This document shows positions 1-64,000 of a DNA stretch of 64,000 bases, piece by piece. The stretch covers positions 64,001 through 128,000 of the forward strand of contig JAAYAG010000060.1 of NCBI GenBank assembly GCA_012719495.1, read 5' to 3'. Origin of the DNA: Bacteroidales bacterium (GTDB lineage: Bacteria; Bacteroidota; Bacteroidia; Bacteroidales; Prolixibacteraceae). Position 1 is the stretch's first letter. Each line of letters begins with the position of its first letter. Position numbers and translations under genes: made by a program. The notes below the pieces were generated by a model, which searched no databases, was not told where the DNA came from, and saw nothing but the letters and a program-made list of their open reading frames with translations.

Positions 1-2
1 GG

Positions 3-209
3 ATGCTTGCCTCAAATTACAGGCTTTTTCCGTCGCGTATTACAAGGATAAAACCAAAACCCTCAGCCAGCATATCCAGGGTTCTTTTAGAATTTAGGAA
101 TGAAGCAACTCTTGATTTCGAAACAGAGTTGACAATTGAAACCGAAAAGCACCATGAATATCAACCTGAAACGATAGCTTTGATGCGTGATTTTTATTTA
201 TCGTTATGA
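3..209 (+). CDS. trmN6: tRNA1(Val) (adenine(37)-N6)-methyltransferase, C-terminal fragment (cut by window edge)
   Basis: Only the last 68 or so codons lie in the window, so the SAM-binding core and catalytic NPPY motif are outside it. The visible tail, RVLLEFRNE followed by LTIE and ending ETIALMRDFYLSL, matches from memory the end of the E. coli TrmN6 (YfiC) protein (RVLLAF, then LVIRG and YTALTQAFYLFM). That enzyme methylates N6 of adenine 37 in tRNA1(Val). The stop overlaps the stop of the convergent cvpA gene by a few bases. The call rests on this C-terminal resemblance alone; another small YfiC-like methyltransferase is possible. Confidence 0.65.
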   Translation: MLASNYRLFPSRITRIKPKPSASISRVLLEFRNEATLDFETELTIETEKHHEYQPETIALMRDFYLSL

Positions 210-755
210 TTTTTTCAGTGAGTCGGGCTCAGCATTCTTCTTCTTATTTCTGTCGGAGCCTTTAAAATCCTCGTAGACTCCTTTAAAAAATGGAAAACTA
301 AAAACAGCCACATCACGCAAGGGTTCATACATTTTGGCTTCTTTTATCTTTTTCTCGGGAAACACAGGCAGCATCTCATCAATAGTGTCGACAAACATAA
401 AAAACAGCCCGAAAAAGAAAGCACTTTTGAACAAGGCTAATAGTCCACCAAAAATTCGATTAAGTGCTCCCATGTTCACCATCTCTAGTGCATGTTCAAT
501 CGCTTTGGCAATAATATGTACCAAGATAGCTATCGCAGCAAAAGTGAGCCCAAAGGCCAAAATTTGTACCCAGTCTCCGGTAAAGTTCAAGCGAAACTCA
601 AGAAAATCGCGGGTAGCGCCAGAAAACTTTATTGCCCCCCAAACGCCAGCCACCAAGCCAACCAAAGAGGCTAGTTCATAAATAAAACCATTCTTTAATC
701 CCCCAAGAAAAGAAAAGAGTAAAAGAATTATTACAATGTAGTCGATATAATTCAT
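204..755 (-). CDS. cvpA: CvpA family inner-membrane protein
   Basis: A 183-residue protein with four hydrophobic segments (about residues 3-22, 25-45, 64-84 and 100-124) and a charged cytoplasmic tail rich in Lys and Glu, the usual layout of the CvpA/colicin V production family. It opens MNYIDYIVIILLLFSFLGG, and the Gly-rich first loop (GLKNGFIYELASLVGL) is the most conserved family segment. Homologues are linked to envelope homeostasis, but the biochemical role is unsettled. It converges on the methyltransferase fragment and is divergent from the GH3 gene. Confidence 0.85.
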   Translation of the reverse strand: MNYIDYIVIILLLFSFLGGLKNGFIYELASLVGLVAGVWGAIKFSGATRDFLEFRLNFTGDWVQILAFGLTFAAIAILVHIIAKAIEHALEMVNMGALNRIFGGLLALFKSAFFFGLFFMFVDTIDEMLPVFPEKKIKEAKMYEPLRDVAVFSFPFFKGVYEDFKGSDRNKKKNAEPDSLKKS

Positions 756-820
756 GGCTAAAAAATTACAATTTGAACAAAATTAACGCACCAAATTAAA
801 AGAAACAGATTTTTAGCCTA

Positions 821-828
821 TAAATTTG
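821..828 (+). promoter_or_regulatory. Bacteroidota-type -7 box upstream of the GH3 gene
   Basis: The octamer TAAATTTG fits the TAnnTTTG -7 consensus of the Bacteroidota primary sigma factor and lies 39 bases before the ATG at 868. It makes a TTG start at 826 implausible. No clear -33 TTTG was seen at the expected spacing. Confidence 0.45.
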
Positions 829-867
829 TTACTTTCACCTATTATTACGAACCGAAAAACTGAATAC

Positions 868-2385
868 ATGAAATTGTTTCAACGGAGCCTTAAAAGTGTT
901 TTTAGCTTACGATACAAAAAGATAGAACAGTTCTGTAAAGACCCCAAAGGTAGTCAGGATGCTGTTCTGAATGAATTACTTTCTAAAGCAAAAAAAACCG
1001 AATGGGGTACCAGCCACAATTTCAAAAAAGTTAAATCGTATGAAGAATATACTGCAAATGTTCCGCTGAACGACTACGAAACCCTTAAAGGATATATTGA
1101 AAGAATGGTTTCGGGCGAGAAGAACATCTTGTGGCCCGGGCAGGTTAAATGGTTTGCAAAATCGTCGGGAACCACTAACGATAAAAGTAAGTTCATCCCG
1201 GTTAGCAACGAATCACTCCACAAATGTCACTACAAAGCAGCGCTCGATGTTTTTGCACTTTACGTAAAGAATAATCCCGACACAAAAATCCTTACTGGAA
1301 AAAATCTCACTATTGGTGGAAGTCAACGCATTAGCGCATTAAGCAACAAAACCCATACAGGCGACCTTTCAGCCGTTATGCTCTATAACCTTCCAAAATT
1401 ATCGAGGCTTAAGAACACTCCTTCAGCTGATATTGCTTTAATCCCCGACTTTGAAGAAAAAATTGAAAAAATAATAAAAGCCACTGTTAAAGAAAACATT
1501 ATCAGCTTTTCGGGGGTGCCATCTTGGTTTTTGGTGATGATAAAAAAGGTGCTTGAAGAAACCGGAAAACAAAACCTGCTCGAAGTTTGGCCCAACCTTG
1601 AAGTTTTTGCTCATGGGGGGGTAAATTTCGACCCGTATCGTGAACAATACAAGAAGTTAATACCTTCTGATAAAATGCGTTACATGAACACATATAATGC
1701 CTCAGAAGGGTTTTTTGGTATTCAAAACGACCTTGGTGTTGACGATTTGCTACTCATGCTCGACTATGGAATTTTCTATGAGTTTATCGACATGGATAAC
1801 TTCTTTGTTGTAAACCCATTAGTAATACCCCTTTGGAAAGTCGAAAAAGGAATTAACTATGCTATGGTAATTTCGACCAACGGCGGTTTATGGCGATATG
1901 TTATTGGCGACACTGTAAGTTTCACATCGACAAACCCATACAAAATAAAAATTACTGGACGTACTCGGCACTTTATCAATGCTTTTGGAGAAGAACTCAT
2001 TATTGACAATGCAGAAAAGGGGCTGAAAAAAGCTTGCGAAACAACCGGTGCCACCATCAACGAATACACTGCAGGCCCCGTTTTCATGGGAGACGACCAG
2101 AAAGGATGCCATCAATGGATTATCGAATTTGAAAAACAACCCGAAAACGTGGAAGAATTTGCCGAAGTACTCGACAACGAACTGAAACTCCTCAACTCAG
2201 ATTACGAAGCAAAACGATACAAAAACCTTACACTCAGATCGCCACAAATAATTATTGCCCCCCAGGGAACGTTCTACCTTTGGCTTAAAAACAAAGGAAA
2301 AGTTGGCGGACAAAACAAAATTCCAAGGCTCGCAAATAACCGGGAATACCTCGATTCGCTACTCGAAATCTTACCAAAATCATAA
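868..2385 (+). CDS. GH3 auxin-responsive promoter family protein (acyl-adenylate-forming ligase)
   Basis: About 505 residues from the ATG at 868 (MKLFQRSL), preferred because an upstream in-frame TTG overlaps the promoter box. GH3 enzymes belong to the ANL superfamily and join carboxylic acids to amino acids through an acyl-adenylate. Visible family motifs are the nucleotide-binding loop FAKSSGTTNDKSKFIPVS near residue 90, YNASEGFFG near 275, and WRYVIGDTVSFT near 335. Plant members conjugate auxin and jasmonate; the substrate of bacterial members is not established, and nothing in the neighbourhood reveals it. Monocistronic, with a gap of about 120 bases before the next gene. Confidence 0.85.
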   Translation: MKLFQRSLKSVFSLRYKKIEQFCKDPKGSQDAVLNELLSKAKKTEWGTSHNFKKVKSYEEYTANVPLNDYETLKGYIERMVSGEKNILWPGQVKWFAKSSGTTNDKSKFIPVSNESLHKCHYKAALDVFALYVKNNPDTKILTGKNLTIGGSQRISALSNKTHTGDLSAVMLYNLPKLSRLKNTPSADIALIPDFEEKIEKIIKATVKENIISFSGVPSWFLVMIKKVLEETGKQNLLEVWPNLEVFAHGGVNFDPYREQYKKLIPSDKMRYMNTYNASEGFFGIQNDLGVDDLLLMLDYGIFYEFIDMDNFFVVNPLVIPLWKVEKGINYAMVISTNGGLWRYVIGDTVSFTSTNPYKIKITGRTRHFINAFGEELIIDNAEKGLKKACETTGATINEYTAGPVFMGDDQKGCHQWIIEFEKQPENVEEFAEVLDNELKLLNSDYEAKRYKNLTLRSPQIIIAPQGTFYLWLKNKGKVGGQNKIPRLANNREYLDSLLEILPKS

Positions 2386-2508
2386 ATCACAGGAATATTT
2401 TCGTACCTCTTCTGCCGTCAAAAATTCCCGAATATTTTAGAAAAAATAGGTCGTGTTAGAGCACGAATTATTACCTTCGCACGAAGTAAAAATTAAATCT
2501 TGAATACT

Positions 2509-3123
2509 ATGCACATTGCTGTTGCCGGAAATATTGGGGCAGGAAAAACCACACTTACCACATTGCTTGCCAAGCATTACAATTGGATACCCAACTACGA
2601 AACAGTCGATAACAATCCGTATCTCGACGATTTTTACAATGACATGCAACGGTGGTCATTCAACCTTCAGATCTTTTTTCTGAATACCCGTTTCAAACAA
2701 ATTGTAGAAATACGAAAATCGGAAAAGACCATTATTCAAGACCGTACCATCTTTGAAGATGCCGAAATTTTTGCCCCAAACTTGCACGACATGGGCCTAA
2801 TGTCGACGCGCGATTTTGAAAATTACCGTGCACTCTATAACCTCATGATTGCCCTTATTCAGCCACCCGATTTACTGATTTACCTGAGGGCTTCAGTCCC
2901 AAAACTGGTTAGCCAGATTCAGCAACGTGGCCGGGCCTACGAAGAATCGATAAGGCTCGATTACCTGAAAATGCTTAACGAGCGCTATGAACTTTGGATT
3001 AGCCGCTACGAAGGCAGTAAACTTTTAATAATCAACGTAGACGATACTGATTTTCAAAATAATCCTGAAGACCTGAGTAAAATCATCGATGGAATTAATG
3101 CCCAAATTCATGGGCTCTTTTAA
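2509..3123 (+). CDS. Deoxynucleoside kinase (dNK/dGK family)
   Basis: About 204 residues from the ATG at 2509 (MHIAVAGNIGAGKTTLTTLL); the P-loop GNIGAGKT starts at residue 8. The ERS-type motif is present as QDRTIFEDA and the lid region as RGRAYEESIRLDYL, both typical of the deoxyguanosine/deoxyadenosine kinase family. It phosphorylates salvaged deoxynucleosides in the cytoplasm. It leads a tight set with mazG (3-base gap) and a PAP2 phosphatase, which fits a nucleotide-pool role for the first two genes. Substrate choice (dG, dA or T) cannot be read from the sequence. Confidence 0.88.
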   Translation: MHIAVAGNIGAGKTTLTTLLAKHYNWIPNYETVDNNPYLDDFYNDMQRWSFNLQIFFLNTRFKQIVEIRKSEKTIIQDRTIFEDAEIFAPNLHDMGLMSTRDFENYRALYNLMIALIQPPDLLIYLRASVPKLVSQIQQRGRAYEESIRLDYLKMLNERYELWISRYEGSKLLIINVDDTDFQNNPEDLSKIIDGINAQIHGLF

Positions 3124-3126
3124 ATC

Positions 3127-3900
3127 ATGCAAAACAAGCTGGAACAATTTGAACGCCTGCTCTCTATCCTCGATGAACTAAGGGTGAAATGCCCGTGGGA
3201 CAGGGAGCAAACCATTGAAAGCCTTCGCCATCTCACCATTGAAGAAACTTACGAACTAGGCGAGGCAATCTTGAAAAACGATATGCAAGAGCTAAAAAAA
3301 GAATTAGGCGACCTTCTTCTTCATATTGTTTTTTATGCCAAAATTGCAGAAGAAAAACAAATATTTGATATTGCTGATGTTATTGACTCACTCTGCAAAA
3401 AGCTTATTTTCAGACATCCTCATGTTTTTGGAGATGTTACCGTTGAAAACTCAACCCAGGTAACTGAAAACTGGGAAGCATTGAAGTTGAAGGAAAAAGC
3501 TAAAAAAAGAGTGCTCGAAGGGGTTCCTCAATCATTACCTGCATTGGTGAAAGCAAACCGCATACAGGATAAAGCAAGGGGTGTTGGGTTCGACTGGGAA
3601 AAACGAGAACAAGTTTGGGATAAGGTAAAAGAAGAGTTTGAAGAATTTGAAGTCGAAATGAAGGCAGGAAACAATGTCGACATGGAAAAAGAATTTGGCG
3701 ACCTGCTCTTTTCACTCGTCAATGCAGCTCGTTTATATAAAATTGACCCTGAATCGGCCCTGGAGCGAACCAACCTAAAATTCATAAAACGCTTCAATTA
3801 CCTTGAGGAACAAACACTGATGAAAGGGCTTTCGCTCCACGATATGTCATTGGCCGAAATGGACGTTATATGGGAGGACGCAAAAAAATTCGACCAATAA
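3127..3900 (+). CDS. mazG: Nucleoside triphosphate pyrophosphohydrolase MazG
   Basis: A 257-residue protein with the two MazG folds of the E. coli-type enzyme. The N-terminal domain shows CPWDREQTIESLRHLTIEE and EETYELGEA with KKELGDLLLH; the C-terminal domain shows VGFDWEKREQVWDKVKEE and EKEFGDLLFSLVNAAR. The paired EExxE and ExxD residues bind Mg2+. It hydrolyses NTPs and dNTPs to the monophosphate and PPi, limiting aberrant nucleotides. It follows the deoxynucleoside kinase after three bases, and its 3' end overlaps the next gene. Confidence 0.93.
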   Translation: MQNKLEQFERLLSILDELRVKCPWDREQTIESLRHLTIEETYELGEAILKNDMQELKKELGDLLLHIVFYAKIAEEKQIFDIADVIDSLCKKLIFRHPHVFGDVTVENSTQVTENWEALKLKEKAKKRVLEGVPQSLPALVKANRIQDKARGVGFDWEKREQVWDKVKEEFEEFEVEMKAGNNVDMEKEFGDLLFSLVNAARLYKIDPESALERTNLKFIKRFNYLEEQTLMKGLSLHDMSLAEMDVIWEDAKKFDQ

Positions 3901-4700
3901 CAACATACACATGGGCTTTACTTTGTGCCCTGTCGATTTTTACGCTTCCGCTAAAAGCAGAGCAAAACGATACGTGTGTCGTAAAAAAAGTAATCATCCA
4001 TGGACTTGATGATGCAAAAAAATGGGCTGTTTCTCCCCTAAAATGGAATTCGTCACAATGGCTAACCTTTGGCGGAGTGTCTGCTGCAACCGGAGCACTT
4101 ATTTTATGGGGCGACCAATGGGTTTACGATAAGGCAAATACTATACACTCTCCTACCCTTGACAAAGTTTCACCAGGATTAGAACCCATTGGACATGCCT
4201 ATTTAGCCGTATCTGTTTCAGGCTTTCTTCTCCACGGAATTATTGCAAAAAATAACTATTCGATCGAAACCGCACTTATTGCCTCGGAAAGTATTCTGCT
4301 GAATACTATTCTTGTTCAAGCAGTAAAAAATACATTGGGAAGAAACCGGCCAAACGATTCTGGCAGCACGAACCCACATATATGGAACGGCCCCTTTTTC
4401 AAAGGAAATTCTTTCTTTTCAGGACATACCTCAACCGCATTTTCTGTCGCTTCGGTGTATGCCTATAGATACCGTGATACTGGGTGGGTTCCAGTTCTCT
4501 CATACGGATTAACCACACTTGTCGGCCTTCAGCGTATATATGAAAACCGCCATTGGGCCAGCGATGTTCTTTTCGGAGCAGCAGCAGGAACTGCCACCGG
4601 TATTTTTTTATGTTATCAATGGGAAAAACAAGGCATCCGCTTTTATCCGTCGTTTCAGCCACAAGGAGCAGGCCTGACCCTTGTCATTCCTATAAAATAA
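3870..4700 (+). CDS. PAP2-family phosphatase, exported or membrane-bound
   Basis: A 276-residue protein whose ATG at 3870 overlaps mazG by 31 bases. A signal-like hydrophobic stretch is at about residues 11-29. All three PAP2 motifs are visible: KNTLGRNRPND, SFFSGHTSTAFS and RIYENRHWASDVLFG, giving the Lys-Arg-Pro, Ser-Gly-His and Arg...His...Asp catalytic set. Family members dephosphorylate undecaprenyl-PP, phosphatidate-type lipids or lipid A on the periplasmic side. The substrate is not evident; lipid recycling or lipid A dephosphorylation are the main options. The gene ends 11 bases from the convergent zinc operon. Confidence 0.85.
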   Translation: MGGRKKIRPITTYTWALLCALSIFTLPLKAEQNDTCVVKKVIIHGLDDAKKWAVSPLKWNSSQWLTFGGVSAATGALILWGDQWVYDKANTIHSPTLDKVSPGLEPIGHAYLAVSVSGFLLHGIIAKNNYSIETALIASESILLNTILVQAVKNTLGRNRPNDSGSTNPHIWNGPFFKGNSFFSGHTSTAFSVASVYAYRYRDTGWVPVLSYGLTTLVGLQRIYENRHWASDVLFGAAAGTATGIFLCYQWEKQGIRFYPSFQPQGAGLTLVIPIK

Positions 4701-4711
4701 GCTGTTGGTGA

Positions 4712-5545
4712 TCAAAAAGAATTCCCGCTTCGTCGATACAAAAAGCCTTTAGCTGTGAGAAATAATTTACCTACCAGAAAAAGAGCCGTCAACAGCAATA
4801 TAATAGTAGCGCCAGAGGGCAAATCGGTGTAATACGAAATATAAAGCCCCGCAAGCATCCCAATTAATCCGATGAACACCGAAGCAATCATTATAGACCG
4901 AAAATCCTTGGTAAAAAGGTTTGCTGTAGCCTGAGGTAGGGTGAGCAACGATAATACAAGGATAACGCCCGAAATGCGGATACTGGCGACAATTACCAGG
5001 GCCATCAGCGCCATTAAGGTATAATTGAAAAAAGAAACTGGTAGATTGCGTGCCCGGGCGAATTCTTCGTCGAAAGCGATCATAACAATTACCCTAAAGA
5101 AAAACGAGAATAAAATAACAAGAATCGCCGAAAGAACCGCCATATACGCCAAATCGGCAAAAGTAACAGTGAGGATACTACCAAACAAAAAACTCATTAG
5201 GTTGGGCGAATAACCCGGGGTGATGGCAATAAAAACAATCCCAATGGCCATACCTAAGGACCACCAGATCGCTATTGATGAATCCTGCCTGATATTTCCA
5301 TTCTGGCTAAAATAATTGATCCCTAAGGCCGAGAGTACAGCAAAAACTGCAGCTCCAACAATTGGGTTCATCCCTAGATAGTAGGCAATTCCAATACCTC
5401 CGAAAGAAGCGTGGGTGATGCCGCCACCAATAAAAACCATCCTGCGTGAGACAATATAAGTTCCAATAATACCACACGAAACCGACGACAACAATGCCGC
5501 CAACAACGCATTGGTAAAAAAATCGTATTGCAATAATTCAAGCAT
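4712..5545 (-). CDS. znuB: Zinc/manganese ABC transporter, permease subunit
   Basis: A 277-residue very hydrophobic protein of the ABC-3 permease family (ZnuB/MntB type) with about eight membrane segments. The N-terminal SRRMVFIGGGITHASFGGIG region is the characteristic ABC-3 signature. It is the last gene of a minus-strand importer operon, 17 bases after the ATPase gene. Metal choice is inferred from the histidine-bearing binding protein upstream; Mn2+ or Fe2+ cannot be excluded. Confidence 0.9.
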   Translation of the reverse strand: MLELLQYDFFTNALLAALLSSVSCGIIGTYIVSRRMVFIGGGITHASFGGIGIAYYLGMNPIVGAAVFAVLSALGINYFSQNGNIRQDSSIAIWWSLGMAIGIVFIAITPGYSPNLMSFLFGSILTVTFADLAYMAVLSAILVILFSFFFRVIVMIAFDEEFARARNLPVSFFNYTLMALMALVIVASIRISGVILVLSLLTLPQATANLFTKDFRSIMIASVFIGLIGMLAGLYISYYTDLPSGATIILLLTALFLVGKLFLTAKGFLYRRSGNSF

Positions 5546-5562
5546 AGCGTTATCGTGGTAGT

Positions 5563-6321
5563 TTAATGTGAGTGATTATGAGTTGCCAATACAGTGTGAG
5601 GAACGCTGCCATGGGTAATGATCTGAATTGGACAGTTGTACGAAGCTAATTGTTCGGGCGAGATAATATTTGAGCGATGGTAATGCAACTCGCGGTTAAC
5701 ACAAGCAATACATTTTACATACGTACTGATCGTTCCAACATCGTGCGAGACTAATAATATAGCCATCCGTTGGTTCAGCTCGCGTAATTTCCGATAAAGC
5801 TCGCCTTCAAACTGATTGTCTACATAAGTGTCAGGCTCGTCAAGTATTAGAATACGAGGATCTGAAATAAGCGCTCTTCCTAGAAAAGTACGTTGCATTT
5901 GCCCTCCCGAAAGTTCTCCTATAGGCCGATGGGCGAAACGTCCAATTCCCAATTCATCGATTATAGCTTCTACCCTCTGCTTATCTTTTTTGAAGAACCC
6001 CATCTTCCATTTTCCTTGCATGGCAAGCCCCGAATGAATTACATCAAACACAGTAATTGGAAACTTACTGTCGAATTTGTTCACCTGAGGAAGATAACCA
6101 ATGTCGCCCCTTTTGTTTTTCATCGATTCTGAAAAAAGAATTTCTCCCGATTGTGGCTGAACCAACCCAAGAATTGCTTTGAGCAACGTAGTTTTCCCGC
6201 CCCCATTTGGACCAATTATGCCAATAAAGTCGTTTTCTTCAACAACAAGATTGGCTCTTTCGAGCACAACTTTTGTGTCGTACGAAACAGTTAAATCTCT
6301 TATTGTCAATAAATTACTCAT
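5563..6321 (-). CDS. znuC: Zinc/manganese ABC transporter, ATP-binding subunit
   Basis: A 252-residue ABC ATPase. Walker A is GPNGGGKTTLLKA, the signature is LSGGQMQRTFLGRAL, Walker B is ILILDEPDTYVD, and the switch His is in LLVSHDVGT. It pairs with ZnuA and ZnuB-like proteins to drive periplasm-to-cytoplasm metal uptake. The C-terminal tail contains several His residues (THGSVPHTVLATHNHSH), a metal-binding-like ending. The start codon overlaps the end of znuA by eight bases, implying coupled translation. Confidence 0.93.
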   Translation of the reverse strand: MSNLLTIRDLTVSYDTKVVLERANLVVEENDFIGIIGPNGGGKTTLLKAILGLVQPQSGEILFSESMKNKRGDIGYLPQVNKFDSKFPITVFDVIHSGLAMQGKWKMGFFKKDKQRVEAIIDELGIGRFAHRPIGELSGGQMQRTFLGRALISDPRILILDEPDTYVDNQFEGELYRKLRELNQRMAILLVSHDVGTISTYVKCIACVNRELHYHRSNIISPEQLASYNCPIQIITHGSVPHTVLATHNHSH

Positions 6322-7219
6322 TGGTCACAATATGCATGGCTTTTTTCATTTTTGCAGCAATTGAGTACATTTCACCTAACCAATTCTCGGCTAACGGATC
6401 GATTGCTTCAACATTGCCTCCAATCTCTCGGGCAATAGACTGAGCTTTAGCTGTTTCGAACTGCGATTGAATGAAAATAGTTTTTATTTTTTTTGCCCGG
6501 GCAATGTCAACCATTTTTTTCATGTGAGCTGTACTTGGTGATTTCCCTTCAAACTCAATTCCATATTGTTCGATATGATAATCACGTGCAAAATAAGCCA
6601 TTGCTGGATGAAAAATCATAAACGCCTTACTGATTGAATCGTTAAACATAAACCGTATATGATTATCGAGGGTATCTATTTTAGAAATAAATGCATTTAA
6701 ATTCTTCTCGAAAACTACTTTTTGCGAAGGATAACTTTTCACAAGTTCAGCACAAATTGTCCGGGACATGGTTTTCACGTTCTCTGGTGAGGTCCAGATA
6801 TGTGGATCGGTGCCATGAACTTGTTTGTTCTTTGCATGGTTTTCGCCGTGGGTACATTCGTCTTCAAGCAAGTCGAGCCCCTTGCTGCACGAGATATATT
6901 TTACCTTTGGAGCAATAGCCGTAACCTTTTTAATCCAAGTCTTTTCGAAACCTAAATGTCCGATGTAAAAATAGTAGGATGAATTTGACAATTCGGTCAT
7001 TTGTTTTGAAGTTGGCTCAAAATCTTCAGGGCTCGAACCCGGCGGAAGAATTACATTTACCTGTAAAAAATCTCCCGCTATTTGCTCAATAAAAAATTTC
7101 TGAGGTAAAATACTTACCGTTACCACTGGCTTTTTCGAGTCTTTTTTACCATCTCCGTTAGCAAAGCCTGTAACGACAAAAACCAAAAACATAAAAAATA
7201 GAGTAATATTTTTTCTCAT
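6314..7219 (-). CDS. znuA: Zinc ABC transporter, periplasmic metal-binding protein
   Basis: A 301-residue cluster 9 (A-I) binding protein with a signal peptide at residues 1-20. Likely metal ligands are the His in FYIGHLGFEK, the His in GTDPHIWTSP, the His in MIFHPAMAYF and the Asp in AIDPLAENW. A loop with HGENHAKNKQVHG sits just before the second ligand, as in ZnuA-type zinc binders but short. It opens the operon znuA-znuC-znuB; a -7-like box sits upstream on the minus strand. Confidence 0.9.
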   Translation of the reverse strand: MRKNITLFFMFLVFVVTGFANGDGKKDSKKPVVTVSILPQKFFIEQIAGDFLQVNVILPPGSSPEDFEPTSKQMTELSNSSYYFYIGHLGFEKTWIKKVTAIAPKVKYISCSKGLDLLEDECTHGENHAKNKQVHGTDPHIWTSPENVKTMSRTICAELVKSYPSQKVVFEKNLNAFISKIDTLDNHIRFMFNDSISKAFMIFHPAMAYFARDYHIEQYGIEFEGKSPSTAHMKKMVDIARAKKIKTIFIQSQFETAKAQSIAREIGGNVEAIDPLAENWLGEMYSIAAKMKKAMHIVTNE

Positions 7220-7247
7220 GCCAATAAGATTATTCTACATTAAAACT

Positions 7248-7255
7248 CAAATATA
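7248..7255 (-). promoter_or_regulatory. -7 box upstream of the zinc transporter operon
   Basis: Read on the minus strand this is TATATTTG, a match to TAnnTTTG, 29 bases before the znuA start. No certain Zur operator was recognised around it. Confidence 0.4.
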
Positions 7256-7311
7256 AACAAAGATGAAGTGATAGAAGTTTCATTGTTACACCTTAAAACA
7301 AAATTCTAACA

Positions 7312-7617
7312 TTAGTGCCGCTTTTTCAGCCGAACCTTTTCAAATGTAAACAATTTTTCTCCTTTCGGAGGAACCGGATCGTAGCCATGTGTTCCCCAAG
7401 GATGGCATTTCGAGAGACGCCGAAATCCAAGAAATGTTCCTAAAAATGGTCCATGAATTTTTATGGCTTCAATCATGTAAGAAGAACATGTGGGTATGTG
7501 CCTGCACGATGCCGGGGTGAGTGGAGAAATTGCATATTTATAAAAGTAAACCAAACCCAACAACGGAAGGCTCACTATTTTTTTCACTATTCCCCATATT
7601 ACCCCAATTGCTTTCAA
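7312..7617 (-). CDS. yidD: Membrane protein insertion efficiency factor YidD
   Basis: A 101-residue protein with an N-terminal amphipathic or membrane segment and the YidD core: YKYAISPLTPASCRHIPTCS, then YMIEAIKIHG and CHPWGTHGYDPVP, with the conserved cysteines. YidD assists membrane-protein insertion beside YidC. In many bacteria it lies in the rpmH-rnpA-yidD-yidC cluster; here it follows dcd after nine bases, so that cluster is not present. Confidence 0.93.
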   Translation of the reverse strand: MKAIGVIWGIVKKIVSLPLLGLVYFYKYAISPLTPASCRHIPTCSSYMIEAIKIHGPFLGTFLGFRRLSKCHPWGTHGYDPVPPKGEKLFTFEKVRLKKRH

Positions 7618-7626
7618 ATGAATATT

Positions 7627-8154
7627 TTATGTTGATTTCAAAAAATCTTTATAGAGCAAACTTGGCTGTATGCCTTCATTATGCTGGTATTTTCCGCTCC
7701 GGTAATTATCGTATTCTCCGTTGATGTCGTGGTAATATATTTGACAAACCTCAACACCAGGATAAATACGTATTGGTTGTACACAAAAAATTTCAAGAGT
7801 CCAAAATCCGGCAAAGCCCACATCTCCAAAACCTGCGGTTATATGGATGCACATCCCAAGTCTCCCAATCGACGATCTTCCTTCGAGCATAGGGACCAAA
7901 CCTTCAGTACGCGTATATTCAAGTGTTCGTCCAAGATAAAGTTTTCCCGGTTCAAGCAAAAAACCTTCTTCAGGGATAATTATTTCGTGCGCCTTGTTTT
8001 CCTTTTTCATATCAAGCTCTAAATCATCATATTCGAGTAGCTTATTGTGAAGCCTCAAATTGTAACTATTAGGATTTAACTGTGCGCTAGTATATGGTTC
8101 GATAAAGATGGTTTTGTTTAACCTTTTTTCAATCTCTCGTCCGGATAAAATCAT
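7627..8154 (-). CDS. dcd: dCTP deaminase
   Basis: About 175 residues from the ATG at 8154 (MILSGREIEKRL); an upstream in-frame ATG at 8166 would add MFLP, but family members usually begin at the later one. Motifs are NPNSYNLRLHNKL, the active-site GRSSIGRLGMCIHITAG and GFAGFWTLEIF with the catalytic Glu. It deaminates dCTP to dUTP in pyrimidine deoxynucleotide synthesis. A bifunctional dCTP deaminase/dUTPase is possible but cannot be told from these motifs. It forms a short operon with yidD. Confidence 0.9.
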   Translation of the reverse strand: MILSGREIEKRLNKTIFIEPYTSAQLNPNSYNLRLHNKLLEYDDLELDMKKENKAHEIIIPEEGFLLEPGKLYLGRTLEYTRTEGLVPMLEGRSSIGRLGMCIHITAGFGDVGFAGFWTLEIFCVQPIRIYPGVEVCQIYYHDINGEYDNYRSGKYQHNEGIQPSLLYKDFLKST

Positions 8155-8398
8155 GGGTAAAAACATTTAAAATGAACGACAAATATAACGACTCGAAACT
8201 CGAAAACCCAAAACAGGAATCATATTTAATTTTCTAATGCAGATTAATCAGAATTACTCAACTCATCGAGTCTTACAGAACCCCGACAGAGATGATTTAT
8301 TCAGATGAAGATCCGTAAAGCAATTTGCCCGTATACTTCATAAACTGAACTTTACGAATTATTCCTTGTTAATTTGGCATAATACATCGAAAAAACCT

Positions 8399-9055
8399 AT
8401 GGATGATCAGTTTCTATTTTCAAATAATGTAATCGGGCTGAAAGAAATTGCCAATGAAAAATATTGCCTTACATTTAAAAAACAGTTTGGGTATAAAGCT
8501 GGTCAAGTGGTACAACTTACCTGCAACCGGAGTATTGAACCACGCCTTTACAGTCTTTGTAGCGGAGAATTCGACCAACAGATGGAAATTCTCTTTGATT
8601 TGAAATTAGGAGGAGAATTAACACCCAAACTGGTTGAACTAAACCCCGGCGATAGGCTGTATGTTTCTCATCCATACGGCCAGTTTTTAAGACCTACCCC
8701 GGAAAAAATGTGGTGGATTGCTACCGGCACCGGTATTGCTCCATTCCGCTCAATGATGCGCTCGGGTTACGAAGCAGACAAAATCTTACATGGAGCCCGA
8801 TTGGAAGAACAATTCTATTTTTCTGATGAATTTAAAACCGCTTTTGGAGAAAAATATGTTCGTTGCAACTCATCAACCAATGAAGTTGGAGATTTTCAGG
8901 GGAGGGTTACCAACTACATTGAATCAGTCAAATCGCTGCCAAAAGATATTAAATATTACCTTTGCGGACGATCGATGATGGTCGTTGAAGTTCGTGACTT
9001 GCTCATTGCACGTGGCGTACCCTTCGAAAACATTTTATCTGAAATTTTCTTCTGA
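8399..9055 (+). CDS. fpr: Ferredoxin/flavodoxin--NADP+ reductase
   Basis: About 218 residues from the ATG at 8399 (MDDQFLFSNNVIGL); an upstream in-frame TTG at 8366 is less likely. The FAD-binding barrel has the RxYS motif in PRLYSLCSGE and HPYGQFL. The NADP-binding half has WIATGTGIAPFRSM and YLCGRSMMVVEV, and the protein ends ILSEIFF. It passes electrons between NADP(H) and ferredoxin or flavodoxin. It lies directly upstream of rlmN, a radical SAM enzyme needing a reductant, so a shared transcript is plausible. Confidence 0.85.
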   Translation: MDDQFLFSNNVIGLKEIANEKYCLTFKKQFGYKAGQVVQLTCNRSIEPRLYSLCSGEFDQQMEILFDLKLGGELTPKLVELNPGDRLYVSHPYGQFLRPTPEKMWWIATGTGIAPFRSMMRSGYEADKILHGARLEEQFYFSDEFKTAFGEKYVRCNSSTNEVGDFQGRVTNYIESVKSLPKDIKYYLCGRSMMVVEVRDLLIARGVPFENILSEIFF

Positions 9056-9126
9056 AAAATGGCTTCATGTTTTTAAATGAATACAACGAAAGCCAAGAAT
9101 ACAATTATATTAAAATTAAGTGCGAA

Positions 9127-10185
9127 ATGACCAATTTGAGCAGCAACATATCAAAAACGGAAAAAACACCACTTTTCGGCAAAACACTAAGCGAACTCTC
9201 TGAAATTGTAGCTGAACTCAAATTACCCGGTTTTACAGCCAAACAAATTGCCAGTTGGTTATATAATAAAGAAATTGAGTCGATTGATGAAATGACCAAT
9301 CTCTCGAAAAAAACGCGCGAGATATTGTCGGAAAAATATTGTGTTGGGCTTAGCAAACCGGTTAAAGTTCAGGTTAGTACCGATGGAACAAAAAAATACC
9401 TTTTTGCCACCCAACATGGAAAATATATTGAAACAGCCATGATCCCCGACAAAGAGAGAATCACCGTTTGTGTTTCATCCCAAGTTGGGTGCAAAATGGG
9501 CTGTTTATTTTGCATGACAGGCAAGCAAGGTTTTAATGGGCAACTTACATCTGGTGAGATAATTAATCAATTACGCATGATTGATGAATTCAAAAGCATA
9601 ACCAACATTGTTTACATGGGCATGGGCGAACCTTTCGATAATTTGGATCAAGTACTGAAAAGCATCAACATTCTAACTTCAGACTGGGGTTATGCCATGA
9701 GCCCAAGGCGCATAACTGTTTCATCTATAGGTATTATACCGTCATTAAAACGATTCTTGGTTGAAAGCAACTGTAATGTTGCCATTAGCCTCCACACCCC
9801 ATTCGAAAATGAGAGAGAGAAATTAATGCCTGTCCAGCTCGCCTACCCTATTGAAAAAGTTGTGGCCGAGATACGCTCTTTCGATTTTGATAATCAGCGA
9901 AAACTATCTTTCGAATATATCGTATTTGGTGGATTCAACGACACTCCTGCTCACGTTAAAGAACTTGCCCGCCTCTTAAATGGGGTAAAAAGTCATATTA
10001 ATTTGATCCGCTTCCACCCAATTCCCGGCACTCCATTAAATAAAACGAACGAAAAACGCTTGCTAGAATTCAAAGAAGAATTAAACAAAAAAGGGTTACT
10101 TACTACAATAAGGGCATCGCGTGGCCAAGACATCTATGCCGCTTGTGGCTTGTTAAGTACTAAAGGAATTACTACTGAAGCTTGA
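9127..10185 (+). CDS. rlmN: 23S rRNA (adenine(2503)-C2)/tRNA (adenine(37)-C2) methyltransferase RlmN
   Basis: About 352 residues from the ATG at 9127; an in-frame ATG at 9067 would add 20 residues without family character. The radical SAM motif CKMGCLFCMTGKQGF carries the CxxxCxxC Fe-S ligands, MGMGEPFDN is the GEP motif, and the C-terminal AACG holds the Cys that carries the transient methyl group. It adds a C2 methyl to A2503 of 23S rRNA and A37 of some tRNAs. It follows the ferredoxin reductase on the same strand. Confidence 0.93.
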   Translation: MTNLSSNISKTEKTPLFGKTLSELSEIVAELKLPGFTAKQIASWLYNKEIESIDEMTNLSKKTREILSEKYCVGLSKPVKVQVSTDGTKKYLFATQHGKYIETAMIPDKERITVCVSSQVGCKMGCLFCMTGKQGFNGQLTSGEIINQLRMIDEFKSITNIVYMGMGEPFDNLDQVLKSINILTSDWGYAMSPRRITVSSIGIIPSLKRFLVESNCNVAISLHTPFENEREKLMPVQLAYPIEKVVAEIRSFDFDNQRKLSFEYIVFGGFNDTPAHVKELARLLNGVKSHINLIRFHPIPGTPLNKTNEKRLLEFKEELNKKGLLTTIRASRGQDIYAACGLLSTKGITTEA

Positions 10186-10280
10186 CTTTCAGTTTCTTTA
10201 TTACTAAACACTTACATTGGTGCAAATATACAAGTAAACTTTTGGGCTTTCAATTATGTTTTTTTAAAAATCAAAATTGC

Positions 10281-10288
10281 TATTTTTG
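10281..10288 (+). promoter_or_regulatory. -7 box upstream of the MBL-fold gene
   Basis: TATTTTTG matches TAnnTTTG and lies 76 bases before the ATG at 10365, in an otherwise featureless AT-rich gap. Confidence 0.4.
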
Positions 10289-10364
10289 AATAGTTTGATA
10301 TGTAATGAACGATTGGTTTTCATTCCCGATTGTTCTTGAGTTTTTACCACAAAAAAAATAAAAC

Positions 10365-11072
10365 ATGAGAAATATAGCATTCCTTTTCGCTTTTATCTTT
10401 CTATTGGGCTATAATTCAATAGCTAAGGATAATAGCTCTATTCAATTTTATCCAATTGAACATGCATCGTTTGTTATTCAATCGGGTGATATTACCATTT
10501 TTGTAGATCCTGTTGGAGCAGTTGAAAAATATACCAACTTCCCTACCCCACAGCTGATTTTGCTCACACATGCCCATGGAGATCACTTAAACAAAGAACT
10601 TATCGAGTCTGTAAAAAAAGAAAACACTCAAATTATCGGTCCTGCGATAGTAACCCAACAGCTTGGATATGGAAAAACCATGGCTAATGGGGAAAAAGCT
10701 ACTGTGTCAAACATTAACATTGAATCTGTTGCGATGTACAATGCAAGCCCCGAGCGACTCAATTTTCATCCCAAAGGTGTTGGAAATGGATATGTTATAG
10801 AGCTTAACGGAGAACGAATTTACATTGCCGGCGATACTGAAGATATTCCCGAAATGCGAAAGCTAAAAAACATTGACCATGCCTTTGTTTGCATGAATTT
10901 ACCATATACAATGACTCCTGAACAAGCCGCATCAGCCGTTCTCGAATTTAAACCAAAACACGTTTACCCATATCATTACCGTCAACAAGATGGTTTCAGT
11001 AATATTGACAAATTCAAAGAGTTAGTCTCAACTGAACCAACAATTAAGGTTGAACTTTTGAAGTGGTATTAA
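10365..11072 (+). CDS. Exported MBL-fold metallohydrolase (UlaG/RomA-like)
   Basis: A 235-residue protein with a signal peptide (residues 1-20) and the metallo-beta-lactamase fold. The metal motif is LTHAHGDHLN near residue 68, followed by a second-shell Asp in IAGDTEDIPEM and a C-terminal His in YPYHYRQQDG. The compact form, opening FYPIEHASFVIQ, resembles the UlaG-like L-ascorbate-6-P lactonase or N-acyl-PE phospholipase D-like branch. The substrate is unknown; location is periplasmic or outer surface. It converges on the first cyclophilin gene, 16 bases apart. Confidence 0.8.
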   Translation: MRNIAFLFAFIFLLGYNSIAKDNSSIQFYPIEHASFVIQSGDITIFVDPVGAVEKYTNFPTPQLILLTHAHGDHLNKELIESVKKENTQIIGPAIVTQQLGYGKTMANGEKATVSNINIESVAMYNASPERLNFHPKGVGNGYVIELNGERIYIAGDTEDIPEMRKLKNIDHAFVCMNLPYTMTPEQAASAVLEFKPKHVYPYHYRQQDGFSNIDKFKELVSTEPTIKVELLKWY

Positions 11073-11088
11073 AGTAATTTCAACAACA

Positions 11089-12405
11089 TTACCATTCAAT
11101 TTTTACCCTTTTCAGCCGAATATCGGTAAGTGGGCGAAAATCGTTTTTTGTAGGCAGAAGAGAAATCCGGTCGGCAATTTCCAACCCTGAAACCACTTCT
11201 CCAAAAACGGTATATTCGCCATCCAAATGGGGTGCACCGCCAATTGTTTTGTACATTTCACGCTCAGCTGCGGTGAATTTTATTCCGTTTTCTTTTTCAA
11301 TATCGTTTAGCTCGTCGTCGAGATATTTACGACCGGTAACTATATAAAATTGTGAACCATCGGAACGCTTCTCTCGGTTTTGTGTATCGGGTTTCCGCGG
11401 TGATCCAATTGCGCCTCGCTTATGAATCAGTTTTCTTTCTATATAAGCCGGAAGTGTGTAGCCCGGACCTTTCCAACCTACAACATCGTCAGAAGCAGCA
11501 TTTCGGGTATCAGCAGCTCCACTTTGAATTCCAAAATCACGAATTACCCTATGGATCAGTAAATTATCATAAAATCCTTCCTTCGCGAGCTTTACAAAAT
11601 TATCCCGATATGTTGGTGTTTCATTAAAAAGCCTGATAACAATATTCCCATAATCTGTTTCCAGGACAATCCGTTTTATCGAAGCATTCCTTTTAGAATC
11701 GGGATTAGATAAAGCAGTAAGTTGTTGTGGTGAAGATTTTTTTGAAAGTAACCGGGCAATTTCTCCGGCCGGAATTGCAAAATAGTTTCTTTCACCCATT
11801 TCTTCAATAAAAGTTGCCATCCCAAGAATCTTGCCAGTAGAAACAAAAATTGGCGCACCTCGTTGATTGGTAAGAACATTGTTCGTAATATTGAAATATT
11901 CCTGTCCTTGAACTATCTTTTTTTGAAGACATTTTCCTTTGAAAAGAGGTTGAACCGAATTTGCTCTACTGCCTGCGATATAAGTAATAACATTGGTGAT
12001 AAAAGAATCGGAGTAAAGCAATAAGGGCTGGGCAAGCAGTGAGTCAGAATAAAGAAGTACAAGATTACTGATTCTATCGTATGCTACGAACTTATTCACA
12101 ATTAATTTCTTACCACCATTCAACGGCGTTATGATTGCACGATCGGCATCGTTTACAAAAGAAAATGGCAAGGCAAGTATGTTGTTATCGGCTACAAAAC
12201 CCTGACCAGTTTCGAGCAAGCGATCTCCTTTGAAGGTTTGCACCGAGAAAATTGAATTAATAAAGTTTGAAAAGTCTGGGCCTTTGGGTGCTTCTTGTTC
12301 ATTAGTATTTTCAGTTTTTGTTTCTTTCTGTTTTGAGGAACAAGACGAAACCAACATAAAAACCAAGCAAAGACATACGACCGTAAGAAAAAATAACTTT
12401 TTCAT
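11089..12405 (-). CDS. Lipoprotein: degenerate trypsin-like domain fused to cyclophilin-type peptidyl-prolyl isomerase
   Basis: A 438-residue protein with a lipobox (MLVSSCSSK), so probably envelope-anchored. Residues 45-215 align by eye with a DegP/HtrA-type trypsin-like domain (GQGFVADNNILALPFSFV, then YDRISNLVLLYSDS, NQRGAPIFVSTGKILGMA and NYFAIPAGEI). However, the His, Asp and Ser positions read Pro/Phe, Asn and Arg, so it should be proteolytically dead. Residues 245-438 form a cyclophilin with IHRVIRDFGIQSG and GSQFYIVTGR, keeping the catalytic Arg, Phe and Gln. It is the last of three adjacent cyclophilin genes on this strand. Confidence 0.8.
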   Translation of the reverse strand: MKKLFFLTVVCLCLVFMLVSSCSSKQKETKTENTNEQEAPKGPDFSNFINSIFSVQTFKGDRLLETGQGFVADNNILALPFSFVNDADRAIITPLNGGKKLIVNKFVAYDRISNLVLLYSDSLLAQPLLLYSDSFITNVITYIAGSRANSVQPLFKGKCLQKKIVQGQEYFNITNNVLTNQRGAPIFVSTGKILGMATFIEEMGERNYFAIPAGEIARLLSKKSSPQQLTALSNPDSKRNASIKRIVLETDYGNIVIRLFNETPTYRDNFVKLAKEGFYDNLLIHRVIRDFGIQSGAADTRNAASDDVVGWKGPGYTLPAYIERKLIHKRGAIGSPRKPDTQNREKRSDGSQFYIVTGRKYLDDELNDIEKENGIKFTAAEREMYKTIGGAPHLDGEYTVFGEVVSGLEIADRISLLPTKNDFRPLTDIRLKRVKIEW

Positions 12406-12470
12406 TAAAAAAAGGATTTGTCAACTTAATAATGCATTGAATATATGATGTTTATAAATGGATAACCCAT

Positions 12471-13280
12471 TTATTTAATTCGTTTCACAGTAATAACCAC
12501 ATCAGTAAGTGGCCGGTTATTATTATCTGTCTTCAGGGCAGCAATTTTGTCAATCACATCAAAACCTTCCAACATTTCTCCAAAAACGGTGTATTCATGG
12601 TCAATTTCGGGTGAACCGCCAAGGGTAGTATACGCTTCGCGCTGATCTTGTGAAAAAATCAATTTCCCTTCTGCAAGTTCATATTCAACCTCTATTTTCT
12701 CTTTTATTGTCTCGGCAAGCTGTTTGGCTTCCTCAATACGGTTTTCAGCCTTCAAAAGATCGAGTTGCGCTTTTACCTCGGGCGGGTATACTTTGCTTAT
12801 TACTTTCTTTCTGATAGGCCTGTTTACAGCTATTTCAAGTGTATCAAGCTGCCCACTGGTAAATTTTCTTCCCTGAATGATAAAAAACTGTGAAATATCG
12901 CTTTGTTTAAAAATATTGATATCGTCGGGTTGGCGGGGAGCACACAAAGCCCCTTTTTTACAAAAATGATGGGGTAATATTTCATCATCTACCGTCTTAG
13001 TTGGGTCTCCATAGCCGATAAACTTTCCCGGAGGGGCATTTCGTGAATCTTTTGAGCCTCCTTGAATCATAAAATCCTGAATCACCCGGTAAAACAATGT
13101 TCCATTAAAATGACCCTTTTCAATCAATTCGATAAAAGCATCGCGATGCTTTGGAGTATCGTCGTAGAGCAAAAAGGTCATGCTTCCAAGATTTGTAGAA
13201 ACCAATACTTTATTGCCTTGTGAAAAAAGCTGATTTACTGTCAATAAAAATAAAATAAGTACAAAAAACTTGCTTCTCAT
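12471..13280 (-). CDS. Exported cyclophilin-type peptidyl-prolyl cis-trans isomerase
   Basis: A 269-residue protein with a signal peptide (residues 1-21). Core motifs are LFYRVIQDFMIQGGSKDSRN, with the catalytic Arg, Phe and Gln, and ISQFFIIQGRKF. Between SQFFI and the closing EYTVFGEMLEGFDVID lies an insert of about 80 charged residues, absent from canonical cyclophilins, with a coiled-coil look (AQLDLLKAENRIEEAKQLAE). It probably folds periplasmic or outer-membrane clients. It is the middle gene of three paralogues, with 65- to 70-base gaps. Confidence 0.87.
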   Translation of the reverse strand: MRSKFFVLILFLLTVNQLFSQGNKVLVSTNLGSMTFLLYDDTPKHRDAFIELIEKGHFNGTLFYRVIQDFMIQGGSKDSRNAPPGKFIGYGDPTKTVDDEILPHHFCKKGALCAPRQPDDINIFKQSDISQFFIIQGRKFTSGQLDTLEIAVNRPIRKKVISKVYPPEVKAQLDLLKAENRIEEAKQLAETIKEKIEVEYELAEGKLIFSQDQREAYTTLGGSPEIDHEYTVFGEMLEGFDVIDKIAALKTDNNNRPLTDVVITVKRIK

Positions 13281-13348
13281 GCTAAAAAAATAAACAGTTA
13301 CTTATAAATTACTTACTGAAAAAATATCAACAAGTTGGTGCATTAAAG

Positions 13349-14173
13349 CTATTGTGAAACTTTAATTCTCATTTTGATATCCTGAACTGGTCTGTCATTC
13401 CGGTCCACACTAACATTTGCAATTGAGTCGATAATTCCCAACCCTTCAATCACTTCGCCAAAAACAGTATAAGCGCCATCGAGGAATGGCGTTCCGCCGA
13501 CTGTTGTATATACTACTCTTTTAAGACTATCAACCTCAAAGGAAGATAGGTTTGCTTTCGCTTCTGCGTCCTGATAAATTACATCGAGAAAAGCATTCAA
13601 GCTATCACGAACTGGCAGCTTTTGAAGACGTTTAATTTCGCTCTGGTTAGCTTTTATGAATTTATCTGTTTCAATTTTTATGGCTTGTTGCTTTCGCCTA
13701 TCTATAAGCATATCAAGAGTTTCGTTAGTATACGTTTTCCCCTGTACAATGTAAAATTGCGATGCCGATGATTTTTTTTCAGGATTAACTTCGTCTGAAG
13801 TTCGGGCAGCAGAAAGAGCTCCCTTTTTATGAAACAATGTCTGATTGAATTCTGCCGGAATTTCGTAGCCTAAATCGCCCCCACCAAGTTGGCGGCCAGC
13901 TCTTGCGCCTTTCGAATCAGGATCGCCGCCTTGTATCATAAAATCTTTTATTACCCGATGAAACAGCAATTCGTCATAAAATCCCTGTTCAACCAATTTT
14001 ATAAAATTGTCTCGATGCTGTGGTGTTTCATTATACAGCTTAACTTTCATCGTTCCAAACGAAGTTTGAATTTCGACAATTTTCTCAGGAATTGAATCGT
14101 TACCAGCTTGAAGTGGCTTACAAAACATAAAAAATAAAGCAATTCCTATTGGAATAAAAAATTTTGTTTTCAT
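13349..14173 (-). CDS. Exported cyclophilin-type peptidyl-prolyl cis-trans isomerase
   Basis: A 274-residue protein with a signal peptide (residues 1-23). Active-site motifs LLFHRVIKDFMIQGGDPD and ASQFYIVQGKTY are intact and closest of the three paralogues to standard cyclophilins. It too carries an insert of about 80 residues, rich in Lys and Glu, before the GAYTVFGEVIEGLGIID segment. It is the promoter-proximal gene of the trio, with a TAnnTTTG box 20 bases upstream. Role: prolyl isomerase or chaperone in the periplasm. Confidence 0.88.
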   Translation of the reverse strand: MKTKFFIPIGIALFFMFCKPLQAGNDSIPEKIVEIQTSFGTMKVKLYNETPQHRDNFIKLVEQGFYDELLFHRVIKDFMIQGGDPDSKGARAGRQLGGGDLGYEIPAEFNQTLFHKKGALSAARTSDEVNPEKKSSASQFYIVQGKTYTNETLDMLIDRRKQQAIKIETDKFIKANQSEIKRLQKLPVRDSLNAFLDVIYQDAEAKANLSSFEVDSLKRVVYTTVGGTPFLDGAYTVFGEVIEGLGIIDSIANVSVDRNDRPVQDIKMRIKVSQ

Positions 14174-14192
14174 TTTTGTTTTGTTTTTTTGA

Positions 14193-14200
14193 CAAAGATA
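14193..14200 (-). promoter_or_regulatory. -7 box for the cyclophilin cluster
   Basis: On the minus strand TATCTTTG, an exact TAnnTTTG match, 20 bases before the ATG of the first cyclophilin gene. It lies in the 81-base gap shared with the divergent acetyltransferase gene. Confidence 0.45.
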
Positions 14201-14254
14201 TCAATCGTAAGATACTTTGTCTTTTTCTATAATCCAACATTTATTTGAAAAGTC

Positions 14255-14806
14255 ATGCTTATAACCGATCTTACAGTAGATTCTTCAATAACATTAAAAA
14301 ATTTGATTATCAACGATTCGAAAGTAATATTCGATGCCATTGACCAAAACCGCTACTTTTTTCGGAAATGGCTTCCTTTTGTCGATATGACACGTTCGGA
14401 AATAGATACCCTTTCATTTGTTAAATCAATTGTTGACGATGTTGAACGGCGGCAAGAGATTTTTACGATCTGGTACGATAACACATTTTGTGGTTTAGTA
14501 GGCTTAAAAGATATCGACTACCTGAACCGAAAACTCGAAATTGGATATTGGTTAGTTGAAAAGATGAACGGAAAAGGTATTATGCTCCGTTCGGTTGAAA
14601 AGATTCTGGAATTCTGCTTCAAAAAACTTGAAATAAACCGGATTCAAATCAAATGTGGCTTGGGGAATTTTCAAAGCGCAGCCATTCCAAAAAAACTTGG
14701 ATTTTCACTCGAAGGTATTGAACGTCATGGCGAAAGACATCATACCCGATATATCGACCTTGAAATATACAGCTTGTTAAAATACGAGTGGGAAGAAAAC
14801 CGTTAA
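14255..14806 (+). CDS. GNAT family N-acetyltransferase (RimL/RimJ-like)
   Basis: A 183-residue protein matching the ribosomal-protein-serine acetyltransferase branch of the GNAT superfamily. It shows LEIGYWLVEKMNGKGIM (acetyl-CoA-binding region), EILEFCFKKLEINRIQIKCG and the closing NFQSAAIPKKLGFSLEGIER. The acceptor may be a ribosomal protein N-terminus or a small molecule. It stands alone on the plus strand, divergent from the cyclophilins. Confidence 0.85.
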   Translation: MLITDLTVDSSITLKNLIINDSKVIFDAIDQNRYFFRKWLPFVDMTRSEIDTLSFVKSIVDDVERRQEIFTIWYDNTFCGLVGLKDIDYLNRKLEIGYWLVEKMNGKGIMLRSVEKILEFCFKKLEINRIQIKCGLGNFQSAAIPKKLGFSLEGIERHGERHHTRYIDLEIYSLLKYEWEENR

Positions 14807-14912
14807 TCAACGAATTTTAGCCGTTCGTCACCAATTTTTTGACGTTCGTAAACACAAAACAGCCATTCGTAAATATTAGCATTTTTTTCGAACAATGGTT
14901 TTCGTTTTTACT

Positions 14913-15026
14913 TACTTTTGAAGTGCTTAATCAAAACCAGTTTAATTTTCTCTTTTCCAACCACACTCCCCACGCGCACAAGCTTAACTTCAGCCGGAAA
15001 GCCCCATTTTTTCCGGCTTTTTTTTA
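14913..15026 (+). ncRNA. Possible small RNA (promoter plus intrinsic terminator, no ORF)
   Basis: The 217-base gap after the acetyltransferase holds an exact TAnnTTTG box (TACTTTTG, 14913-14920). About 70 bases later comes a perfect nine-pair hairpin (AGCCGGAAA, 14992-15000, with its complement at 15010-15018) followed by a run of T. The terminator points along the plus strand, away from the flanking minus-strand gene. This implies a transcript of about 100 bases from near 14927. It could instead be only the acetyltransferase terminator. No known RNA family is recognised. Confidence 0.35.
14992..15024 (+). terminator. Intrinsic terminator
   Basis: Hairpin with a nine-pair stem AGCCGGAAA/TTTCCGGCT, loop of nine bases, then an eight-base T run. 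It serves the plus strand (acetyltransferase or small RNA). Confidence 0.75.
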
Positions 15027-15248
15027 TTTTATAGTAACCAGAAAATCGAAAATTTCAACAACATCATCACGGCGCAATTTAGCTCGTTTCCTGTGTTCTT
15101 GTACTCCATTAAGACTTACTTCTCCATTCTCGACGAAAAGCTGAGCTTGCCCCCCACTTTCTGCTATTCTCATCAACTTTAGTAATTTTATTAACTCGAT
15201 ATAATCACCTCGCAATTCAAATTCTAGGTTTTGCTTTTTTTGTTTCAT
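15024..15248 (-). CDS. S4-domain RNA-binding protein (YbcJ-like)
   Basis: A 74-residue protein made almost entirely of an S4 RNA-binding fold. The pattern LIKLLKLMRIAESGGQAQLF, VENGEVSLNGV and KRAKLRRDDVVEIF matches the YbcJ/YaaA small S4 proteins. It probably binds structured RNA (rRNA or tRNA); its target is unknown. Its ATG overlaps the stop of the upstream yjbR-like gene in an ATGA overlap, so it is the last gene of hemW-yjbR-S4. Confidence 0.85.
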   Translation of the reverse strand: MKQKKQNLEFELRGDYIELIKLLKLMRIAESGGQAQLFVENGEVSLNGVQEHRKRAKLRRDDVVEIFDFLVTIK

Positions 15249-15601
15249 TGATTTTCAATAAGTTGTTGTTGTTGTTGTTTCGATAAGCCACTTATTACCA
15301 AATGGTACGACTCATCGATAAAAGAATGAATTAGTTCATTGGATAACGAACCATTTATCATCACCATGTTCCAATGCTTTTTATTCATGTGGTAACCAGG
15401 TAATACTGCTGGATATTGTTCTCGAAGCTCTATGGCTTTTTCAGGTTGACATTTTATAATTATCGATAATTCTCCATCGAGATTAAGTAATAGGAACATT
15501 TTATCCAAAACTTTAAATACCAGTGTATTATCATCAAATGGCATGCATTCTGTCACTGCATTTTTTGAAAGGCAATAATCGCGGATTGTTTCAACATTCA
15601 T
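15245..15601 (-). CDS. MmcQ/YjbR family DNA-binding protein
   Basis: A 118-residue protein of the YjbR/CyaY-like fold family. It opens with MNVETIRDYCLSKNAVTECM and has the typical DDNTLVFKVLDKMFLLL core and the HMNKKHWNMVMINGSL helix start. Family members are annotated as DNA-binding, but the function is not established. It lies between hemW (five bases upstream) and the S4 gene (four-base overlap). Confidence 0.85.
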   Translation of the reverse strand: MNVETIRDYCLSKNAVTECMPFDDNTLVFKVLDKMFLLLNLDGELSIIIKCQPEKAIELREQYPAVLPGYHMNKKHWNMVMINGSLSNELIHSFIDESYHLVISGLSKQQQQQLIENQ

Positions 15602-15606
15602 AGTAA

Positions 15607-16734
15607 TTACACGTAAAATAGTTCCTCAATAATTGAATCTAAAATAAATAACCCTTTCTTTGTAATATACACATTATCATTGCTTTCTTCGATAAAACCA
15701 AGAGATATATAATGAATAATTTTTTGCTCAAAATACTGAAAATACTTGCTTCCAAATTGCTGTAATAATTGATTTTTACTGATTCCCCAACATGTTCGTA
15801 AGCGAGTTAATAAGTAGTCGTTGAATTTATCATTTATAGATAAGGTTTCAAATCTTCCTGCAATAGTCTTATTATCTATATGTTGTAAATACTTTTTTAC
15901 GCTTGATACATTCCAGAATCGTGTTGCTTTGTTATACGAATGGGCAGATGGACCAAGCCCTAAATATTCCGTTTGATTCCAGTATGATGTGTTATGCCTA
16001 GAAAAGAAACCATCAAGGGCAAAATTTGATATTTCATAATGAATAAAATCATTCTTTTTTGCTTCCTCTATGAGCGTTTCAAACTGAATAATGCTCTCAT
16101 CTTCATCTATTTCACGAATATAACCTTTTGTCAATTGCTTCCAAAACTGTGTCCCCTTATGAAAAGTAAGATGATAAGCAGATAAATGTTGTACATTGAG
16201 TTGAAAAGCTTGTTGCAAATTTTCTTTCCACTGCTTCACTGACATTCCCGGAATTCCATAAATCAAATCGATGCTAATATTTTCAAATCCAACAGATTGA
16301 GACATTTTTACGGCTTCAATAGCTTGCATTGCAGAATGTCGTCGACCCATAAAGATCAAATCTTTGTCAGAAAATGATTGAATTCCTATACTTAATCGAT
16401 TGATTCCTATTGATTTAATTTCTTTTAGATATTCTGCCGACAAGTCATCGGGATTAGCTTCCATGGTAATCTCGGCCTCGGATAAAACGGTATAGGTCGT
16501 TCGTATTAAATCCAAGATTTCACATAATTGTTTAGCACTTAAGATAGAAGGTGTTCCACCCCCAAAATAAATTGTAGATATAATACGTTCATTTAAGTAA
16601 TCTTTTCGCAAAAATATCTCTTGTGAAAGAGCTGCTAAAAATGAATCAACTTGCAATAAATCAACAGATTTATAGAAATCGCAATAATGGCAGCGCTTCT
16701 TGCAAAAAGGTATATGAATGTAGATTCCTGACAT
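15607..16734 (-). CDS. hemW: Radical SAM heme chaperone HemW
   Basis: A 375-residue homologue of HemN/HemW. The radical SAM motif is CKKRCHYCDF (CxxxCxxC with the Tyr usual in this family), followed by YFGGGTPSIL and EANPDDLS. HemW lacks coproporphyrinogen oxidase activity and delivers heme to apo-proteins; the short N-terminus before the Cys motif favours HemW over HemN. First gene of the minus-strand operon hemW-yjbR-S4. Confidence 0.88.
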   Translation of the reverse strand: MSGIYIHIPFCKKRCHYCDFYKSVDLLQVDSFLAALSQEIFLRKDYLNERIISTIYFGGGTPSILSAKQLCEILDLIRTTYTVLSEAEITMEANPDDLSAEYLKEIKSIGINRLSIGIQSFSDKDLIFMGRRHSAMQAIEAVKMSQSVGFENISIDLIYGIPGMSVKQWKENLQQAFQLNVQHLSAYHLTFHKGTQFWKQLTKGYIREIDEDESIIQFETLIEEAKKNDFIHYEISNFALDGFFSRHNTSYWNQTEYLGLGPSAHSYNKATRFWNVSSVKKYLQHIDNKTIAGRFETLSINDKFNDYLLTRLRTCWGISKNQLLQQFGSKYFQYFEQKIIHYISLGFIEESNDNVYITKKGLFILDSIIEELFYV

Positions 16735-16853
16735 GAAGTTTTATGTATAAAAAGTCAAAATAACAAAAAAAGAGAATTAGCAGAGCATTTTTTTTCACTT
16801 TTGCCGAATAAAACAGAAATTGAAAATGTTGAATTTATTAAAATAATATAAAA

Positions 16854-17240
16854 TTGAAAATCAGATATTTATATCCTTTTGTTTGGTTTATACTAGTCAT
16901 TATTGGCTCTCTGTCGCCACAACGAAATCTGCCATCAATTGTAATTTTTGAACATGCCGACAAAGTTGTTCATGGAATTATGTATTTTATAATGACTGTT
17001 TTACTAATCCCTGCGCTTATGTCGGAAAAGAAATATACAAAAAGCTATATTTTTTCCTTTTTTACATCGGCATTTTGCGGATTAGTGATGGAATTTTTAC
17101 AGTATAGCATTACCAACACACGATCAGCTGATATACTCGATTTTTTTGCCAATTGTATAGGTGCACTTTTGGGCATAATTTTTTATCAATATGCCATTCG
17201 GAATAAAAAAATTGAAAAAAAACTGTTTAAAATTGAATAG
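16854..17240 (+). CDS. VanZ-like membrane protein
   Basis: A 128-residue membrane protein with four hydrophobic helices. It has the VanZ core: the first helix ending GSLSPQRNLP, then HADKVVHGIMYFIM, VMEFLQYSI and SADILDFFANCIGALLG. A TTG at 16854 appears to be the start. The reading frame is closed at 16839-16841, and the next in-frame ATG (16980) would delete the conserved first helix. The function of stand-alone VanZ-like proteins is unknown. It converges on the Rrf2 gene with a 14-base overlap. Confidence 0.8.
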   Translation: MKIRYLYPFVWFILVIIGSLSPQRNLPSIVIFEHADKVVHGIMYFIMTVLLIPALMSEKKYTKSYIFSFFTSAFCGLVMEFLQYSITNTRSADILDFFANCIGALLGIIFYQYAIRNKKIEKKLFKIE

Positions 17241-17670
17241 TTTCCCCCGAAATTTCGAAATCTTCTACAATGTCAGCTAACGAGGTATTCTTATAAAAAG
17301 AAATCAAATCATTACGAATAGCATTAAAACGCTTATGAATAGGACACGTAGAAATTTCCTCTGTAAAACAACTACAAGATTCAAGCCGAATAATACAATT
17401 GTTAAAATATGACAGTCCATCTACTTGAACAATAATATCATAGAGAGATATCTCTTCGGGCTTTCTAGCCAATGCAAATCCACCGTGAGGCCCTTTGGTC
17501 GAGCATAAAATATTTTCTCTTGCCAATTTTTGAAGTATTTTACCCAAAAATGGAGATGGTATATTTAAATCGTCGGTGATTTTTTTAATCCCGATTTTAT
17601 TTTGACCCTCAGAATAGTTAGCAATATAAATCATTGCCCTGATGGCATATTTGCAGGTGTTCGACAGCAT
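17227..17670 (-). CDS. Rrf2 family transcriptional regulator, Fe-S type
   Basis: A 147-residue winged-helix protein of the Rrf2/IscR family. The helix-turn-helix includes KKITDDLNIPSPFLGKILQK, and the wing has the STKGPHGGFALAR motif. Cys92, Cys99 or Cys101, Cys109 and His112 are placed like the [2Fe-2S] ligands of IscR (Cys92, Cys98, Cys104, His107), so it probably senses Fe-S status, redox or NO. No isc or suf genes are nearby to indicate the regulon. It stands alone, convergent with VanZ. Confidence 0.85.
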   Translation of the reverse strand: MLSNTCKYAIRAMIYIANYSEGQNKIGIKKITDDLNIPSPFLGKILQKLARENILCSTKGPHGGFALARKPEEISLYDIIVQVDGLSYFNNCIIRLESCSCFTEEISTCPIHKRFNAIRNDLISFYKNTSLADIVEDFEISGETIQF

Positions 17671-17820
17671 AACTAAAATATTGGTATTCTTATTCGCTTA
17701 AAAATTGTATCAAAATAATTTTCAATCAACTGGACAATTTCACCTAAAAATAATGAATTTAGCTTGATTGATAATAAAATAATGAAATTTTACATCAATT
17801 TTCATTCACCAATCTAAAAA

Positions 17821-18264
17821 TTATTTTGAAAGGGGTATTTTGTTTATTCGAGTTAAGTGTCTACCTCCTTCAAAATCAGCATTTAAAAATGCATCTACAA
17901 TCTCTATGGCAAGTTGATCGGTAATGAAACGGGCGGGTAATGATAAAACATTTGCGTCGTTATGTTGGCGGGCCAATGCAGCTATTTCTGGTATCCAACA
18001 TAATGCTGAACGTATTTTTTGATGCTTATTGGCTGTCATATTTATACCGTTACCACTCCCACAAAGGGTAATTCCAAAAGTAAATTCTCCATTTTCAACA
18101 GCTTCAGACATTGGATGTGCCCAATCAGCATAATCTGTACTTTGATCAGAAAAAGCCCCAAAATCTTTGTAAGAAATTCCTAATTTATTCAAATGTTGCA
18201 TAACCGTTTGTTTCCTTTCCCATCCGGCATGGTCTGAAGCTAATGCTATTGTAATTTTTTCCAT
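17821..18264 (-). CDS. rpiB: Ribose-5-phosphate isomerase B
   Basis: A 147-residue RpiB/LacAB protein. Substrate-binding Asp10 and His11 are in ALASDHAGWERK, and the catalytic Cys is in TLCGSGNGINMTANK. The segment ALARQHNDANVLSLPARF is the usual family C-terminal signature. It interconverts ribose-5-P and ribulose-5-P in the pentose phosphate pathway. It follows the flippase gene on the same strand after 82 bases. Confidence 0.93.
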   Translation of the reverse strand: MEKITIALASDHAGWERKQTVMQHLNKLGISYKDFGAFSDQSTDYADWAHPMSEAVENGEFTFGITLCGSGNGINMTANKHQKIRSALCWIPEIAALARQHNDANVLSLPARFITDQLAIEIVDAFLNADFEGGRHLTRINKIPLSK

Positions 18265-18346
18265 ATTATCTTATAGTAATTTGATTCTTAATTCATCAAA
18301 GCAATAAAAAATCTGTTCTGTTTATTCAATAAACTTTCAAATCTTA

Positions 18347-19828
18347 TCAATTTTCATTTGATGTGGCAAATATCTTTAAAAATTCCCTTTTTTCTTTAAA
18401 AACAATAATGCAAATAAATATAATATTTACTAACGCCGCTAACCAATATTTGGGAGAATCGGTTTCTCTAAAATACCAATAAAAGCCAAACAAGATAAGA
18501 CTAACAACAAGATAAAAGGCAAAATTTTTCAAATCGTAATCAACAGGAAATATCTGGTTTCCTTTTATATACGACATAATAGTCATCACCACAAAACACG
18601 CTAAAATAGCAATGGCCGAAGCATAATATCCAATTGTTGGGATAAAAATAATATTGATAGCGATGGTTACTATAGAGCCAAGAATTCCCTGATAAGCGCC
18701 ATATTTTGTGTTATCGGTAATTTTGTACCATAAAGAAAGGTTAAAGTAAATTCCCATAAATAAATTGGCCATCAATACAATAGGAACAATACCCACCGCT
18801 TCTCGATATTGAGAAGCATTAATTTTCATAAACAAGTCGATGAAAGTCGACATTCCAAGAAAAATTATCAAACCTATAATGATAAAATACTTCATTATAA
18901 TTGAATACATCTTTTTTGAATCTCCTCCAGCCCTTTGTGAAAAAAAGAATGGCTCGAAAGCAAACCTGAATGCCTGAATAAACATATTGAGAAGCACCGC
19001 CATTTTAAAAGCAACACCATAAATTCCAAGCTGTTTCAATGGTTCTTCCGAGGCTGGTAATAATTCTGGCAAGAGTATTTTATCAATATTTTGATTGATC
19101 ATTCCCGTTACCCCAACAATAAAAATCGGAAAAGAATAGGTTAAAATCTTCTTCCACAATGTAACATCAAAAGAATACTTCTCTTTCAATTCAGGAATCA
19201 AAAGAAACATGGTAACTACAGAAGAAATTAAGTTGGCCAAAAAAACATATCCTATTCCAAATTCAGGATCGTAAATAGTGTTAATAAAACCGTTAGGAAA
19301 TGCTTTGGCTATTGCAGGAAATAGAGAAAGAAAAATCAAATTAAAAGAAATATTTACTCCAATATTGATGAATTTGATCATTGCAAAACGCATTGGCCTG
19401 TGTTGCAATCGAAGCTTTGCAAACGGAATGGTTGAAAGCACGTCCAACGCAATGGTTACCCCCATAATAGTGACAAATTCAGGGTTTTTAGCAATATCTA
19501 AAGCTGCAGCTATATCGTTTTTAAAAATAAAAACAGCCAAAACAAAAGAAAAAGAAGTAAAAAGGAGAGACAACATGGTGGTAGAAAAGACGTTCTTCGA
19601 ATCACCCTCCTTGGTAGCAAACCTAAAAAAACCGGTTTCCATACCATACGTTAGCATTACAAATAAGAAAGCTACATAGGCATAAATATTAATTATACTC
19701 CCTACTTCGGCTTGATTAAGAAAAACATAGGTCCAATATGGATTAAGCCACCAATTAAGGAAACGCCCAATAATACTGGGCATTCCGTAGATTACCGTTT
19801 CACCGGTTAGTTTTTTAATTGCTTTCAA
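18347..19828 (-). CDS. Polysaccharide biosynthesis/lipid-linked oligosaccharide flippase (MOP superfamily)
   Basis: A 493-residue membrane protein with about 14 hydrophobic segments. It opens LTGETVIYGMPSIIGRFLNW and shows GMETGFFRFA, the look of Wzx/RfbX-like members of the MATE/MOP exporter superfamily common in Bacteroidota. It should flip lipid-linked sugars across the inner membrane. No glycosyltransferase cluster surrounds it, so its substrate could be a cell-wide glycan rather than a local O-antigen. It is divergent from the glutaminyl cyclase gene. Confidence 0.85.
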   Translation of the reverse strand: MKAIKKLTGETVIYGMPSIIGRFLNWWLNPYWTYVFLNQAEVGSIINIYAYVAFLFVMLTYGMETGFFRFATKEGDSKNVFSTTMLSLLFTSFSFVLAVFIFKNDIAAALDIAKNPEFVTIMGVTIALDVLSTIPFAKLRLQHRPMRFAMIKFINIGVNISFNLIFLSLFPAIAKAFPNGFINTIYDPEFGIGYVFLANLISSVVTMFLLIPELKEKYSFDVTLWKKILTYSFPIFIVGVTGMINQNIDKILLPELLPASEEPLKQLGIYGVAFKMAVLLNMFIQAFRFAFEPFFFSQRAGGDSKKMYSIIMKYFIIIGLIIFLGMSTFIDLFMKINASQYREAVGIVPIVLMANLFMGIYFNLSLWYKITDNTKYGAYQGILGSIVTIAINIIFIPTIGYYASAIAILACFVVMTIMSYIKGNQIFPVDYDLKNFAFYLVVSLILFGFYWYFRETDSPKYWLAALVNIIFICIIVFKEKREFLKIFATSNEN

Positions 19829-19901
19829 GTCAAAAAATTTGCTTTAAATAAAACATAAACGAAAAGTTTTTTCAAATTTTGCTTTCTAAAAAATTGAAAA
19901 T

Positions 19902-20966
19902 ATGGCAAAAAACTTTTCATTGATAGTAATGGCTCTAATAATTGTGTTCTCGGGTTGTAGTAATAAAAACAACTACTCGCGTAAACCAATTACAAATATA
20001 CTTATTACCCCGGCAAATAAAGTAGTTGAACAAGGAAATGATTTCACCGTTAAAACTCAAACTTCAGTTAAAAACGGTAAATTACAAAAGGTTGATTTAT
20101 TTATTGATAATGAATTAATTGAATCGACTGATAAAGCAGAAAATACAATTAAAGTTTCTACAAAAAAATATTTACCAGGTAACCATAGCATTAAAGCTGT
20201 TGCCTATAAAACCGATGGGATTTCATCAGCAAATACAGCCACATTCTTTATTCCTTCAGACATTGTTCCTGAAAAATTGAGTTTTAAAATTATTAAAACA
20301 TTAGCTCACGATCCCAGTTATTTCACTCAAGGTTTTGAGTTTGTTGATGAAGTGCTTTATGAAGGAACCGGAAACGAAGGAACCTCTTTCATTTTTTCTT
20401 ATATACCTGGAAAAAATAAAATTATTAAATCATTAAAGCTTGATAATAAGTATTTTGGAGAAGGAATTACAATATTGAATAACAAGATATACCAACTTAC
20501 CTACAAGCATAAAATCGGTTTTGTATATGATTTGAACACTTTTGAAAAAATTAATGAATTTTCATTTGTTTCAAATGAGGGCTGGGGTCTCTGTAACGAT
20601 GGTAAAAATCTTATTATGAGCGATGGATCTTCAAAAATTCATTATATCGATCCAATAAATTTCAGCATAATAAATAGTATCGAAGTGTGTGATAACCAGG
20701 GAACTATTGATTACATCAATGAACTGGAATATGTTGACGGTATTATTTATGCAAATATTTGGACCAAAAATACTATACTAAAAATAGATGCCAATACCGG
20801 TAAAGTATTAGCTTACATTAATATGGAACCCTTACTTGCCGAAGTAAAATCTTCTGCTTTTATCGATGTTTTAAATGGAATAGCATACAACAGAAAAGAA
20901 AATTTATTTTATATAACAGGAAAACTCTGGCCAAAAATGTTTGCAGTAAAATTTACAGCTAACTAA
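19902..20966 (+). CDS. Glutaminyl-peptide cyclotransferase (beta-propeller type), lipoprotein
   Basis: A 354-residue lipoprotein (lipobox VFSGCSN) with an Ig-like domain at about 30-125 and a plant/bacterial type glutaminyl cyclase beta-propeller behind it. Family landmarks are [56 protein letters not shown] and [16 protein letters not shown]. The enzyme converts N-terminal Gln to pyroglutamate, a modification seen on many Bacteroidota exported proteins after signal-peptide cleavage. The stop overlaps that of the convergent ruvB by four bases. Confidence 0.88.
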
Positions 20967-21991
20967 AAGAGCAAAAGGTTTTTATCTTCACCATATTTAA
21001 TTTTTCCAAGGTGTTGATAGGCAAATTCTGTAGCTTCTCGTCCTCGTGGAGTACGTTTAATAAATCCTTCTTTAATAAGAAAAGGTTCATATACTTCTTC
21101 AATTGTTCCAGATTCTTCTCCAACCGCGGTCGCAATTGTATTTAACCCCACTGGACCTCCCTTAAATTTATCTATAATTGTACTTAAAATTTTATTATCC
21201 ATTTCATCAAGGCCATGCTTGTCAATATTTAAGGCATCGAGGGCATATTGAGTAATAGCCATATCGATAATTCCAGATCCTTTTACTTGTGCAAAATCCC
21301 GCACACGTCGTAACAAAGCATTTAAAATACGGGGAGTTCCCCTACTTCTTCTCGATATTTCTATTGCTGCTAAGTCTTCAATATGAATATCAAGTATTTT
21401 AGCAGATCTTTTAATAATATTGTCGAGAATTTCTACATCGTAATATTCAAGATGTGAGTTAATTCCGAAACGAGCCCGTAGCGGACTTGTTAGTAAACCC
21501 GAGCGAGTAGTTGCCCCAATAAGTGTAAATGGATTTAATTCTATTTGAATAGACCGAGCACTAGGCCCTTTATCAATTAAAATATCGATTTTATAGTCTT
21601 CCATAGCTGAATACAAATATTCTTCAACTACGGGGCTTAAACGATGAATTTCGTCTATAAAAAGTACGTCGAAAGGTTCTAAATTGGTGAGTAAACCAGC
21701 AAGATCGGCAGGTTTATCAAGAACAGGACCAGAAGTTGTTTTAATTCCAACCCCCAATTCATTAGCAATAATATTTGATAGCGTTGTTTTTCCTAAACCT
21801 GGAGGACCATGCAATAAAACATGATCAAGAGCTTCGGAACGTTGTTTTGCAGCTAACACAAACACTTTAAGGTTTTCAATGATCTGTTTTTGACCACTAA
21901 AATCCTCAAATGACAAAGGCCTTAACCTTTTATCTATTTCTTTATCCGAATCAGAAAAGAAGTTTTCCCTTAAATCGTTTTGATGAGCCAT
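20963..21991 (-). CDS. ruvB: Holliday junction branch migration ATPase RuvB
   Basis: A 342-residue AAA+ protein. Walker A is [20 protein letters not shown], Walker B is [10 protein letters not shown], sensor 1 is [20 protein letters not shown], and the winged-helix end has [19 protein letters not shown]. It drives branch migration with RuvA; ruvA is not in the window. The gene is followed at its 3' side by the glutaminyl cyclase and preceded by the receiver-domain gene. Confidence 0.96.
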
Positions 21992-22021
21992 TAAATATTG
22001 AAAATTGCTAAATATAAAAAT

Positions 22022-22411
22022 TTAAGCAATTATATTCAGTTCTTTAAAAATCTCATTAAGCCTGTTCATATCAAATGGCTTAGCCATATATTCATCCATA
22101 CCTGTAGCTAAACATTTGTCTCTGTCGTTATCTAAAGTATTGGCTGTGATAGCTATAACAGGGGTATGTTTTTTTGTAGGCATCTCGTTTTCATACTTCC
22201 TTATTTGGAAAGTTGCCTCTAAACCATCCATTACAGGCATCATTATATCCATTAGGATAACATCATAGTCCTTTTCCCTGTACTTGTTAACAGCTTCAAG
22301 TCCATTATTCGCAATATCAACTTCATGGTTGAATTTTTTCAAACTAAAAGTTGTAATACGTTGATTTAAAATATTATCCTCAACTAACAATATTGATAAA
22401 CTTTCTTTCAT
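22022..22411 (-). CDS. Stand-alone response-regulator receiver domain
   Basis: A 129-residue CheY-like receiver with no output domain. Acidic residues are in LLVEDN, the phospho-accepting Asp is in DVILMDIMMPVMDGLEATFQ, and the Thr and Lys of the switch are in AITANT and AKPFDM. The sequence type is that of receivers attached to hybrid histidine kinases, so a phosphorelay or protein-protein role is likely. No partner kinase is adjacent. It lies immediately left of the AT-rich gap and reads away from it. Confidence 0.85.
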   Translation of the reverse strand: MKESLSILLVEDNILNQRITTFSLKKFNHEVDIANNGLEAVNKYREKDYDVILMDIMMPVMDGLEATFQIRKYENEMPTKKHTPVIAITANTLDNDRDKCLATGMDEYMAKPFDMNRLNEIFKELNIIA

Positions 22412-22894
22412 AGCTTATAAATCTTCCTCTCTCTTATTAACAATGAGCCTTTGCAAATATATACTTTTTAAAGTTAAAAATTAATTTAAAATTTTGATGT
22501 ATTTAGCTTGTTGATTCTGTTGATAACTTATTTTTAAATTTTATCCCCATTTTCTTCAAACTTATATTAACAAAATTCTTTTTTTTTATTTTTTTGATAG
22601 CTAATATCTTATATTTTTTAATCAACAACTGTTAATATTTTTAAATTTATTTTTTTAATTCAATTAGCTGTTAATTTTGACTTCATATTTTTATAAGTAT
22701 TCTTTGCATTTTGTTTTTTGAAATAAGTTAAAAAGTTTCTCTTACAAATTAAATTTATTTTCTAAAATTTATTTGTTCAAAAATAGTAAGTATGTTTTAC
22801 CATTTTATTAACAGGTTAGAAACAATTTTATTTATTTGATGAACGTACATTTTTTTATGATGTTTCTTTTATTATTGTATGTTAATGTAAAGCT
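22412..22894. other. AT-rich divergent gap, candidate replication origin
   Basis: A 483-base gene-free stretch between divergent genes. One 60-base line (22561-22620) has 7 G+C, about 12%. It contains DnaA-box-like nonamers: TGTTGATAA (22518-22526), TTATCCCCA (22541-22549) and TTATTAACA (22805-22813), each one or two bases from TTATCCACA or TTATCAACA, plus TTAATCAACA at 22618. A TAATTTTG promoter-like box is at 22672-22679. Two parS-like sites lie 6 and 8 kb to the right. This supports an oriC but does not prove it; a long leader or simple promoter region is the alternative. Confidence 0.4.
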
Positions 22895-25800
22895 ATGAAA
22901 TCAGAATTAGATATTATTCTATATAAGTTAAATAAGTTTTCTAAAAAGTACTTTTTGAATCAGATTATTACTGGTCTAATGCTTTTTATTCTTGTTTCTT
23001 TTGTTTTTTGGTTAGTTTTCTTGGGGCTAGAATACTTTCTATACTTTAGTATTAATACTAAGTTTTATATAGTTACAAGCTTCTTTGTTTTCAGTATAAT
23101 TTCATTTATTTTTCTTATTTTTTTACCTTTTTTGAAGTATTGTAATGTTTTGAAAGGATTGTCAAAAGGAAAAATAAATCAACTTATTACTCAATCTTTT
23201 CCAGATGTTAAAGATAAATTGATCAATATTCTTGAACTTTCATCTTCTGATACAGATGATGTTTATTCAAAAGAGTTGATTGTTGCCAGTATAAACCAGA
23301 AAATTACAGATATAAAAATCTTTGATTTTAACAAAGCTATTTCTTTTAAAAGAAGCTTTAAATTTTTGTACTTGGTTTTTGGTGCTTTTGTTCTTTCATT
23401 TCTCTTTTATCTAGTTAATCCAAGGGCTTTTAATGATACATCATATCGACTTATTAAGTATCAAACAACTTTTGAGAAACCATTGCCATATAAGCTTACT
23501 ATTTTAAATGAAGATTTATCGGTAGGAAAAGGAGAAGATTTTACATTACATGTATCTATTGGTGGTTATAAAGAATATTCAGATGTCAATTTGATTATTT
23601 CCGGAAAATCTTTTTTAATGAAAAAAGATTCTACAAACTTTTATTCTTATAAATTCAATAATGTCAATAATGATTTGTTTTTTCAGATTTCAATAAATAA
23701 TTATAATTCAAGTATTTATCAGTTAATTGTTCATGATAAACCTATTTTGACAAATTTTTCTGTTCAACTAACTAAGCCTGGATATACTCTTCAAAAGAAT
23801 GAAAAAATAGACAATGTAACCGAATTTACTGTTCCTGCAGGAACTGTTGCTACTGTTGATTTTTCAACATTGAATACTGATTCTGTAATTTTGAGTGATG
23901 GCTCTTCTAAATTTTCATTAGATAATTCGAAAAAAAATATATTTATTTATAAAAAGCAAATAATTGATAATCAATATATAAATGTTAATTTGAAAAATTC
24001 AAATTTCTTTATTCCAGATTATTTAAAAATCAATTTTCAAGTTATTGAAGATCAATTTCCTTCTATTGGTGTTGTTAAATTGAACGATTCTATAGATTTT
24101 ACACGAATTTATTTTCGCGGTAATGTAACCGATGATTACGGTTTTAGTAAATTATTATTTCAAATCAAGATTGGCGATAAAATTGATTCTACCTTCATTC
24201 TAAATATATTACCAAATGTTTCTACTCAGGAATTCTTTTATGCTTTTGATTTTAATTTATATAAATCAATCACTAAAGATTTATCATATTTTTTTGAAAT
24301 ATATGATAATGATGAAGTTAAAGGACCTAAGTCTGCTGTAAGCGAAACTTTTTATTTTAGTTTTCCTGAAGCTAATGAAATTGCTGATTTCCAAGATAAA
24401 ATGTTTGACCAAATTGAGAATATTTTTCAAAATAGTATGAATTTTACTGATCAGTTGAAAAATAACCTTAACGAGGTTAAGAAAAAAATGCTCAATAGTG
24501 ATTTGACAGAGTGGGAGAGAAAGGAAATTCAAAAAAATATATCTTCAATTAAAGGCAATTTGGAAGAAGAATTGAAAAACCTGATTGAAAAAAATGATGA
24601 AATGAATAATTACATGAAGTCATTTACTGAACAAGATCAGCGTTTAATCGAAAAACAACAGCAAATCAATGATTTACTCGAAGATGTTTTTTCTGATGAA
24701 ATGAAAAAGTTGCTTGAAGATTTCAATAAAATGATGCAAGAGTTTAATAAAGACCAACTTAATAACTCAAAAGAAAAACTTGATCTATCGGTTGATGAAT
24801 TATCAAAGCAATTGGATAGAAATCTGGAATTGTTGAAAAGAATGAAAGTTGAACAGCAACTTGATCAGTTTTCAAAGAATATAGATAATTTAATAAAGAA
24901 ACAAGATTCTAATTTAAGCGAAGCTGATAAAAAGTTTGATACCAATAAATTGGCTTCTGATCAAGAAAAACAACAGAAAGATTTTGATCAATTAATGAAG
25001 GAATATAACGATATTAATAAGATTAATAACGAGTTAGAAGAACCAGTTAACTTATACGATTTATCTAATGAGAAAAATGAGATAAATAATGAGTTTTCTA
25101 AATCAAATGAGAATATTCGAAAAGAAAATAAGAAAAAAAGTCAGGAGTCTCTTAAAAAGAATAAAGAGAATCTTGATAATTTAAAGTTTATGATAGATCA
25201 GATGATTGAAGAAAATTTTGCTGAGCAAAACATGGAGAATCTTCAAGATTTGATTCAAATTCTTGACAACTTGGTGACATTTAGTTTTAATCAGGAAAAG
25301 TTAATTTCTTCAACAAATAAGCGAAATTTTAATGTGTTAGCACTTGTTGAACAGAAAAAATTAGTTAATGATTTTACTATTATCAACGATTCATTGTACT
25401 CATTATCCAAAAGAGAACCATCTATTAATTCTCAAATAAATAAGGAATTATTTGCAGTAAGAACTTATTTTGCAGGCATTGAAAATGATTTTGAGGATAA
25501 TGCAATTTCCCAAATAAATGTAAATCAACAGAAAGTACTTACTTCAGTTAATAATTTGTCGTTATTTCTTTCAGAAGTTATAAAAAAATTACAGGAGCAA
25601 CAGGCTAATTCTCAGCCTGGTAATAAAAATTGTAATAAACCTGGGAATAATCCTAATCCTAATAGTATGAAGTCATCTATGCAAAGTATGCAAAAGAGTT
25701 TGCAACAGCAGCTAGAGAAAATAATGCAAATGATGAAACAAGGTGACCAAGGTAAAGCAATGCAGAATGAATTAGGTAAGGCAATTTCTCAGCAAGAAGC

Positions 25801-26221
25801 TATGCATAATATGCTTCAGCAAATGATGAATCAAGGTCAGGTTGGGAGCAATGCTTATGAAACTTTAAAACAAGCCGATCAGCTTTTGGATAAAGTAAGA
25901 GAAGATATTTTGAGAAATAATATTTCTAATTCAACTATTGAACGTCAGAAACAAATTATGACGCGATTGCTGGAGGCAGAAAAGGCTGAAAATGAAAGAG
26001 ATTTAGAAGAAAAAAGAAAATCGGACAGTGCAAAGGAACAATTCCTTAATAAACCTAATTCAGAGTTAGATGATGAACGTTTTCAAATTAACTATGAAGA
26101 GAAATTGTTAAAAAATAAATTAATTTTAAATACTTTTTATCAGTCTAAATTTCAAAAATATATGTTTACGCTTGATAGTATTAATGGAAAAGTTAATCAG
26201 CATAGCATCCTCGAAAAATAA
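22895..26221 (+). CDS. DUF4175 family membrane protein with long coiled coil
   Basis: An 1108-residue protein. Two membrane helices lie at about 23-47 and 54-77 and a third at about 150-170. An extracytoplasmic region with Ig-like character follows (to about 490), then a long Lys/Glu/Asn/Gln-rich coiled coil (about 500-870) and a Gln/Met-rich tail (about 900-1010). The layout matches the DUF4175 family of Bacteroidota, whose function is not known. Codon use is extremely A/T-rich. First gene of an operon with an ATPase (overlapping), ybeY, mnmG, ade and uvrC. Confidence 0.75.
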   Translation: MKSELDIILYKLNKFSKKYFLNQIITGLMLFILVSFVFWLVFLGLEYFLYFSINTKFYIVTSFFVFSIISFIFLIFLPFLKYCNVLKGLSKGKINQLITQSFPDVKDKLINILELSSSDTDDVYSKELIVASINQKITDIKIFDFNKAISFKRSFKFLYLVFGAFVLSFLFYLVNPRAFNDTSYRLIKYQTTFEKPLPYKLTILNEDLSVGKGEDFTLHVSIGGYKEYSDVNLIISGKSFLMKKDSTNFYSYKFNNVNNDLFFQISINNYNSSIYQLIVHDKPILTNFSVQLTKPGYTLQKNEKIDNVTEFTVPAGTVATVDFSTLNTDSVILSDGSSKFSLDNSKKNIFIYKKQIIDNQYINVNLKNSNFFIPDYLKINFQVIEDQFPSIGVVKLNDSIDFTRIYFRGNVTDDYGFSKLLFQIKIGDKIDSTFILNILPNVSTQEFFYAFDFNLYKSITKDLSYFFEIYDNDEVKGPKSAVSETFYFSFPEANEIADFQDKMFDQIENIFQNSMNFTDQLKNNLNEVKKKMLNSDLTEWERKEIQKNISSIKGNLEEELKNLIEKNDEMNNYMKSFTEQDQRLIEKQQQINDLLEDVFSDEMKKLLEDFNKMMQEFNKDQLNNSKEKLDLSVDELSKQLDRNLELLKRMKVEQQLDQFSKNIDNLIKKQDSNLSEADKKFDTNKLASDQEKQQKDFDQLMKEYNDINKINNELEEPVNLYDLSNEKNEINNEFSKSNENIRKENKKKSQESLKKNKENLDNLKFMIDQMIEENFAEQNMENLQDLIQILDNLVTFSFNQEKLISSTNKRNFNVLALVEQKKLVNDFTIINDSLYSLSKREPSINSQINKELFAVRTYFAGIENDFEDNAISQINVNQQKVLTSVNNLSLFLSEVIKKLQEQQANSQPGNKNCNKPGNNPNPNSMKSSMQSMQKSLQQQLEKIMQMMKQGDQGKAMQNELGKAISQQEAMHNMLQQMMNQGQVGSNAYETLKQADQLLDKVREDILRNNISNSTIERQKQIMTRLLEAEKAENERDLEEKRKSDSAKEQFLNKPNSELDDERFQINYEEKLLKNKLILNTFYQSKFQKYMFTLDSINGKVNQHSILEK

Positions 26222-26588
26222 TCTCTATGAGGTTGATAATTTTTTGCAGTCTATATTTAGCGAGTATGGAATTGATAAGCGTATGCATTTTAATATATAT
26301 TTAACTTTAAGTGAGGCTATTAACAACGCTATGCAGCATGGTAATCAATTTGATTCAACTAAATTTGTAAATGTTTATTTTTTTCAATCGAGTAGTTCTT
26401 ATGAATTTATCATTGAAGACGAAGGTTCAGGATTTGATATTACTAAAGTTCCAGATCCCATAATTACTGAAAATATTAGAAAGGAATCGGGTAGGGGACT
26501 TTTTTTAATGAAAACATATACAGATAGTTTCGAGGTCATGAATAATGGAAGAATCGTTAAATTAATTTTTAATAAGCATTGTGATTAG
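26184..26588 (+). CDS. RsbW-like serine kinase/anti-sigma ATPase (GHKL fold)
   Basis: About 134 residues from the ATG at 26184, overlapping the DUF4175 gene by 38 bases; an in-frame TTG lies at 26172. N box LTLSEAINNAMQHGNQ, G1 box EDEGSGFDITKVPDP and G2 box ESGRGLFLMKTYTD are those of the RsbW/SpoIIAB-type HATPase_c domain. Such proteins bind sigma factors or phosphorylate STAS antagonists. No STAS protein or sigma gene is adjacent here. The 3' end overlaps ybeY. Confidence 0.82.
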   Translation: MEKLISIASSKNNLYEVDNFLQSIFSEYGIDKRMHFNIYLTLSEAINNAMQHGNQFDSTKFVNVYFFQSSSSYEFIIEDEGSGFDITKVPDPIITENIRKESGRGLFLMKTYTDSFEVMNNGRIVKLIFNKHCD

Positions 26589-27003
26589 TTTTTTTGAGCA
26601 AGAGTGTAAAAGACCACAACTTGATTATAGAAAAATAAAGAAGTGGGTTAAATTAGTTGTTGAACTACATAATTTCCGGTTAGGAGATGTTTCAGTAGTT
26701 TTTTGTTCAGACAGCTTTTTGTTGGATTATAATATTAAATATTTGAATCACAAATATTTAACTGATATTATCACTTTTAATTACAACGATACAAAAGTTA
26801 TCTCTGGCGATTTATTTATAAGTATTGATACTGTCTCTCGTAATGCTGTTGAATATAATGTACCTGTTGATTATGAATTTTTACGTGTGATAATTCATGG
26901 TATTCTTCATCTAATTGGTTTTGATGATAAAAATGATGAGGATGTTTTAAAAATGAGAGAACAAGAACAACTTTCATTAGATTTATTTTTTTCTTTTCAG
27001 TAA
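26581..27003 (+). CDS. ybeY: Endoribonuclease YbeY
   Basis: A 140-residue protein starting at a GTG (26581) that overlaps the ATPase gene by eight bases; no other usable start exists before the core. The metal-binding motif reads HGILHLIGFDDKND: two histidines are kept, but the third ligand, His in the E. coli HGxLHLxGxDH form, is Asp. As far as I recall, this replacement is usual in Bacteroidota. YbeY acts in 16S rRNA 3' end maturation and ribosome quality control. It is followed by mnmG after 40 bases. Confidence 0.9.
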   Translation: MISFFEQECKRPQLDYRKIKKWVKLVVELHNFRLGDVSVVFCSDSFLLDYNIKYLNHKYLTDIITFNYNDTKVISGDLFISIDTVSRNAVEYNVPVDYEFLRVIIHGILHLIGFDDKNDEDVLKMREQEQLSLDLFFSFQ

Positions 27004-27043
27004 TTGATTTCAGTTACTTATCTATTTTTTTAAAATTATTAGA

Positions 27044-28918
27044 ATGAAGTTTTCGTATGATGTAATTGTTGTAGGTGCAGGACATGCAGGGTGTGAAGCA
27101 GCAATGACAGCAGCTACTATGGGTTCAAAGGTTTTACTTATAACCATGGATATGACTAAGATAGCACAAATGTCATGTAATCCAGCTATGGGTGGCATAG
27201 CTAAAGGTCAGATTTTACGCGAAATTGATGCCTTAGGAGGATATGCTGGTATTGTCACTGATGAATCAACAATTCAATTCAGAATGTTAAACCGTTCGAA
27301 AGGTCCAGCCATGTGGAGCCCTAGGGCACAATGTGACCGAATGGTTTTTACAAAAGTTTGGAGACAGTATCTCGAACAGAATTTGAATGTAGATTTATGG
27401 CAAGGTATTGTTACGCAACTTATGTTTGATGAAAATAGAGTCACTGGTGTAATTTCAGATCTAGGAGTCCATTTTTATTCAAAAACAGTAATTTTAACAA
27501 ATGGTACTTTTTTAAATGGTCTAATGCATGTTGGCCAAAATAAATTTCATGGAGGTAGAATTTCTGAGCCCGAATCCAAGTTTATTAGTGATCAACTTCA
27601 TAATATAGGTTTTACTGTTGGACGAATGAAAACAGGTACCCCTGTTAGAATTGATGGTAGAAGCGTTGATTTCAGTAAGTTAACTGAGCAAGAAGGAGAC
27701 AATGATTTTTATAAATTTTCTTTTCTTCCTGAGATTTCGTCAAAACTAAAACGCTTGACCTGTTATATTACTTATACGAATCTCAACACTCATAAAATTC
27801 TTGAAAAAGGCTTTGATGAGTCTCCAATGTTCGATGGAACCATTCAGAGCGTAGGGCCAAGATATTGTCCAAGTATTGAGACTAAATTGAAAACTTTTGC
27901 CGATAAAGATAAACATCAATTATTTTTAGAACCAGAAGGAGAAAACACTATAGAATTTTATCTTAACGGCTTTTCATCTTCTTTACCCTGGGAAGTTCAA
28001 TTAGAAGGATTGAGGAGTGTCGAAGGTTTTGAAAATGTTAAAATTTTTAGGCCTGGTTATGCTATCGAATATGACTATTTCGATCCAACCCAATTAAAAC
28101 ATACTCTTGAGACAAAGCTTATTGAAAACTTATTTTTTGCAGGACAAATTAATGGCACTACTGGGTATGAAGAAGCAGGAGCTCAAGGTTTAATTGCTGG
28201 CATTAATGCTCACAATAAATGTTTAGGCAAAGAAGATTTTACTTTAGCCAGAGATGAAGCTTATATTGGGGTTTTAATCGACGATTTGGTTACTAAAGGT
28301 GTTGATGAACCATATAGAATGTTTACTTCCAGAGCTGAATATAGAATTTTGTTACGTCAAGACAATGCTGATGAACGATTAACGCAGAAAGGTTTTGATA
28401 TTGGTTTAGCTTCACAACAAAGGGTTGATTTATTGAATGAAAAGATTACAAAGCGAAACAAATTAATAGATTTTGTAAAAAATTTTAGCGTTAAACCAGA
28501 TCAAATTAATGATTTTCTTATTTCAAAAGATTCTGCTATTTTAAAACAAGGTGTCAAATTAATTGATATTATTTTACGACCTCAAGTTGGCTTAAATGAA
28601 TTAATTGATGAGGTTAATGAATTGAAAGAATTTGTTGCTTCTTTTGGACAACGTAAGGAAGAGATTTTACATTCCGCTGAAATTCTAATCAAATATTCTG
28701 GTTATATTGAACGAGAAAAGTTAATTGCTGATAAATTTAAAAGATTGGATGATATTGTAATAGAAGATCGTTTTGATTATTTGTCGATAAATACTCTTTC
28801 GACTGAAGCACGAATGAAACTTAATTCAATACAGCCAAAAACTATTGGACAGGCAAGCAGAATTCCTGGTGTTTCTCCATCTGATATTAGTATACTTTTA
28901 GTAATGTTGGGACGATAG
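27044..28918 (+). CDS. mnmG: tRNA uridine-5-carboxymethylaminomethyl modification enzyme MnmG
   Basis: A 624-residue FAD protein with the dinucleotide-binding motif VVGAGHAGCEAA at residue 8. Family signatures are MSCNPAMGGIAKGQILREID, PRYCPSIETK and INGTTGYEEAGAQGLIAG. The C-terminal helical domain ends GVSPSDISILLVMLG, which binds MnmE and tRNA. With MnmE it modifies the wobble uridine of tRNAs. Also called GidA; it is often close to chromosome origins. A parS-like palindrome lies right at its stop codon. Confidence 0.97.
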   Translation: MKFSYDVIVVGAGHAGCEAAMTAATMGSKVLLITMDMTKIAQMSCNPAMGGIAKGQILREIDALGGYAGIVTDESTIQFRMLNRSKGPAMWSPRAQCDRMVFTKVWRQYLEQNLNVDLWQGIVTQLMFDENRVTGVISDLGVHFYSKTVILTNGTFLNGLMHVGQNKFHGGRISEPESKFISDQLHNIGFTVGRMKTGTPVRIDGRSVDFSKLTEQEGDNDFYKFSFLPEISSKLKRLTCYITYTNLNTHKILEKGFDESPMFDGTIQSVGPRYCPSIETKLKTFADKDKHQLFLEPEGENTIEFYLNGFSSSLPWEVQLEGLRSVEGFENVKIFRPGYAIEYDYFDPTQLKHTLETKLIENLFFAGQINGTTGYEEAGAQGLIAGINAHNKCLGKEDFTLARDEAYIGVLIDDLVTKGVDEPYRMFTSRAEYRILLRQDNADERLTQKGFDIGLASQQRVDLLNEKITKRNKLIDFVKNFSVKPDQINDFLISKDSAILKQGVKLIDIILRPQVGLNELIDEVNELKEFVASFGQRKEEILHSAEILIKYSGYIEREKLIADKFKRLDDIVIEDRFDYLSINTLSTEARMKLNSIQPKTIGQASRIPGVSPSDISILLVMLGR

Positions 28919-28932
28919 TTTCACGTGGAACA
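28917..28932. promoter_or_regulatory. parS-like ParB-binding site
   Basis: The 16-mer AGTTTCACGTGGAACA, between the mnmG stop and the ade start, reads TGTTCCACGTGAAACT on the other strand. It matches 15 of 16 positions of the B. subtilis-type parS consensus TGTTnCACGTGAAACA. parS sites bind ParB and cluster near replication origins. Confidence 0.75.
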
Positions 28933-30560
28933 TGATTATAAAAATTTGTGGAAATATTTACGACCATCAATTTGGCCATTTCAGAAAAGGTTCCATAACC
29001 TTTTCTGAAAAAATTATTTCGATTTATTTTGATGAAAATGTAGTTGGAGACAATTTTATTTTACCTGGATTAATCGATTCGCATGTTCATATTGAAAGTT
29101 CAATGATGTCGCCGGTGAACTATGCGAACGAAGCTTTACGACATGGTGTTGTCGCAGCTATTGCCGATCCGCATGAAATTGCTAATGTTTGTGGTCTTTC
29201 TGGTGTTGAGTATATGGTGAAGAGTGCATCATTATCGCCGATGAAAATTTTTTTTGGTGCTCCAAGTTGCGTTCCAGCTACTTCTTTTGAAACTTCTGGG
29301 TCTACTTTATCTTCAAATGAGATCTCTATTCTTTTCAAAAAAAATACTTGCTGGCATTTATCAGAAGTGATGAATTTTCCGGGAGTTATTGCACATGAAA
29401 AAGATGTTCTCGACAAAATTCAAATTGCAAGAGATTTTTATAAAATCATTGATGGTCATGCTCCGGGCTTACAAGCCGATTTATTGAAAGAATATGTTTC
29501 TTTTGGCATTTCAACAGATCATGAATGTACTTCAATAGAAGAATCAAAAGAAAAAATTGAGTTGGGAATGAAAATCCTACTTCGAAGGTCAAGTGCCTCA
29601 AATGATTTTCTCAATTTGATGGATCTTATTTCTTCAAACGAAGATGATGTTATGCTATGTACCGACGATTGTCATCCTGATGATTTACAAAATGGGTATA
29701 TCGACGAGATGATAAAAGATGCTTTACAACGAGATTTTCCACTAAAGAAGTTATTAAAAGCAGCTACTTTTAATCCTGTTTTTCATTACAATCTACCAGT
29801 TGGAATTCTAAATATTGGTTCATTTGCTGATTTTATTGTAGTCGACTGTCTTGAAAATTTTACTGTTTTAGAAACCTATATCAATGGTGAATGTGTTTAT
29901 AACGGAAATACTGTTATCTCTATTGATGAAAAAATATTGCCTGTTAATAAATTTTTTTCGAATAAGCTTACTTTAAATGATTTGAAGGTTTTAAATGACA
30001 AGCATTCTTTATTGAATGTTATTGAGATAATTCCTAATTCTTTACTTACAAATAAGCTTATATTGCCTATTGATATTACACAGCAATATATATTTTCCGA
30101 CATAGAAAATGATATTCTTAAAATTGTTGTTTTAAACAGATATACAAAAGATAAACCTTCTATTGGTTTTATTAAAGGATTTGGAATTAGAAAAGGAGCG
30201 TTTGGTTCTACTGTTGCTCACGATTCTCATAATATAATTGTTGTAGGAACTGATGATTTTTCAATTTTAAGTGTAATTAATGCCTTGCAGCAGTCTCTGG
30301 GTGGATTAGCTTTTTTTAATGGTAATACAATAAATTTATTACCCTTACCTATCGGAGGTTTAATGAGCAATGAGTCTTGTGATATTGTCTCAGCTCAGTA
30401 TAAATTATTAACGGATGAAGTTAAATCTGTTGGTTGTACATTAAAATCTCCTTTTATGACTCTAGCTTTTATGTCGCTTTTAGTAATACCTAAACTTAAA
30501 ATTGGTGATCGTGGCTTATTTGATGTTGATTCTTTTAGTTTTACCGAGCTTTTAATGTAG
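28932..30560 (+). CDS. ade: Adenine deaminase
   Basis: A 542-residue amidohydrolase. Metal ligands are in IDSHVHIESSMMSP and IADPHEIANVC, further residues in STDHECTSIEES and CTDDCHPDDLQNG, and the Ade-type C-terminal domain shows GFGIRKGAFGSTVAHDSHNI. It converts adenine to hypoxanthine plus ammonia in purine salvage. It sits 13 bases after mnmG and two bases before uvrC, so it is co-transcribed with DNA and tRNA maintenance genes. Confidence 0.93.
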   Translation: MIIKICGNIYDHQFGHFRKGSITFSEKIISIYFDENVVGDNFILPGLIDSHVHIESSMMSPVNYANEALRHGVVAAIADPHEIANVCGLSGVEYMVKSASLSPMKIFFGAPSCVPATSFETSGSTLSSNEISILFKKNTCWHLSEVMNFPGVIAHEKDVLDKIQIARDFYKIIDGHAPGLQADLLKEYVSFGISTDHECTSIEESKEKIELGMKILLRRSSASNDFLNLMDLISSNEDDVMLCTDDCHPDDLQNGYIDEMIKDALQRDFPLKKLLKAATFNPVFHYNLPVGILNIGSFADFIVVDCLENFTVLETYINGECVYNGNTVISIDEKILPVNKFFSNKLTLNDLKVLNDKHSLLNVIEIIPNSLLTNKLILPIDITQQYIFSDIENDILKIVVLNRYTKDKPSIGFIKGFGIRKGAFGSTVAHDSHNIIVVGTDDFSILSVINALQQSLGGLAFFNGNTINLLPLPIGGLMSNESCDIVSAQYKLLTDEVKSVGCTLKSPFMTLAFMSLLVIPKLKIGDRGLFDVDSFSFTELLM

Positions 30561-30562
30561 TT

Positions 30563-32374
30563 ATGCATTATAACTCTCATCTCAAAAATTTAGTTTCTGC
30601 CTTACCGCACGAACCAGGAATTTATCAATATTTTGATAAAGATGGGACGATTATTTATATTGGTAAAGCTAAAGACTTAAAAAAACGAGTTTCTTCATAT
30701 TTTACAAAAACTCATGATAATAGGAAAACTGCAATTCTTGTTCGTAATATTATTGATATTAAAACTATCGTTGTAGAAACAGAACAAGATGCATTAATCC
30801 TTGAAAATAATCTAATCAAAAAGTATAAGCCAAGGTACAATATCATGCTTAAAGATGATAAAACGTATCCTTGGATTTGTATAAAGAACGAATCTTTTCC
30901 ACGCGTTTTTCAAACAAGACGTATTGAAAGAGATGGCTCTTTATATTTTGGTCCATTCACATCAGTAATGTTGGTTAGAACTTTGTTAGAGTTGTTTCGG
31001 CAGTCTTATAAGTTGAGAAACTGTAACTTACAGCTATCAGAAGCCAATGTTTCACGTGGAAAATTTAAAGTCTGTTTACAGTATCATATTGGCAATTGTC
31101 TTGGGCCTTGTGAAAATTATCAAAATGAAGAGTCGTATAATAAATCTATTGAAGAAATAAAAAGCATTCTTAAAGGGAATATTGGTTCGGTAATTTCAGG
31201 GTTGAAAACAGCCATGAAAAAATATTCAGAGGAGTTAAACTTTGAAGAGGCACAGCAGATAAAATTACGTCTTGAAATATTGCAAAACTATCAGGCAAAG
31301 TCAACTGTGGTAAGTCCGACAATTCAAAATGTAGATGTTTATTCTTTTTTACGCGACGATCAAACCATTTATATCAATTTTTTAAAAGTTGTTAGAGGAA
31401 GTGTAATTCATTCTTTTACTCTCGAAATTAAAGAAAAAGTAGAGGAAAATGATGAAGACATTTTACTTTTTGGTATAACTGAAATACGGCAGCGAATCTT
31501 CAGTAATGCAACAGAATTCATCGTTCCATTTAAACCTTCTTTTCAACTTGAAGGGATAAAGTTCACCATACCGCAACGAGGAGATAAAAAAATGTTGCTC
31601 GAATTGTCGGAGAAAAACGTGAAATATTATGTGCTTGAAACGAAAAAAAATAACTCATTACTAAAAAATGAAAAGCCATCCGAACGGATCCTTAAAACAG
31701 CTCAAAAGGATTTAGGCTTAAAAGAACTTCCTTTCCACATCGAATGTTTCGATAATAGCAATTTACAAGGAACTAATCCTGTAGCATCATGTGTTGTTTT
31801 TAAAAATGCAAAACCAGCAAAAAAGGAATATCGACATTTTAATATTAAAACAGTTGACGGGCCAAACGATTTTGCTTCGATGGAAGAAATTGTATTCCGC
31901 CGTTACCGTCGCCTGCTTGACGAAAATCAACATTTGCCAAATCTTATTATAGTTGATGGTGGAAAAGGACAATTGGGTTCAGCGATGAATGCGTTAGAGA
32001 AACTGGGACTTAGAGGGAAGTTACCTATTATAGGCATAGCTAAACGGCTCGAAGAAATTTATTACCCTGGAGATCCTGTACCGTTATATATCGATAAAAC
32101 TTCTGAAACATTAAAACTTATTCAGCAAATGCGCGACGAAGCCCATCGTTTTGGAATTACTCATCATAGAGATAAAAGATCGAAGGCAATGATCGTTTCA
32201 GAACTTGACCAAATAAAAGGAGTAGGAGAGAAGACAAAAGAACTTTTATTGCGTCAGTACAAATCAATTGAAAACATTAGAACGGCAGATTTTGTTGAAG
32301 TTGAAAATCTAATTGGGAAATCTAAAGCGGTGCTTTTGAAAGAGTATTTTTCAAAAGAGATTAGTAAATTATAA
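30563..32374 (+). CDS. uvrC: Excinuclease ABC subunit C
   Basis: A 603-residue nucleotide excision repair nuclease. The GIY-YIG domain is at residues 13-95 (EPGIYQYF and IIYIGKAKDLKKRVSSYF). The UVR motif near 205 contains FEEAQQIKLRLEIL. The RNase H-like second nuclease has IECFDNSNLQGT and LIIVDGGKGQLGSA, and a helix-hairpin-helix pair closes the protein (LDQIKGVGEKTKELLLRQYK). It contains a second parS-like site within its coding sequence. Last gene of the operon. Confidence 0.96.
   Translation: MHYNSHLKNLVSALPHEPGIYQYFDKDGTIIYIGKAKDLKKRVSSYFTKTHDNRKTAILVRNIIDIKTIVVETEQDALILENNLIKKYKPRYNIMLKDDKTYPWICIKNESFPRVFQTRRIERDGSLYFGPFTSVMLVRTLLELFRQSYKLRNCNLQLSEANVSRGKFKVCLQYHIGNCLGPCENYQNEESYNKSIEEIKSILKGNIGSVISGLKTAMKKYSEELNFEEAQQIKLRLEILQNYQAKSTVVSPTIQNVDVYSFLRDDQTIYINFLKVVRGSVIHSFTLEIKEKVEENDEDILLFGITEIRQRIFSNATEFIVPFKPSFQLEGIKFTIPQRGDKKMLLELSEKNVKYYVLETKKNNSLLKNEKPSERILKTAQKDLGLKELPFHIECFDNSNLQGTNPVASCVVFKNAKPAKKEYRHFNIKTVDGPNDFASMEEIVFRRYRRLLDENQHLPNLIIVDGGKGQLGSAMNALEKLGLRGKLPIIGIAKRLEEIYYPGDPVPLYIDKTSETLKLIQQMRDEAHRFGITHHRDKRSKAMIVSELDQIKGVGEKTKELLLRQYKSIENIRTADFVEVENLIGKSKAVLLKEYFSKEISKL
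31048..31063. promoter_or_regulatory. Second parS-like site, inside uvrC
   Basis: TGTTTCACGTGGAAAA matches TGTTTCACGTGAAACA at 14 of 16 positions. It lies 2.1 kb from the mnmG/ade site and in coding sequence, as many chromosomal parS sites do. Confidence 0.5.
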
Positions 32375-32384
32375 TTATTAAAAG

Positions 32385-32411
32385 GGCAGGTCAAATTTCT
32401 TTAAACCTGCC
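32385..32411 (+). terminator. Hairpin between convergent uvrC and the Fe-S protein gene
   Basis: GGCAGGT (32385-32391) pairs with ACCTGCC (32405-32411) around a 13-base AT-rich loop. The T run after it is weak, so termination is only probable. Confidence 0.45.
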
Positions 32412-32472
32412 ACTTTCTGCTTAGATCCCCACTTACTCCCGAACTAAATGTTGTTGTATTTAGTGTTAATTT

Positions 32473-33363
32473 TTAAACCCATTCTTCACTAAGTAATTCT
32501 CCGCGAATCGACATGACAATTGCTTTAACCGGAACTCGTCGCGAACACATTTGTCGAGCCTCTTCAACAAGCCTAAGCAACCCACCACAGCAGGGCACTT
32601 CCATCATCATCACAGTTATTGTATTTACTTTTGCTTTTTCTATCAGCATGGCAATTTTATTTATATAACTCTCAGTCCCATGATCAAGTTTTGGGCATGC
32701 AATAATCAAGCTTTTGTTTACAAGCCATTTACTGTGGAAATTTTCTACCGAGAAAGCGGTGCAGTCAGCTGCAATCAACAAGTCAGCATTTTGAAAATTT
32801 GCTGCCATTGGATTAATCAAATGAAGCTGAACCGGCCAATGGGTTAATTGTGATGGTTGATCGTTTGATAAAGGACTTACCATGATTTTTTTAGGAGAAA
32901 ATGAAACTGTTTTAGACCCAGGACAACCACCACTTGTACATGCCGATCCCGTTACTGGCTTATTATCAAGTATCTCATCTAGAACCTCGTCCATATCGAA
33001 GTCGAGTTCGTCTCGGTTTTCTTCCAAAAAATTAATTCCATCGCTAAGAAATCCGGTTTCGTTGTGCTCTTTTAGATGCTTTAAATGGGCAATTACAGTG
33101 TTTTTGCCTTTTTCCACCATTTCTTTTAACACTTCAATTTCGTTATATGGGACAGCTTCGCGCTTTTCAATAGAGATTGCGCCTTCGGGACAATGCCCTA
33201 TACAGGCACCAAGTCCGTCGCACATAAGTTCACTTACTAATCGGGCTTTACCATCGATGACTTGCAAAGCACCTTCGTGGCAATTTGGAATGCAAATTCC
33301 ACAACCATTACACAATTCCTCATTAATTTTTACTATTTCGCGCAGCATACTTTTCATTTTCAA
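32473..33363 (-). CDS. 4Fe-4S dicluster protein (ferredoxin-like, with C-terminal cysteine motifs)
   Basis: A 296-residue cytoplasmic protein. Two adjacent 4Fe-4S motifs lie in the first 70 residues (CNGCGICIPNCHEGAL and CDGLGACIGHCPEGAI). A Cys-rich linker follows near residue 145 (ACTSGGCPGSK), then a C-terminal domain with AADCTAF, ACPKLDHG and MEVPCCGGLLRL. Such proteins occur beside Crp/Fnr-type regulators in anaerobes, but the reaction is unknown. Starts at codons 3 or 6 are also possible. It is divergent from the Crp/Fnr gene. Confidence 0.8.
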   Translation of the reverse strand: MKMKSMLREIVKINEELCNGCGICIPNCHEGALQVIDGKARLVSELMCDGLGACIGHCPEGAISIEKREAVPYNEIEVLKEMVEKGKNTVIAHLKHLKEHNETGFLSDGINFLEENRDELDFDMDEVLDEILDNKPVTGSACTSGGCPGSKTVSFSPKKIMVSPLSNDQPSQLTHWPVQLHLINPMAANFQNADLLIAADCTAFSVENFHSKWLVNKSLIIACPKLDHGTESYINKIAMLIEKAKVNTITVMMMEVPCCGGLLRLVEEARQMCSRRVPVKAIVMSIRGELLSEEWV

Positions 33364-33397
33364 TTCCTTTACAAATCTAAGTGCAATGCTTCTCTTG

Positions 33398-33420
33398 AAT
33401 TGTCACAATTGTTACATTTG
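33398..33420 (+). promoter_or_regulatory. Promoter and overlapping palindrome in the Fe-S/Crp-Fnr divergent gap
   Basis: TACATTTG (33413-33420) is an exact -7 box for the plus strand. Just upstream lie two overlapping palindromes, AATTGTCACAATT (33398-33410) and ACAATTGT (33405-33412), placed where a regulator would control both promoters. Binding by the adjacent Crp/Fnr protein is inference. Confidence 0.45.
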
Positions 33421-33432
33421 AAGAAAAAAATT

Positions 33433-34098
33433 GTGGAAATAAAACTTAGCGAAATACCACTTTTCAAAAATGTACAAGAATCTGATATTCAGATGCTTTT
33501 GTCTGGCATAGTATTTCAGCGAAAAACTTATGCTGAAGGTTCAATGGTTGTTAGCCAGGGCGATGAATGCAATAGGCTGTTGCTTTTGGTAGAAGGAACG
33601 GTGAAAGGTGAGATGATTAGTCCGGCAGGGAAAAGTTTGAAAATTGAAGATATGCAAGCCCCGTATGCATTGGCAACTGCTTTTTTATTTGGAAAAAGTT
33701 CAATCTTTCCGGTGAATATTATTGCAGTTACTGAAGTTAGTTTCATCATAATTCAAAGACAGGAAGTAATAAGGTTATTTCAAAAGAGCGAACAAATATT
33801 ACTGAACTATCTTTCGATTATTTCGTCGCGAGCTCAATTTCTTTCTGAAAAACTTCGTTTTCATTCGTTTAAATCACTAAAAGCCAAAATTGCCTTCTAT
33901 CTTATAAAAGAAGCAGGTAAAGACAATTCATTCAGGCTATTACAGTCTCAAAACGAATTAGCAGAATTGTTTGGTGTGGCAAGGCCTTCGGTGGGACGGG
34001 CATTTCTTGTATTACAAGAGGAAGGCTTGATTGACATTCGCTATCGGCAAGTAGAAATTTTGGACCGAAAGCGTTTAATTGAATATTGTAACGAATAA
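33433..34098 (+). CDS. Crp/Fnr family transcriptional regulator
   Basis: About 222 residues from a GTG at 33433, chosen because the in-frame TTG at 33418 lies inside the -7 box. The cyclic-nucleotide-binding-like beta-roll (VVSQGDECNRLLLLVEGTVKG split over residues 40-65) is followed by a long helix and a winged helix with QNELAELFGVARPSVGRAF. No N-terminal Cys cluster like that of E. coli Fnr is visible, so it need not be an Fe-S oxygen sensor. It leads the operon with rdgB, porZ and recO and is divergent from the Fe-S protein gene, a likely target. Confidence 0.85.
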   Translation: MEIKLSEIPLFKNVQESDIQMLLSGIVFQRKTYAEGSMVVSQGDECNRLLLLVEGTVKGEMISPAGKSLKIEDMQAPYALATAFLFGKSSIFPVNIIAVTEVSFIIIQRQEVIRLFQKSEQILLNYLSIISSRAQFLSEKLRFHSFKSLKAKIAFYLIKEAGKDNSFRLLQSQNELAELFGVARPSVGRAFLVLQEEGLIDIRYRQVEILDRKRLIEYCNE

Positions 34099-34106
34099 TA
34101 GACCCA

Positions 34107-34694
34107 ATGATAAAACTTGTATTTGCAACAAATAACCAGCACAAAATCTACGAAGTACGAAATATGTTAGGCGAAAATTTCGAATTGGTCAGTCTGGATG
34201 ATATAGGTTGTACCGAAGAAATTGCCGAAACGAGTAAAACCCTTGAAGGAAATGCTTCACAAAAGGCACATTATATATACGATAATTATGGACTTAACTG
34301 TTTTGCCGACGATACAGGGTTGGAAGTTGAAGCATTAGGTATGGCTCCAGGGGTTTATTCAGCACGTTACGCGGGCCCACAGCGGAATTCGATCGATAAC
34401 ATGAACCGATTATTAGCTGAACTCGATAAAATAAAAAATCGAAAAGCCCGTTTTAGAACTGTTATTTCATTAATTATTAATGGAAATGAAATGCTTTTTG
34501 AAGGCATAGTCGATGGAGAAATCTTGCATCAGCCAATTGGGCAATTAGGTTTTGGTTATGATCCTATTTTTAGACCTGAAGGATTTTCGACCTCCTTTGC
34601 CGAAATGGATTTAGTGTTAAAAAATTCAATTAGTCATCGCGGAAGAGCTTTCGAAAAATTGATTCATTACTTAAAGAATAACTACATTATATGA
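34107..34694 (+). CDS. rdgB: Non-canonical purine NTP pyrophosphatase (RdgB/HAM1)
   Basis: A 195-residue protein with the Ham1 fold: LVFATNNQHKIYEVRNML at the start, ADDTGLEVEALGMAPGVYSA in the active site, and LGFGYDPIF and SHRGRAFEKL later. It removes XTP, ITP and dITP from nucleotide pools, preventing mutagenic incorporation. It follows the regulator after eight bases, and its stop overlaps the porZ start by four. Confidence 0.95.
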   Translation: MIKLVFATNNQHKIYEVRNMLGENFELVSLDDIGCTEEIAETSKTLEGNASQKAHYIYDNYGLNCFADDTGLEVEALGMAPGVYSARYAGPQRNSIDNMNRLLAELDKIKNRKARFRTVISLIINGNEMLFEGIVDGEILHQPIGQLGFGYDPIFRPEGFSTSFAEMDLVLKNSISHRGRAFEKLIHYLKNNYII

Positions 34695-37075
34695 AGCATA
34701 TTTACTTATTAACCATTGTTTTGTTGTTTGCATTTTCAGGATGGTCGCAAATAGCACCCGGCTCTTGGGATTATCATCTTAATGTGTCGAAAACCCAGAA
34801 AGTTGTTCAGGCCGGACAGAAAATTTATTTCATGAGCAAAGGGGGAATATATTATTTCAACAAGAAAGATAATAGCATTGAAACTTTAGACAAAACAGAT
34901 AACCTTTCAGGTTTCGACTTCACAGCAATAGCTTATAATGAAACCACTAAGTATTTAATAATCAGCTATTCAGATGCAACAATCGACATTGTAAAGGAAG
35001 ACGGTACTATAGTTCCAATATTTGATATTAAAAGAAAGGCCATTACAGGTGACAAACGTATTTGGAACATTCATAATTACAACGAGTTTTGTTATTTGGC
35101 CTGTTCGTTTGGAATTGTTGTTGTCAACCTTAAGAAAATGGAAATCAAAGATTCGTATATTATCGGAGAGGGAGGAAACAACGAAAATGTATTCGATGTT
35201 GCCGTGGTTGACGATTATATTTTTGCTGCAACGAACGAAGGAATAAAACACGCCCCGCTGAATGGTGTGAACTTGCTCGATTATTCTACATGGACATTGG
35301 TCGAAAATCCGTTTTTACCACTTCAACCATACCACAATCTCGAGGTTGCAGGTAATCGATTATGGGCTGTTCATAACAGCGAAGTGTGGCACGGCGATAA
35401 AACGTATAGTCGTCATGCAGCCGATTTGTGGTATCCTGAAATTCAAGATCAATTTATTATCCATGATTTGAAGCTTACTAACGGTTATATAGTTTATGCA
35501 GCAGCAAATTCATTCCTCGATGGTTCTGGAAATGTTAAGTACGAACACTACGTTCAGCTTTACGATGAACTGCGAAAGAGTATTATTAAAATTGATAAGT
35601 ATTCTTTTTCAACCGATAAGGTGGGTATTAAGCCTTCGTCGGCCATTGTTGATAATGACGGTACTGTGTGGATTGCCGACGAGAATTATGGAGCTGTTCG
35701 TTATGAGAATGGAATTTTTACACAGCTTACCCCTCAGGGACCGTTCGACAATAACGTACTTTCGTTATCGTTTTCCGACGGAACTCTTTGGGCTGCATCA
35801 GGGGGAAGAAATACAGCATGGGGCAATATGTTCTTCGATTTTAATGTAAATGCTTATGCTGATGGGAAATGGAAATGGTATAACCAATCGACCGGTGCCG
35901 TTGATCCGGGCTTTTATGATGCCATTCAAGTTCTTCCTGTTCCTGGAGACCCGAATCATTTTTTTGTATCCACCCTTGGATTTGGTATTCTTGAGTATGA
36001 AAATGGCTCTTTGAAAAAAATCCATAATGACAAGAATTCAAGTTTGCAAAATATTTTTCCGGATGATAACTACGTGAGAATCGGAGGGATGGCTTTTGAT
36101 TCTAAAGGAAATCTTTGGGCAAGTAATTCAGAAGTTGCGCGTAGCCTTCATAAATACTCTCCCGATGGGAAATGGCAAGGTTTTGTCCTTGAAGAAATAA
36201 TGAATTCATTCGATATGGGATCACTTCTGATTACCCAAAACGATGATATTTGGATGATTATTCCACGAAATAAAACCCGTGGAATTTATGTGATGAGCAA
36301 TGATGGTAAACAGACAAAACACCTAGATGTTTCATCGTTGTTTATTGGTCGGGACAATAATGGGAAAGAAGTTACTGTTCCAACTTCGATGAACGATGTG
36401 TATTCTCTTGCTCAAGACCTAGATGGCGAGGTTTGGGTTGGCACTTCAAATGGGGTAACCGTGTATAGCCAGCCTGAAAATGTTTTTACCGAAGATAAAT
36501 TTTACTCTTCTAACCCAAGTATCGATTTAAATGATGGAATTTATCATCCTCTTCTCGAGAATTTTACGGTAACATCGATCGTCGTCGATGGAGGTAATCA
36601 GAAGTGGTGCGGTACGCGTGGCAACGGATTGTTCCTTATTTCTGACAACGGTGAACAAGAACTTGAGCATTTCACTACCGAGAATTCACCAATTATTTCA
36701 AACAATATTAATAGTCTGGCTTACGATGGGGCTACTGGAATGCTTTATATTGGCACCGACATGGGGATTGTGTCATATCGCACAAAATCAACTACTTCAA
36801 ATTCAAAATTCGGGAAAGTTTACGCATACCCAAACCCGGTTAGGGAAAATTACACGGGCGATATTTACATTACTGGTTTAGTATACAACACGAATGTGAA
36901 GATAACTACCACTAGCGGACGTTTGGTTTATGAAACCACTTCGGAAGGCGGACAAGCGGTTTGGAATGGTAAAGATTTGGCTGGAAACCGAGTGCATACC
37001 GGTGTTTATCTTGCTTTTTGTTCTTCGCCCGACGGTAATCAGTCGGCCGTAACAAAAATCCTTTTCATACGATGA
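34691..37075 (+). CDS. porZ: Type IX secretion system surface component PorZ
   Basis: A 794-residue exported protein with a signal peptide (1-19) and about 650 residues of beta-propeller repeats of the two-component-regulator type (for example YNKKDNS-like and TVWIADENYGAVRYENG). A C-terminal type A sorting domain starts near 705 (GKVYAYPNPVREN, then ITTTSGRLVYE and GVYLAFCSS). This fits PorZ, the cell-surface T9SS protein that works with the PorU sortase to attach cargo to A-LPS. The other option is a generic propeller T9SS substrate. It overlaps rdgB and recO by four bases on each side. Confidence 0.82.
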   Translation: MKHIYLLTIVLLFAFSGWSQIAPGSWDYHLNVSKTQKVVQAGQKIYFMSKGGIYYFNKKDNSIETLDKTDNLSGFDFTAIAYNETTKYLIISYSDATIDIVKEDGTIVPIFDIKRKAITGDKRIWNIHNYNEFCYLACSFGIVVVNLKKMEIKDSYIIGEGGNNENVFDVAVVDDYIFAATNEGIKHAPLNGVNLLDYSTWTLVENPFLPLQPYHNLEVAGNRLWAVHNSEVWHGDKTYSRHAADLWYPEIQDQFIIHDLKLTNGYIVYAAANSFLDGSGNVKYEHYVQLYDELRKSIIKIDKYSFSTDKVGIKPSSAIVDNDGTVWIADENYGAVRYENGIFTQLTPQGPFDNNVLSLSFSDGTLWAASGGRNTAWGNMFFDFNVNAYADGKWKWYNQSTGAVDPGFYDAIQVLPVPGDPNHFFVSTLGFGILEYENGSLKKIHNDKNSSLQNIFPDDNYVRIGGMAFDSKGNLWASNSEVARSLHKYSPDGKWQGFVLEEIMNSFDMGSLLITQNDDIWMIIPRNKTRGIYVMSNDGKQTKHLDVSSLFIGRDNNGKEVTVPTSMNDVYSLAQDLDGEVWVGTSNGVTVYSQPENVFTEDKFYSSNPSIDLNDGIYHPLLENFTVTSIVVDGGNQKWCGTRGNGLFLISDNGEQELEHFTTENSPIISNNINSLAYDGATGMLYIGTDMGIVSYRTKSTTSNSKFGKVYAYPNPVRENYTGDIYITGLVYNTNVKITTTSGRLVYETTSEGGQAVWNGKDLAGNRVHTGVYLAFCSSPDGNQSAVTKILFIR

Positions 37076-37797
37076 TAACCAGCACAAAAGCCATTGTTTT
37101 ACATCAGGTTAAATATGCCGAAACCAGTATAATAGTTACTTTATACACTGAAGCATTTGGCCGCCAGTCGTATATAGTGAATAGCATCAGAAGTGCGAAA
37201 TCGAAACAAAAGATGGGCTTGTTACAGCCCTTGTTTCAACTCGAAATTGAAGCGTACCACAAGCCGGGCCGTGGAGTTCAGAGGATAAAAGAGTTCCGTG
37301 CAGATTATGTTTATCAGTCTGTTCCTTTTGATGTTACCAAGCGTTCGGTTTCGTTTTTTTTGGCCGAAGTTATGTTCAAAGTGTTGCGTAGCGAAGAGAG
37401 CGACAATGAGGCCTTTATTTTTATACAGGATTCGCTACAGTTTTTCGACCAAATGGCACATGGGGCGGCTAATTTTCACCTGTGGTTTATTGTCAATTTA
37501 TTGAAATACCTTGGCTTGCAACCGAACAATAACTTCAATGAAAACTATCGGTGGTTCGATATGAAAAATGGCCGATTTTTACTTACCAGGCCTTTACTTC
37601 CGCAGACCCCCGATGCTGAGTCTTCCTGGATATTGTCGGTCTTATTTTCTCATTCGCTTGAAACGCTTCATCAATTAGAGTTGAACGGAAAGCAGCGAAC
37701 CCGCTTGCTAGAGTTACTTCTTGAATATTATGCAATTCATCTCGAGCAAATTGGAAAAATTAATTCTCTCGATATTTTAAAAGAGTTGTTCTACTGA
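37072..37797 (+). CDS. recO: DNA repair protein RecO
   Basis: A 241-residue protein with the RecO N-terminal OB fold (STKAIVLHQVKYAETSIIVT, then GRQSYIV) and a helical C-terminal domain. The zinc-binding cysteines of some RecO proteins are not visible, as in several Bacteroidota members. With RecR it loads RecA onto SSB-coated DNA. Last gene of the crp-rdgB-porZ-recO operon; an intrinsic terminator follows. Confidence 0.9.
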   Translation: MITSTKAIVLHQVKYAETSIIVTLYTEAFGRQSYIVNSIRSAKSKQKMGLLQPLFQLEIEAYHKPGRGVQRIKEFRADYVYQSVPFDVTKRSVSFFLAEVMFKVLRSEESDNEAFIFIQDSLQFFDQMAHGAANFHLWFIVNLLKYLGLQPNNNFNENYRWFDMKNGRFLLTRPLLPQTPDAESSWILSVLFSHSLETLHQLELNGKQRTRLLELLLEYYAIHLEQIGKINSLDILKELFY

Positions 37798-37812
37798 GAA
37801 GATCGGCACAAA

Positions 37813-37844
37813 AAAAGGTTATCGGGAAATTCCGACAACCTTTT
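37813..37844. terminator. Bidirectional terminator between recO and the GT117 gene
   Basis: A 12-pair stem (AAAGGTTATCGG with CCGACAACCTTT, one G-T pair) with a short loop, flanked by A and T runs on both sides. It can serve both convergent genes. Confidence 0.8.
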
Positions 37845-37867
37845 GAGAAATTGTTTCCTAAAATATG

Positions 37868-40800
37868 CTATACTTTTCCAGTAATCGATGAAAGCTTTTG
37901 ATCGATTTCTTTAATCAAATCTTGTCGTTTGTAAAATTCGGCAACCCTTATTAATTCTTTCATAATCGAAATTTCGCGGTTAATGTCGCGTTGATAGCTT
38001 TTTACAAAATCTGACCCAAGCGACAGGAAGAAATCAATTTTTTGGAAACCCGAGGCTGCAATAGTTTTCATCAGTTCATCACCCTTGTTTATGTCTGACA
38101 ATGAATACCATACTGAAGAAATAAGGATGTCGTAATACGAAACCTCGTATTTATCGATTGGCAAAATCGAATATAATTCTTCAATGACTTGCCTTGCTTT
38201 ATCATTTTTTCCTTCTTCGTTGAGCTTTTGGGCGAGCAGGTAAAAATTGTTTTTCAATTGAATAACATCGATCGTGTTTCTTAACGTTTCATCGACCAGG
38301 ATGTTTTTGTTCAAATTTCCCCATGAAAACTGATTCATCAACCGGTTGTACAAAATGTCGGAATTGATCATCGGTTCTCCGCTATTGTTTCGCAGAGGCA
38401 CCAAACGATAGGCAAATCCTTCGTTTTGGAGGTACTTTTCAAGTTTAAGCCCCGATGTGTTCACCACGCTTAAATCGAAGTAAATTGGGCGCTCCCAGTC
38501 GTTGTGGGCAAGCATATCGAGTATGGCAAGGTCGCTCTTCGAAATATACGAGCCAGGAATGTTTATGATGATTGAATCTTCAATTTGTGAAGCTTTATCG
38601 GCTGAAACGGTTCCTGTTGAAAGTACTTTTTGCTTGTTTACCATCATTTTCAGTTGTTTTGATGGAAGATAGCTGTATAGTGTGCCGCTTTGTGTACGAA
38701 GTTTTGTTCGTGGGTCGTCGCTAAGGACTAAGTCTAATGCTTGCGATATGTCAACCGGCCTCTTAATGTCGTCGCGAACAAAAACAGAGTTTCGTACCTC
38801 GTTTTCATATTTCGAGTTATCCATTGAAATGGGCAAGGGGTCTGAGCTGTACACTTTTCTTTTCATTTGGTCGATATACCAATCTCCATTTAACAGGGTA
38901 ACATTGCAGATCCTTACATCGGGACGAGTGTTTTCAACATCCTGGACATACCAAAGCGGAAACGTGTCGTTATCGCCATAGGTGAAAAGTATGGCATTTT
39001 TTTCGCACGAATTAAGGTAGTTTTTCCCCATGTCGCGGGCTACATATCGTTGCGACCGGTCGTGGTCGTCGAAATTTTCAACAAGCACTAAAATTGGGAC
39101 AATTGATGTTACACCAAGTACGATTGGCATAGCAAGTTTTGACCGTTTCTGCAAAAGCTCGTACAAAGCCAGCACTCCTATTCCAATCCATATCGCAAAA
39201 GCGTAAAACGATCCGGTATAAGCATAATCACGTTCCCGGGGTTGATAAGGGGGTTGGTTCAAATACAGGACTATCGCAATACCTGTCATGAAGAAAAGCA
39301 GCATAACAACCCAAAAGTCTTTTTTGTGTTTTCTGTAATGGAAAAACATACCAAGTAGCCCAAGCAGAAAAGGTAGCATAAAATAGCGGTTTGTTGTTTC
39401 TGCATTGGCCATAGGGGCGGGTTGGGTGCCGTTATGCCCTAATCGAATTTTATCAATAAACCCAATTCCGGTAAGCCAGTTCCCATTGAGCACATCGCCA
39501 TGACCTTGGTTGTCATTTTGCCTGCCTGAAAAGTTCCACATAAAATACCTGAAATACATGTGGTTTAGTTGATAAGAGAAGAAAAATCGTAAGTTTTCAG
39601 TAAATGTTGGAATAGTTTCTTTCTCTCCATTTATCGTTACAGGTTTTCCTTTTATTTCGCCCCACATTTTATACCCGCTTTCGTGGTTAGTCGATTGCGA
39701 GCTGTACATTCTTGGAAAAAATGTTTTAAACCGGTCGTCATATTTATAATTTGGCGAACCTTCTATTTTTACGTATTTGCCGTTTTTGGGGTAATAAACA
39801 GGGTCTCCCTTTTCAACAGCAATAGCGGGAGCATTGAAATAGTATCCTGTAAGTAATGGGGTTGTTCCATATTGTGCCCGGTTGAGGTATTTCATTAATG
39901 TATAGGCATTTTCGGGGTTGTTTTCATCCATTGGAGGATCGGCTTTCGAGCGGATCATAACTACCGCATACGAAAAATAACCCATCATTATCAGCACAAA
40001 AGCAACCATCGAGAGGTTCAACATCGGTTTTTTATGCTTGTGAGAATACCTGATTAACGCAACCGTAACTCCTACTATTAGGAGAATGAAAAAAAGTAAT
40101 CCTGAATTGTATGGAAGTCCAAAGGAATTGACAAACAGTACTTCAAATTTCTGGGCTATCGTTGGTGTACCTTGAATTATTCCCCACATAATGAACGCAA
40201 TGATAATAGCCGAAACGGAAAGTGTGGCAATAATCCCTTTTGTACTTGGGGTATATTTTTTAAAATACCAGATTAATGCAATAGCAGGAATTGCAAGCAG
40301 ATTAAGCAGATGAACTCCTATCGAAAGTCCGACCAAGTATGCAATAAGGATAATCCATCGATTTGAGTATTCTTGTTCGGCAACTTCTTCCCAACGGAGT
40401 ATGGCCCAAAATACAACGGCTGTAAATAACGACGATAAGGCATAAACCTCAGCTTCGACGGCCGAAAACCAAAATGAATCGGTAAATGCAAAAGTCATTG
40501 CACCAATAACACCGGCGCCAATTCTTACATATTCAGAAAAAGGCGACTCATTTTCTCCATGAATTTTTTTTGCGAGCCTGACTATTGTCCAGTAAAGAAA
40601 CATAACAGTTGCCGCACTCGCCAACGCCGAGAGTGCATTTACCATGAAAGCCACATTTGAGGGGTTTCCGGCAAATATCGACACTACGCGGGCAATGATC
40701 ATGAATAAAGGTGCCCCGGGAGGATGACCTACTTGCAGTTTGTACGAGGCTGCAATAAACTCGCCGCAATCCCAAAAACTAACCGAGGGCTCAAGGGTAA

Positions 40801-40873
40801 ACAGGTAGATGATGAAGGAAACAACAAATGTTGCGATTCCTACAAAAATGTTGAGCGATTTAACAGATTTCAT
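37868..40873 (-). CDS. DUF2723/GT117 family membrane glycosyltransferase (protein O-mannosyltransferase-like)
   Basis: A 1001-residue protein with an N-terminal GT-C-type membrane domain of about 12-14 segments (to about residue 590), then a soluble region with a TPR-like end. The signature FWDCGEFIAASYKLQVGHPPG near residue 35 holds the Asp and Glu typical of DUF2723. Human TMEM260, a member of this family, is a protein O-mannosyltransferase. The substrate in Bacteroidota is unknown to me, though exported protein O-glycosylation is plausible. Monocistronic; divergent from metH. Confidence 0.85.
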   Translation of the reverse strand: MKSVKSLNIFVGIATFVVSFIIYLFTLEPSVSFWDCGEFIAASYKLQVGHPPGAPLFMIIARVVSIFAGNPSNVAFMVNALSALASAATVMFLYWTIVRLAKKIHGENESPFSEYVRIGAGVIGAMTFAFTDSFWFSAVEAEVYALSSLFTAVVFWAILRWEEVAEQEYSNRWIILIAYLVGLSIGVHLLNLLAIPAIALIWYFKKYTPSTKGIIATLSVSAIIIAFIMWGIIQGTPTIAQKFEVLFVNSFGLPYNSGLLFFILLIVGVTVALIRYSHKHKKPMLNLSMVAFVLIMMGYFSYAVVMIRSKADPPMDENNPENAYTLMKYLNRAQYGTTPLLTGYYFNAPAIAVEKGDPVYYPKNGKYVKIEGSPNYKYDDRFKTFFPRMYSSQSTNHESGYKMWGEIKGKPVTINGEKETIPTFTENLRFFFSYQLNHMYFRYFMWNFSGRQNDNQGHGDVLNGNWLTGIGFIDKIRLGHNGTQPAPMANAETTNRYFMLPFLLGLLGMFFHYRKHKKDFWVVMLLFFMTGIAIVLYLNQPPYQPRERDYAYTGSFYAFAIWIGIGVLALYELLQKRSKLAMPIVLGVTSIVPILVLVENFDDHDRSQRYVARDMGKNYLNSCEKNAILFTYGDNDTFPLWYVQDVENTRPDVRICNVTLLNGDWYIDQMKRKVYSSDPLPISMDNSKYENEVRNSVFVRDDIKRPVDISQALDLVLSDDPRTKLRTQSGTLYSYLPSKQLKMMVNKQKVLSTGTVSADKASQIEDSIIINIPGSYISKSDLAILDMLAHNDWERPIYFDLSVVNTSGLKLEKYLQNEGFAYRLVPLRNNSGEPMINSDILYNRLMNQFSWGNLNKNILVDETLRNTIDVIQLKNNFYLLAQKLNEEGKNDKARQVIEELYSILPIDKYEVSYYDILISSVWYSLSDINKGDELMKTIAASGFQKIDFFLSLGSDFVKSYQRDINREISIMKELIRVAEFYKRQDLIKEIDQKLSSITGKV

Positions 40874-41005
40874 GGATTCTTGTAAAAGATTTCAGCAAAT
40901 ATAAGCTGATTATGATTAAAATGGTGCTCATTTAGGATTTGTTAAGAAAAGAGCAGGTGGAAAACATCCATTTTTTGCAACTTTCCATTTATTGCATTCT
41001 TGCAT

Positions 41006-41013
41006 TATCTTTG
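41006..41013 (+). promoter_or_regulatory. -7 box upstream of metH
   Basis: TATCTTTG, an exact TAnnTTTG match, about 100 bases before the metH ATG. I saw neither a cobalamin riboswitch nor a SAM riboswitch in the 240-base gap, but could not search by structure. Confidence 0.4.
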
Positions 41014-41113
41014 CCCTCCATTATTTAACCTTTTGAGGCAAACACCTTTCGTGACCTTTGTGAACAACCATAGAGTTCTTCGTGTTTAGCCTCATTTGAA
41101 ATCGAAAGTAACT

Positions 41114-44100
41114 ATGACAAAAGATATTCGCAAAGAGCTGGAAAAGCGTGTGTTGGTGCTCGATGGTGCCATGGGCTCGCTTATTCAAACCTATAAACTC
41201 ACCGAGGCCGATTACCGAGGCGAGCAATTCAAAAACGCCCCCAAAGATCAAAAGGGTAACAACGACTTGCTTAGCATTACCCGCCCCGATGTAATCAAAG
41301 AGATTCATGCCCAGTATTTTGAGGCGGGTGCCGATATTGTTGAAACCAACACCTTCAACTCTACCACCATTTCAATGGCCGACTACGGCATGGAAGACCA
41401 AGTGTACAACATCAACGTAGCGGCGGCCAAACTAGCGCGCGAGGTGGCCGATCAATTCAGCACGCCCGAGCAACCGCGTTTTGTGGCCGGATCCATTGGG
41501 CCTACCAACAAAACCTGCTCCTTGAGCCCCGATGTGAACGACCCCGGCTACCGTGCCATTTCGTTCAATGAGCTGAAGGATGCCTACAAAACTCAGGTGG
41601 AAGGTTTGATCGATGGTGGTTCAGACCTGTTGATGGTCGAAACCATCTTCGACACACTGAACGGTAAGGCTGCCCTCATGGCCATTGAAGAAGTTTGCGA
41701 AACCCGCAACATCGATATGCCCGTGATGATTTCGGGCACCATTGTCGATGCCAGCGGCCGCACGCTTTCAGGCCAAACCGTTGAGGCATTTCTAAATTCA
41801 CTTTCGCACGTTAAACCGCTTTCCATTGGGCTGAACTGCTCGTTGGGAGCTAAAGATATGAGGCCGCATATTGAAACACTTGCTGCCAAAGCGCCGTTCT
41901 ACATCAGCGCGCACCCCAACGCCGGCTTGCCCAATCAGTTTGGCGAGTACGACGAAACACCCGAAATTATGGCCGCGCAAATCAAAGAGTTCTTCGACCA
42001 TAAATCGGTGAACATTATTGGCGGTTGCTGCGGAACCACCCCGGCGCACATCCGTGCTTTTGCACAAATGGCCAAAGCTGCCACGCCACACGTTTGCGCC
42101 CACCACCAACACGAAACCCGCTTGAGCGGATTGGAACCGCTGGCCATTTCAAAGGCCTCGAACTTTGTGAACATTGGCGAGCGTTGCAACGTGGCCGGAT
42201 CGCGCAAGTTTGCTCGTCTTATTGGTCAGGAAAAGTACGAAGAGGCACTGGCCATTGCCCGCGAACAAGTGGAAGGCGGCGCCCAGGTAATCGACGTGAA
42301 TATGGACGATGCCATGCTCGATGCCAAGCGCGAAATGGTCCGCTTTCTGAACCTCATCATGAGTGAGCCTGATATCTCGCGATTGCCCATTATGATCGAC
42401 TCGTCGAAGTTCGAAGTGATCGAAGCCGGGTTGCAATGCCTTCAAGGGAAGTCGATTGTGAATTCAATCAGCTTAAAAGAAGGCGAAGAAAAATTCAAAG
42501 AACAAGCACACAAGATATTGCTCTACGGTTCTGCCGTGGTGGTGATGGCTTTTGACGAAAAGGGTCAGGCCGACTCGTACCAACGCCGCATCGACATTTG
42601 CAAACGCGCCTACGATATCCTCACCAAGGAGGTGGGCTTCCCAGCCGAAGACATCATTTTCGACCCGAATGTACTCACCATCGGAACGGGCATCGACGAG
42701 CACAACAACTACGCGGTCGATTTCATTGCTGCCACCAAGTGGATCAAGGAGAATCTGCCACACGCCAAGGTGAGCGGAGGTATCAGCAATGTGTCGTTTG
42801 CCTTCCGTGGTAACGACGTGGTGCGCGAGGCCATGCACTCGGTGTTCCTGTTCCACGCCATCAAAGCAGGTTTGGACATGGGCATTGTAAACCCTGGCAT
42901 GCTGCAGATTTACGACGAAATCCCCAAGGATTTGCTCGAATTGGTTGAAGATGTGGTGTTGAATCGACGCGATGATGCCACCGAACGCTTGGTCGATTTT
43001 GCCGAAACGGTGAAGAGTCAGGGAGCTGGCATTCAAAAGGTTGACGAGTGGCGTTCATGGGATGCCGTTAAACGCATTCAACATGCTTTGGTAAAAGGGA
43101 TAACAGATTATATTGATGAAGATTTGGCCGAAATCTTGCCCGATTATTCACCCAAACTTTCGATTATCGAAGGGCCACTTATGGGCGGGATGAACATTGT
43201 GGGCGAGCTGTTTGGCGATGGAAAGATGTTCCTGCCTCAGGTAATCAAATCGGCGCGGGTAATGAAGAAAGCCGTGGCCTTCTTGTTGCCTTACATCGAA
43301 GCAGAAAAAGATAAAAACGCCGCGCCAACTCAGCTCAAAAAAGTACTGATGGCCACTGTGAAAGGCGACGTGCACGACATTGGCAAAAACATTGTGGGCG
43401 TGGTGCTGGCTTGCAACAACTTCGAGGTCATCGACCTTGGGGTGATGGTGCCCACCGAGAAAATTATTGAAACCGCGTTAAATGAAAAGGTTGATGTGAT
43501 TGGCCTTAGCGGTTTAATTACACCTTCGTTGGAAGAGATGGTGAATTTTGCCCGCGTAATGCAGGAACGTGGTCTCGACATACCCGTGATGGTGGGCGGT
43601 GCAACTACATCGAAACTCCATGCTGCGGTGAAGATTGCGCCCGAATACGACCATCCGATGATTCATGTAAAAGATGCTTCACTGAGCGCTGGCGTGGCTA
43701 CCCATTTGGCCAACCGTAACGCCGATTTCTTTGAGTCGGTAAAGAAAGAGTATGCCCATTTGCGCGAGATCAACGCCGGGCGTAAACAAAAAGAGTACAT
43801 CTCGTTAGAAGACGCGAGGAAAAACAGATATCAGGTCGACTGGACAAAAGCAACCATTCATAAGCCGAAAGTGTTGGGTGTGAAAATGTTTTCAGACTTT
43901 TCGCTGGAGGAAATTCGCGAGTACATCGACTGGACTTTTTTCTTTATGGCCTGGGAACTGAAGGGAACGTTCCCCAAAATTCTTACCGACGAAAAACAGG
44001 GAGCAGAAGCTCGCAAACTGTTTGCCGAAGCTAATAATTTGCTTGATGAGATCGTGGAGAGGAAGTTGTTCCGTGCCAACGGTGTGGTCGGTTTCTGGCC

Positions 44101-44773
44101 AGCCAATTCGGTGGGCGACGACATTGAAATTTATGAAGACGAAAGCCGTTCGAAGGTGGTTGGTAAGTTCCATCATTTGCGCCAACAGTTAAGGCAAAAA
44201 GAGGGGCAACCTAACATGTGCCTGGCCGATTATATTGCGCCGAAAGATTCGGGAGTGGCTGATTATATTGGCGGATTTGCCGTAACCGCTGGTGTGGGTA
44301 TGGAAAAATGGGTAGCCGAGGCCAAAGAAAATGGCGACGATTACCGTGCCATTATGCTCCAAACATTGTCCGACCGATTGGCTGAATCGTTTGCCGAGGT
44401 GATGCACACCAAGGTTCGTACTGAAATTTGGGGCTATGCACCCGACGAAAACCTAAGCAAGGAAGAAATAATTAAAATCCAGTATCAGGGAATCCGCCCG
44501 GCACTGGGCTACCCGGCTTGTCCGGAGCACAGCGAAAAACAAGAGCTTTTCCGATTGCTGATGGCCACCGAGCGTACCGGGATCATACTGACCGAGAATT
44601 TTGCCATGTACCCTACTGCATCGGTGAGCGGGGAGTATTTTGCTTACCCCGAATCGTACTATTTTGGGGTGGATAAAATTGGCCGGGATCAGGTAGAAGA
44701 TTACGCCCGTCGCAAAGGAATGCCTGTTGAAGAGGTCGAACGGTTTTTGAATGCTGATTTGAATTACAAATAG
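41114..44773 (+). CDS. metH: Cobalamin-dependent methionine synthase MetH
   Basis: About 1219 residues from the ATG at 41114 ([20 protein letters not shown]). All four modules are present. The homocysteine domain (to about 325) has zinc ligands in [11 protein letters not shown] and [12 protein letters not shown]. The pterin domain opens [18 protein letters not shown]. The cobalamin module shows [20 protein letters not shown]. The SAM-reactivation domain (about 890 onward) has [15 protein letters not shown]. It transfers a methyl group from methyl-tetrahydrofolate to homocysteine. Its sequence is visibly more GC-rich than its neighbours (34 of 60 in the line at 41401). Confidence 0.97.
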
Positions 44774-44808
44774 AAGAAAGGGCTCGAAATTTTCGAGCCC
44801 TTTCTTCT
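44772..44808. terminator. Bidirectional terminator between metH and the SecB-like gene
   Basis: A perfect 18-base inverted repeat, AGAAGAAAGGGCTCGAAA (44772-44789) with its complement at 44791-44808, ending at the stop codon of the minus-strand SecB-like gene. The A-rich and T-rich outer ends allow use in both directions. Confidence 0.85.
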
Positions 44809-45214
44809 ATTCAAATATTGTGTTTTTTTCCAATTCTTTTCCCAATCCTGTAAGGTTGAGAGTAGGCAAGGTAATGGGGTTTAATCCAGAAAGCGCTGTA
44901 AGAGATGAAATGTAAGCCCTTAGGTATGGGAAAAGCAGTGCAGGAGCATTAATAAAAAACATGCTTTTTAATGTGTTATCATCAATTTCAGCATCAAAAA
45001 TAAAATTAGCAACTGCATCAATTTCAATGGTTAATGACTTAGATTCATCTTCAATCTTTGCTCCAAGTTGCAATTGGTATGTTTGCTTGCCCTTATTTAC
45101 AATGCCTTTGGGATCAAAAGAAATTGAAATATCTTGAGATACCTCTTTACCTGTCTGTTCAATAAGCGATCGGCTTATGAAAAAACCTTTAAATTGAAAT
45201 TTTGATGATTCCAT
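44807..45214 (-). CDS. SecB-like chaperone
   Basis: A 135-residue protein of the SecB fold. The C-terminal part, FINAPALLFPYLRAYISSLT, matches the NTLFPYxRxxIxxL signature of SecB, and PITLPTLNLTGL matches its substrate-groove strand. Classical SecB delivers preproteins to SecA in Proteobacteria. Bacteroidota as a rule lack that pathway, and stand-alone SecB-like proteins elsewhere act as chaperones of toxin-antitoxin operons. It lies two bases after an unrecognised small gene preceded by a HEPN gene, which points to such a role here. Confidence 0.8.
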   Translation of the reverse strand: MESSKFQFKGFFISRSLIEQTGKEVSQDISISFDPKGIVNKGKQTYQLQLGAKIEDESKSLTIEIDAVANFIFDAEIDDNTLKSMFFINAPALLFPYLRAYISSLTALSGLNPITLPTLNLTGLGKELEKNTIFE

Positions 45215-45216
45215 GA

Positions 45217-45588
45217 TTATGCTGCTAATGCAAAATTGAACGAATTATCAATTTTATTGTCTATACCTTCAAAGCTTGAGAAAAAATAAAAAGTTTCATT
45301 TTTGAAATTCACGTTTATACCCCCAATTTGAAACTCTGCATTTCGTATTTCAGTTAAAGAACCTTCCGAGATAAATAGTATCTCTTCTTCAGGAAACATT
45401 TGTTCAAATTTATACTCAAAATCAGACTCCAAATCCAAGTACTCTTCATTTTCTTCAAAAAAAGAAACAGGAGTTACTTCAATTACATGAGTATTTGTAT
45501 GTGTTTTAAACTCATATCTGAATTGAACCTCTGGGAAACTGTTCCAGATCTTAGAAAGATTATGTTTTATGAAATCTTTTGAATTCAT
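45217..45588 (-). CDS. Unrecognised small acidic protein ending in ALAA (candidate antitoxin)
   Basis: A 123-residue acidic protein with alternating strand-like segments and no helix-turn-helix or other domain that I recognise. It ends DNSFNFALAA. The last four residues and the preceding aromatic residue mimic the tmRNA degradation tag (NYALAA in Bacteroidota and E. coli), a ClpXP recognition signal when at the free C-terminus. It starts in an ATGA overlap with the HEPN gene and stops two bases before the SecB-like gene. A labile antitoxin or adaptor is inferred from context only. Confidence 0.7.
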   Translation of the reverse strand: MNSKDFIKHNLSKIWNSFPEVQFRYEFKTHTNTHVIEVTPVSFFEENEEYLDLESDFEYKFEQMFPEEEILFISEGSLTEIRNAEFQIGGINVNFKNETFYFFSSFEGIDNKIDNSFNFALAA

Positions 45589-45995
45589 ACATGTAAGTTT
45601 TGTTTTAAAAACAGCCTAACCTCTCTCGCTAAACTTAGTGCTTTTTCACCCATTTCTCGAACAATCTCAATATCATCGTAATCTGATTCTTCCCTAAATT
45701 GCTTTAAATCTTTTATATGACGACTGAAATCCCTTTCACTTTGGCTATCGATATTGCCTTTTAACTCATTTTTTACAAACTCAATCATATATTTATGAGA
45801 GTTTATATTCTTTGAGTTTGCAATATTACTGCTTAAAACTGAATATTCAACGCCAAAAAAGTCTTTTATGCTAAACTTAATCAATTGTAAACAACTGTAA
45901 TAAGAACAATGTACGCTTGGTGCATACAAATTCTCTTTTAACAACAGTTCTGCCGCTAAAAAGTTGAATTCTGATTTTTGTTTAAGTTGATCCAA
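45585..45995 (-). CDS. HEPN-domain protein (candidate ribonuclease toxin)
   Basis: A 136-residue all-helical protein. The first half has the HEPN look (LAAELLLKENLYAPSVHCSY, then YSCLQLIKFSIKDF). Residues 88-93, RDFSRH, form the Rx4H motif of HEPN ribonucleases, and FREESDYDD near 100-108 resembles the RxxADY element of the same fold. HEPN toxins cleave RNA and occur in toxin-antitoxin and abortive-infection operons; other HEPN proteins are non-catalytic. It leads the three-gene operon with the acidic ALAA protein and the SecB-like chaperone. Confidence 0.75.
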   Translation of the reverse strand: MDQLKQKSEFNFLAAELLLKENLYAPSVHCSYYSCLQLIKFSIKDFFGVEYSVLSSNIANSKNINSHKYMIEFVKNELKGNIDSQSERDFSRHIKDLKQFREESDYDDIEIVREMGEKALSLAREVRLFLKQNLHV

Positions 45996-46074
45996 GGTTC
46001 GTTGTTTTGTGATATAAAAATAGAAAACAAATTACAATTAGCAACAAACTTCGCGTAATTTGGGCTTTATCCGA

Positions 46075-48105
46075 TTACAGTTTCACTTTGTAAGCGCCGA
46101 ATGTTTGTCCATCCAAATTGATGTTCAACTGATTGTTTATCATCGTTGGAAAGACTCTTTGAGGAATAATTTCAACCGGATTTTCAAGACTGTTTACACG
46201 GTCGCGGTCGTTTGAGTGCAAAGCCATACAATCGCCTAAGCGTAAAGTATTGTTCTTTTTCAAGCCAGTCAGTTGTACGTTCACATTCCTGCTTTCTTTT
46301 CCGGTATTCACCACCTTCACGATGTAGCATTTTTCATTGCCATTGTAAACTGCCGAGGCATACAAGCCTTCCTGTCCTGTTACTGGTTTTCCTTCCCAGG
46401 TCAGTTTAACCACATTAGTGCCACTATTGTGCGAAAACATTTGCTGCACATAATAGTTTGGTGTTTTCACCAGCTTCAGGTTGTCGTACCAAATCATGTC
46501 GGGACGCCATTGCCATGCATCAACATGGGCGAACAACGGGGCATAAGTGCACATGTGTACAATGTCGGCATTGCGTTCCAAACCTGTCATAAAAGCAGCT
46601 TCGCACATGGCCGAATAGAAATTGTTCGACCTGTCGGGAACATGACAGGCATATTCTCCAGCAAATACGGCGGGTCCTTTTCGGTCGTATGAATCGTAAC
46701 GTGAAGCACTTTTCAAAAACCAATCAGGATCTTTATAGTAATGTTCGTCAACAAGGTCGACTTTTAATTTTTTCATTTCGGGCCACAGATAATCGAAGTA
46801 CTCGCCGTCGGAAAAAGGCCCTGCGCTGCCAATAATCTTTATTTCAGGATGTTTCTGGCGAATTGCTTTAACGAAAGGTTCGAGGCGTTCAACGTATTCA
46901 GGACCCCATTGTTCGTTGCCTACTGCCAAAAATTTCAGGTTGAAAGGTTCGGGGTGTCCCATCTCGGCACGCACTTTTCCCCAGGGTGAAGTTACCGGAC
47001 CGTTGGCAAATTCAATCAGATCGATTGCATCCTGAATATATGGTTGAAGTTCATTGAGCGGAACATGGCATTCCATTTCCTTATTCTGAAATTGGCACGA
47101 GAGTCCTACACTGATCACTGGAAGAGGTTCGGCACCAATATCTTCCGATAAAAGGAAATATTCAAAAAAACCTAATCCATACGTTTGAAAGTAGTCAGGG
47201 AAAAACCGATCAGGAAAAGTATAGTGCCAACGGTTTTCATTCAACGGGCGATTTTCAACCGGCCCTACACTCTTCTTCCAATTATAACGGGTGTTGAGGT
47301 CGGTACCTTCAACAATGCAACCACCAGGAAAGCGGAAAATTCCGGGCTTGATATCATACAGCGCTTGGGCCAGGTCTTTTCTGAGGCCATTTTTGCGACC
47401 CTTCCACGTGTCGGTTGGGAACAACGAAACATGGTCGATCAGCAATGTTCCCTGAGAAACCAGAAAGATACGCAAACGGCCTTTTTCTTCTGTTGAACGG
47501 GCAGGAATAACAAGTTCGTACTGTTTCCATTTATTCTCTTTGATGATCAGCTCGCTTTGCCCAATGATACTATTGGCACTGTTAATAAATTCGATCCTGA
47601 TCTTCTGTTCCTGATCTGGGTTTTCGTTTTTTGCCCAAACCGAAAAACGGTAAGTTTCCCCTTTTTTAAAACCAATGCCAATAAAGCCTTCGTTTTCGAT
47701 CCCGGTATACTTTTGTGAATGGCCGGAATAGGACAAAGCAACGTATGATGGATTGTTTGGAAATGGAGCATTATCGGACATGACTTTCACATTACCAAAT
47801 GTTTTCCATCCCATCAGGTTTTGCGGAAAGTCGAATGAACGGTTTTTCACCAACTCGGCATACAAGCCCCCATCGGCAGCAAAGTTGATGTCCTCGATAA
47901 AAAGCCCGTACATGGTCGGTTGAACAGTTGCACCAATGTTTTCCACGTCTAAATTCAATGAAACCATCTTATGATCCTGGGCACGAACACCACCGGCAAG
48001 CAAAAATGTCAATAGTAAAACGAGAAATCCGTTCTTGTAATTTTTCGGGTAAGTTCGGGAGCAACGATCTGTGCTTTGGTTTATTTGCAAATGTGTAGGT
48101 TCCAT
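46075..48105 (-). CDS. Exported alpha-L-arabinofuranosidase, GH51
   Basis: A 676-residue protein with an N-terminal extension of about 25 residues and a signal segment (26-42, ending GGVRAQ). A carbohydrate-binding-like insert covers about 100-230. The GH51 barrel has the acid/base Glu398 in AVGNEQWG and the nucleophile Glu484 in VFAGEYACH; FRFPGGCIVEGTD is also diagnostic. A C-terminal beta domain closes it. It releases arabinofuranosyl residues from arabinoxylan or arabinan outside the cytoplasm. It stands alone: no SusC/SusD pair or other CAZyme is adjacent. Confidence 0.9.
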   Translation of the reverse strand: MEPTHLQINQSTDRCSRTYPKNYKNGFLVLLLTFLLAGGVRAQDHKMVSLNLDVENIGATVQPTMYGLFIEDINFAADGGLYAELVKNRSFDFPQNLMGWKTFGNVKVMSDNAPFPNNPSYVALSYSGHSQKYTGIENEGFIGIGFKKGETYRFSVWAKNENPDQEQKIRIEFINSANSIIGQSELIIKENKWKQYELVIPARSTEEKGRLRIFLVSQGTLLIDHVSLFPTDTWKGRKNGLRKDLAQALYDIKPGIFRFPGGCIVEGTDLNTRYNWKKSVGPVENRPLNENRWHYTFPDRFFPDYFQTYGLGFFEYFLLSEDIGAEPLPVISVGLSCQFQNKEMECHVPLNELQPYIQDAIDLIEFANGPVTSPWGKVRAEMGHPEPFNLKFLAVGNEQWGPEYVERLEPFVKAIRQKHPEIKIIGSAGPFSDGEYFDYLWPEMKKLKVDLVDEHYYKDPDWFLKSASRYDSYDRKGPAVFAGEYACHVPDRSNNFYSAMCEAAFMTGLERNADIVHMCTYAPLFAHVDAWQWRPDMIWYDNLKLVKTPNYYVQQMFSHNSGTNVVKLTWEGKPVTGQEGLYASAVYNGNEKCYIVKVVNTGKESRNVNVQLTGLKKNNTLRLGDCMALHSNDRDRVNSLENPVEIIPQRVFPTMINNQLNINLDGQTFGAYKVKL

Positions 48106-48475
48106 AGTCGATTTATTTAGTTTTGAATTCTATCCTAAGCCTGACAAATATAACTCGTCAATTTTGGTTTTTCAACGATGTTTCTAAATCGTTTTCGTTG
48201 ATGAACCATCAAAAAAGAAAACGGAATTATCGGGTAATTGGTTATGAATAGCCCAGACCTTTAGGTCTGGGAAAATATGAATGAATAAATATGGGCTTTA
48301 GCCCAATTAATGAGGCATTTAGGCTAAAGCCAAAATAAGGATTGTTTATTTTTCAACTGGTCATTCAGAGGATTCTCATTTAAATAAACAACAGGAATAC
48401 TGAAATAAATAATTAGAAGAAGTAACTTTCTGCCCCACTCAGGGAACATACCATTTAGAAAGCAAAACCAGAAAA
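48106..48475. repeat. Intergenic region with short palindromic repeats
   Basis: This 370-base gap holds the perfect palindrome CCCAGACCTTTAGGTCTGGG (48252-48271), GGGCTTTAGCCC (48293-48304) and GGCTAAAGCC (48322-48331). Elements of this look (a trait sentence: pairs of GC-rich arms around TTTA or TAAA) recur between genes in Bacteroidota. A promoter-like TAACTTTC lies at 48423-48430, before the sigma gene. No gene is seen. Confidence 0.6.
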
Positions 48476-48994
48476 ATGACAAACCAACCAACCGAATTCA
48501 TGGCGCTTTACGAGCCACTGCACCAACGGCTAAGCAACTACTGCCGCAGCATGGCCCGAAACCGTGCCGATGCCGAAGACCTGCTTCACGACACCGTGGT
48601 TGCAGCTTACAGTCAGTTCGGCGAGTTGGAAAATCCCGACCGTTTTGCCGGATACCTTTTCACGATTGCCAGCAACCTGTTTAAGAAACAGCTCCGAAGG
48701 AAGAAATTCAACGGACGGTACGATGAAAAGGCCGCATTGCTGATTGAAGATTTGGCTGTTGATGCAGAATCTCGTGCCGAACTTTCGGTGGTGATGCAAA
48801 AAATGGAACTGCTCCCCGCACTTCAGAGGGAGGCACTCATCCTCTTTCACATCAGTGACCTGCCGTTGGAAGAGATACGCAACATACAGGGAGGAAGCCT
48901 GTCGGCAGTGAAACAGCGCATCAAACGCGGTCGCGAACGCCTGATGCAACTCTGCACCGAACGGCAGCAAGTTTTAATCACCTTACTTTTTTAA
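48476..48994 (+). CDS. RNA polymerase sigma factor, ECF-like (cassette 1)
   Basis: A 172-residue sigma-70 family protein with region 2 (RLSNYCRSMARNRADAEDLL, then RFAGYLFTIASNLFKKQLRR) and region 4 (MELLPALQREALILFHISD, then IQGGSLSAVKQRIKRGRERL). The ATG at 48476 is well placed. It should direct RNA polymerase to a small set of promoters. Three bases downstream begins a single-pass membrane protein with a T9SS sorting domain, in the position of an anti-sigma gene. A paralogue lies at 53977-54498. Confidence 0.88.
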   Translation: MTNQPTEFMALYEPLHQRLSNYCRSMARNRADAEDLLHDTVVAAYSQFGELENPDRFAGYLFTIASNLFKKQLRRKKFNGRYDEKAALLIEDLAVDAESRAELSVVMQKMELLPALQREALILFHISDLPLEEIRNIQGGSLSAVKQRIKRGRERLMQLCTERQQVLITLLF

Positions 48995-48997
48995 CCC

Positions 48998-50782
48998 ATG
49001 AAAAACGAAAACCGTATCGACCACTATTTCAGCAGGGTTAAACAAAACCCTCCGCTGATGGACATTGAACAGGTGCGCCAGGTAATTACTGAGGCTGAGG
49101 TTAAGGTTGAGACAGAGGCAAAGGTTAATAAGGGGCACCGAAACCTTTTAAAGTGTACCATTATGACAACAATATTTGCAGCAATTATAAGTGCCGTGCT
49201 TTTGTGGACGGGAGGAGGATCAAATACAAAGTATAAAGTACAAAGTACAAAGTATCAAGATGCAATACAGGAAAAAGTATCAAGTATCAAGTATCAAGAC
49301 ACAAGACCGTTTGGCGGTGATTCAAATTCTACTAACACGAATAGTGCGAACAGTAATTATGCTGGCACTAAAAATGACGAAAGCACCAATGACAACAAGT
49401 TGCTAGATATAGCTAACGAGAACGAAAGCGAAAGCGGACTTGCTCCCAATCAACCCAATGAAGTTGTTGGCAGCATTGAAAAAAGTACTCAGTCTGCCCA
49501 ACAAAACCTGCAGCAACCCCTTGGTTTCGACCCCGATTCGATTCAACCCATTGATGGGAGCAGGTTTATTATAAAACTAAAACCAGAAGAAATAGAAAGG
49601 CTTGGATTTTTAATTGAAGGACAAAGTGTACATTATAAGAAAAAGACACCACAATGGAATATAGAATTCATTATGAATATCTTTCCAAAAGGTTCTGAAT
49701 TTAGATCAATAAGATATACTAAAGCGGAAACCAAGGAAAGTATTGCTCCCAGTTCTTTTTTCCCCGTTTTTGAGTCAGATATGAGGTTCTTTGTAAAAAG
49801 TGGTGCTGAAAGAAACTTTGAATCGATCAATGATACATTGATTCCCATCCAAATCCCTTTAAATCAAATATCAGAAGGGAAATATGAAGACGATTTATTT
49901 TGGTTCACCGTAAATGGAAACCTCATTGAAGTTTTACCTTCAAACTACAAAGGAATTGCAAAAGAAATAATGGAATTAAAAACTATAAAAAAAGTCCTCC
50001 CTGAAAAGAATATCGTCTTCTATAATCCCAAATCGATCTATGAAGGGGTTAATTTTATTGAGTTATCCAAAGAAGAGTTACAAAAATTTGGATTCTCCTA
50101 CACTAACAAAATTTCATATTCAGTTTTCATCGGTAGTACTTCATTCAAATTTGAAATAGATTCAGTATACAAAGTAGAAGCAAAAAATATATTTCGAGAT
50201 ACACCAAAAAAAGTTCCTATACCTGTAGCGATTTCTGATGAACGAGGTAGATTTTTACACGACCTTTTTGATCTAACAAGAAATAATAAATTAGATTTTG
50301 GAAAGTGCATCCCGATTAAAATCAGCACAACTGAAGAGAAGTTGTTTATTAAACAATACTTTGTAATGTGGTTTTATCCTTCAGAAGCATTTTTCAAAGC
50401 TTTACCCGAACGCATCAGCAATGACCTTCGCAAAGAATACAACTACATCACCGCCGAAAACAAAACCACTCTCATAAAGCCTGAGTGCAAGTATTTCGAC
50501 GAGTGCAAGAACACGCTAAAAGTTTCGAGCTTTAAGGTGTATCCCAACCCGGCCAGTGCCAATGCCATCGTTAGCTTTACGCTTCCCGAAGCCATTACCG
50601 GGCGCATTACACTGGTAGATTTGGCTGGCCGCGAGCGGCAACTGTTGCAACCGCAAACCACTTTTGCTAAAGGCCAGCACCAAATCGATGTCGATGTAAG
50701 CTCGGTTCCCGGAGGCATCTACCTGCTTACCCTATACTCCGACAAAGGGGTGCAAACGCAGCGGGTTATTGTGGCGCGGTAA
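48998..50782 (+). CDS. Membrane-anchored protein with T9SS type A sorting domain, putative anti-sigma (cassette 1)
   Basis: A 594-residue protein. About 50 residues of cytoplasmic, charged N-terminus (YFSRVKQNPPLMDIEQVRQV) precede one membrane helix (about 53-70, TIMTTIFAAIISAVLLW). A linker translated from a short DNA repeat, a large extracytoplasmic region and a type A sorting domain (VYPNPASANAIVSF, GIYLLTLYSDKG, VIVAR) follow. The place after a sigma gene and the short N-terminal domain suggest an anti-sigma factor, which is inference. An uncleaved anchor together with a T9SS signal is unusual. Its paralogue is at 54513-56357. Confidence 0.75.
   Translation: MKNENRIDHYFSRVKQNPPLMDIEQVRQVITEAEVKVETEAKVNKGHRNLLKCTIMTTIFAAIISAVLLWTGGGSNTKYKVQSTKYQDAIQEKVSSIKYQDTRPFGGDSNSTNTNSANSNYAGTKNDESTNDNKLLDIANENESESGLAPNQPNEVVGSIEKSTQSAQQNLQQPLGFDPDSIQPIDGSRFIIKLKPEEIERLGFLIEGQSVHYKKKTPQWNIEFIMNIFPKGSEFRSIRYTKAETKESIAPSSFFPVFESDMRFFVKSGAERNFESINDTLIPIQIPLNQISEGKYEDDLFWFTVNGNLIEVLPSNYKGIAKEIMELKTIKKVLPEKNIVFYNPKSIYEGVNFIELSKEELQKFGFSYTNKISYSVFIGSTSFKFEIDSVYKVEAKNIFRDTPKKVPIPVAISDERGRFLHDLFDLTRNNKLDFGKCIPIKISTTEEKLFIKQYFVMWFYPSEAFFKALPERISNDLRKEYNYITAENKTTLIKPECKYFDECKNTLKVSSFKVYPNPASANAIVSFTLPEAITGRITLVDLAGRERQLLQPQTTFAKGQHQIDVDVSSVPGGIYLLTLYSDKGVQTQRVIVAR
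49221..49308 (+). repeat. Short tandem-like repeat inside the cassette 1 linker
   Basis: Variants of the unit AAAGTACAAAGTATAAAGTA and of CAAGTATCAAGTATCAAG follow each other in frame and are translated as a KYxVQSTKYQD/VSSIKYQDTR linker. A shorter copy lies at 54739-54772 in the paralogous gene. Confidence 0.7.
50625..50727 (+). repeat. 103-base exact repeat in the sorting domain, copy 1
   Basis: Identical, base for base, to 56200-56302. It covers the central part of the T9SS sorting domain in both paralogues, while the middle regions of the two genes are much diverged. Confidence 0.9.
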
Positions 50783-50789
50783 GATGTAT

Positions 50790-50822
50790 AGACCTGTCAG
50801 GTTTTTAAAACCGGACAGGTCT
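50790..50822. terminator. Inverted repeat/terminator between convergent genes
   Basis: AGACCTGTCAGGTTTT (50790-50805) pairs with the complement at 50807-50822, with one mismatch. Palindromes of this AGACCTGTCAGG type are frequent between genes in Bacteroidota. Here it separates the cassette 1 gene from the convergent LytTR gene. Confidence 0.7.
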
Positions 50823-50834
50823 GTAATATCGGAT

Positions 50835-51599
50835 TTACTCAATCACCATTAACTCCTTCAACCCATCGGAGAACGAACGCCCGGTTTCGAGTTTGGTGTT
50901 GTTCAAATCGTCGAGCACCAGAATGTATTTGCCCCTGAAATATTTGCGGTACTCTTTCACGCAGTCCATGTTCACAATGCAGCCCCGTTGCACCTGTTTG
51001 AAATTGTCGGGCAATCGGTCGATCAGCTTTTTCAGGCTCAGTTCGGTGAGGTATTTCTTGCCGTCGATGGTGAAAAACTCCACATATTTTTCGTTGGCCT
51101 CAAAATAGGCAATGTTTTCGGTCTTAATCAGCAATACCCTGTCGCCAATTTTGTGGGGTATCGATTGCAGTTTTTTGGTGTCGGTTTGTTGCCTGACCAG
51201 TTCAAGAAGCTCAACCACCTGTAGTTGTGGTGATTTGTCGGTACTCCGCTTCAGCTTTTCGATGGTCAGTTGCAGTCGATCTTTTTCTACAGGCTTTACC
51301 AAATAATCTAACGCTAAGGTGTTGAAAGCCCTGAGCGCAAATTCCTCGTAGGCCGTACAAAAAACAACCTGTGGAATATGCTCCAGTAATTCGAGCATCT
51401 CAAAGCCCGTTTTACCGGGCATTTGAATGTCGAGGAAAATAACATCGGGCTTCAGTTGGTTGATTAGCGTTGCGCCTTCTATGCCATTTTGGGCTTCGGC
51501 AACAATCGAGAACAGCCCGTTGAATTCGTTCAGCAAACGGATTAACCGTTGGCGGGCAATGGGTTCGTCGTCGATGACGATGGTTGTGAAAGCCTTCAT
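50835..51599 (-). CDS. LytTR-type response regulator
   Basis: A 254-residue regulator with a receiver domain (VIDDEPIARQRLIRLL, phospho-Asp in PDVIFLDIQMPGKTG, Lys in DYLVKPVEKD) and a LytTR DNA-binding domain (LIKTENIAYFEANEKYVEFF, then FKQVQRGCIVNM). It binds direct repeats upstream of targets. The gene begins one base after the stop of the histidine kinase gene, so the two form a two-component operon. It may regulate one or both flanking sigma cassettes. Confidence 0.92.
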   Translation of the reverse strand: MKAFTTIVIDDEPIARQRLIRLLNEFNGLFSIVAEAQNGIEGATLINQLKPDVIFLDIQMPGKTGFEMLELLEHIPQVVFCTAYEEFALRAFNTLALDYLVKPVEKDRLQLTIEKLKRSTDKSPQLQVVELLELVRQQTDTKKLQSIPHKIGDRVLLIKTENIAYFEANEKYVEFFTIDGKKYLTELSLKKLIDRLPDNFKQVQRGCIVNMDCVKEYRKYFRGKYILVLDDLNNTKLETGRSFSDGLKELMVIE

Positions 51600-51600
51600 T

Positions 51601-53463
51601 TTACTTCAGTTTTATAAGCACTTGCTTTTGTGGCGAATTTACAAAATGCAGTTCAAAACAGTTAGGATAAAGGATTTCGAGCTTGTCGTAAATGCTTTGC
51701 AGCCCAAACCCCGGTGCCATTTCATCAGGGAAAAGGGGGCCATTGTCGTGTACCGAAATTTCCATCCAACTTGCATTCTTGCTTACGGTAACGGCAATCT
51801 GTCCTTTTGTGACCAGTTGCGAAATGCCGTGTTTGATGGCATTTTCGACCAGGGGCTGAATGATGAACCGTGGTATTTTGGTCGTTTTCAACTCGTTGGG
51901 CAGGTCGATGGTGAATTCCAAACGGTCGTCGAAACGCACTTTTTCAATGTCGAGGTAAACGTTCACCATTTCCATTTCTTCGGCAAAGGTTGACCAGTCT
52001 GATTGCTCTTTGTTAATCGAGTAGCGGAACAGTTTCGACAGCGAAAGAGCCATGTGCTCGGTTTTTTCGGCATCGGTTTTGGCCAGCCCAGCAATGGAGT
52101 TCAACGAGTTGTACAGAAAGTGCGGGTTAATCCTCGAATGCAGGGCATTCAGTTCGGCCTTGGTTTTCAGTTCGCGGAGGTTGGCCAGTTTTACTTCGTT
52201 TTCAATTTTTATCTCTTTCTCTTTCAGAATGAAGAAGCTGATTAGCGCGCGGATAATGCCGATAAACACAAACCCAAAAAAGATAAGGATCATAGCTCGG
52301 ATACCTTCTTCATTAATGTCTTTCTTGAAACTGAAGTAGATAATAGTCAATAAGGTTGTGCTTGGTATAAGACTGGTTGATAAAAATAGCAGTAGTGTTT
52401 TAATTAATTTTTTCTTTGCATTTCGATGTATCACAATTTCAATCAATCTGAAAATATTAAGTGCCGGAAGTCCAACAACGAGTCCAACTAGTATTGAACC
52501 AATAATATCCACTATTTGCACAAAGAAGAAACTCGGATCGTTTAATTTAGACGATATAAAAAAATAAAGTGAAAATATTACACCAAGCATTAAAATGGAT
52601 ATTATCGAAATCAGATTGAATAGGAGAAGTTCATTTTTAATATTTACCCTCAACTTTCTATAAATTAAAGCTACCAGACCTACTAAAATAAATAAAGCTA
52701 TTACCAACGGGAAAAACAATATAAAGTAGCTGTTTTCGCTAAACCAAGTTGGAAGTAAATAGTATTGTTTTTTTGCTTGAGGCAAAAGCACGGGGAAATT
52801 TGATGCATAAACAGCCTTAATAAGTTGTTGGTCGAACAATGTCTGAGGGTCTAAAAATGGCGGTTCATTATATATCCATTCGCCATTATCTCCTCTTACC
52901 CCAGTCCTTCCAAAAAATATAGAATTTGGTTTTTTAAACACCTCTTTTCCAGATTTATAATGATATTCGCTGCGAAGATATTTGGGAAATAGCGCGAACG
53001 TTAATGTATTTGTAATGAAATGTTGCTTGTTATCTTGTGGGATTATTGTGTAATTCAACCCAAGCTCGCAATGGCTTATTTCTTTAGTTTTATTATCGGA
53101 ATTGTAGGTCCAGGTAAATTTATCATTTCCATTTATGGATAGTCGGCTCTCATAAATTTTCGTATTTAAACTATCCAGAAAATAGATTTCCAATCTTCCG
53201 TAATCATGTTTGGTGATCGACAAATGAATTGTTTCACATAGTCCGTTTAGGGTTTTAATGGCGTTTTCAGCCATAATCGAATCTTCGGGCGTATAATTGC
53301 CCATTAGTTTAACCGAAATATCGCCCTGCCATCGAATGCTTGGTGAGGCTTTTTCCATAAACACTATAGCCCGCCACGGCTCTTCGGGCAGTTTTACTTT
53401 TTCGGTGGCCATGCTTAGCTGACCCAAAACACAGAATAAAAGAATAATGATTGCTTGCTTCAT
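51601..53463 (-). CDS. LytS/YehU-type sensor histidine kinase
   Basis: About 620 residues from the ATG at 53463, which gives a clean signal peptide (MKQAIIILLFCVLGQLSM); an upstream ATG at 53487 adds MKQLNLPI. A periplasmic region of about 230 residues is followed by five hydrophobic segments (about 245-400). The His_kinase domain has RINPHFLYNSLNSIAGL with the phospho-His, and the ATPase has FIIQPLVENAIKHGISQL. It pairs with the LytTR regulator directly downstream. The ligand is unknown. Confidence 0.88.
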   Translation of the reverse strand: MKQAIIILLFCVLGQLSMATEKVKLPEEPWRAIVFMEKASPSIRWQGDISVKLMGNYTPEDSIMAENAIKTLNGLCETIHLSITKHDYGRLEIYFLDSLNTKIYESRLSINGNDKFTWTYNSDNKTKEISHCELGLNYTIIPQDNKQHFITNTLTFALFPKYLRSEYHYKSGKEVFKKPNSIFFGRTGVRGDNGEWIYNEPPFLDPQTLFDQQLIKAVYASNFPVLLPQAKKQYYLLPTWFSENSYFILFFPLVIALFILVGLVALIYRKLRVNIKNELLLFNLISIISILMLGVIFSLYFFISSKLNDPSFFFVQIVDIIGSILVGLVVGLPALNIFRLIEIVIHRNAKKKLIKTLLLFLSTSLIPSTTLLTIIYFSFKKDINEEGIRAMILIFFGFVFIGIIRALISFFILKEKEIKIENEVKLANLRELKTKAELNALHSRINPHFLYNSLNSIAGLAKTDAEKTEHMALSLSKLFRYSINKEQSDWSTFAEEMEMVNVYLDIEKVRFDDRLEFTIDLPNELKTTKIPRFIIQPLVENAIKHGISQLVTKGQIAVTVSKNASWMEISVHDNGPLFPDEMAPGFGLQSIYDKLEILYPNCFELHFVNSPQKQVLIKLK

Positions 53464-53487
53464 AATTGGTAAATTTAATTGTTTCAT

Positions 53488-53976
53488 TCAGCAAATGAAG
53501 TTCAACCCAACCTCGTTAGGAATTAAATTCCGACAAAGTGGTCAATGGGCGGGATAAAAGTTACCGGATGGGAAATTTAAACACAAAGGCACGAAGGCAC
53601 AAAATATAAAATCTTAAACTTTGCCTTTGTGTCTTCGTGTTTTTTATTAATAATGGAATATCCCTTAGTTTAGTTTTTGGCGATTTTCTAAGTTAACGAG
53701 AAAGTTATTCTTATAAAATGTCATTTTTCTAAACTAAGGAAGTCTTTAGTCTCGCTTTTTGAAGAGAAAATGTGTGTCCGTTTGATCATGTCATTTCTCG
53801 CAGATTTTGCTAATTACGCAGATAGTCAGCCACATAAATCATTTTTATGTGTTTCATTATCTCAGTGATACGCTGTGTTTGCTTTGTGATCCTCTGTGTA
53901 ACAAAGAAAATTCACTCCTCTTGCAACTTTTCAAACCATCTGTGGTACTTTTAGTGAAATCTTAAACCAATCCATT
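53488..53976. repeat. Gene-free region with degenerate intergenic repeats and an inverted repeat
   Basis: Several repeat types lie here in a row. A loose inverted repeat, ACACAAAGGCACGAAGGCAC (53581-53600) and TTTGTGTCTTCGTGTTTT, faces itself across AT-rich DNA. A perfect 11-base inverted repeat, CCTTAGTTTAG (53663-53673) and CTAAACTAAGG (53729-53739), follows. A CGCAGATTTTGCTAATTACG element is near 53796, and a GTGATACGCTGTGTTTGCTT element near 53865. TACTTTTA (53946-53953) is promoter-like for the sigma gene. No coding potential is seen. Confidence 0.6.
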
Positions 53977-54498
53977 GTGGAAGGACATCAACAAGACCGA
54001 TTTTTAACGCTATATAAACCCATCAGCTCAAGGCTGTCGAACTATTGCCGGCATATTGCCGACTCGCCATCCGATGCCGAAGACTTGCTGCACGATACCG
54101 TTTTAGCAACTTATGAAAAAATGGAACTGCTAAAATCCGATGCTGCTTTTCCGGCATTCATGTTCTCAACGGCCTACAATATTTACAGCAAAAACCTGCG
54201 ACGCAGAAAATTCAACGGCAAATACAACGAGGCTGCTGCAGCTTTTTTGAAAGATGCCAATGCTTCGCCGGAACTCATTACCGACCTGACGATCATTTTT
54301 GAAAAGATGAAACAGCTTCCGGTAAAGCAATATGAGGCGCTGGTTTTGTTTTACATATCTGACCTTCCGCTTGAAGATATAAAAGATATTCAGCAGATAA
54401 CCCTTTCGGCAGTAAAAAGCAGGATACAACGCGGCAAAGAAAAACTGCTGAAACTGCTGAACGAGCCACAAAAGCAAATCGTATTAACCCTGTTTTGA
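53977..54498 (+). CDS. RNA polymerase sigma factor, ECF-like (cassette 2)
   Basis: A 173-residue paralogue of the sigma factor at 48476-48994, sharing RLSNYCR, DAEDLLHDTV, NLRRRKFNGKYNE and the ISDLPLEDIKDIQ region. Start at a GTG (53977), set by alignment with the paralogue. Regions 2 and 4 are intact. The following membrane protein begins 14 bases downstream at 54513, as in cassette 1. Confidence 0.87.
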   Translation: MEGHQQDRFLTLYKPISSRLSNYCRHIADSPSDAEDLLHDTVLATYEKMELLKSDAAFPAFMFSTAYNIYSKNLRRRKFNGKYNEAAAAFLKDANASPELITDLTIIFEKMKQLPVKQYEALVLFYISDLPLEDIKDIQQITLSAVKSRIQRGKEKLLKLLNEPQKQIVLTLF

Positions 54499-54512
54499 TT
54501 GGAGGAGCTAAG

Positions 54513-56357
54513 ATGAAGAAATTTGAAACAACCGATATTGAGCAATACTTTCAGCTAACCAACAACATTGCTCCAATTTATACTGAAGAAAAGGTGCACC
54601 AAATTATAAACAGCCCTGCGGCCAAGGCCAGGCTCAAGGGCAAACCAAAAAACCTTTTAAAATTTACAATTATGACAACAATTTTTGCAATAATAGTAAG
54701 TGCCGTGCTATTGTGGACGGGACACGATAACGATAATCAGGTATCAAGTATCAAGAATCAAGACACAAGACAAGTTTCTGGTTCAGATGAACAAACTGGA
54801 AATGCGGTAACGGAGGACTTAAAAAATTATCTGTGCGTTGCCAAAAAGAATAGCAAAGATGATGAGAACAAATGCATTGCCCTGTCCGAATTGAACAAAG
54901 GAACATCGGAGGAAGTAGACAGCAATACATTGGTTTCAAATTCTCAGCAAATGGATATCAACCAAGACAAATGTTATGAACCCGCACAACAAAACGTGCA
55001 AAAGCCAATTGATTTCGACCGATCAACCATTCAAACAACCGATGGCAGTAGGTTTGTGTTGAAACTGACCAATGAAGAATTTGAAAAAATTGGTGTTTTC
55101 ATTACTGATAGCTCCTTTATTTATAAGAATAGAGCAAATGGTTATTGCTATCAGTATGGAGCAACTCGCCGCAAAATTTATTATGATGACAATGATCCAA
55201 GACGAAGTTTTATTGATGAAAATGGTAAAAAATGTGATTATCCAATCGACATGGTTGATTTTAGAAGAAAGGAATCTGAGGGGGACGAAATAACCAATTT
55301 TGATTTCTATCCGGTTTTCAAATCCAATACCTATTATGATGTTGTGATCCCAAACGGAACATTAGCTCCTTTGTATTTCGAGACTTCTAACGACACCCTT
55401 GTTCCCATATTATTTCCTAGCCTTGAAGGCCCATCTAGTCTTGAACCCTTCCTTGTTTGGTTTACTTTGACGGATAAACTTTACCAGATTTTATCCGAGA
55501 ATCATAAAAAAGTCCTTGATGAACTTATGCGTTATAAATTAGCAAAAGAATATGTTCCTGGGAAAAATTTAGTGAAATACAAGTCTCCTTATTCGGTTGA
55601 TAAAACAGCTGTTCTTCAGTTGGAAAATTCGGATCTGAAAAAACTTGGATTTACATTTTATGAAGATTCCATGACCTATGAAGGTTCATATAAGAATTTT
55701 ACTCTTTCGTATGCTCAGTCTCGTAATTATTCAACGATCAAATCATTTGAGGCCGATTCAGCTAATTATAATGGTGATATGCTTACAATTCTTATAACCA
55801 GTAAAAATGGAACTCCCCGTTTCGATGAATTATTTCAAAGTATAAGAGATAAAGTAATTATTGAAGATTCCATTGTTCAAAATTGCATACCAGTTTCAGT
55901 TCCAGGATTAGGTCTATATTCTTCTGAAAATAGTGAAATCTATTGGTTTTTGCCTACCGAAGGCTTTTTTAATGCATTGCCTGAAAGCATCAGTACTGAT
56001 CTTCGCAAAGAGTACAACTACATCACAGCCGAAGACAAATCACAACTCGAAAAACCTGTGTGCAAGTACTTCGACGAGTGTAAGAATACGTTAGCCGTTA
56101 GTAAGTTTAAGGTATATCCCAATCCGGCCAATAACACTGCAACGATAAGCTTTACTTTGCCCGAAGCCATTGACGGGCGTATTACACTTGTTGATTTGAC
56201 TGGCCGCGAGCGGCAACTGTTGCAACCGCAAACCACTTTTGCTAAAGGCCAGCACCAAATCGATGTCGATGTAAGCTCGGTTCCCGGAGGCATCTACCTG
56301 CTCACCCTCTACTCCGACAAAGGGGTACAAACACAGCGGATTATCGTGGCAAGGTAA
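54513..56357 (+). CDS. Membrane-anchored protein with T9SS type A sorting domain, putative anti-sigma (cassette 2)
   Basis: About 614 residues from the ATG at 54513 (MKKFETTDIEQYFQLTNN); an in-frame TTG lies at 54495. Same architecture as the cassette 1 protein: charged cytoplasmic N-terminus, one helix (about 51-68, TIMTTIFAIIVSAVLLW), repeat-derived linker, and an extracytoplasmic region with the shared DGSRFVLKL and DLRKEYNYITAE segments. The sorting domain starts at FKVYPNPANNTATISF. The middle is strongly diverged, as expected if the two sense different things. Anti-sigma function is inferred from position. Confidence 0.75.
   Translation: MKKFETTDIEQYFQLTNNIAPIYTEEKVHQIINSPAAKARLKGKPKNLLKFTIMTTIFAIIVSAVLLWTGHDNDNQVSSIKNQDTRQVSGSDEQTGNAVTEDLKNYLCVAKKNSKDDENKCIALSELNKGTSEEVDSNTLVSNSQQMDINQDKCYEPAQQNVQKPIDFDRSTIQTTDGSRFVLKLTNEEFEKIGVFITDSSFIYKNRANGYCYQYGATRRKIYYDDNDPRRSFIDENGKKCDYPIDMVDFRRKESEGDEITNFDFYPVFKSNTYYDVVIPNGTLAPLYFETSNDTLVPILFPSLEGPSSLEPFLVWFTLTDKLYQILSENHKKVLDELMRYKLAKEYVPGKNLVKYKSPYSVDKTAVLQLENSDLKKLGFTFYEDSMTYEGSYKNFTLSYAQSRNYSTIKSFEADSANYNGDMLTILITSKNGTPRFDELFQSIRDKVIIEDSIVQNCIPVSVPGLGLYSSENSEIYWFLPTEGFFNALPESISTDLRKEYNYITAEDKSQLEKPVCKYFDECKNTLAVSKFKVYPNPANNTATISFTLPEAIDGRITLVDLTGRERQLLQPQTTFAKGQHQIDVDVSSVPGGIYLLTLYSDKGVQTQRIIVAR
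54739..54772 (+). repeat. Short repeat inside the cassette 2 linker
   Basis: GGTATCAAGTATCAAGAATC and the following AAGACACAAGAC parallel the repeat at 49274-49308 and are also read in frame (QVSSIKNQDTR), directly after the membrane helix. Confidence 0.65.
56200..56302 (+). repeat. 103-base exact repeat in the sorting domain, copy 2
   Basis: Exact copy of 50625-50727. Both flanks are similar but not identical, so the exact block is bounded. Confidence 0.9.
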
Positions 56358-56465
56358 AATTTTGAACCAGTCGTCTGGTTGTCAGACATTTCACATCCCA
56401 AATTTGATGTGTTGTTGATCAAATATTTATATAGTAACTGAATTTTTTGTTCAGATAAGAAAAGG

Positions 56466-56501
56466 AAGAGGCTGCTGAAGGAAGATGTGCAGCCTCTTTT
56501 T
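56466..56501 (+). terminator. Intrinsic terminator after cassette 2
   Basis: AAGAGGCTGC (56466-56475) pairs with GCAGCCTCTT (56489-56498), loop of 13 bases, followed by a T run. It can also stop the convergent PorP/SprF transcript, whose side has an A/G-rich flank. Confidence 0.8.
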
Positions 56502-56542
56502 CAAACAGAGGAAAACAAAAAATCGGTTTTAAGCGGTTTTCG

Positions 56543-57478
56543 CTAAAAGTATCGTGGCGACAATATCCGTTGGCCTTTGATCGAGAAATCGTAGCTTAGG
56601 AATATTTCGTGCGAACCGCTGCTTCTGTATTTTAATCGAGAATTGTTTAAATCGTATGAGTATCCAAGTTGAATCTGGTCGTCAATCTGAAAGCGCGCAT
56701 GGGCTGTAATAGCATGGGCAAAACGATAGGTTAACCCAAGCCAAACCCTGTCGTAAATAATGCCGGTAGCACTAATTTCGAACGAGCCGGGCGAACCGTT
56801 CACAATTCGGGTCATTGTGCTGGTTTTCATGCTAAACACCGATTCTTTTATGGTGAAAAGGTATCCTGCAGTAAGATAATAGTGCTGTTCTTCGCGGCCA
56901 AGTACCTCAAGGGTATTGTCTCTGTCGCGAATGGCATTTCTTATAATTTTCGGGATAGATAATCCAACATAAAATGAATTGGTGAAGTAATATGCGCCAA
57001 CCCCGAAATTGGGTAAAAATGATTTGTTTCGGCCATTAAGTGCCAACAGTGGGTCGGGTTCGTTAATGGTAAGATTCAACAGGTTAACATCCATATAGTT
57101 GAAGCCCGCTTTTAGGCCTAACGACAGGGTCCGGTTTTTTGCCAGGGTGAAGTATTTCGCATAATCGAAATAGAGCCCTGTTTGGTTTACCGGGCCAATC
57201 TGGTCGTTCAGGAAAGTTAATCCCAGCCCTACATCGTATTTGTTGTAAGGAGTACTGGCCCATAAGGTTGTGGTCATTGGGCTCCAGTCCATACTTACCC
57301 ATTGTTTTCTAAACGATCCGCTTATGTTGGTCATGCCTTTGCTCCCGGCATAGGCGGGGTTAATAAGCCCCGGGTTGTTCATGTATTGTGTAAAAAGAGG
57401 GTCTTGCTGACTGAATCCGCTAAAGGAAAACATCAGCAAAAGCACGATAAAACCATATTTCAATTTTCTTGTATTCAT
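56543..57478 (-). CDS. PorP/SprF family type IX secretion outer-membrane protein
   Basis: About 311 residues from the ATG at 57478 (MNTRKLKYGFIVLLLM), seven bases after the upstream gene; an earlier ATG would overlap that gene. After the signal peptide comes the family hallmark QQDPLFTQYMNNPGLINPAY, then a beta-barrel pattern ending SYDFSIKGQR. SprF-like proteins are needed for secretion or surface attachment of partner proteins with type B sorting domains. The partner here should be the product of the gene directly upstream. Confidence 0.93.
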   Translation of the reverse strand: MNTRKLKYGFIVLLLMFSFSGFSQQDPLFTQYMNNPGLINPAYAGSKGMTNISGSFRKQWVSMDWSPMTTTLWASTPYNKYDVGLGLTFLNDQIGPVNQTGLYFDYAKYFTLAKNRTLSLGLKAGFNYMDVNLLNLTINEPDPLLALNGRNKSFLPNFGVGAYYFTNSFYVGLSIPKIIRNAIRDRDNTLEVLGREEQHYYLTAGYLFTIKESVFSMKTSTMTRIVNGSPGSFEISATGIIYDRVWLGLTYRFAHAITAHARFQIDDQIQLGYSYDLNNSRLKYRSSGSHEIFLSYDFSIKGQRILSPRYF

Positions 57479-57485
57479 ATCGTTA

Positions 57486-59168
57486 TCACCGTTCAAGATA
57501 AAGACCTCCTTGTTTAATGCGGTTGTTGGCATATTTCAGCACATAGTAATACACTCCAACAGGCAATGGTTTGCCCCCAATTTTATATTTCGAGTTTGAA
57601 TAGCCATCCCAATCGTTGGTATAGTTTTCCTGTTCAAATACTATATTTCCCCAGCGGTTGAACACAACAAAGCTGTTTTTAGAGTAGCGTTCGAGGCCTT
57701 TTATCTCGTACTTGTCGTTATATCCATCGTTGTTGGGGGTAAAAACTTGTGGCGGGGCAATAACATCGTCAACTTTGATGACTACCAGAGCCGTATCGCA
57801 AATGTTGTAATGGTCGCAAACAATGTACACAAACGAATCTTGCCCCATAAAATCGTAATCGGGAAAGTACTTCACTTCTTCTCCGCTATTGTTTACATTT
57901 ACATATCCATTAGTAGGATTTTCAATAATTTGGAGAGTGGCTGGAACCATTGTTGTTGAGTCGTTTACCAGAACGGCAATAACCACCGGAATTTCTACAG
58001 TAGTATATGCTTCGTCGTGAACTGCTTTCGATTTCCAGTCTTCGAGGTAATCGGGGATTCCATTTTCATTTTGGTCGCCATGCTCTTCAATTGTTGGAAT
58101 TCCATCTCCATCGTCGTCGGGGTCTTGATAGTTTGGAATTCCATTCATATCGGTATCGGTATCGCAAAGGTTATTGGTGCCCACCACATTTTCATCGATG
58201 TCGGCAATGCCGTCGTTATCTGTATCGATATGCGGATTAATTTCTACATTGATATATACAGTAGCTTGGTTCGAAACTAAGCCATACGTATTAGCAACGG
58301 TATAGATAAATGAATCGACACCAAAGAAACAAGTTTCGGGGGTATAGTATGCTTTGCCATTTTCATCTACTGTAATTGTTCCGTTTTCAGTCGGTTTTAT
58401 AATGGTAACACTTCCCGAGTCGAGATGTCCGTAAATGTCGTAATCGTTGAACAAGATGCTTATAGGGGTAGTGATTCCATGCCATGCATCAATGGTATCG
58501 TTTATCGCGATCACTGCTTCATTTGAGCAGTCGGGTGCATCTAGGCGTGTACTTATAGCTTGCTGGTTTGGAATATTGTAAAAGGTTACAACCAGATTTA
58601 CAGACGAGGGGTCGGGGAGTTGGTTAAGCTTTTTGTAGTTTGAATTGTCGGGCCAAAGCATTGATCCCGAACTTGGGGCATTTGTTATTTCGGTGAGTAT
58701 ATTTCCCTGTAAGTCTACAATTGTTAGAGCTACCGAATCGATTGGGAGGCCATTGGCTGTGGCATCCCATTTTATGTGGGGTTTTGCTTCGAGGCAGAAG
58801 GTTGAAGCAATTACATTGGCTGGTGACTGAACCGAGAAAGGCCAGGCTTTTTTGTTTACACAGCCGTTATCGGCTATCATGGTTACTACCAAATAGTAAT
58901 CGCCTGGAATATGCCAGAGGACTTTAATTTCGTTATCTCGTCCTTCTCCAAACGATATGAGTTCTGCTTGTTCAGGAAGGGCAGGAATGGTAAAGGCTGC
59001 ATCGGTATATACAGCCCAAGAGGTTGATACCACATTGGGCTGTCGTTTTACCCGGTATTCTTTTTCTGAACCCATTGGTACCATATGACGACCCTGCCCC
59101 GCAACATTTGTCACGGAGAAAATAAGGAATGATAGTAAGAAGGCGATGATTATCAATTGATTTCGCAT
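57486..59168 (-). CDS. Exported multi-domain protein with T9SS type B (CHU_C) sorting domain
   Basis: A 560-residue protein with a signal peptide (1-24). A first Ig-like module has PGDYYLVVTMIADNGC and resembles the modules in the next two upstream genes. Two cadherin-like or Ig-like domains follow (about 225-310 and 390-465). Between them lies a calcium-binding thrombospondin type 3-like segment (DTDNDGIADIDENVVG, PDDDGDGIPTIEEHG). The end is a gliding motility-associated C-terminal domain (VFTPNNDGYNDKYEI, VFNRWGNIVFE, GVYYYVLKY). Likely a calcium-stabilised surface protein secreted with the PorP/SprF partner. Confidence 0.88.
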   Translation of the reverse strand: MRNQLIIIAFLLSFLIFSVTNVAGQGRHMVPMGSEKEYRVKRQPNVVSTSWAVYTDAAFTIPALPEQAELISFGEGRDNEIKVLWHIPGDYYLVVTMIADNGCVNKKAWPFSVQSPANVIASTFCLEAKPHIKWDATANGLPIDSVALTIVDLQGNILTEITNAPSSGSMLWPDNSNYKKLNQLPDPSSVNLVVTFYNIPNQQAISTRLDAPDCSNEAVIAINDTIDAWHGITTPISILFNDYDIYGHLDSGSVTIIKPTENGTITVDENGKAYYTPETCFFGVDSFIYTVANTYGLVSNQATVYINVEINPHIDTDNDGIADIDENVVGTNNLCDTDTDMNGIPNYQDPDDDGDGIPTIEEHGDQNENGIPDYLEDWKSKAVHDEAYTTVEIPVVIAVLVNDSTTMVPATLQIIENPTNGYVNVNNSGEEVKYFPDYDFMGQDSFVYIVCDHYNICDTALVVIKVDDVIAPPQVFTPNNDGYNDKYEIKGLERYSKNSFVVFNRWGNIVFEQENYTNDWDGYSNSKYKIGGKPLPVGVYYYVLKYANNRIKQGGLYLER

Positions 59169-59239
59169 GTCTGTCTTTACTATCTCTTTACAATGTGATA
59201 TTAGTTAATTGCACTGTTGCTATTCTGTTTTTCTCTGAA

Positions 59240-59292
59240 AACAATTCATGTTCTCCCCTGCATTGTTGCAGGAGAGAACAGGATGAATTGTT
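59240..59292 (-). terminator. Long hairpin between two genes of the surface-protein operon
   Basis: AACAATTCAT-GTTCTCCCCTGCA pairs with TGCAGGAGAGAAC-AGG-ATGAATTGTT: over 20 pairs with a three-base bulge and one mismatch. It lies in the 160-base gap after the second small secreted protein gene. It may be a partial terminator or an mRNA-stabilising 3' end. Confidence 0.6.
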
Positions 59293-59328
59293 AATAAACC
59301 AATTATTACGGCTTACGCTTCAATACTG

Positions 59329-60180
59329 TTAAAGCTCTTCAAGGTCCGAAATTATTGGCATCACAGTTATACGGTGAGTAACTTTATCGTTTTCACGATT
59401 AACGTCGCCCAACGAGGTTTGTTCTTCCCTTTGGTTGCGAACTTCGAGGGTAACAATTTGTTCGGTTCCTTCGTAATTCCTGACAGCTACCGAAACAATT
59501 ACTTCGTTCTCGGTGGCCGGTACGGTGAAGGTGTTTGATGCATTTGCAGTTAATACTCCTGCATTTGCAGCGGTTACCGAGACTATGGCTACATCGAGGT
59601 TCCACTCGGGATTGATGGTAACAAACGGTTCAAACGACCAGCCCCTGTTGCCACCTTCTCTTCGTACTTTAAACTGAAGAGTGGTGGTACCTGCATTGTA
59701 ATGATCCGACATGGCAACAAAACCATCGGCATCGCTGATGGCCGGACAGCTTTCTGTTTTGTCGAAAGGAATGTTTTCACTTAGCAGGTCGAACATATTG
59801 GGTTGAGGTACAATCTTTAAGCCTCGCTTAACGGAACAACCTCCGGGGTTCGATAACGAAATCCAGAGATAATACACATGTTGCGAAGCCCCGTTGTTCC
59901 AAATAATTGGCAAGCTGACCGTATTCTGGTCAGCAGGCACAATGCCCTGTGATGTCGATAAAAAATCAAATTCGAAAGCGGACCCATCATCGAGCACGGC
60001 GCTACCGTCTTCGTTGCTTGATACATAAAACATATACTCCGTACCGGGAGTTAACCCGTTTACCACATAGGTATGGGTTGCTCCTTCGTAAGGATGCGTT
60101 AGTGAACTTTGTGCCATTGTGTTAATTACAACAGCACAAAGTATAATCACTAAAACAAATATTGTTTTAACGCGGGTCAT
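59329..60180 (-). CDS. Exported protein with two beta-sandwich modules, paralogue of its upstream neighbour
   Basis: A 283-residue protein with a signal peptide (1-23). Module 1 (about 30-130) contains YVVNGLTPGTEYMF and YYLWISLSNPGGCSVKRGL, close to YTVNGLTAGDTYSM and FYLWISIQDALGCSTFRAL in the upstream gene. Module 2 (about 145-283) starts near ESCPAISDADGF and ends VTHRITVMP. No T9SS sorting domain is visible. No known function; probably a structural extracellular or surface component. It lies 13 bases after the upstream paralogue. Confidence 0.75.
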   Translation of the reverse strand: MTRVKTIFVLVIILCAVVINTMAQSSLTHPYEGATHTYVVNGLTPGTEYMFYVSSNEDGSAVLDDGSAFEFDFLSTSQGIVPADQNTVSLPIIWNNGASQHVYYLWISLSNPGGCSVKRGLKIVPQPNMFDLLSENIPFDKTESCPAISDADGFVAMSDHYNAGTTTLQFKVRREGGNRGWSFEPFVTINPEWNLDVAIVSVTAANAGVLTANASNTFTVPATENEVIVSVAVRNYEGTEQIVTLEVRNQREEQTSLGDVNRENDKVTHRITVMPIISDLEEL

Positions 60181-60193
60181 CTTTCAGTTTAGA

Positions 60194-61117
60194 TTATTGA
60201 ACACCAAAAACTCCAACTGTTGGCAGCGGATCTACAGTTATTGTAGCAACGTTTACGCCAATAGTATTTTGGTCAACCTCTACACCACCTGAGTCTGAGG
60301 TAGTGTCTCCAATGTTCAGAACGATGCTTCTGTCTGCTGCGGTAGCGGCATTGTCAATTTGTACTCTTACATAAAGTACGTTAACTCCTGTGGCAATTGT
60401 TTGAGGAGCAGTAAATGCATTGAATGTTGTACCGCCATCGGTTGAAACTGTCCATGTTCCTGCAGTTGCGCCGTCGACAGTAGTTACTGTTGGGCTAAAT
60501 GACCATGAAGAATTTACTGTGTTAGGATTAGCTGTACGTGTTACCCTGAAATATGCAAAGAAATGACCATCGTTTGTGGTTGCATCATTAATATCATCAG
60601 CTAATTGGTCTGGATCAACCATTGGAGGACAGGCCTCTGCTAATGTTGTTTGTCCGGTAATACCATTTAAACCAGCAGGCGTAATTGTTCCGTCATTGAT
60701 GTCTAAAGCAACAACATCAAAGTTAACATTGTAATCGACAGCGTCTTGAGGATTAATAGCTAACGCACGGAAAGTGGAACAGCCTAGTGCATCTTGAATA
60801 GATATCCACAAGTAAAATGTAGATCCCGAAGCACCACTATTCCATGTAACATCAAACGTAGCAATACCACTGGCAGGTACGCTTGCACTTGTTACTGCAG
60901 TTGCTGTGTAAGCAGTTGCGTTTGTTTGGTGAGTAAGTGTACCATAAGTTGAGTTGATACCCATTGAGTAAGTGTCTCCAGCTGTTAACCCGTTCACAGT
61001 ATACGTGTAACTTACACCTTCCATAGGAGTGATTGCTGAATAGCTTTGAGCAAATACTTTACTGGTAAAACCAGCAAGCATCATGAAGAATACGATAATA
61101 AATAAACTTTTTTTCAT
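60194..61117 (-). CDS. Exported protein with two beta-sandwich modules
   Basis: A 307-residue protein, signal peptide 1-23 (ends SKVFAQ). Composition is rich in Thr, Ala, Val, Asn and Asp, with few charges. Module 1 opens MEGVSYTYTVNGLTAGD. Module 2 starts near EACPPMVDPDQL and ends VATITVDPLPTVG, like the ends of both neighbours. No sorting domain or enzyme motif is seen. The low-complexity, beta-rich character suits an abundant matrix or surface-layer-type protein, which is inference. Confidence 0.75.
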   Translation of the reverse strand: MKKSLFIIVFFMMLAGFTSKVFAQSYSAITPMEGVSYTYTVNGLTAGDTYSMGINSTYGTLTHQTNATAYTATAVTSASVPASGIATFDVTWNSGASGSTFYLWISIQDALGCSTFRALAINPQDAVDYNVNFDVVALDINDGTITPAGLNGITGQTTLAEACPPMVDPDQLADDINDATTNDGHFFAYFRVTRTANPNTVNSSWSFSPTVTTVDGATAGTWTVSTDGGTTFNAFTAPQTIATGVNVLYVRVQIDNAATAADRSIVLNIGDTTSDSGGVEVDQNTIGVNVATITVDPLPTVGVFGVQ

Positions 61118-61194
61118 TTTCTTAAAAATTTAATGTTAAACTTTCAGTTTTTAATTGTTTTATAATTCATTGAAATTTTATTCATTGTATATGT

Positions 61195-63771
61195 TTAATA
61201 TGCATTAAATGCTCCCACAGCAGGCATCCTCCGTACGGTGGTTGTAGCGTTGTGGTTGTCGTTATTAGTCGAACTTTCGATACATCCTTCAACCGAAACA
61301 TTACTCAATTGTAAGTTAAGGTCTACAATATCTTCGGTCTGGTTTTCAAGGTAGAATTCCAATTCATACTCATCGTTGGCACTGTCAACTGTTATTGTTT
61401 GACTGATCACTTGCGGAGGATTATCTGCTAATAAATCGGTATTTGTTAGCGTGAGCGTGTAAGTGAATTCCCAGCCGAATGAGCCTTGGCTTAACCGTTC
61501 AATTATGAACACTACTCGAGAGTTTCCCATGCGGTAATCGTTGTCGAGCCCATTAAATCCTAAGGCGGTCTCGGTGTCGGGGCATTTAATTTCCGGGGTT
61601 GAGTTTACCTTAACTTCTGGAATTACATGATATAATGTTGCAGATTGTGAGATACTTGTGTCGCATGTGGCTATCAGCACGCAGCGAAAAAGGTGCCCTT
61701 CGGTAAGTCCGGGTTCATTAACAGTAAGTTCTGGGGTATTTGCCCCTGAATAATTTCCTCCCGATATGTTGCCCCATGTGTTTCCGTTGTCGGAACTAAT
61801 TTCCCAACGGTAGCTTATATCCGATGATGAGGTTGCTACATTGAAAAGGGCGTTGGTAGCATCGGGGCAAAGCATTTGATCATCTGGCTGTTGTGTAATT
61901 ATGGGTTTGTTGGGTTGATTTACATTAAGGGTTGCCGGGCTTGAATAGGCTGTACCACAGAAGGTACTTATGGCAGCGAGCCTGTACTGTTGTCCGTTCA
62001 TTGCAGGTGACGAAGGGTTTATAGTAAGTGTTGTGGTTGTTGTTCCAGCATAGGGACTTGAATTTGAAAGGTAATTCCATGTGGTACCATTATCGCTGCT
62101 TTCCTGCCACCTAAGACTAGTGTGATTTTTTGCGTTACCTGTAAATTGTGCTTCTGTGCCATGGCAAACGCTTACAGAGACTGGATTTACTGTAATGGAT
62201 GGAGGAGGAGTATTCACAGGAGTTAACGAAACAATGTTACTGTTGTTCATGGCATTTTTTATCGAGTCGGCACCCGAATATGTGGCTTTTGCCCGACGAC
62301 GGTAAAAGGTTTTTGTCGCTGGTAGTTGGGCTTGGTATGTTGTAAATGTTTCGTTGCTTATGTTATAAAAATTTATACTATCGGTGCTACTTTGCCATTG
62401 GTAGGTAATAGTTGCTCCGCCACCTTCAACCCAGGCATTGTGAACGCTTATAAAGCCTTGTGGGTTTGTACCAAGGCAAAGGACTTGACTAGCAGCTATT
62501 TCTCCGGGCTGGACACTTCCTGCTATAATAATGTCTCCGCAGGCATAATTCGAAAGGTCGGGTGAATATTCCGGCATAGGGAATGGCGTGTAAAAAACTC
62601 CGGTAATTGTACCTGAGTTTTTGTCAAAGTGGCCAGGATTGCTTGTATTCGATGCGTCATAAAAATTTATGGCACCTCCAGTGTTTCCAAATATTGCACT
62701 ACTGTTCCAGTTATTCGAACTATCAGAGACATAAAATCTTCCACTTCCGGTTACTATGCTTTGATTAGTAAGGTTTTGTGTACGAACAACGCCAGTTGGG
62801 CCGTTAAAAAATGTGCCATTTTGGTTGTGCCAATTTCCAAAAGGCAAATATATTAACCCATAATTGTTGATGCTTTGGTTGTTTTGAAATTTTGCACCTA
62901 CAGTATTTGAAAAGAATGAGCAATAGTTGTTCAGGCTACCCGATGAGTTAAAATGTAAAAGAGCACCTGTCACTTCAACTTTTCCATAGTTTGTAAATTG
63001 GTTTTGTCCCACATATCCACCTATTGTCATCCAGCCTTCGTTTACTACGGTTCCTGTTCCTTGCATTTCTCCCGGAATGCTTAGTAAACCATTGTTTTGC
63101 AATGTAATGGATCCGGTATATCCTTGCTGCGTAACATCTGTAATTGTTGATCCGAAAGCCATTTTATTCTCGTTGATGATGCATCCGCTACCACTAACTT
63201 GTGAGGTGATTGTGAAAATACCATCGTTGTAAATGCTTCCTCCATTAACGTTAAGGCTGCTATTCCATTGGATTGTCCCGCTGCAATTGAGAATGTATTT
63301 TCCTGCAGATATTTGGCTATTGTTGTAGACAGTTATTGTACCACCATAGTTTTCAATGTTTCCGCCAAATGCATTCGATATGGTTAACAAAGAAGAATAG
63401 TTACGTAGAGTCCCCCAAAAATTATTCATATACGAGGGATTGAATGTTGCCCCTTCAGCAACGCAAATCATTGTGTTCGTTAGGTTGTTTCCGTTAATTC
63501 CTCCCGTGAAATTTTGCCCGGCAGGGATAAGTAACATTCGCCCGGAGGAAAAATTATAATTTCCGCTTGGAGGATTCCCCGGAGTTCCTATAATGTCCGT
63601 TAAGCCGTTGTATTGGTTGAGGGTTTCCTGATATGTTTTACAATTTGATGAAGAAACAGAGCATTGAGCATGGCTCTGAAGTGACCAAAGTAAAATTGCG
63701 AAAAAAAGAATCCCAATAATGAGTTTTCCTCTATAAAATAAAAATGTTATTCCTGAATAATTCTGCATCAT
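61195..63771 (-). CDS. Large exported protein with parallel beta-helix-like and Ig-like domains
   Basis: An 858-residue protein with an N-terminal signal (hydrophobic 17-33, ending SHAQ). Residues about 60-390 hold short Asn/Gly-rich repeats (INNYG-, NNGLLSIPG-like) of a beta-helix adhesin type. Residues about 415-700 carry three Ig-like repeats with WQSSTDSINFY, WQESSDNGTTW and WEISSDNGNTW. The last module starts near IKCPDTETALGF and ends TTTVRRMPAVGAFNAY, like the ends of the two downstream proteins. No T9SS domain is visible. First gene of the operon; adhesin or matrix role inferred. Confidence 0.78.
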   Translation of the reverse strand: MMQNYSGITFLFYRGKLIIGILFFAILLWSLQSHAQCSVSSSNCKTYQETLNQYNGLTDIIGTPGNPPSGNYNFSSGRMLLIPAGQNFTGGINGNNLTNTMICVAEGATFNPSYMNNFWGTLRNYSSLLTISNAFGGNIENYGGTITVYNNSQISAGKYILNCSGTIQWNSSLNVNGGSIYNDGIFTITSQVSGSGCIINENKMAFGSTITDVTQQGYTGSITLQNNGLLSIPGEMQGTGTVVNEGWMTIGGYVGQNQFTNYGKVEVTGALLHFNSSGSLNNYCSFFSNTVGAKFQNNQSINNYGLIYLPFGNWHNQNGTFFNGPTGVVRTQNLTNQSIVTGSGRFYVSDSSNNWNSSAIFGNTGGAINFYDASNTSNPGHFDKNSGTITGVFYTPFPMPEYSPDLSNYACGDIIIAGSVQPGEIAASQVLCLGTNPQGFISVHNAWVEGGGATITYQWQSSTDSINFYNISNETFTTYQAQLPATKTFYRRRAKATYSGADSIKNAMNNSNIVSLTPVNTPPPSITVNPVSVSVCHGTEAQFTGNAKNHTSLRWQESSDNGTTWNYLSNSSPYAGTTTTTLTINPSSPAMNGQQYRLAAISTFCGTAYSSPATLNVNQPNKPIITQQPDDQMLCPDATNALFNVATSSSDISYRWEISSDNGNTWGNISGGNYSGANTPELTVNEPGLTEGHLFRCVLIATCDTSISQSATLYHVIPEVKVNSTPEIKCPDTETALGFNGLDNDYRMGNSRVVFIIERLSQGSFGWEFTYTLTLTNTDLLADNPPQVISQTITVDSANDEYELEFYLENQTEDIVDLNLQLSNVSVEGCIESSTNNDNHNATTTVRRMPAVGAFNAY

Positions 63772-64000
63772 CCCTACTTCCTGGAGCCCAATTTATTATT
63801 CAAAAAAAGTAAAGAGACATCGATGTTTTACTCTGTGTACCGATGATGTTGCAAGTTGGTTTTATTAATTGACTGATATAACAAAAACCTATAACAATGC
63901 AATTTCACTGTCTTTCACTAATTTTTTACCGTCGTAAAACAAGGAAGATTATTGTATTCGACCAACAGGATTTTGACGAAAGGCATAAAAGTGTTGATGA

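Follow-up and report, generated by a model that had tools for sequence, protein, structure and literature searches.

In B. subtilis and other bacteria, the basal unwinding system consists of DnaA-trios, a short spacer and tandem DnaA boxes, and the trio consensus, 3-prime-GAT-5-prime, is most common beside the box, according to the portions of the reports at hand (PMC8287927, PMC6669920). The available sections of other reports give boxes for several lineages: the core TTCAC in Epsilonproteobacteria (PMC5043019), AAACCTACCACC in Thermotoga, which diverges along with residues of DnaA domain IV (PMC6669920), TTTTCCACA in Cyanobacteria (PMC10225481), and, on the linear chromosome of Cyanothece, two predicted boxes, one being TTATCAACA (PMC4674748). 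For Bacteroidetes, the excerpted source describes oriC as 'commonly located far from the dnaA gene' and reports an oriC of Prevotella intermedia predicted by Ori-Finder from E. coli boxes with one mismatch (PMC4755523). Because of this distance from dnaA, as given in the same excerpts, and because textbook boxes are few in the genomes examined here, the placement of origins in Bacteroidota leans on GC skew.

Here, we analyzed a 64-kb stretch of DNA (the window) from a Prolixibacteraceae-like member of Bacteroidota, in which an earlier note had proposed the gap at 22412–22894 as a candidate chromosomal replication origin. This proposal is now supported by three observations: the gap carries an ordered array of boxes that is conserved in relatives, its profile match stands clear of the next one in its own genome, and the corresponding sites of relatives lie at chromosome-scale skew minima. 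Judging from the sequence, we estimate a probability of roughly 0.93 that the gap is a chromosomal origin working through a DnaA array, with DnaA predicted to bind its boxes.

The gap spans 483 nt between a minus-strand ORF (22022–22411) on its left and a plus-strand ORF (22895–26221) on its right. As originally described, it is unusually AT-rich and separates divergent units: its G+C content is 0.18, and the line with 12% G+C, counted on the sequence, corresponds to 22600–22659. The 483-nt stretch with the lowest G+C content of the window (0.166) begins at 22455 and overlaps the gap, which stands out by its composition and not by its length, ranking fifth in length among the gaps of a hand-picked ORF set. 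The cumulative G-C curve of the window reaches its lowest point at 22629, inside the gap, with a skew of −0.062 to the left and +0.047 to the right. The reported orientation of genes, mostly minus on the left and mostly plus on the right, held only in part. In the hand-picked set, 60% of the coding bases on the left are on the minus strand and 60% of those on the right are on the plus strand, but the latter figure combines 100% up to 37.8 kb with 35% beyond. The dnaA gene, which had not been seen in the first reading, is carried by another contig of the same assembly. No Rfam family was detected in the window at gathering scores. The features of the locus are listed in Table 1.

Table 1. Features in and around the proposed origin, in window coordinates.
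Feature	Position	Strand	Basis or remark
ruvB	20963..21991	-	Homology search
Stand-alone receiver domain protein, 129 aa	22022..22411	-	PF00072; flanks origin candidate
Intergenic region proposed to bear the origin (oriC candidate)	22412..22894	.	Low G+C, cumulative G-C minimum, profile match
Variant box TTATTAACA, exact, upstream of core	22434..22442	+	Motif scan
Candidate DNA unwinding element	22456..22505	.	Second least stable 50-nt stretch of window, nearest-neighbour dG -47.3; role by analogy
Core matched by origin profile R1	22499..22678	+	Profile search; model positions 3-206 of 209
Box-proximal DnaA-trio-like triplet TAG	22504..22506	+	Sequence and held-out rows; putative role
Tandem variant DnaA box 1 (TGTTGATTC), abuts box 2	22509..22517	-	Sequence and alignment
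Variant DnaA box 2, exact TTATCAACA on minus strand	22518..22526	-	Motif scan
Near-canonical box TTATCCCCA, 1 mismatch to TTATCCACA	22541..22549	+	Motif scan
Variant box ATATTAACA, 1 mismatch, conserved alignment position	22564..22572	+	Alignment and scan
Inverted variant box pair TAATCAACA / TGTTAATAT, conserved as TNAACAnnTGTTAATA	22619..22638	.	Alignment and scan
Weak variant box TGTTAATTT, 2 mismatches, conserved alignment position	22669..22677	-	Alignment
Variant box TTATTAACA, exact, outside core profile	22805..22813	+	Motif scan
1108-aa protein, no Pfam or NCBIfam match at E 0.001	22895..26221	+	Profile search; flanks origin candidate
mnmG (gidA)	27044..28918	+	Homology search
parS-like site at mnmG stop	28917..28932	+	2 mismatches to TGTTTCACGTGAAACA
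parS-like site inside uvrC	31048..31063	+	2 mismatches to TGTTTCACGTGAAACA

The consensus of the boxes is TTATNAACA, which reads TGTTNATAA on the opposite strand, and not TTATNCACA; this shifted consensus was overlooked in the first reading of the sequence, which had listed near-DnaA-box nonamers at 22518, 22541, 22618 and 22805. The first two are within one mismatch of the canonical TTATCCACA, as is a site at 22374 inside the receiver gene, whereas the last two are not and fit the variant box instead (22619 with one mismatch, 22805 exactly). Dinucleotide shuffling yields 0.10 near-canonical boxes per shuffle, versus the two seen in the gap. As for the suggested check for clustered boxes, exact copies of TTATCCACA are neither enriched nor clustered in the own genome (29, versus 42 for the reversed pattern). 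The variant TTATNAACA is clustered both in the gap, with three copies where the other top stretches listed have at most two per 500 nt, and in the gaps of relatives.

As the own assembly is a 4.19-Mb draft in 151 contigs, of which contig 46 contributes the window as its bases 64001–128000, the skew and box tests were performed on relatives. The 1108-aa protein was searched in 61 genomes, including the own genome, 36 of which gave a match, and 30 loci were retained. In 21 of these, the receiver gene adjoins the gap, and removal of a near-duplicate (L013, of L011) left 20 non-redundant gaps, again including our own; they measure 413–615 nt and have a G+C content of 0.17–0.30. The motif was obtained from word counts compared to shuffles, an expectation-maximisation search having collapsed to poly-A/T. 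The variant TTATNAACA is present in 32 copies, in 19 of the 20 gaps, compared to 2.6 in 100 dinucleotide shuffles (sd 1.6, maximum 9), and TTATCCACA with at most one mismatch was found 11 times in the same 20 gaps versus 2.9 by shuffling. The order of the boxes is kept across the 20 aligned gap cores, and the core measures 206–211 nt in 15 of them. Since the motif had been chosen after inspection of these same gaps, independent tests were sought.

A sequence-only profile of 209 positions (R1) was built from the gap-core alignment (A1), with our own gap as one of the 20 training rows. R1 matched this gap in its own genome with an E value of 1e-9, which is that of a training row, followed by a next match at 0.044; the gap scored 3.3e-10 in a second sequence set. 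Within the order, R1 matched 160 of 295 genomes (E ≤ 0.01), mostly once per genome and with four training genomes among the 160, and 135 gave no match; class-wide, 75 of 296 genomes matched and 221 did not. The stricter filters used in large profile searches lose weak matches, and real divergence likely adds to the missing ones. In G011, a complete genome placed in the same family, the best match (0.0135) was located away from the sampled skew minimum. When an HMM of A1 was searched against 119 stretches of 20 kb (2.38 Mb) at E ≤ 1, only seven stretches, all at skew minima, matched, and a profile made from the reversed alignment gave zero matches in the same sequences. Six of these seven stretches had been chosen because R1 matched there, and the independent part of this result thus consists of G026 and the 112 empty stretches. 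These data also bear on the idea that the gap is simple AT-rich sequence with near-boxes that arose by chance and have no function. A G+C content of 0.18 indeed makes AT-rich nonamers common, and canonical boxes are few, but the composition-preserving shuffles, with 2.6 variant boxes where 32 are seen, and the silent reversed profile reduce this idea to a negligible likelihood.

The reading of the gap as an origin was to be checked by the position of the GC-skew switch, and this check, run on relatives, came out in its favor. The site was found at a minus-to-plus switch of the sampled skew in all eight complete relatives that carry the orthologous element and were sampled (10–20 stretches each, G288 being noisy), in addition to the minimum seen in the gap of the window. 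Seven of these relatives are outside the training set and one, G029, is inside it. The order-wide search had matched seven single-contig genomes, six of which, from other families, were sampled (all except G317). In these six families, with ten 20-kb stretches each, most samples before the site had a negative skew and most of those after it a positive one, and in five of the six genomes the opposite switch was found roughly halfway around the chromosome. G288 was irregular: two of its nine samples had the wrong sign, and a long run of weakly positive values came next. One sample of G208 was near zero. At the orthologous region, the skew also went from minus to plus in G026, whose site is outside the training set and whose plus arm includes some slightly negative samples, and in G029, with one wrong-sign sample and unequal arms. 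In G029, the cumulative minimum fell inside the element; in G261 and G288, it was no more than 110 nt from the midpoint of the site. Local skew minima were 0.6–6.2 kb from the site in G226, G026 (1.1 kb), G159, G305, and G208. At a smaller scale, the skew changed sign at 36 of 39 profile matches, two of the 41 loci being too short and therefore dropped; this was not counted as evidence because 122 of 142 ordinary divergent gaps switch as well.

This last control is compatible with another explanation, namely that the conserved TTAACA/TGTTAA array is an operator and promoter region for the divergent receiver and 1108-aa genes, and that its proximity to the origin is incidental. The gap does sit between divergent genes, which is enough to produce a local switch, and the inverted TTAACA pairs resemble operators. 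However, the neighbors of the element differ among genomes. The nadA gene adjoins it in 9 of 11 loci checked, and in six of these nine the far side carries rpiB or a gene for a SpoU methylase; a transposase gene and a LUD-domain gene flank it in G026; and other neighbors are rpiB, an Omp85-domain gene, and, in our own window, the receiver gene. Because the flanking genes change while the element persists, it does not appear to be the operator of one gene. Moreover, the element is mostly single per genome and positioned at chromosome-scale skew minima, where it has already been seen without the receiver and 1108-aa genes beside it, and the operator explanation retains only a slim chance.

With the gap read as an origin, the receiver protein encoded beside it, as in 21 of the 30 loci, could link signalling to replication. 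A relative of the 138-aa HATPase_c_2 gene follows the 1108-aa gene in 25 of 30 loci; in the window, the order after the 1108-aa gene is a histidine-kinase-like ATPase gene, ybeY, mnmG, an adenine deaminase gene, and uvrC. In G026 (L068 10854–11753), an IS1595-type transposase gene separates the receiver gene from the element. In G029 and G026, a great distance separates dnaA from the origin, and the position of this gene was discarded as a clue. In B. fragilis Q1F2, R1 gave a match with an E value of 6.3e-11 at 4,492,985 (L297 1501–1696), between nadA and a SpoU-type methylase gene, and this site is likely the oriC of that chromosome, as judged from the profile. As for the Ori-Finder oriC of Prevotella intermedia, a skew switch and a location far from dnaA are found here; unlike that prediction, as given in the excerpted source, our element has a shifted conserved box, and the profile locates it without skew (PMC4755523).

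The presence of mnmG to the right of the gap was confirmed, and the two parS-like sites reported on the same side hold up: each has one mismatch to one of four parS forms, and a scan with at most three mismatches to TGTTTCACGTGAAACA gave three matches versus 0.53 by chance. In 80 mnmG loci (L217–L296), the best 80 of 590 confirmed Bacteroidota matches, parS with at most one mismatch was found in 71, and it was within 200 nt of either mnmG end in 68 (109 of 129 sites overall). None of 112 non-origin 20-kb stretches contained a parS, and it was also missing from seven of eight origin-centered 20-kb stretches of relatives, G029 alone having one, just behind mnmG. The true origin might instead be a neighbor at most some tens of kb away, such as the mnmG/parS locus, with the gap itself only close to the origin; the parS sites at mnmG in most of these best 80 of 590 loci and the local skew minima up to 6.2 kb off in some relatives speak for it. 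Against it, the boxes are arrayed in the gap itself, and the cumulative minimum is inside the gap in the window, inside the element in G029, and at most 110 nt from the midpoint in G261 and G288. A profile search of 59 of the 80 mnmG loci gave only eight matches at E ≤ 0.1, two of them below 0.001, so that the profile site is usually more than 8 kb from mnmG, and in B. fragilis the two are about 100 kb apart. The chance of such a displaced origin is slimmer still than that of an operator.

The boxes of the proposed origin also differ from those of other lineages. In the 41 profile-match regions, TGT[T]NATAA was counted 86 times versus 11 for the canonical TGT[G]NATAA, a descriptive comparison since the profile used to select these regions itself includes the motif. 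The flanking sequences of these loci, each of up to 2.4 kb and together several-fold longer, contain 39 and 9, respectively. The base-contacting residues of E. coli DnaA are 399, 423, 432–435, and 438–439, according to the available text of the sources (PMC5043019, PMC7561715). Residues were compared through an alignment to structure 1j1v, and a longer set of DnaA sequences was lined up by eye on a shared motif. The E. coli numbering on 1j1v was counted from the chain end. Compared to E. coli, Arg399 is kept, and Pro423, Arg432, and Thr435 are replaced by Ala, Lys, and Ala. Of 17 DnaA sequences, counting our own, 16 have Ala at position 435 and the remaining one, from G317, has Ser; none has Pro at 423, and 14 have Lys at 432. 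Ser, more rarely Ala, at position 435 is also reported for Epsilon- and Deltaproteobacteria in the accessible part of one study (PMC5043019). As in Epsilonproteobacteria, Thermotoga, and Cyanobacteria, the origin boxes are lineage-specific; unlike in their boxes, position 6 is A, and DnaA residues 423, 432, and 435 are changed. We hypothesize that the change at box position 6 (C6 to A) is tied to that of DnaA Thr435 to Ala, which would represent a change in DnaA–DNA recognition.

It is probable that much of Bacteroidota shares one origin design, in which the boxes were rewritten to TTATNAACA along with the base-reading residues of DnaA (Pro423 to Ala or Ser, Thr435 nearly always to Ala, Arg432 mostly to Lys), and the origin moved between neighbors (mostly nadA, the receiver gene here) with its internal order kept and parS remaining tied to mnmG. 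Searches with canonical boxes would under-detect such origins in this phylum, a main one of the gut, and the 209-position profile would find them even in drafts; standard searches may miss them because their boxes are one letter off the textbook form. No report of a TTATNAACA box or of an origin profile in Bacteroidota was found among the titles and abstract openings listed from the open-access literature. A sequence signature that is usable on drafts could serve to locate origins, to check assemblies, and to anchor read-depth estimates of replication rate.

The element is laid out as an AT-rich stretch, a trio-like triplet, a short spacer, tandem boxes, and further boxes. The start of the element was analyzed in 32 held-out rows, two secondary minus-strand matches having been removed from 34; L130 and L137 were left out of the locus profile search as copies of the sites in L157 and L197. 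These rows read ATRATAATAK-SC-TGTTAAT, with a less conserved second box about 10 nt later. In the TGTT core of box 1, the G and the two following T are invariant (32/32), and 29 rows have the first T. A basal unwinding system is defined by three or more DnaA-trios no further than 16 bp from a DnaA box; the trio region of the held-out rows has the consensus ATRATAATAK, but TGA and TAT variants occur, and in the window, TAG is the sole intact trio and the other triplets are degenerate. A candidate AT-rich unwinding element directly to the left of the boxes can be recognized at 22456–22505 from base composition and predicted stability, and the least stable 100-nt stretch of the window is 22561–22660. 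This arrangement resembles the incC basal unwinding system of B. subtilis, as described in the available sections, in its trio-like triplets, short spacer, tandem boxes 0–3 nt apart, further boxes, and AT-rich flank (PMC6669920, PMC8287927). It differs from it in that the box is TTATNAACA and not TTATCCACA, the origin is far from dnaA, and one triplet is recognizable in the window.

Because the order of the element resembles that of the basal unwinding system, we propose that DnaA, presumably bound to some eight nonamers of the consensus TTATNAACA arrayed in a fixed order, would nucleate on the abutting tandem pair (22509–22526) and that the oligomer would extend leftwards over the spacer and the trio-like bases (22504–22508) into 22456–22505. 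DnaA may open this stretch for helicase loading. The downstream boxes at 22564, 22619/22630, 22669, and 22805 would hold more DnaA and could set the timing of initiation, and forks would depart both ways from the gap. ParB acting on the parS-like sites 6–9 kb to the right of the gap would then segregate the new origins.

Two other arrays were observed in relatives. A cluster of eight exact TTATCCACA in G011 (1120699–1121401) was considered as a canonical oriC and rejected, as it is a tandem repeat and no minus-to-plus switch was seen there. It is made of units of 75–85 nt at 9702–10338 (L092 9699–10401), with the eight exact copies distributed over the array and its edges, and might titrate DnaA or be unrelated. 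In G160 (L121 1501–1798), overlapping profile matches were found on both strands, with E values of 2.9e-16 and 6.1e-8, suggesting a near-symmetric double origin array.
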